From a virus, in the IMG/VR virus record IMGVR_UViG_3300027704_000200, positions 1 to 21,133 of that record: a stretch of DNA of 21,133 bases; one strand, given 5' to 3'. This document shows, in pieces, positions 1-21,133 of the stretch; positions within the stretch are counted from its first letter, which is position 1, and every line of letters starts with the position of its first letter. Position numbers and translations under genes: made by a program. Under the pieces are notes generated by a model that was not told the DNA's origin, ran no database searches, and worked only from the letters and a program-made list of their open reading frames with translations.

Positions 1-870
1 GCTTTGGGATCATATATAGGTGCGACCGGTGGAGGAGCTGGTGTTGCAACTGTAAATGGTGTTTCGGGTGCGGTTACTTTAGTTGCGGGTACTAATGTTA
101 CTTTAGGTGTAGTTGGTCAAAATATAACTATTAATTCAGCTTCTTCTGGGGGTACTGTTACTTCGGTGGCGGCTACTTTTGGAGGTAATGCTTTCGCATT
201 AACTGGTTCACCTATAACTGGGGCAGGTACGTTAGCTATAACACCAGGGGGTAGTGTAACTCAGTATATTAATGGAGCAGGTAATTTAATTAATTTAACT
301 ACTTTGCCGGTAAACTTAGCTCCTTTAGCAGTGTCGAGAACATCGGGAGCGGCAACTTGGAATCCCACTACTAAGGTATTAGACATACCTAATTATTCTG
401 GAGAAATAACTTCTGTTACTGCCAATGGTTCAGATGGAGATGCAACGTTAGACTCCGGAACAAAGATTTTAAATATACCTAATTACAACTCTGCATACAA
501 AGAATTGTTTTTTCAAATAACTAATACAGGCGGAACATATTCTTCTTCAATACATAGAAACACTACTGGCGCTACTTTTACATTTGCTAGGACTGGTACT
601 GGTAGTTATGAAATGCAAGCTAGTTCCAATATATTCGGTGCCGCCGCTATAACTTTCTTTTCAGTAATGAATGCAAACAGAGTTGCACCTGCTTCAGGTA
701 CCGGTGTATTACCTCAACCTACGGTAGCTAGGTTAAAAACAAATAGTTTGTTTGTTGTTGAAGTATTTAGTAACAATACCGGAACTGTTGCAGGGGGAGC
801 TGCGGATATTCCAGGTTCTGGAGGATACAGTATTAATGTAGAGGTTAAAATAATAGCTGTGCCTGCCTAA
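1..870 (+). CDS. Tail fibre-like structural protein, 5' partial
   Basis: The frame is open to the left edge, so this is the C-terminal 289 codons of a longer protein. The TTG at base 4 is probably not the true start. The sequence is rich in Gly, Thr, Ser, Val and Asn, with short beta-strand-like repeats such as VTSVAATFGG and LAITPGG. There is also an internal repeat: VLDIPNY near residue 128 of this fragment and ILNIPNY about 30 residues later. This composition is typical of trimeric beta-helical phage fibres. The last 120 residues (from about KELFFQIT) look like a compact beta-rich terminal domain. It lies 14 bases upstream of another fibre gene. Fibre or other virion adsorption protein is inferred from composition and context; no enzymatic motif is visible. 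Confidence 0.65.
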   Translation, partial: ALGSYIGATGGGAGVATVNGVSGAVTLVAGTNVTLGVVGQNITINSASSGGTVTSVAATFGGNAFALTGSPITGAGTLAITPGGSVTQYINGAGNLINLTTLPVNLAPLAVSRTSGAATWNPTTKVLDIPNYSGEITSVTANGSDGDATLDSGTKILNIPNYNSAYKELFFQITNTGGTYSSSIHRNTTGATFTFARTGTGSYEMQASSNIFGAAAITFFSVMNANRVAPASGTGVLPQPTVARLKTNSLFVVEVFSNNTGTVAGGAADIPGSGGYSINVEVKIIAVPA

Positions 871-884
871 AATAAATATAATTT

Positions 885-3503
885 ATGTCTAGAATAATAT
901 CTTACCCGTATGACAATGATATAAAAGACGCAGATGCGTGGATTGGATCAGAAGCGTCAACTACGAGGACAAAGCAGTATACTGCTCAAGCGGTAGCTAA
1001 CTACCTTAATATAAACGGTAAGATTTCTATAGGAGGTCAAATGACCTACCAATACGTGCAAAACCCTTTGCAGGAAGCAGGTACTTTTTCGATAACCAGT
1101 GGTGGCCTAGATAATGTACCGTTTGCTAATATTACTGCATTGACATTAAGTATTACGGATAAGGTCGGTCAGAACGTGGTTGCTTTTTTAGATTACTTAG
1201 TAGGTTCAGATATACTTATAAGTAAGCAAAATGAAGTATCTTCATTTGGACACTATGGAGTAGTGTCTTACGTGGTAAGTCCTATCAATCCAGCGTTTTA
1301 TAACTTGGTGGTGGATCTTAAGGGTAGTAACGGTTCTATGAACTTCTTAGATATTTACGAGGCAATTAATTTTACATTGGCATCGGAGATAGTTGGGTCA
1401 TATACTTTCAATGTAGATAGTGACAATGGTACTACTACTCCTATACAGAATAATGATACTATTAACTTTGGTAGTAGCAATATAACTGTATCTAATGTAG
1501 GTTCTGCTATAAGCTTTAACTTACCTGTAACTGGTGTTACAGCCGGGGCTTATACTACAGCTAATATAACGGTTGATGCTTTTGGTAGAGTAACTGAAGC
1601 GGCTAGTGGTACTTCAGGCCCTGGAGGTACGGGTACAACTAACTTTGTTACTAAGTGGACTAATGGAACTACTTTAGGAGATTCTATTATATTTGATAAC
1701 GGCACTAATGTTGGAATTGGAACAACTAACCCCAGTTCTATTTTACACTTAAAAAGCAACACATCAACCTTAACTTTAGAAAGTTCTGATACCACTTTAG
1801 ACCCGGATCAAGTCTGGGCGTCTTTAGATTTTAAACAAAATGACGGAAGTCAAACGCCTACTGGATCTGTAGCTAATATCTCTGCAGTTTCTAAAGCTGG
1901 AAATACTAATTTTGGAAATTTACTTTTTCAAACAAAATCAAGACCAGCTGACGCTTACAATGACACTTTGTTCTTATCTAGTTCAGGCAACGCTGGAATA
2001 GGCACTACTAGTCCTAGTGAAAAATTAGAAGTTATTGGAACCATTAAAGCTAATTCAGTTAAAGTTGTAGCAAGCACAACAACAACAGAATTAACTACTG
2101 AACAATATGTACCAATAAAAGTTGTTAATACTGGAGGCTATGCTCACGCGAGAATAAATGGAATTGAAGTTGGAGGAAATACGTCTTCATCAAATGAAGG
2201 GTATATAAAAACACAAGATAATTCAAGAAAATTATTTTTAGACACAAATGGATGGAGGTTCTCTCAGTCAAACACAGAGTTTATGAGATTAACTTCTGAT
2301 GGTAAACTTGGTATCGGGACGACTAATCCTAATTCAAAGCTACACATAGAGAGTTCAATATCTAATGGTTCTGTGTTTAGAATTACAACAAGTACCTCCG
2401 GGGCGTTGCAACCTGTTTTTAATGCAGATATCATAGCTAATGGAGACACAGTTTTCGACTTAGGTAACTATAAGGATGCTACCAAAAAAATACAAATAAA
2501 ATCAGCTAACACTTCTTACATACAGCAAGTTGATGGATCAGGTGGTTTTGATATAAAAGGTTATTTAAAAACTTCACTGCAGACAGTAAACGGAGGAGGT
2601 GTGTTACAGCTTCATAGATACGGAGCTTTATCATTAAACGATGATGCGTCATACGCTCACACCCCATCTTCTGCTTTATATATAAATACCCTTTATAATA
2701 CGTCCACTGACTATTTGATGGTATTAGCTGATGAAGGTAATGATAAACTAGTTGTTGATTTAAACGGAAATGTTGGAATCGGAACTACTAGTCCAACAGC
2801 TAAACTACACTTATCTGACAGTGCTTCAGGAGGCAATCCTTCTTTTATAATTCAAGATAACGCTAGATCCGGTGCTGCTGCTTTAAATTATATATCATTA
2901 AAAGATTCTTTAAATGCTACTCAAGCTAAAATTGGTTATTTATCCAGCTTAAACACAGAGTTAACTTTTCAAAACTTAGTTGGGAATACAGATTTGGTCT
3001 CTAGTAGTCAACTTAAAGTTGCAGCAGGAACAAATATAATATTTAGTAATTCTGGAACTGAAAGGATGCGTATTATTGCTAACGGCAAAGTTGGAATCGG
3101 AACTACTAGTCCACTAAATACATTACAAGTCGTGGGCGGTTCTATAGGTATTGATTCCGAATTTGCAATTAGGGACAACAGAAATAATACATTAATAAGA
3201 CAGTCTCCAAATACAAGTGCCTCAAATAGAACACTTACAATAGGTAACGCTACTTACAACAATATTATAATGCCTAATGGCAACGTAGGAATAGGAACTA
3301 CAGCACCTCAAGCTAAATTGGATGTTAATGGTCCAATTAAAGTAGGTACTGCTCAAACCCTTGCGGCTTCTTCATCTACGGTAGGAGCAATTAGATATAG
3401 AGCGGGAAGCAATAATAGTTATATGGAAATGGTAATGCAAACTGGAGTGAGTGGCTTTACTCCAACATTTGCTTGGGTAATTATAAAAGAAAATACTTGG
3501 TAA
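885..3503 (+). CDS. Tail fibre protein with GIGTT repeats
   Basis: An 872-residue protein. The N-terminus (MSRIISYPYDNDIKDADAWIG) is of a kind seen as a virion-attachment segment in marine Bacteroidota phage fibres. Residues about 1-170 form this head region. After a Gly/Thr linker near residue 240 come six copies of a G-x-x-GIGTT-x-P-x-x-x-L motif, with GIGTT starting at residues 277, 371, 476, 631, 737 and 802. These are separated by 65-155 residues of variable sequence. The motif is common in phage fibres and usually comes before an S74-type intramolecular chaperone. Here the protein ends about 65 residues after the last copy with no recognisable S74 catalytic region. Role: receptor binding or adsorption, inferred from family. 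The start ATG follows AT-rich sequence and has no SD. Confidence 0.8.
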   Translation: MSRIISYPYDNDIKDADAWIGSEASTTRTKQYTAQAVANYLNINGKISIGGQMTYQYVQNPLQEAGTFSITSGGLDNVPFANITALTLSITDKVGQNVVAFLDYLVGSDILISKQNEVSSFGHYGVVSYVVSPINPAFYNLVVDLKGSNGSMNFLDIYEAINFTLASEIVGSYTFNVDSDNGTTTPIQNNDTINFGSSNITVSNVGSAISFNLPVTGVTAGAYTTANITVDAFGRVTEAASGTSGPGGTGTTNFVTKWTNGTTLGDSIIFDNGTNVGIGTTNPSSILHLKSNTSTLTLESSDTTLDPDQVWASLDFKQNDGSQTPTGSVANISAVSKAGNTNFGNLLFQTKSRPADAYNDTLFLSSSGNAGIGTTSPSEKLEVIGTIKANSVKVVASTTTTELTTEQYVPIKVVNTGGYAHARINGIEVGGNTSSSNEGYIKTQDNSRKLFLDTNGWRFSQSNTEFMRLTSDGKLGIGTTNPNSKLHIESSISNGSVFRITTSTSGALQPVFNADIIANGDTVFDLGNYKDATKKIQIKSANTSYIQQVDGSGGFDIKGYLKTSLQTVNGGGVLQLHRYGALSLNDDASYAHTPSSALYINTLYNTSTDYLMVLADEGNDKLVVDLNGNVGIGTTSPTAKLHLSDSASGGNPSFIIQDNARSGAAALNYISLKDSLNATQAKIGYLSSLNTELTFQNLVGNTDLVSSSQLKVAAGTNIIFSNSGTERMRIIANGKVGIGTTSPLNTLQVVGGSIGIDSEFAIRDNRNNTLIRQSPNTSASNRTLTIGNATYNNIIMPNGNVGIGTTAPQAKLDVNGPIKVGTAQTLAASSSTVGAIRYRAGSNNSYMEMVMQTGVSGFTPTFAWVIIKENTW
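1713..3302 (+). repeat. Six GIGTT motif repeats in the fibre gene
   Basis: Copies of the GIGTT codon block begin at 1713, 1995, 2310, 2775, 3093 and 3288, all in frame. Two of them, 2772-2795 and 3090-3113, are identical over 24 bases. The other copies differ at synonymous positions. The near-identical copies could support recombination within the fibre or with other phages. Confidence 0.85.
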
Positions 3504-3519
3504 TAATAAATAAATAAAT

Positions 3520-3885
3520 ATGATAACTTACGAATGGAATTGTAAAACAGTAGACGTTTATCCTATGGAAGGAGAAAACGCGGATGTAGTGTATAATGTG
3601 CATTGGATTGTATCGGGAATATCTGATCAGTTAGATCCACAAGGAAATCCTTACTCTGCAACTAATATTGGAACGCAAATTTTAAATACTAGCGACATAA
3701 CAGACTTTATACCTTTTGAAGACTTAACCAATGAGCAAGCTGTTACTTGGACTAAGTCAGCAATGGGTGAAGAGCAAGTTGCTGCTATTGAAACAAATAT
3801 TGCAAACAGTATAGAGTTAGAAATAAACCCGACTTCAATAACATTGGTAATAGGTGAGCCTATACCGCCAGAAGACGGAGAATAA
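3520..3885 (+). CDS. Small conserved phage protein (DUF7936-like)
   Basis: A 121-residue protein with start region MITYEWNCKTVDVYP, a central NVHWIVSG stretch, and YSATNIGTQIL followed by DLTNEQAVTWTKSAMGEEQV. I recognise this as a small family found in many marine phages, often near tail fibres, and believe it corresponds to DUF7936. That family name is from memory and uncertain. The last 15 residues are acidic and Pro-rich. There is no known catalytic motif. The start is preceded by TAAA tetranucleotide repeats (3506-3519) and no SD. By position it may be a fibre-associated or virion protein, but its function is unknown. Confidence 0.7.
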   Translation: MITYEWNCKTVDVYPMEGENADVVYNVHWIVSGISDQLDPQGNPYSATNIGTQILNTSDITDFIPFEDLTNEQAVTWTKSAMGEEQVAAIETNIANSIELEINPTSITLVIGEPIPPEDGE

Positions 3886-3944
3886 ATTGTATAAATACGT
3901 AGCTTTTTAAAATTACATGTGATTATATAATAAAATCTAATCAA

Positions 3945-5483
3945 ATGAATCAAATAGTAAAAGAATTTAGCTTCGGAAGCGAGGGTAAAGATAAAGTATT
4001 TAAAGGTATTGAAAAATTAACAAAAGCCGTAGCTTCCACTTTAGGAGCTGGCGGTGATTGTGTTATATTTGAAGATGCGCAGGGAATACCGGTTATAACA
4101 AAAGACGGTGTTACTGTGGCGGAATTATCAGTGCTATTAGATCCTGTAGAAAACATGGGAGCTTCATTGGTTAAGCAAGCAGCAAGGAGAACAGTTGAAG
4201 AAGCAGGTGACGGAACAACAACGGCTACGGTATTAGCTTATGCAATACTAAAAGAGTTTAATGATTCCGAAATGAAGTTTACAAATCGCGAAATAAGAGA
4301 AGCTATAAATAACGTAACTGAAAAAACTTTAAACTACTTAGATAAATGCAGTAAACCAGTTGTTGGTAAAATGATTGACGAAGTTGCAACTATATCTACA
4401 AATAGTGATTTAGAATTAGGTGAGTTAATTGCAGACGCTTATAGAGCTGTAGATTTAACCGGGGTTGTTATGATGGAAACATCACAGGATGGCGAAACAA
4501 ACATAGAGATTGTTGAAGGAGTTCAGTATGAAAAAGGTTTTACTAACAATCACTTTGTAACTAACACGGCTAACAATACAGCTGAGTTAATTAATCCTAA
4601 GATATTGCTTGTAGATTCAGCGGTTGATAGTATCAGACAGATACAGACAATACTGGAGCACGTAATAAAAAATAACATACCTTTATTAATTGTAGGTGAT
4701 GTAGAGGCAAAAGTAGCTGCAGCATTAGCAATGAATAAAAACAAAGGGTCTATAAAGATAAATATAGTTCCAGCACCCACACATGGTGTAAATAGAAAAG
4801 AAATATTTGATGATTTGGCTTTATTAACAGGAGCTACGGTTATAAGTGAAAACTTAGGTGATGATTTAGATTTAATCGATCTATCTTGTTTAGGTACTTG
4901 TATAAAAGCTATATCAACGTTTAGAGATACCGTTTTTCAAATAGATGAAGAACAATCAGAAGAAATACAAGATATAATAACAACTATAAAAGGTGAGTTG
5001 CTTTGTGAATCAAATAGCGGCAAAGTAATTAAACTTGAAAAAAGACTAGCAATGTTAGCTGCAAAATTAGCGGTTGTAAAAGTTGGTGGTAATTCAGATG
5101 TTGAATTAAACGAAAAGAAAGATAGAGTAGAAGATGCAATATGCGCAACTAAAGCTGCTATTAAAGAAGGAGTGGTTGCTGGAGGTGGAATAGCCCTGGT
5201 TGCTGCAAGTAAAGAAATTAAAACCACTAATCCAGCAGAAGAAGTTGTATTAAAAGCTTTGTTATACCCTTGTGTAACTATATTAAGTAACGCAGGACTA
5301 CCATATCGGAACATTGACAAAAAAGATTTTGGTATTGATGTTAAAAACGGAAAAGAGGTTAATATGTTTAAAGCAGGAATTATAGATCCTGTATTGGTTA
5401 CAAAATCAGCTTTAAAGAACGCTGCGTCAGTTGCTTCGACAATATTGTCAACTAACTGTGTTATGTCTAACGTAAGAGGATAA
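3945..5483 (+). CDS. groEL: Phage-encoded chaperonin GroEL (Cpn60)
   Basis: A 512-residue group I chaperonin: an ATP-driven folding chamber, expected in the cytoplasm. ATP-site residues are intact: ITKDG (Asp54), AGDGTTT (Asp89), VVAGGG (410-415), and RVEDA with Asp397, equivalent to E. coli Asp398. The P-loop-like TLGPKG of host GroEL reads TLGAGG (32-37). The apical region runs from about 190 to 370. The conserved end GIIDP..VTKSALKNAASVAS is present. The protein stops at residue 512, without the C-terminal GGM repeats (E. coli has 548 residues). Several apical residues that bind substrate and GroES differ from the host type. groES starts one base after the stop. The 59-base AT-rich gap upstream (3886-3944) could hold a promoter, but I see no clear Bacteroidota -33/-7 match. 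Probable job: folding of capsid or other virion proteins. Confidence 0.95.
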   Translation: MNQIVKEFSFGSEGKDKVFKGIEKLTKAVASTLGAGGDCVIFEDAQGIPVITKDGVTVAELSVLLDPVENMGASLVKQAARRTVEEAGDGTTTATVLAYAILKEFNDSEMKFTNREIREAINNVTEKTLNYLDKCSKPVVGKMIDEVATISTNSDLELGELIADAYRAVDLTGVVMMETSQDGETNIEIVEGVQYEKGFTNNHFVTNTANNTAELINPKILLVDSAVDSIRQIQTILEHVIKNNIPLLIVGDVEAKVAAALAMNKNKGSIKINIVPAPTHGVNRKEIFDDLALLTGATVISENLGDDLDLIDLSCLGTCIKAISTFRDTVFQIDEEQSEEIQDIITTIKGELLCESNSGKVIKLEKRLAMLAAKLAVVKVGGNSDVELNEKKDRVEDAICATKAAIKEGVVAGGGIALVAASKEIKTTNPAEEVVLKALLYPCVTILSNAGLPYRNIDKKDFGIDVKNGKEVNMFKAGIIDPVLVTKSALKNAASVASTILSTNCVMSNVRG

Positions 5484-5484
5484 T

Positions 5485-5745
5485 ATGAAAGCAATAGGTA
5501 GAAACATAATAATAAACAAATTAAAAGAAGGTATCACTAAAACAAAAGGTGGTTTACTTCTTTCAGAAGCACATAGAGAAGATATAAGATATGTAGAAGC
5601 TACAGTTGTATCGACAGGATCTGAATGTGATGGAATAAATAAAGACGATGTAATCTATTACGATAGACACGCTGGTCACAAGATAGAGCTAGATAGAGAA
5701 ACGTATCACGTTATTAAAGCTCAAGATGTAGTCTTTGTTTTATGA
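5485..5745 (+). CDS. groES: Phage co-chaperonin GroES (Cpn10)
   Basis: An 86-residue protein of normal Cpn10 length, the lid of the GroEL chamber. The mobile-loop region lies at about 17-33 and contains KTKGGLLL, where the LLL at 24-26 corresponds to the hydrophobic IVL tripeptide that docks on GroEL. Later features fit the Cpn10 beta-barrel: KDDVIYYDRHAGHKIELD, and the C-terminal AQDVVFVL, which matches the usual EDILAVV ending. It starts one base after groEL and overlaps the next gene by 4 bases (ATGA), so the three are very likely co-translated. Phage Cpn10 proteins such as T4 gp31 serve major capsid folding; here the partner is probably the adjacent phage GroEL, but host GroEL is also possible. 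Confidence 0.9.
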   Translation: MKAIGRNIIINKLKEGITKTKGGLLLSEAHREDIRYVEATVVSTGSECDGINKDDVIYYDRHAGHKIELDRETYHVIKAQDVVFVL

Positions 5746-6194
5746 GAGAATTAACAGGACAAGATTTAAGAGAGATTGGATTGTTAAAGCATTATAGAAT
5801 CATAAGACGATGGGTTGCTAAAAAGACTAATCTTAATCACGCTGATATCGAACTGTTAATTTACTTCGATTGTTTAGGAGAGTTTAGGAAGCGTGATTTT
5901 GAAGACGGTACGTTAATATACTCTTGGGACAATAGGAGATGGAATAGACTACTTAAAGACGGCTGGATTGTAAAATACAGAGGTTTTACCGGTAGTCGTT
6001 CTGATAAGAGTTATAGTTTGTATAAAATTAGTCTACAAATGAAAAACATCATACAACAGATGTACAGGATAATGTTAGGCAAAGAAGATATACCTACGTC
6101 AACGAGACGTAACCCTGCTATGAAAAGAATATCATATAGTGATAAAACTTTAGCTGCAGCAATAGGTAAAGTTAATAGCGATAAAACAAGATAG
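5742..6194 (+). CDS. Putative winged-helix DNA-binding protein
   Basis: A 150-residue basic protein. Residues about 12-95 have the look of a MarR-type winged helix: helix KHYRIIRRWVAKKT, NHADIELLIYFDCLGEF, a turn, WDNRRWNRLLKDGWI as a probable recognition helix, and a beta-wing KYRGFTGSRSDKSYSLYKIS. A helical part follows (MKNIIQQMYRIMLG) and then a polar tail. It overlaps groES by 4 bases (ATGA), which suggests translational coupling. It may regulate late genes or be a structural DNA-binding protein. The fold call is by eye. No diagnostic active-site motif is expected or seen. Confidence 0.5.
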   Translation: MRELTGQDLREIGLLKHYRIIRRWVAKKTNLNHADIELLIYFDCLGEFRKRDFEDGTLIYSWDNRRWNRLLKDGWIVKYRGFTGSRSDKSYSLYKISLQMKNIIQQMYRIMLGKEDIPTSTRRNPAMKRISYSDKTLAAAIGKVNSDKTR

Positions 6195-6196
6195 TT

Positions 6197-6412
6197 ATGA
6201 TTCAAGACACTACAGAGATTCCACAAGCATTAGATGTAATTAATCCAGTAGAGGGTATAATTCCTCCACCTGAGATGACATCGACTCAACCACCTAAAGG
6301 TAGATTTAGTGATTCAGATAGAATGGCTGCAAATAACGCTTTTAGTACAGAGGAAGAAAGAAAGGAGTCTATGAGAATGGGTTCTCAAATTATAAACAAT
6401 AAGATAGCATAA
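6197..6412 (+). CDS. Hypothetical protein, Pro-rich
   Basis: A 71-residue protein that I do not recognise. The N-terminal half is Pro-rich (GIIPPPEM, TQPPKGRF). The C-terminal half is charged and probably helical, with FSTEEERKESMRMG. It starts 2 bases after the previous stop and ends 1 base before the next gene, so it belongs to the same transcript. No signal peptide or membrane segment is visible. Confidence 0.6.
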   Translation: MIQDTTEIPQALDVINPVEGIIPPPEMTSTQPPKGRFSDSDRMAANNAFSTEEERKESMRMGSQIINNKIA

Positions 6413-6413
6413 T

Positions 6414-6623
6414 ATGGATTACACAAAAAAAATAGTACCTATAGCAACGGGTAAAGCTTCAGGAGAAGTGGGTGAAAATGCTTTATGGGATGGACCTTTA
6501 AGTCAAATGGGTAGACCTCACGGAAAAGGATCTTCGTCTGGAATAAACGGAATGCAAGTATTAAAATATCCTTGTAGTTATGAAGCAGGACCTATTACTC
6601 AGATAGCTAAGGGTCGTTCTTAA
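6414..6623 (+). CDS. Hypothetical protein, Gly-rich
   Basis: A 69-residue protein, Gly/Ser-rich (GRPHGKGSSSGINGMQV), with one Cys and a C-terminal GPITQIAKGRS. I do not recognise a domain. Its stop codon overlaps the start of the endolysin gene (TAATG), so the two are probably translated together. It could be a small virion protein; there is no direct evidence for that. Confidence 0.6.
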   Translation: MDYTKKIVPIATGKASGEVGENALWDGPLSQMGRPHGKGSSSGINGMQVLKYPCSYEAGPITQIAKGRS

Positions 6624-7009
6624 TGAAATTAACAAACAACTTTAATAAATCAGAGTTTGAATGTAATTGCGGTTGTGAAATGCCTAATGAAGTATTTTTA
6701 CAAATACAAAAACTGGCAAATCAATTACAATACGTTCGGGATTTTATAAGGTTACCAATAAATATAACCAATGCATATCGTTGCCCAAGCCACAACAAAA
6801 AAGTAGGTGGAGTTTCAAACAGCCAACACATATTAGGCAAGGCGGCAGATTTGCAAGTTAATGATTCTAATCCAGAAGCTATATTTCAAGTTATAGATAC
6901 GCTTGCTGAATACGGACACGTACTACAAGGAGGATTGGGATTATATAACACATTTGTGCATTACGATATTCGTAAAACAAGAACACGCTGGGATAAAACA
7001 AAAGAATAG
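6623..7009 (+). CDS. Endolysin, M15-type peptidase
   Basis: A 128-residue zinc peptidase-like protein of the M15 (D-Ala-D-Ala carboxypeptidase / L-Ala-D-Glu endopeptidase) group, expected to cut peptidoglycan cross-links at lysis. Ligand motifs are visible: SQH..GKAAD with His69 and Asp76, and FVHYD with His113. AYRCPSHN at 51-58 is also typical of the family. An N-terminal CNCGC stretch (14-18) is common in phage M15_3 proteins. There is no signal peptide, so export would need a holin; a holin-like gene lies 2.4 kb downstream. Length fits single-domain phage endolysins. Confidence 0.85.
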   Translation: MKLTNNFNKSEFECNCGCEMPNEVFLQIQKLANQLQYVRDFIRLPINITNAYRCPSHNKKVGGVSNSQHILGKAADLQVNDSNPEAIFQVIDTLAEYGHVLQGGLGLYNTFVHYDIRKTRTRWDKTKE

Positions 7010-7011
7010 TT

Positions 7012-7134
7012 ATGGCAAAAGCATTTAAGGTACATAAAATGTACAAAGGTAAAATTACTAAGACAGCTAACACTATGGCTCAGCATAATGCTTTAAAAAA
7101 GCAAGGCTATAGCCACACTAAATCTAAAAAGTAA
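7012..7134 (+). CDS. Very small basic protein, 40 residues
   Basis: This reads MAKAFKVHKMYKGKITKTAN and then a His/Lys-rich tail ending HTKSKK. About a quarter of the residues are Lys. The start is 2 bases after the endolysin stop. Its TAA overlaps the ATG of the next gene (TAATG). The exact fit between two genes and the similar composition of its neighbours support it as real. It may bind nucleic acid; no known family is recognised. Confidence 0.7.
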   Translation: MAKAFKVHKMYKGKITKTANTMAQHNALKKQGYSHTKSKK

Positions 7135-7514
7135 TGGCCGCTCCAAAAAAACCAGTAAAGAAAAAAGCAACTCCTAAAAAGAAAGTTGTTGCTAAAAAGA
7201 AAGCGGCTCCTAAGAAAAAATCTACCAGAGCAGAAAAAAATGCTCCTTCGCGTAAAAAATCTAAAGGTAATTATGCTAAAGTAAAAAAAGGCAAAGGTAC
7301 TGGTAAAAAAGCAGGTGGAGGAATGACAGCTAAAGGTGTTGCAACCTATCGCAAAAATAATCCAGGCAGTAAATTAAAAACAGCGGTTACTAAGCCACCA
7401 TCACAATTAAAGCCCGGAAGTAAACCAGCTAAAAGACGTAAAGCATTTTGTGCTAGATCCAAAAGCTGGAAATCAGAAAGAGGATTGGCTGCACGAAGAA
7501 AATGGAACTGTTAA
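7134..7514 (+). CDS. Lys-rich histone-H1-like protein, DUF6321-like C-terminus
   Basis: A 126-residue, extremely basic protein. Residues 1-60 are Lys/Ala/Pro repeats (PKKPVKKKATPKKK...) like histone H1 tails. Residues about 63-126 contain GGGMTAKGVATYRKNNPGSK, a KPPSQLKPGSKPAKRRKAFCAR block, and a final RKWNC. I recognise this from cyanophage and other marine phage proteins, and believe it is DUF6321. The usual insert before the final motif is short here. Probable role: binding or compacting DNA, perhaps inside the capsid, inferred from charge. Its start overlaps the upstream stop (TAATG). Confidence 0.75.
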   Translation: MAAPKKPVKKKATPKKKVVAKKKAAPKKKSTRAEKNAPSRKKSKGNYAKVKKGKGTGKKAGGGMTAKGVATYRKNNPGSKLKTAVTKPPSQLKPGSKPAKRRKAFCARSKSWKSERGLAARRKWNC

Positions 7515-7515
7515 T

Positions 7516-7650
7516 ATGAAGAACAAAAAAAATTGCGGTTGTCTTAGTAAATACATGAAGCCGTCTATACAAGGAACCAAAGGTTCAAAAGGTAGAAACG
7601 GATGGGATGCAAAACCTGTTTATAGAATAACTAATCCAGGTAGAAGATGA
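7516..7650 (+). CDS. Very small basic protein with CGC motif, 44 residues
   Basis: It begins MKNKKNCGCLSKYMKPS and ends NPGRR. It is rich in Lys and Gly, with two Cys close together (CGC). The ATG at 7516 is one base past the upstream stop. A longer in-frame start at 7450 would lie inside the previous gene and is less likely. Its TGA overlaps the next ATG (ATGA). Function unknown; it belongs to the basic-protein cluster. Confidence 0.65.
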   Translation: MKNKKNCGCLSKYMKPSIQGTKGSKGRNGWDAKPVYRITNPGRR

Positions 7651-7772
7651 AAAAGAAAAAAACAAAAAAGGATGCTTGCTACCATAAGATCAAAGGATCT
7701 TATAAAGTGTTTCCATCTGCTTACGCAAGCGGCGCTATAGCTAAGTGCCGTAAAAATAAAGGTAAGAAATAA
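7647..7772 (+). CDS. Very small basic protein, SAYASGAIAKCR motif
   Basis: A 41-residue protein: a Lys-rich start, then DACYHKIKGSYKVFPSAY and ASGAIAKCRKNKGKK. The DACYHK..Y.V.PSAYASGA...CR pattern is one I recognise from many marine phages, often at the end of longer basic proteins. Here it stands alone. It overlaps its neighbours at both ends (ATGA at the start, TAATG at the stop). Probable virion or DNA-associated protein; function unproven. Confidence 0.75.
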   Translation: MKKKKTKKDACYHKIKGSYKVFPSAYASGAIAKCRKNKGKK

Positions 7773-8017
7773 TGGCTGTTCGTAAAACAAAAAAAGGCGC
7801 TTCATTAAGAAGATGGTTTAAAGAAAAGTGGACAGACGAAAAGGGTAACGAGTGTGGATCTACTAAAAACAAAAACACTAAAAAGTGTAGGCCCTCTAAA
7901 AGAATAAGTAAAAACACTCCTAAAATATGGAGCGAAATGTCTCCAGAGCAAAAAAGAAAAGCTGTAGCGGAAAAGAAAAGAACTGGTATGGGTAAAAGAA
8001 CTTCAAGAATTACATAA
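7772..8017 (+). CDS. Small basic protein, SLRxWFKEKW family
   Basis: An 81-residue protein. SLRRWFKEKWTDEKGNECGS near the N-terminus, KKCRPSKRISKNTP in the middle and MSPEQKRKAVAEKKRTG at the end match a pattern seen in small basic marine phage proteins that often sit beside the SAYASGA type. Two Cys (ECG, KKC) may form a metal site or a disulfide. The ATG overlaps the upstream stop. The stop lies inside the hexamer-repeat leader of the next gene. Confidence 0.75.
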   Translation: MAVRKTKKGASLRRWFKEKWTDEKGNECGSTKNKNTKKCRPSKRISKNTPKIWSEMSPEQKRKAVAEKKRTGMGKRTSRIT

Positions 8018-8040
8018 ACATAAACATAAACACAAACACA
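8013..8040 (+). promoter_or_regulatory. Hexamer-periodic A/C-rich leader before 8041 gene
   Basis: C residues recur every 6 bases at 8013, 8019, 8025, 8031 and 8037 in a background of A and T (CATAAA three times, then CACAAA CACA). The last is 4 bases before the ATG. No SD is present. A second leader with the same phase lies before the gene at 8611. It is probably an unstructured translation-enhancing leader; that role is inferred. Confidence 0.5.
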
Positions 8041-8544
8041 ATGGAAAGTAACAAACAAAGAGCAAAGAACGACTTAAGCATGAATCCTATAGCTGACAAA
8101 TCAGCTGCAAAAATGATAAACATTAAAGGAGCTTCACAACCATTTTCAATGCAAATGGCAAAGACAAAAGAAACATTGCCTATGAAAAGCTATGCACCAT
8201 TAGCTAATAAGCAAGGTTATAATTCAAGACTTGATGAATCATTAGGTGAAAGAAACGGAAATAAATCTCAATCTATGAAAGCTCGTAGAGATGAGTCTAA
8301 AGGCGAGAAAACAAGTACGGGTGATCCAGCTTACTCGGCAAACAAAAATTCATCACCAGCAGGAATGATGAAAGACAAATCGGTTATATTTAATAAATCG
8401 GAATCACCTTTTATGAAATCAGAACAAAAAGTAGAGCAAGACTATGCTAGAAATGCTATTGCTGATTATAAAGCTGGTGATAAGAAAGCCGGTAATTACG
8501 AAAAAAAGAAAGCGCTAGAAACAGCTGCTGGAGAAGGTAAATAA
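8041..8544 (+). CDS. Polar, probably disordered protein
   Basis: A 167-residue protein rich in Lys, Ser, Asn, Met and Ala with few hydrophobic residues, so probably disordered. SRLDESLGERNGNKSQSMKA near residues 61-80 and a following RRDESKGEK resemble low-complexity DES-rich segments in other marine phage proteins. The C-terminal 40 residues look helical (VEQDYARNAIADYKAGDKK). It has a hexamer-repeat leader in front, which suggests strong translation. Candidate scaffold or internal virion protein, but there is no direct evidence. Confidence 0.65.
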   Translation: MESNKQRAKNDLSMNPIADKSAAKMINIKGASQPFSMQMAKTKETLPMKSYAPLANKQGYNSRLDESLGERNGNKSQSMKARRDESKGEKTSTGDPAYSANKNSSPAGMMKDKSVIFNKSESPFMKSEQKVEQDYARNAIADYKAGDKKAGNYEKKKALETAAGEGK

Positions 8545-8576
8545 TAACAGAATAGGACTGTATAAACCTAGCCTAA

Positions 8577-8610
8577 CATAAACATAAACAATAACAAAAA
8601 CAAAAACAAA
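8577..8610 (+). promoter_or_regulatory. Hexamer-periodic A/C-rich leader before 8611 gene
   Basis: C residues sit exactly every 6 bases at 8577, 8583, 8589, 8595, 8601 and 8607, all other bases being A or T. The last C is 4 bases before the ATG, the same phase as at 8013-8040. The 5' part repeats CATAAA; the 3' part is CAAAAA. The region 8545-8576 upstream could carry a promoter but shows no motif I can assign. Confidence 0.55.
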
Positions 8611-8997
8611 ATGGCAAAATTCATTAAATTTAACGTAGTAAATTCAGGGGCTGCTTCGCCACTTGGACCAAGAGAATCAATTCTTGTAAACATTGAAGAC
8701 ATTACAACAGTAGCTGCAACTGGAGCAACTGGAGCAAATGCTAAAACAGTAGTAGTTGGTTTAACAGGTAGAGCTGCACAAGCTGCGGGTTACCGAACAT
8801 TAACTTTAACGGTTTCAACTAGTATTTCTGCTGCAGTAAATCCAACTATAGCAAGTGGAGTGGCAAATCCTTTAGTTACTGCGGTAAGATCTGCAATGAC
8901 AGCTAATCCAGGGGGAGTAACTGCTTCTGCTCAATTAGGGGTAGATCAAGCAGCAACACCTGCTCAAATGTATTTTAGAACAGCAGCATTCGCTTAA
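8611..8997 (+). CDS. Small Ala/Thr-rich putative structural protein
   Basis: A 128-residue protein, rich in Ala, Thr, Val and Gly, with no charged clusters. It starts MAKFIKFNVVNSG and includes an AVRSAMTANPGGVTASAQL stretch. I have seen similar short proteins with an ...ALTANPGG... segment in Bacteroidota phages, where they lack an assigned function. It has its own leader (8577-8610) and a strong terminator just downstream (9012-9045). This arrangement suggests a short, highly expressed transcription unit, as expected of a decoration or other abundant virion protein. That role is inferred. Confidence 0.7.
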   Translation: MAKFIKFNVVNSGAASPLGPRESILVNIEDITTVAATGATGANAKTVVVGLTGRAAQAAGYRTLTLTVSTSISAAVNPTIASGVANPLVTAVRSAMTANPGGVTASAQLGVDQAATPAQMYFRTAAFA

Positions 8998-9011
8998 TAG
9001 CAATTAAATAG

Positions 9012-9045
9012 TCTTGCGAGGTTTAATTATCTCGCAGGATTTTTT
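9012..9045 (+). terminator. Rho-independent terminator after 8611 gene
   Basis: Left arm 9012-9020 (TCTTGCGAG) pairs with right arm 9031-9039 (CTCGCAGGA) over 9 base pairs with one G-T wobble. The loop is 10 bases, and T6 follows at 9040-9045. The next gene's ATG is at 9049, so the hairpin also sits in that gene's start region. Confidence 0.9.
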
Positions 9046-9048
9046 ATT

Positions 9049-9360
9049 ATGGCATTTAAAATAAACCCACCATACGCAATATCCAATACTCCTATATATC
9101 ATAAGGACATGGATGACAATACTATGGGATTAGCTAATAATAATGGCACCATATTGCTAAATAAAAATTTGCCTCTTCATAAAGAAAAAGAAGTTATTGA
9201 TCATGAAATGGTTCATATCAATCAAATGAAAAGAGGTGATTTAGATTATGACGATAAGAATGTTTATTGGAAAGGAAAAACTTATCCAAGAAGCAAAATG
9301 AAAGAAGGAGCAAAAAATCTTCCTTGGGAAAAAGAAGCATACGATAAACAAAAACAATAA
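9049..9360 (+). CDS. Putative zinc metallopeptidase (HExxH)
   Basis: A 103-residue protein. VIDHEMVHINQMKRGDLDYDD contains the HExxH zinc motif (His52, Glu53, His56). A downstream LPWEKEAY (91-97) could give the third ligand Glu, a pattern seen in small zincin-like proteins where P-W-E-x-E-A follows the helix. The N-terminal half includes a GTILLNKNLP strand. It is short, with no signal peptide. It sits between a terminator and the holin gene. It could be a virion maturation or lysis-associated peptidase; the substrate is unknown. Confidence 0.7.
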   Translation: MAFKINPPYAISNTPIYHKDMDDNTMGLANNNGTILLNKNLPLHKEKEVIDHEMVHINQMKRGDLDYDDKNVYWKGKTYPRSKMKEGAKNLPWEKEAYDKQKQ

Positions 9361-9361
9361 A

Positions 9362-9766
9362 ATGAACAAAATATTTGCATGGCTTACTGGTAGCGTTATC
9401 AAAGAAGTTGGCGATGTTATTGATAAGTTCACGACAACAAAAGAAGAAAAGCTAGAAGCTCAAAGACAAATCAAATTAATACTTGAGTCTGCGGAGGCTA
9501 ATGCACAAAAGGAAGTAACTTCACGTTGGGAATCAGACATGAATTCAGATAGCTGGCTTTCAAAAAATATACGACCAATGATACTAATATATTTAACTTT
9601 TATATTTAGTGCTTTGGCATTTACAGATGGGAACATCGGTGAATTTAAAATAGAACAATCATACATACCTATATTTCAAACATTACTTGTAACTGCTTAC
9701 GGAGCTTATTTCGTAGGAAGATCTTGGGAAAAAGGTAAAAAAATAACAAACGAAAAACAACAATAA
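9362..9766 (+). CDS. Holin, GTA 3TM-type superfamily
   Basis: A 134-residue protein. An amphipathic N-terminal helix and a charged helix (TTTKEEKLEAQRQIKLILES) come before the signature RWESDMNSDSWLSKNIRPMI at 55-74. That signature is typical of the GTA_holin_3TM family (R-W-x-x-D-M-x-S-D-S-W-L-S-x-N-x-R-P). Membrane segments are at about 72-88 and 101-118, followed by a basic tail. A holin makes the inner-membrane hole that lets the endolysin reach the wall. It starts one base after the metallopeptidase stop. Only two membrane segments are clear. Confidence 0.85.
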   Translation: MNKIFAWLTGSVIKEVGDVIDKFTTTKEEKLEAQRQIKLILESAEANAQKEVTSRWESDMNSDSWLSKNIRPMILIYLTFIFSALAFTDGNIGEFKIEQSYIPIFQTLLVTAYGAYFVGRSWEKGKKITNEKQQ

Positions 9767-9767
9767 A

Positions 9768-10019
9768 ATGGGACAATACGGAAATCAACCAGATTTTGGA
9801 ACAATGATAAACGTTATAGCGGCTTTTCCTGCTACAGCACCTACACCATCAGTATTATACATAGGTACAGTTACTGCTCCGGCTACTATAACTGTTAAGT
9901 GTGTAGATGGCACAACGGCTACTTTTACTAATATCACTTCAGGGTTTTTTCCTATTGTAGTTGATAAAGTAGTATCTGCGGTTGGAATAGTACCTGCTGA
10001 TGTAATATTTGTAAGGTAA
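9768..10019 (+). CDS. Spike-base-like small beta protein
   Basis: An 83-residue protein. The order LYIGT.., ITVKCVDGTTATFTNIT, SGFFPIVVDKVVSAVGIVPADVIFV resembles the small GTA/phage spike-base proteins (RCAP_rcc01079 type), which read ALYVGTGG....DG..VTF.NVPAG..LPV...RV...GTTA.DIVAL. The match is by eye and the N-terminus is short. It lies just upstream of three spike genes, which fits a baseplate or spike-attachment job. An unrelated beta-barrel is also possible. Confidence 0.55.
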   Translation: MGQYGNQPDFGTMINVIAAFPATAPTPSVLYIGTVTAPATITVKCVDGTTATFTNITSGFFPIVVDKVVSAVGIVPADVIFVR

Positions 10020-10020
10020 T

Positions 10021-10176
10021 ATGAGTTTTGGTATAGGACTAGGATTATCAATACCCGGAGATATGTTTTCCGGAGCAGTATCTTCTGAGATTGTTTTAGC
10101 TTTTATAACAAGAGTTATTGCCGATGGCGGTAGAGTAGAAAGCACACAATGTATTGATGAAAAACTAAAAATATAA
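10021..10176 (+). CDS. 51-residue protein with RVIADGGRVE motif
   Basis: It reads MSFGIGLGLSIPGDM... then EIVLAFITRVIADGGRVE and ends in a C-I-D-E-K-L-K tail. The pattern AFITRV.ADGG.VE....C recurs in small proteins or N-terminal segments linked to fibres in Bacteroidota phages. It is one base from the upstream stop and two bases before the first spike gene. Probably a virion or spike-associated small protein. Confidence 0.65.
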   Translation: MSFGIGLGLSIPGDMFSGAVSSEIVLAFITRVIADGGRVESTQCIDEKLKI

Positions 10177-10178
10177 AT

Positions 10179-12161
10179 ATGGCTTTACCAAATATGGCAA
10201 TGATTCCAAGTGGATATAAGCCTACTAAATTATATAGTGTACTTCCAACACCTGCTGTGAGTGATGTGGAATTGATTGCAAATGGAGACTTTGCAACAAA
10301 CAGTAATTGGACTAAAGACACAGGATGGAGTATTTCGGGAGGTTCTTTAAATTACAATGGTCCAGCTTCAAGTACCAGTAATTCAAGGCAGCTTATTTCA
10401 AGTTACTCATTGTCTAAATTATACGAAGTAACTTACACTATATCAGTAGTAAGTGGAGGTGCTTATGTAAGTTTAGGTTATGGACCCCTTACTACAAGAA
10501 CAGTAAGTGGAACATATACGGAGCAAGGTTACTTTAATGATAGTGGTACCTTTAATGGGTATCTTAGAATATATTCATCAGGAGCATCTGAGTTCTCAAT
10601 AAGCAATATATCAGTTAAAGAATTTACAGTTTTAGACGCTGATTTCACAGTAACAAGAGCAACACCAGCAACACGAGTTAATCAACAAGGTTTAATAGAA
10701 ACACCCAACTTTATTGAAAGTGGAGAATTGGTTACTAATGGAGATTTTTCAAATGGTTCAGTAGGATGGAGTGTAGGTTCCCAATGGACTGTTGCTAATG
10801 GAGCTGCTTCTTTAGTTGGAGATGGCAATAACAATACTCTCGGATACCCACTTACACTTATTCAATTTAGAACTTACAAAGTTACTTTTGATGTTTTAGC
10901 TATTAGTGGAAGAGGTAAGATTCAAATGCAAAGTGCCATTTCTAATGAATATAGCACTACTGGTTCTAAGGTATTTTATGTTTATATGGCTAACAATCCT
11001 TTTCCAAATGCTGATTTTTCAAGGAGGACTGGTGTTGTGTCAATGACAATAACTAACATATCAATAGTAGAAGTAGAAACAGAGGATATCCCAAGATTAG
11101 ACTATACAGATGGAACGTGTCCAGTTCTTTTGACAGAACCGCAGTCAACAAATTTTATACCTTATTCAAATGGTTTAAATCAGGGCTTTTTTACTAAAGC
11201 AAATACAACAATAACTCCAAACCAAGATATTGCACCAAGCGGATTAAATGAAGCGTGGTTAGTGTCTGCAGTTGGCTCAAGTCCAAGAATTTCTTCAAAC
11301 GGGGCTTTTGGGTCGGGTAATTTTTCTTTAAGTTGGTTTGTCAAAAAGAAAACATCAAGTTATTTTAAACTTAGACTATACAATGGGGCTACAAATCACG
11401 ATGCGATTTTTGATTTAGAAAATGGAACTTTAACAAGTGGGAATGGAAGCATTAAATCTTATGTAAATGGTTGGTATAGATGCACGTTGAATTACGACAC
11501 GACTGCCGCTCACTCCGCACAAGCATACGTGAGTGATACAAGCACGGGAAGCATATATATGTGGGGCAATCAAATAGAGCCTTTACCTTATAGTACTTCA
11601 ATAATTCCCACCTCTGGAATTGCAGCTACTCGTAATAAAGATATAGTAAATAATGCTGGTACATCTGCTACTTATAATTCAACAGAGGGAGTTTTATTTG
11701 TAGAGATGGCAACCTTTGCTGATGACGATAATTCTTTTAGATTCATAAGTTTAAATGATGGTACGCCAAACAATGCAGTCAAATTTGTATTTCACTTTAA
11801 TACTGTATATGCAGAAACCGTTGTAGGAGGTGTTAATCAAGGAACTACGTCTTACGTGTTCCCTTCTATTACAAGTAAAAACAAAATAGCTTTTAAGTAC
11901 AAGGAAAATAATTTCAGTTTTTGGGTTAATGGTGCTGAGGTTGGTACTGATTTAGTGGGTAGCGTTTTAGCTGCAAACACATTAAACAATTTGTCATTTG
12001 ATAGAGGAGATTCAGCCTCTCCTTTCTATGGTAAAACATCACAAGTACAAGTATTCAACACTGCATTATCTGATTTTGATTTACAAAACCTTACAAGTAA
12101 TGCAACTGCTTATGCAACTTATGAAACAATGAGAACTTCATTAAACTTTAATATACAATAA
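10179..12161 (+). CDS. Phage spike protein 1 with CBM-like and LamG-like regions
   Basis: A 660-residue protein. Regions in order: two carbohydrate-binding-like jelly-roll regions, each opening with NGDF...W (about 32-148 and 185-297), with a FTVTRATPATRVNQQGLIE linker near 155 between them; a head-spike-fibre-type region starting at LLTEPQSTNFIPYS (about 300-490), ending in IYMWGNQIEP..YSTSIIPTSG; and a C-terminal LamG/concanavalin-like domain (about 495-650) with KIAFKYKENNFSFWVNGAEV and VQVFNTALSD. Role: binding of surface glycans during adsorption, inferred from domains. It has two CBM-like regions where its paralogs have one. Confidence 0.8.
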   Translation: MALPNMAMIPSGYKPTKLYSVLPTPAVSDVELIANGDFATNSNWTKDTGWSISGGSLNYNGPASSTSNSRQLISSYSLSKLYEVTYTISVVSGGAYVSLGYGPLTTRTVSGTYTEQGYFNDSGTFNGYLRIYSSGASEFSISNISVKEFTVLDADFTVTRATPATRVNQQGLIETPNFIESGELVTNGDFSNGSVGWSVGSQWTVANGAASLVGDGNNNTLGYPLTLIQFRTYKVTFDVLAISGRGKIQMQSAISNEYSTTGSKVFYVYMANNPFPNADFSRRTGVVSMTITNISIVEVETEDIPRLDYTDGTCPVLLTEPQSTNFIPYSNGLNQGFFTKANTTITPNQDIAPSGLNEAWLVSAVGSSPRISSNGAFGSGNFSLSWFVKKKTSSYFKLRLYNGATNHDAIFDLENGTLTSGNGSIKSYVNGWYRCTLNYDTTAAHSAQAYVSDTSTGSIYMWGNQIEPLPYSTSIIPTSGIAATRNKDIVNNAGTSATYNSTEGVLFVEMATFADDDNSFRFISLNDGTPNNAVKFVFHFNTVYAETVVGGVNQGTTSYVFPSITSKNKIAFKYKENNFSFWVNGAEVGTDLVGSVLAANTLNNLSFDRGDSASPFYGKTSQVQVFNTALSDFDLQNLTSNATAYATYETMRTSLNFNIQ

Positions 12162-12163
12162 AT

Positions 12164-13750
12164 ATGGCTAATACATTAAGCTTAGGGAGTGGTAATTGGG
12201 GAGCAAAAGAGTCTTTATTACTTGGGTATTATGAAAATGGAGGAAAGTTCTTTCCCGAAACATTTGATGTTACAAGAGCAACTAGTGGAACAAGGGTTAA
12301 TAAAGCGGGATTGATTGAAACACCTACAGAGATACTTAGTGGTGATTTAGTTATAAATGGGGATTTTGATACAGATTCAGATTGGATTTTGGATAGTGGT
12401 TGGAGTATATCAAGCGGAAAAGCAAGTTGTAATGGAATTACAGGGTACATTACAGAGGCAAACGCAACTTTATCAGCAGGGAAGAGTTATAAAATGACCT
12501 ATACAGTAACTGATTACACGAGCGGCTCAGTAAGAATAAGGTGTGGAGGTACAAGCGGAACTTTTAGAACAAGCGTTGGAACCTATACAGAAGTTCTACT
12601 TTATTCGGGTAGCACTTTTAAAACAAATCTTTACTCCAGCTCATTCATTGGCTCAATAGACAACGTATCTGTAATAGAAGTAAACCAAGACAACCTTGCT
12701 CGTATAGATTACTTAGATGATGCTAAAGGTGCTTTATTGACAGAGCCGCAGTCGACAAACCTAATACCTTATAGCGAGGACTTTAGTAATGGTAGTTGGA
12801 ATAAACAGTCAGGGATAATACCTACTTATAACACAACCGAAACTTTAAGTCCAGATGGAACTTATAATGCAACTAAATTTGTAGGTAATGGTACTACTGG
12901 AGTTTTCAAATCAGGTGTTAGTGTATCAGGAAATATATCAAGGTCTGTTTATTTAAAAAGTGTATCAGGTAATACAACTGCTATATTTAAAGACCCAAAC
13001 GCTGAAGGTGGCGCAACTCCTGTAAATTTAACAATAACTAATGAATGGCAAAGATTTGAATTAATAGGAGATAACGGTACTTCTGCTCAGGGATTATGGA
13101 TAGATGATATTACGTCAGATGGATTATATATGTGGGGCGCTCAATTAGAAGGAGAAAACGCAGTAGGTTATAACGGAGAGTATGCTACTTCGTATATTCC
13201 AACCTTTAACGGAATCGTTTCTCGTAATAAAGATGAGGTTACTAACGGAGGGGATGTAAATAGTTTTGGTTCTGAAGGGGTTTTATATGCAGAAATAGCA
13301 GCGTTAGCTAATGATGGTACTTATAGAATATTTTCTATAAATGATGGAAGCAGAAATAATAGGGTTTACCTACAATACATTGATACAAGTAATACCCTCG
13401 GTGCAGTTGTAAAAAGTTCAAATACTACTCAAGCTAATATGACATTTGTTTTAGCTGATGAAACAAATTTTGTAAAAGTAGGATTTAAGTACAAGGCTAA
13501 TGATTTTGCTTTGTGGGTTAATGGTGTAGAGGTAGCAACTGATACAAGTGGATTATCTCCAATAGGTTTAAATAATTTAGCTTTTAATGATGGAGAATCA
13601 AATGATTTCTTTGGAAAAACTAAAAACATCCAAGCATTCAACACCGCTTTATCAGATTCAGATTTATTATCTTTAACAACAACTGGTTCGGTTCCATATT
13701 GGACACAATATAGTGCAATGGCAACAACACTTAATTATACAAATAAATAA
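12164..13750 (+). CDS. Phage spike protein 2, paralog
   Basis: A 528-residue paralog of the preceding gene. It begins MANTLSLGSGNWGAKESLLL, then FDVTRATSGTRVNKAGLIET, one CBM-like region from VINGDFDTDSDW, an ARIDYLDDAKGALLTEPQST block, a central region ending LYMWGAQLEG, and a C-terminal LamG-like domain with VGFKYKANDFALWVNGVEVA and IQAFNTALSD. It starts 2 bases after the first spike. Nucleotide identity to spike 3 is high in patches (for example 12650-12666). Role as for the first spike: host-surface binding. Confidence 0.8.
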   Translation: MANTLSLGSGNWGAKESLLLGYYENGGKFFPETFDVTRATSGTRVNKAGLIETPTEILSGDLVINGDFDTDSDWILDSGWSISSGKASCNGITGYITEANATLSAGKSYKMTYTVTDYTSGSVRIRCGGTSGTFRTSVGTYTEVLLYSGSTFKTNLYSSSFIGSIDNVSVIEVNQDNLARIDYLDDAKGALLTEPQSTNLIPYSEDFSNGSWNKQSGIIPTYNTTETLSPDGTYNATKFVGNGTTGVFKSGVSVSGNISRSVYLKSVSGNTTAIFKDPNAEGGATPVNLTITNEWQRFELIGDNGTSAQGLWIDDITSDGLYMWGAQLEGENAVGYNGEYATSYIPTFNGIVSRNKDEVTNGGDVNSFGSEGVLYAEIAALANDGTYRIFSINDGSRNNRVYLQYIDTSNTLGAVVKSSNTTQANMTFVLADETNFVKVGFKYKANDFALWVNGVEVATDTSGLSPIGLNNLAFNDGESNDFFGKTKNIQAFNTALSDSDLLSLTTTGSVPYWTQYSAMATTLNYTNK

Positions 13751-13751
13751 T

Positions 13752-15365
13752 ATGAGTAAAGCAAGTTTAATAGTAGGTAATAGTAATTGGGCAATAAAAG
13801 ATTCTTCTTTACTTGGTTACAATATAAATGATTCTAATATATATTCTCCATTTCCTTTTGATGTTACAAGAGCAACTCCAGCTACAACAGTTAACAAAGC
13901 TGGGTTGATAGTAACGGATGAAGAAATACTTAGTGGTGATTTGGTTACAAATGGCTCTTTTGCCACAGATAGTGATTGGGCATTTATTGGAACAACAGAA
14001 ATAAGCAATGGGGTTGCAAGTTTTCCAAATAGTACAAATAGTTTTTTAATACAATCTAATGTTTTTGATTTATCAGTTAAAACATATAAACTACAATATA
14101 AAGTTGTAACAACAAATGGAAATAATTTTAGACTTGCGGGTGGTAATTCTGCTTTTGATAGTTTAAATTTAGATAGTGCTACAATAGGATTTAAAACGGT
14201 TTATATAACAAGTAATGGCACTAAGCAAAACTTACAATTTAATAATAATACTTTCATAGGCTCAATAGACAACGTTTCAGTAGTAGAAGTAAACCGAAAC
14301 AACCTTGCTCGTATAGACTATTTAGATAGTACTGATGGAGTTCTTTTAACAGAGCCTCAGTCAACTAACTTGTACGTGCAGTCATCATCATTTGTAGGTA
14401 ATTGGCAAGCAAGTAATTTAAACTTAACTTTATCTTCTGTATTATCTCCTAATGGTATTGATTATGCTACTAAAGTAGAGCAAACTTCAATTTATGGTAA
14501 TTATTATAGGGTAAAAACAGTTGTAAGTGGAAGCGATTATACACACTCTATATTTGCAAAAAAAGGAAATACAGATTGGATTTATTTAAGACCCGTTGAT
14601 TTTGACGTAAGTGCTGACAATAAAGTTTGGTTTGATTTAAATAATGGGGTAGTAGGAACAGATTCAGCTGGAGTAGGTAGTATAAAAGATTATGGTAATG
14701 GATGGTACAGATGCTCTATTAAATTTAATACTACAACAGATTTAACTGGTAGAGTTCTTGGATATAATTGTAACAGTGATGGAGATTCTGTTGGTTCAGT
14801 AGGTCTAACTTCTTACATTTGGGGCGCTCAATTAGAACAAAAATCATATAGCACTTCAATAATCCCCACCTCTGGTTCAACAGTTACAAGAAACCAAGAC
14901 TTAGTTAATAATGGCGGAGAGGTAAGTACATTTAATAGTGAAGAGGGTGTATTATTTGTAGAGATAGCAGCGTTGGCTAATAGTGGAAATACTCGAATGA
15001 TAAATATTTCAGATGGAACGACTCTTAACAGAGTGGAAATAAGTTATTCATCAAGTGACAATTTGATTAGGGTTGTTTTTACTATAGGTGGAGTTTCAAC
15101 CGCATTTAACGCGTCTATCGCTGCAAATGTTTTTAACTTTAATAAAATAGCTTTTAGGTATAAAGAAAATGATTTTAAGGCGTATTTAAATGGAATAAAT
15201 GTTTTCACACAAACAAGTGGCGCAACTTTCCCATTAAATACACTTAATAGAGTTGATTTTGGCATACCATCAGTAGGTTTTAATTTCTTCGGTAAAACTA
15301 AAAACATCCAAGTATTTAAAAAAGCATTAACAGATGCAGAACTAATAAAATTAACAACTATATAA
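13752..15365 (+). CDS. Phage spike protein 3, paralog
   Basis: A 537-residue paralog. I choose ATG 13752 (MSKASLIVGNSNWAIKDSSL), which aligns with the start of spike 2. An in-frame ATG at 13713 lies inside the previous gene and adds 13 unrelated residues. Layout: FDVTRATPATTVNKAGLI, one CBM-like region (VTNGSFATDSDW), ARIDYLDSTDGVLLTEPQST, a head-spike region ending IWGAQLEQKSYSTSIIPTSG, and a LamG-like C-terminus with IAFRYKENDFKAYLNGINV and IQVFKKALTD. It shares blocks with both neighbours, so it looks like a mosaic. Confidence 0.8.
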   Translation: MSKASLIVGNSNWAIKDSSLLGYNINDSNIYSPFPFDVTRATPATTVNKAGLIVTDEEILSGDLVTNGSFATDSDWAFIGTTEISNGVASFPNSTNSFLIQSNVFDLSVKTYKLQYKVVTTNGNNFRLAGGNSAFDSLNLDSATIGFKTVYITSNGTKQNLQFNNNTFIGSIDNVSVVEVNRNNLARIDYLDSTDGVLLTEPQSTNLYVQSSSFVGNWQASNLNLTLSSVLSPNGIDYATKVEQTSIYGNYYRVKTVVSGSDYTHSIFAKKGNTDWIYLRPVDFDVSADNKVWFDLNNGVVGTDSAGVGSIKDYGNGWYRCSIKFNTTTDLTGRVLGYNCNSDGDSVGSVGLTSYIWGAQLEQKSYSTSIIPTSGSTVTRNQDLVNNGGEVSTFNSEEGVLFVEIAALANSGNTRMINISDGTTLNRVEISYSSSDNLIRVVFTIGGVSTAFNASIAANVFNFNKIAFRYKENDFKAYLNGINVFTQTSGATFPLNTLNRVDFGIPSVGFNFFGKTKNIQVFKKALTDAELIKLTTI

Positions 15366-15369
15366 AGAT

Positions 15370-15735
15370 ATGAATATTTACAAAACAAATTTCCCAACAG
15401 AACAAGAGGGATTCGATTATTTAGTAAGTCAAAACGTTTGGCGAGAAGTAACCGAAGAAGGTGTAACATCTATGCAATATATTAATGGTACTCAAGCGGT
15501 TGTTAATATAGGAAAGGTTGTTGAAATACCAGCAACTTATGACCCAGAAGGTCACGAATTAACACCACCGGTATATTATCCAGGTTGGGCTTATGATATT
15601 ATGTCAACAGATGATGCTTTAGACTTTGGAGAGTTTGAAGTATTTCCAGGGCCAGCATCAGTACATTCATTTTTCGGTTATCCAATAGCGGATGAAGTAG
15701 AACCGGAACCAGAAGAAGAAGAAGATCAAGATTAA
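15370..15735 (+). CDS. Small acidic protein after spike array
   Basis: A 121-residue protein starting MNIYKTNFPTEQEGFDYLV. The last 15 residues are almost all acidic (EVEPEPEEEEDQD). The middle has Tyr/Trp/Pro-rich stretches (VYYPGWAYDIM). I do not recognise a named domain. Similar short acidic-tailed proteins often follow fibre genes in Bacteroidota phages. It starts 4 bases after spike 3. It may be a fibre accessory protein, with low certainty. Confidence 0.6.
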   Translation: MNIYKTNFPTEQEGFDYLVSQNVWREVTEEGVTSMQYINGTQAVVNIGKVVEIPATYDPEGHELTPPVYYPGWAYDIMSTDDALDFGEFEVFPGPASVHSFFGYPIADEVEPEPEEEEDQD

Positions 15736-15769
15736 AAATAATAATTATTAACAATTAAATTAAATTAAC

Positions 15770-16039
15770 ATGAGTGAAGTAAAAACAATGAACACAAAAG
15801 AAAACAAGATTACCGCTGAGCAATTAGAAAAGGTAACATCATTACAAACGGAATTACAAAAGTATTGTGCTAGCATCGGCGGAATGGAAGTTCAAAAAGC
15901 TAAAGCTATTTACCAAGTAAATATGCTTGAAAATGAAATGGACGAATTCAAAAAATCTATTGAAGAAGAGTATGGCCCTATAAATATAGATTTATCTAAT
16001 GGTAATTACGAGGTAATAGAACCAAAAGAAAAAGAATAA
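15770..16039 (+). CDS. Hypothetical coiled-coil protein
   Basis: An 89-residue charged protein with a probable coiled coil at about 18-65 (LEKVTSLQTELQKYCASI and VNMLENEMDEFKKSIEEEYG), followed by a short strand region ending in EPKEKE. The ATG at 15770 comes after a 34-base AT-rich gap (15736-15769) made of AATTAA repeats, which shows no clear promoter or hairpin. A second in-frame ATG lies 6 codons on (15788). Function unknown. Confidence 0.65.
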   Translation: MSEVKTMNTKENKITAEQLEKVTSLQTELQKYCASIGGMEVQKAKAIYQVNMLENEMDEFKKSIEEEYGPINIDLSNGNYEVIEPKEKE

Positions 16040-16043
16040 GGAC

Positions 16044-16271
16044 ATGGAAAATATTATAAGAAAAATTAGTATCGGAGCCGATTATAAAAATGAAGCTATG
16101 CATTACAGTGTTAAGCAAACAGTTTATGGTGGTCACGAAATTTCTCATATAATATTCGAGAAGTCTGACAATTCTTATAATATATTTATAAAAAAAGTAG
16201 ATGAGGTAATGCCATGGAAGAAGTTTAATTCTAACATGGCAATATCCGTTGAGTATGACTTGGAATATTAA
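16044..16271 (+). CDS. Hypothetical protein
   Basis: A 75-residue protein starting MENIIRKISIGADYKNEAMH, with a beta-rich middle (YGGHEISHIIFEKSDNSYNI) and ending NMAISVEYDLEY. I do not recognise it. The start is 4 bases after the upstream stop, and its TAA overlaps the ATG of the tandem-GroES gene (TAATG), so the two are probably coupled in translation. Confidence 0.6.
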   Translation: MENIIRKISIGADYKNEAMHYSVKQTVYGGHEISHIIFEKSDNSYNIFIKKVDEVMPWKKFNSNMAISVEYDLEY

Positions 16272-16876
16272 TGAGGAGCATATATGATTTTATCATACGT
16301 CCAGTTGGAGAAAGGTATGATAATAAAGTTAAGGTTGGAGAGCAAACCCTTATAACAAATAGCTCTATAGAAAGTTTTAAACACGTTAACAATATAGCTG
16401 AAGTGGTGGAAACACCCGTAGCATTTGCAACACCTATAAAAAAAGGTGACTTAATAATTGTGCATCACAATGTGTTTAGAGTGTTTTATGATATGAAAGG
16501 AATTAAAAAGAACAGTAGGTCATTCTTAAAAGATGATCTTTTTATGTGCGCTATAGATCAAGTGTACTTATATAAAAAAGATAAATCTTGGAATTCATTT
16601 GGAGATAGGTGCTTTGTTGCTCCTGTTAAAAATAAAGACCTTTTAAGCAGTCAAAAAACTGCAGATCTTATTGGTATACTTAAAATAGGTAATAACTCCT
16701 TAAAGGAGTCTGGAATCAACCCAGGAGACATAATTGGATTTACACCTAATAGCGAATGGGAATTTGTTATAGACAATCAGATTATGTACTGTATGAAATC
16801 AAATGATATTGTTATAAAGTATGAGCTCAATAGAAACGAAGAAGAGTATAATAGCCGCTGGGCGGGAAGCAATTAA
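16271..16876 (+). CDS. Tandem double GroES-like (Cpn10) protein
   Basis: A 201-residue protein that reads as two Cpn10-like folds in a row. Domain 1 (about 4-102): YDFIIRPVGERY, a mobile-loop-like GEQTLITNSS (23-32), NIAEVVETP, PIKKGDLIIVHHNVF (56-70) and SFLKDDLFMCAIDQVYLYK, which parallels the GroES ending DDILAVV. Domain 2 (about 109-187): FGDRCFVAPVK, LIGILKIGN, GINPGDIIGFTPNSEWEFVI, then MKSNDIVIKYE. Domain 2 has a much shorter loop where the mobile loop would be. It overlaps its upstream neighbour by 1 base and the downstream gene by 56. Family assignment is by pattern and should be tested by structure. Chloroplast Cpn20 is a known double-Cpn10 of similar size. Confidence 0.65.
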   Translation: MRSIYDFIIRPVGERYDNKVKVGEQTLITNSSIESFKHVNNIAEVVETPVAFATPIKKGDLIIVHHNVFRVFYDMKGIKKNSRSFLKDDLFMCAIDQVYLYKKDKSWNSFGDRCFVAPVKNKDLLSSQKTADLIGILKIGNNSLKESGINPGDIIGFTPNSEWEFVIDNQIMYCMKSNDIVIKYELNRNEEEYNSRWAGSN

Positions 16877-17093
16877 AGAATTAGTAAAGGTAGCGAAAGA
16901 AAAGATCGTTGACTCAGAAGAAGATATATCAGCTGACAGACTTAAAAACGCTGCCGCTACTAAAAAGCTTTGCATATTTGATGCTTTCGAAATATTAAAT
17001 AGAATTCAGGAAGAGGAAAGTATGATAGCTGAATCCACATCTGATTCTAATAAACCAGTTTTTAAAGGCTTTGCCGAGGGGAGATCTAAATAA
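16821..17093 (+). CDS. Small protein before TerL, possible small terminase subunit
   Basis: A 90-residue, mostly helical protein: KKSIIAAGREAIKELVKVAK, then ISADRLKNAAATKKLCIFDA and FEILNRIQEEES, with a polar tail ending FKGFAEGRSK. Similar short helical proteins with an ADR.K.AA.AKK..FDA.EIL pattern occur before large terminases in marine phages; they may be the small subunit, but this one lacks a clear helix-turn-helix. The start lies inside the previous gene (56-base overlap in another frame) because no later ATG gives the conserved part. Its TAA overlaps the terL ATG. Confidence 0.6.
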   Translation: MSSIETKKSIIAAGREAIKELVKVAKEKIVDSEEDISADRLKNAAATKKLCIFDAFEILNRIQEEESMIAESTSDSNKPVFKGFAEGRSK

Positions 17094-19303
17094 TGGCATA
17101 CGAACAACAACTATATACAATAGTCAAAGACTATATAAAGCCTCATGCGATTAAAAAAAAGAATCGTTATGCAAAATGGGTGTATGGCTATGACAAAGAT
17201 TACGATTTAGTCGTAATAAGTAAAACAGGTAAGATAGGAGATATATATCTTATAGGTGATTTACACATTGCTTTACCTAAAGTTGAAAACTCAAAAGATC
17301 TTGGAGGAAACAAATGGTCAGCAAGTGAGTACCCTAAAGAATTAAGTAAAATAAAAAGTGAAGCGGACTGGTTAAAATACCCTAATGGCTTTCAAGAAAA
17401 ATGGCATCCTTATATAGATGAAGAATTTAATAGAAGAGAAGAAGGTTACTGGTTTATTAATAAAGGGGTGGATACTTATATTACTGGTACTCATTACATG
17501 TATCTGCAATGGTCAAAGATTGATGTTGGGAAGCCAGACTTTCGGGAAGCAAACAGATTATTCTTTATATTCTGGGAGGCTTGCAAAGCAGACGGCAGAT
17601 GTTACGGTATGTCATATCTCAAGAACAGACGTTCGGGATTTTCATTCATGGCATCAGGTGAAACAGTTAACCTGGCCACAATATCAAGTGATTCACGATT
17701 CGGCATTTTGTCCAAATCTGGGGCCGATGCTAAAAAAATGTTTACCGACAAGGTTGTACCCATTAGTGTTAACTACCCGTTCTTTTTTAAGCCTATCCAA
17801 GATGGTATGGATAGACCCAAGACCGAATTAGCTTATAGAGTACCTGCATCAAAGTTTACAAGACGAAAATTAGATGACAACAATGTTGCTGAAGACCTTG
17901 CTGGATTGGATACAACTATTGACTGGAAGAACACAGGTGATAACAGTTATGATGGGGAAAAGCTAAAGCTATTAGTTCACGATGAAAGTGGCAAATGGGA
18001 AAGACCAACAAACATACTTAATAACTGGAGAGTTACAAAAACTTGTTTAAGATTAGGTAGTAGAATCGTAGGTAAATGTATGATGGGATCAACATCTAAT
18101 GCCTTAGACAAAGGTGGTAAAAACTTTAAGAAATTATATAATGGATCGGACGCATCAACTAGAAACAAGAATGGTCAAACTAAAACGGGGCTATACAAAC
18201 TTTTTATTCCTATGGAATGGAATTATGAGGGTTTTATTGATCAGTATGGCTATCCTGTGTTTGATGTTCCAAAAAAAGAAACGATAGGACCTCACGGAAG
18301 TATTATTGAAGAAGGAGTTATAGAGCATTGGGAGAATGAAGTAGAAGGATTAAAAGACGATCCTGACGCTTTAAATGAATATTACAGGCAGTTTCCAAGA
18401 ACAGAAGCTCACGCTTTTAGAGATGAATCTAAACAATCTTTATTTAACTTAACAAAAATCTATCAACAAATAGATTATAATGATGAGTTAAAAAATAATA
18501 CAATGGTTACACAAGGTAACTTTCAATGGGAAAACGGTATTAAAGATTCAAGAGTAATGTTCTATCCGAATAAAGACGGTAGGTTTTATGTTACATGGAT
18601 TCCTAATAAAGAACAACAAAACAATATAATAATAAAGAATGGAAACAAATATCCTGGAAATGAACACATGGGAGCATTTGGCTGTGACAGCTATGATATT
18701 AGTGGTGTTGTTGGCGGCGGGGGTTCTAATGGCGCATTACACGGATTAACTAAGTTTTCAATGGAAGACGCACCTCCTAATCATTTCTTTTTAGAATATA
18801 TAGCTAGGCCTTCTACGGCTGAAATGTTTTTTGAGGATGTACTAATGGCTTGCGTGTTTTATGGTATGCCTATACTTTGCGAAAATAACAAACCTCGATT
18901 GCTTTATTATTTAAAGCGTAGAGGATACAGAGGTTTTAGTATCAATAGACCTGATAAAACTTATAATAAATTATCTTTATCCGAACGAGAGGTTGGGGGA
19001 ATACCAAATTCAAGTGAAGATATAAAACAAGCACACGCTTCCGCTATTGAAACTTATATAGAGGATTTTGTAGGCGTAACTAAAGAAGGATATGGAGATG
19101 TTTATCTTCAGAGAACACTAGAAGATTGGGCTAAGTTTGATATAAACAATCGAACAAAACATGATGCTTCCATAAGTTCAGGACTAGCTTTAATGGCTTG
19201 TAACAAACATAGATACAGCCCTAAAGGAGCTATAGCAGTTAAGAAAATTAACTTAGGTTTTAAAAAATACAACAACGAAGGGACCACTTCAAAAATAATG
19301 TAA
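17093..19303 (+). CDS. terL: Large terminase subunit
   Basis: A 736-residue two-domain packaging motor: an ATPase that pumps DNA into the prohead and a nuclease that cuts the genome. ATPase: deviant Walker A KNRRSGFS (177-184), Walker B LLVHDE (293-298) with catalytic Glu298, and motif III-like MMGSTSN (330-336). Nuclease, RNase H fold: GCDSYD with Asp532, LCENN with Glu597, and KHDASISSGLALMA with Asp691. All three acids are present, so both activities should be intact. The N-terminal 160 residues form a long extension. It starts at a TAATG overlap, and portal follows 3 bases after its stop. Confidence 0.92.
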   Translation: MAYEQQLYTIVKDYIKPHAIKKKNRYAKWVYGYDKDYDLVVISKTGKIGDIYLIGDLHIALPKVENSKDLGGNKWSASEYPKELSKIKSEADWLKYPNGFQEKWHPYIDEEFNRREEGYWFINKGVDTYITGTHYMYLQWSKIDVGKPDFREANRLFFIFWEACKADGRCYGMSYLKNRRSGFSFMASGETVNLATISSDSRFGILSKSGADAKKMFTDKVVPISVNYPFFFKPIQDGMDRPKTELAYRVPASKFTRRKLDDNNVAEDLAGLDTTIDWKNTGDNSYDGEKLKLLVHDESGKWERPTNILNNWRVTKTCLRLGSRIVGKCMMGSTSNALDKGGKNFKKLYNGSDASTRNKNGQTKTGLYKLFIPMEWNYEGFIDQYGYPVFDVPKKETIGPHGSIIEEGVIEHWENEVEGLKDDPDALNEYYRQFPRTEAHAFRDESKQSLFNLTKIYQQIDYNDELKNNTMVTQGNFQWENGIKDSRVMFYPNKDGRFYVTWIPNKEQQNNIIIKNGNKYPGNEHMGAFGCDSYDISGVVGGGGSNGALHGLTKFSMEDAPPNHFFLEYIARPSTAEMFFEDVLMACVFYGMPILCENNKPRLLYYLKRRGYRGFSINRPDKTYNKLSLSEREVGGIPNSSEDIKQAHASAIETYIEDFVGVTKEGYGDVYLQRTLEDWAKFDINNRTKHDASISSGLALMACNKHRYSPKGAIAVKKINLGFKKYNNEGTTSKIM

Positions 19304-19306
19304 TAA

Positions 19307-21133
19307 ATGAATGTAAGCACAAACAGTAATAGTCCATTTCCAGATCAAGTAGTAAGCGACGCAGAAAAAGCTACTATGGAATATGGGCTTCAAGTCAGTA
19401 GGGCTATTGAGCAAGAGTGGTTTAATTATGGAGGAAGTGGATCCAACAGATACGCTTCTAACTGGAATAACTTTCATAACCTTAGGTTATATGCTCGTGG
19501 AGAACAAAGCGTACAAAAGTATAAAGACGAGTTAGCTATTAATGGTGACTTATCTTATCTTAATTTAGATTGGAAACCTGTGCCAATACTTTCAAAGTTT
19601 TCAAATATAGTTGCAAATGGTATTACTCAAAAGCAATATGATATTACATCGTATGCTCAAGATCCAGAGTCTTTGCAAAAAAGAACAGAATATGCTTCAA
19701 ACATATTGTTTGACATGAATACCAAAGAAGATCAAGCAATAGCGTCTGAATTAATAGGTGTTTCTTTTAAAAAATCAACAATACCCAATGAGGAATTGCC
19801 GGAGACTTTAGAGGAAAGAGATTTGCACATGCAACTAAGTTACAAGCAAGCTATAGAAATAGCAGAAGAAGAAGCTATTAATACTGTGTTAGCTACAAAT
19901 GAGTTTGATTTAACTAAAGCAAGAGTTAATCAAGATTTGGTTAATATAGGTATAGGAATAACTAAAACTTCATTTAATCCAGCCGAAGGTATTGTTGTTA
20001 AGTATGTTGATCCCGCTTATTGTGTTTGGTCTTATACTGAAGATCCAAACTTTGATGACATATATTACGTAGGAGAAGTTAAATCCATAACTATACCAGA
20101 ACTTAAAAAAGAATTTCCTCACATTTCTGACGAGGAACTAGAAAGAATCCAAAAATCACCAGGTAACCGTAGGCTTATACGAGGCTTTGAAAACTACGAT
20201 TACAATACCGTTCAAGTGATGTACTTTGAGTACAAGACTTATACTGATCAAGTTTTTAAAATAAAGAAAACTGATAACGGATTAGAAAAAGCTATTGAAA
20301 AAACAGATGCATTTAATCCCCCGGCAAATGATAACTTTGATAGAGTATCAAGATCAATTGAAGTTTTATACGAAGGAGCTAAGGTTGTTGGATCAGATAT
20401 GATGCTTAAATGGGAAATGTCTGAAAACATGACAAGACCAATGGCTGACACTACTCGTGTTGAAATGAGTTATTCATTGTGTGCACCAAGAATGTATAAA
20501 GGGGTTATACAATCGCTTATAAGTAAGTGTATAGGTTTTGCAGATGTAATACAGCTTACTCATTTAAAGATGCAACAAGTGTTATCTAGAATGGTTCCAG
20601 ATGGTATATTTTTAGATATGGATGGCTTAGCTGAAGTTGATTTAGGTAACGGTACAAATTACAATCCAGCGGAAGCATTAAACATGTATTTTCAAACGGG
20701 TTCTGTTGTAGGTAGATCATTAACACAAGATGGCGACATGAATAGAGGTAAAGTTCCTATTCAGGAATTGTCTTCATCTAGCGGTATTGGCAAAATACAA
20801 GCTTTAATTACAGCATATAATTATAACATGCAAATGATTAGAGATGTAACAGGTTTAAACGAAGCTCGCGATGGAGCGATGCCAGATCCAAACGCTTTAG
20901 TTGGTTTACAAAAAATGGCAGCTAATGCATCTAATACGGCTACTAAGCATATACAAGATGCTAGTATTTATTTGGCGCTAAACACTTGTGAAAATATATC
21001 TTTAAAAATTGCAGATGTTTTAAACTTTCCGCTTACTAAAAATTCTTTAATGAATAGTATATCTACATTTAATGTAGAAACCCTTAAAGAAATTGAAAAG
21101 CTTAATCTACATGATTTTGGTATATTCTTAGAA
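19307..21133 (+). CDS. Portal protein, 3' partial
   Basis: An open frame of 609 codons with no stop, running off the right edge. It begins MNVSTNSNSPFPDQVVSDAE. The segment LYARGEQSVQKYKDELAING, then DWKPVPILSKFSNIVANGI (about 88-106), and the late block TGLNEARDGAMPDPNALVGL (515-534) followed by KMAANASNTATKHI match portal proteins of Bacteroidota-infecting phages. Portals form the dodecameric ring at the capsid vertex through which TerL threads DNA. It directly follows terL (3-base gap), the usual order. An acidic helical insert lies near residues 160-205 (ELPETLEERD, AIEIAEEEAI). Confidence 0.85.
   Translation, partial: MNVSTNSNSPFPDQVVSDAEKATMEYGLQVSRAIEQEWFNYGGSGSNRYASNWNNFHNLRLYARGEQSVQKYKDELAINGDLSYLNLDWKPVPILSKFSNIVANGITQKQYDITSYAQDPESLQKRTEYASNILFDMNTKEDQAIASELIGVSFKKSTIPNEELPETLEERDLHMQLSYKQAIEIAEEEAINTVLATNEFDLTKARVNQDLVNIGIGITKTSFNPAEGIVVKYVDPAYCVWSYTEDPNFDDIYYVGEVKSITIPELKKEFPHISDEELERIQKSPGNRRLIRGFENYDYNTVQVMYFEYKTYTDQVFKIKKTDNGLEKAIEKTDAFNPPANDNFDRVSRSIEVLYEGAKVVGSDMMLKWEMSENMTRPMADTTRVEMSYSLCAPRMYKGVIQSLISKCIGFADVIQLTHLKMQQVLSRMVPDGIFLDMDGLAEVDLGNGTNYNPAEALNMYFQTGSVVGRSLTQDGDMNRGKVPIQELSSSSGIGKIQALITAYNYNMQMIRDVTGLNEARDGAMPDPNALVGLQKMAANASNTATKHIQDASIYLALNTCENISLKIADVLNFPLTKNSLMNSISTFNVETLKEIEKLNLHDFGIFLE

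Follow-up and report, generated by a model that had tools for sequence, protein, structure and literature searches.

Organization of the locus

The DNA analyzed here is a virus contig of 21,133 bases (IMGVR_UViG_3300027704_000200), referred to below as the window. Two neighboring genes, starting at 8041 and 8611, are each preceded by an A/T-rich stretch in which single C residues recur every six bases (Table 1). The preliminary description of this DNA had placed these residues at -4, -10, -16, -22 and -28 from the ATG of the gene at 8041 and at -4 through -34 from that of the gene at 8611. Both sets are borne out, with one additional C at -2 in front of the gene at 8041, and Tandem Repeats Finder calls both arrays as period 6. 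The two starts are also unique in the window, as had been stated: when both strands were scanned for five C positions in an A/T-rich context, only 8041, 8611 and 8605 were returned, the last being the 8611 array one unit earlier. What had been missed is a pseudoknot that caps the array of the gene at 8611, a member of a family here called MAKF.

Some other genes of the window were also noted. At 3945-5745 two chaperonin genes lie side by side, one for a GroEL-like protein of 512 aa and the other for a GroES-like protein of 86 aa, and phage MW202828 and the elemo phages are annotated with both chaperonins too. Three large neighboring proteins of about 530-660 aa (10179-15365) have VTRATP..VNKAGLIETP-like stretches in common and resemble one another in their C-terminal halves; they have the appearance of tail or receptor-binding proteins that have been duplicated.

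Table 1. Positions of the two arrays, the pseudoknot and the adjoining genes in the window
Feature	Position	Strand	Evidence or remark
Second array, in front of the gene at 8041, without pseudoknot	8011..8040	+	no conservation in relatives
167-aa gene behind the second array, function not assigned	8041..8544	+	
Stop codon of the upstream gene 8041-8544	8542..8544	+	pseudoknot begins 2 nt downstream
H-type pseudoknot	8547..8570	+	S1 by complementarity, S2 by covariation
Pseudoknot stem S1	ACAG 8547-8550 with CTGT 8558-8561	+	complementarity alone
Pseudoknot stem S2	TAGG 8553-8556 with CCTA 8567-8570	+	covariation
Pseudoknot loop L3	ATAAA 8562-8566	+	
G-free array of 6-nt period, AACANW units	8575..8610	+	C at -34 to -4; feature kept in orthologues
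MAKF-family gene, 128 aa, TANPGG motif, served by the leader	8611..8997	+	
Intrinsic-terminator-like hairpin after the MAKF gene	9010..9041	+	

The MAKF family and its link to the leader

A protein search with the product of the gene at 8611 found 80 viral loci, and in essentially all members of this set with upstream sequence a G-free, A/C-rich repeat stretch lies directly before the ATG. The virus collection was also scanned for five (CWHWAA) units without regard to the protein. Among the matches listed, most arrays ending no more than about 15 nt from an ATG precede small proteins that start with MAKF[IL], MAQFLKV, MAKYIKFN or MANYIKIK, while most of the remaining ones are in other places, such as within coding sequence of low complexity. 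An HMM made from these small proteins links them into one family, whose members are 92-154 aa long and invariably have NPGG close to the C-terminus. Since the period scan and the protein search converge, the leader and the MAKF family predict each other. Moreover, a second, alignment-based protein search, independent of the leader, returned many members with both pseudoknot and array.

In fact, MAKF is an unannotated gene family present in hundreds of environmental phage contigs. For its proteins, Pfam, PHROGs and PDB sequences gave no convincing match. The AF2 model of the 8611 product (pLDDT 85) gave no significant PDB match in a fold search, the weak hits being PH-like with a best Z of 4.7, and its matches in BFVD are unnamed or uncharacterized viral proteins. 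The MAKF gene has ordinary codon usage, which lends no independent support to high expression. In 36 of 139 loci, mostly those of close relatives, the gene has a terminator-like hairpin behind it; many others lack the hairpin.

Composition, period and phase of the array

The lack of G is the most constant property of the array. The 36-nt leader is G-free in 42 of 44 protein clusters, and at each of 30 leader positions G occurs in at most one of the 44. A is found at -3 in 43, at -6 in 34, at -12 in 34 and at -13 in 40 of these clusters. The leaders are also predicted to be hardly structured, with a mean unpaired probability of 0.92 for the MAKF leaders against 0.59 over the 224 start regions of the window and four near-complete relatives (54-70 kb). 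When these 224 regions are ranked by predicted single-strandedness, the five MAKF genes take the top five places and the gene at 8041 is seventh.

The periodicity seen in the window recurs in orthologous leaders, most of which have period 6, but not in a uniform way, for a period of 7 (ACAACAA) is found in L060 and L064-L077, spacing is irregular in L049 and L054, and the period is lost mid-array in L022 and its kin. In the 21 clusters found by protein search only, C-C pairs exceed a composition shuffle 2.9-fold at lag 6 and 2.3-fold at lag 12, while lag 5 stands at 0.25-fold, its depletion being 4-10 fold; 20 of these 21 leaders are G-free, and lag 6 is individually significant at 0.01 in 10 of them. 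The phase shared by the two arrays holds within the window but is not fixed among relatives. C positions relative to the ATG vary among orthologues (-4, -5, -6 and others), and among the 44 clusters, whose period is biased because the set includes leaders found by pattern, 14 have -4 mod 6 and 10 have 0 as their dominant phase, and each of the six phases occurs. These counts rule out a fixed phase to the ATG as a rule; phase is a preference.

The repeat units are CAAAAA, CACTAA, CATTAA, CACAAA, CATAAA and CAATAA, in which variation is found mostly at positions 3 and 4, and the C, the next A and the AA flank are mostly kept. The leader of L029 contains exactly one hexamer more than those of its close relatives (L023), a gain or loss that reveals tandem duplication as a force in shaping the array. 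The exact period probably matters less; with a C every six nucleotides, runs of A stay short and neither G nor start codons are introduced.

A conserved pseudoknot upstream of the array

Upstream of the array we found the consensus AACAG-N(1-4)-(U)AGG-A-CUGU-AnAAA-CCU(A). ACAG and CUGU form a stem, and a strand within its loop pairs with a strand beyond it, which is the topology of an H-type pseudoknot. The S2 strands change in concert, as UAGG/CCUA, GAGG/CCUC, UAGA/UCUA, GAGA/UCUC, AAGG/CCUU, CGAG/CUCG and GGG/CCC. When S2 partners were swapped among 27 distinct sequences, none of 2000 trials matched the observed complementarity (225 vs 144 +- 17), and in a column count both sides had changed in 28 cells where 12.8 were expected, a value that none of 500 shuffles reached. 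S1 is invariant and so is not open to covariation; its assignment comes from complementarity only. The pseudoknot spans 24 nt starting at -64 of the ATG and is followed by about 40 nt of G-free RNA that is predicted to be single-stranded. We looked by eye for the Bacteroidetes promoter (TAnnTTTG) in this conserved box and saw none; the box is the pseudoknot right after the upstream stop.

The stop codon of the upstream gene ends -2 to +12 nt from AACAG in 71 of 80 distinct loci. Among 66 distinct leaders found by protein, the pseudoknot motif is present in 50 and absent in 16. The MAKFISI subgroup is without it, and its G-free strip is about 45 nt long and more loosely spaced; in pseudoknot-less members the distance from the upstream stop to the ATG is mostly 41-47 nt and a similar strip is kept. 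As these members keep the strip, we regard it as the common part of the leader. In the window and its four near-complete relatives, the combination of pseudoknot and array occurs once per genome and always at the MAKF gene. A loose composition filter on the same five genomes returned otherwise only the start at 8041 and, in one relative (G002), two A/C-rich starts that are weaker and non-periodic.

Distribution and probable hosts

The terminase of the window has relatives in phages of known hosts, namely of Flavobacterium, Cellulophaga, Tenacibaculum and Maribacter, all of them Flavobacteriia, with a similarity of 44%. Judged solely by this similarity, the host is probably a flavobacterium, and the phages carrying the leader appear as a large group of uncultured marine phages with probably flavobacterial hosts. 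Isolated phages yielded no MAKF gene by tblastn with six diverse members, and no HMM-detectable MAKF gene was present in the 38-kb stretches of MW202828 and elemoA, the nearest annotated terminase relatives. A different affinity was seen in a lysine-rich small gene (7134-7514), where stretches of about 80-200 bases within 7307-7513 are 67-79% identical at the DNA level to Pelagibacter phages (HTVC010P, HTVC100P and others), in contrast to the terminase relatives that infect flavobacteria.

Among 395 Bacteroidota genomes, the array was matched in 4, against about a dozen for the reversed control pattern, and the MAKF family is practically absent, with one weak match. Since the array is no commoner there than its control and the family is nearly missing, the leader is a phage feature, and this comparison rules out a feature of host type. 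In a 257-Gb genome collection the pattern with phase -4 had 8 matches, none of them before a MAKF gene.

Interpretation of the leader

We regard the 8611 leader as a cis-acting element of the mRNA that has two parts and serves a single gene. Having no G, A at -3 and a place among the most single-stranded start regions, it fits an initiation region independent of Shine-Dalgarno (SD) pairing. The SD-independent translation enhancer or binding array proposed in the preliminary description is thus supported in part: this conserved leader suits SD-independent initiation and may enhance translation or bind a protein, but its pairing with the 8041 leader was misleading. Flavobacterium mRNAs lack Shine-Dalgarno sequences, and A at -3, -6, -12 and -13 together with low structure favors initiation in F. 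johnsoniae (PMC6847099). The MAKF leader resembles such A-rich, Kozak-like regions of Bacteroidetes in A at -3 and -12/-13, the missing SD and the low structure, but differs from them in its G-free length of about 40 nt, its tandem repeats and its conserved pseudoknot cap, and it is no feature of the sampled Bacteroidota genomes.

Our preferred explanation, to which we give an even chance, is that the leader loads ribosomes on one phage gene independently of SD pairing, with the pseudoknot as a 5' insulator or stabilizer. The A/C-rich strip would serve as a landing site for the 30S subunit without SD pairing, and its 40-45 nt from the 5' boundary, either pseudoknot or stop codon, to the AUG would be about a ribosome footprint. 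The pseudoknot may insulate the strip from upstream ribosomes and RNA, or may protect the mRNA from the 5' side; a polycistronic transcript could then yield the product of this one gene at a high rate. We favor this landing strip because a hardly foldable strip is common to members with and without the pseudoknot; raised translation, an abundant gene product and a flavobacterial host are what we infer. A plain landing strip alone does not explain the conserved pseudoknot and the strict period in many clades.

Much of the strict period may come from hexamer duplication, and the period as such may have no function, being a residue of hexamer duplication and loss in a leader kept for its lack of structure. 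The single extra hexamer of L029 speaks for this, as do the drifting phase and the occurrence of periods 6 and 7 and of irregular arrays at the same gene; but changes within the unit concentrate at positions 3 and 4, the hexamer grammar recurs in very divergent clades, and lag 5 is strongly depleted. We consider a functionless period quite conceivable, somewhat short of an even chance; it concerns the period and not the strip itself, and it is compatible with the landing-strip explanation.

The main rival is a cooperative protein-binding operator, because the layout is strikingly like that of T4 gene 32. There, a pseudoknot of about 28 nt lies about 67 nt upstream and is followed by an unstructured segment of more than 40 nt with UUAAA repeats up to the ribosome-binding site (PMC535899; PMC3014915). 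Like the gene 32 operators of T4, T2 and RB69, the MAKF leader has a short H-type pseudoknot about 65 nt upstream that abuts or overlaps the upstream gene, and beyond it an unstructured stretch of about 40 nt with repeats (here AACANW) that reaches the start codon; in each phage a single gene has this arrangement. A protein would nucleate on the pseudoknot and spread cooperatively over the 6-nt repeats until the start codon was covered, which would give repression or autorepression; the binder could be the MAKF product, another phage protein or a host RNA-binding protein. Bacteroides RbpB was considered as such a host binder, and nothing was found for or against it. A regular period would suit a lattice of monomers, and the unit tracks the protein clade, for example CACTAA with MAQFLK/MAKYIK and CATTAA with MANYIK, but this correlation may reflect shared ancestry. 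The repeats also differ from UUAAA/UAAA, there is no Shine-Dalgarno, the pseudoknot has another sequence, and, unlike gp32, the MAKF product with its weak PH-like matches is not recognizable as a single-strand binding protein. The leaders that lack the pseudoknot, and the arrays of period 7 or irregular spacing, likewise weigh against an operator, which we judge unlikely, yet far from negligible. By analogy we call the leader gene 32-like in layout, a likeness that implies no membership in that class, and the repression hypothetical.

Doubtful, and less probable again than the operator in general, is an independent second gene 32 design, in which an RNA lattice nucleated by the pseudoknot and paced by hexamers would be coated by a phage protein, possibly MAKF, that controls its own translation. 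If true, such a design would be common among uncultured marine phages whose hosts are probably flavobacteria. According to a 2010 review, the T4-type gene 32 pseudoknot is possibly the only viral one in translational autoregulation (PMC3014915), and the MAKF leader is a candidate for another. An element acting at the DNA level, such as an array for a transcription factor or a packaging or replication site that stands before the gene by chance, is very improbable. Tandem DNA repeats at one place per genome can indeed be binding sites, but the fixed orientation and position between upstream stop and ATG, the mRNA strand without G, the covarying stem and the A at -3 argue for RNA rather than DNA.

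The leader matches no covariance model of Rfam (release 15), and our literature search found nothing describing a leader of this type. Its parts are of known kinds; the combination is new in relation to Rfam and the literature searched. The omega leader of tobacco mosaic virus (TMV), a plant virus, is likewise a G-free A/C/U leader with short repeats before the start codon, but its units are different (CAA repeats), and to our knowledge it has no capping pseudoknot of the MAKF kind. The leader bears on an open question, namely how start codons are recognized by Bacteroidetes ribosomes in the absence of Shine-Dalgarno pairing. As it is compact, conserved in many phages and easily moved to a reporter, it could become both a test object and an expression tool.

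The array at 8041 and similar leaders

Only the 8611 leader is conserved, which rules out that the two periodic leaders form one system. In relatives, the genes at the place equivalent to 8041 have no such array, so the preliminary description's treatment of the two as a pair falls away; the array at 8041 is best regarded as a local and less strict instance. A/C-rich, periodic leaders that lack a pseudoknot, like that of the gene at 8041, also occur in some cases before other small genes lying immediately upstream of MAKF. Examples are found in L008 (4220), L010 (4257), L034-L043, L050 (3624) and L111, the gene being MNKYDKK in L008 and L034-L043. A perfect CAAAAA array occurs in L094 (1321-1350, minus strand) before a protein of 439 aa whose family is not assigned, without MAKF gene or pseudoknot. 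In the Flavobacterium phage elemoA_7-9A (L303, 23688-23722), an annotated virion structural protein gene is preceded by a G-free, A/C-rich but non-periodic leader, AACAAAAAACAAAACACACACAA-ATG.
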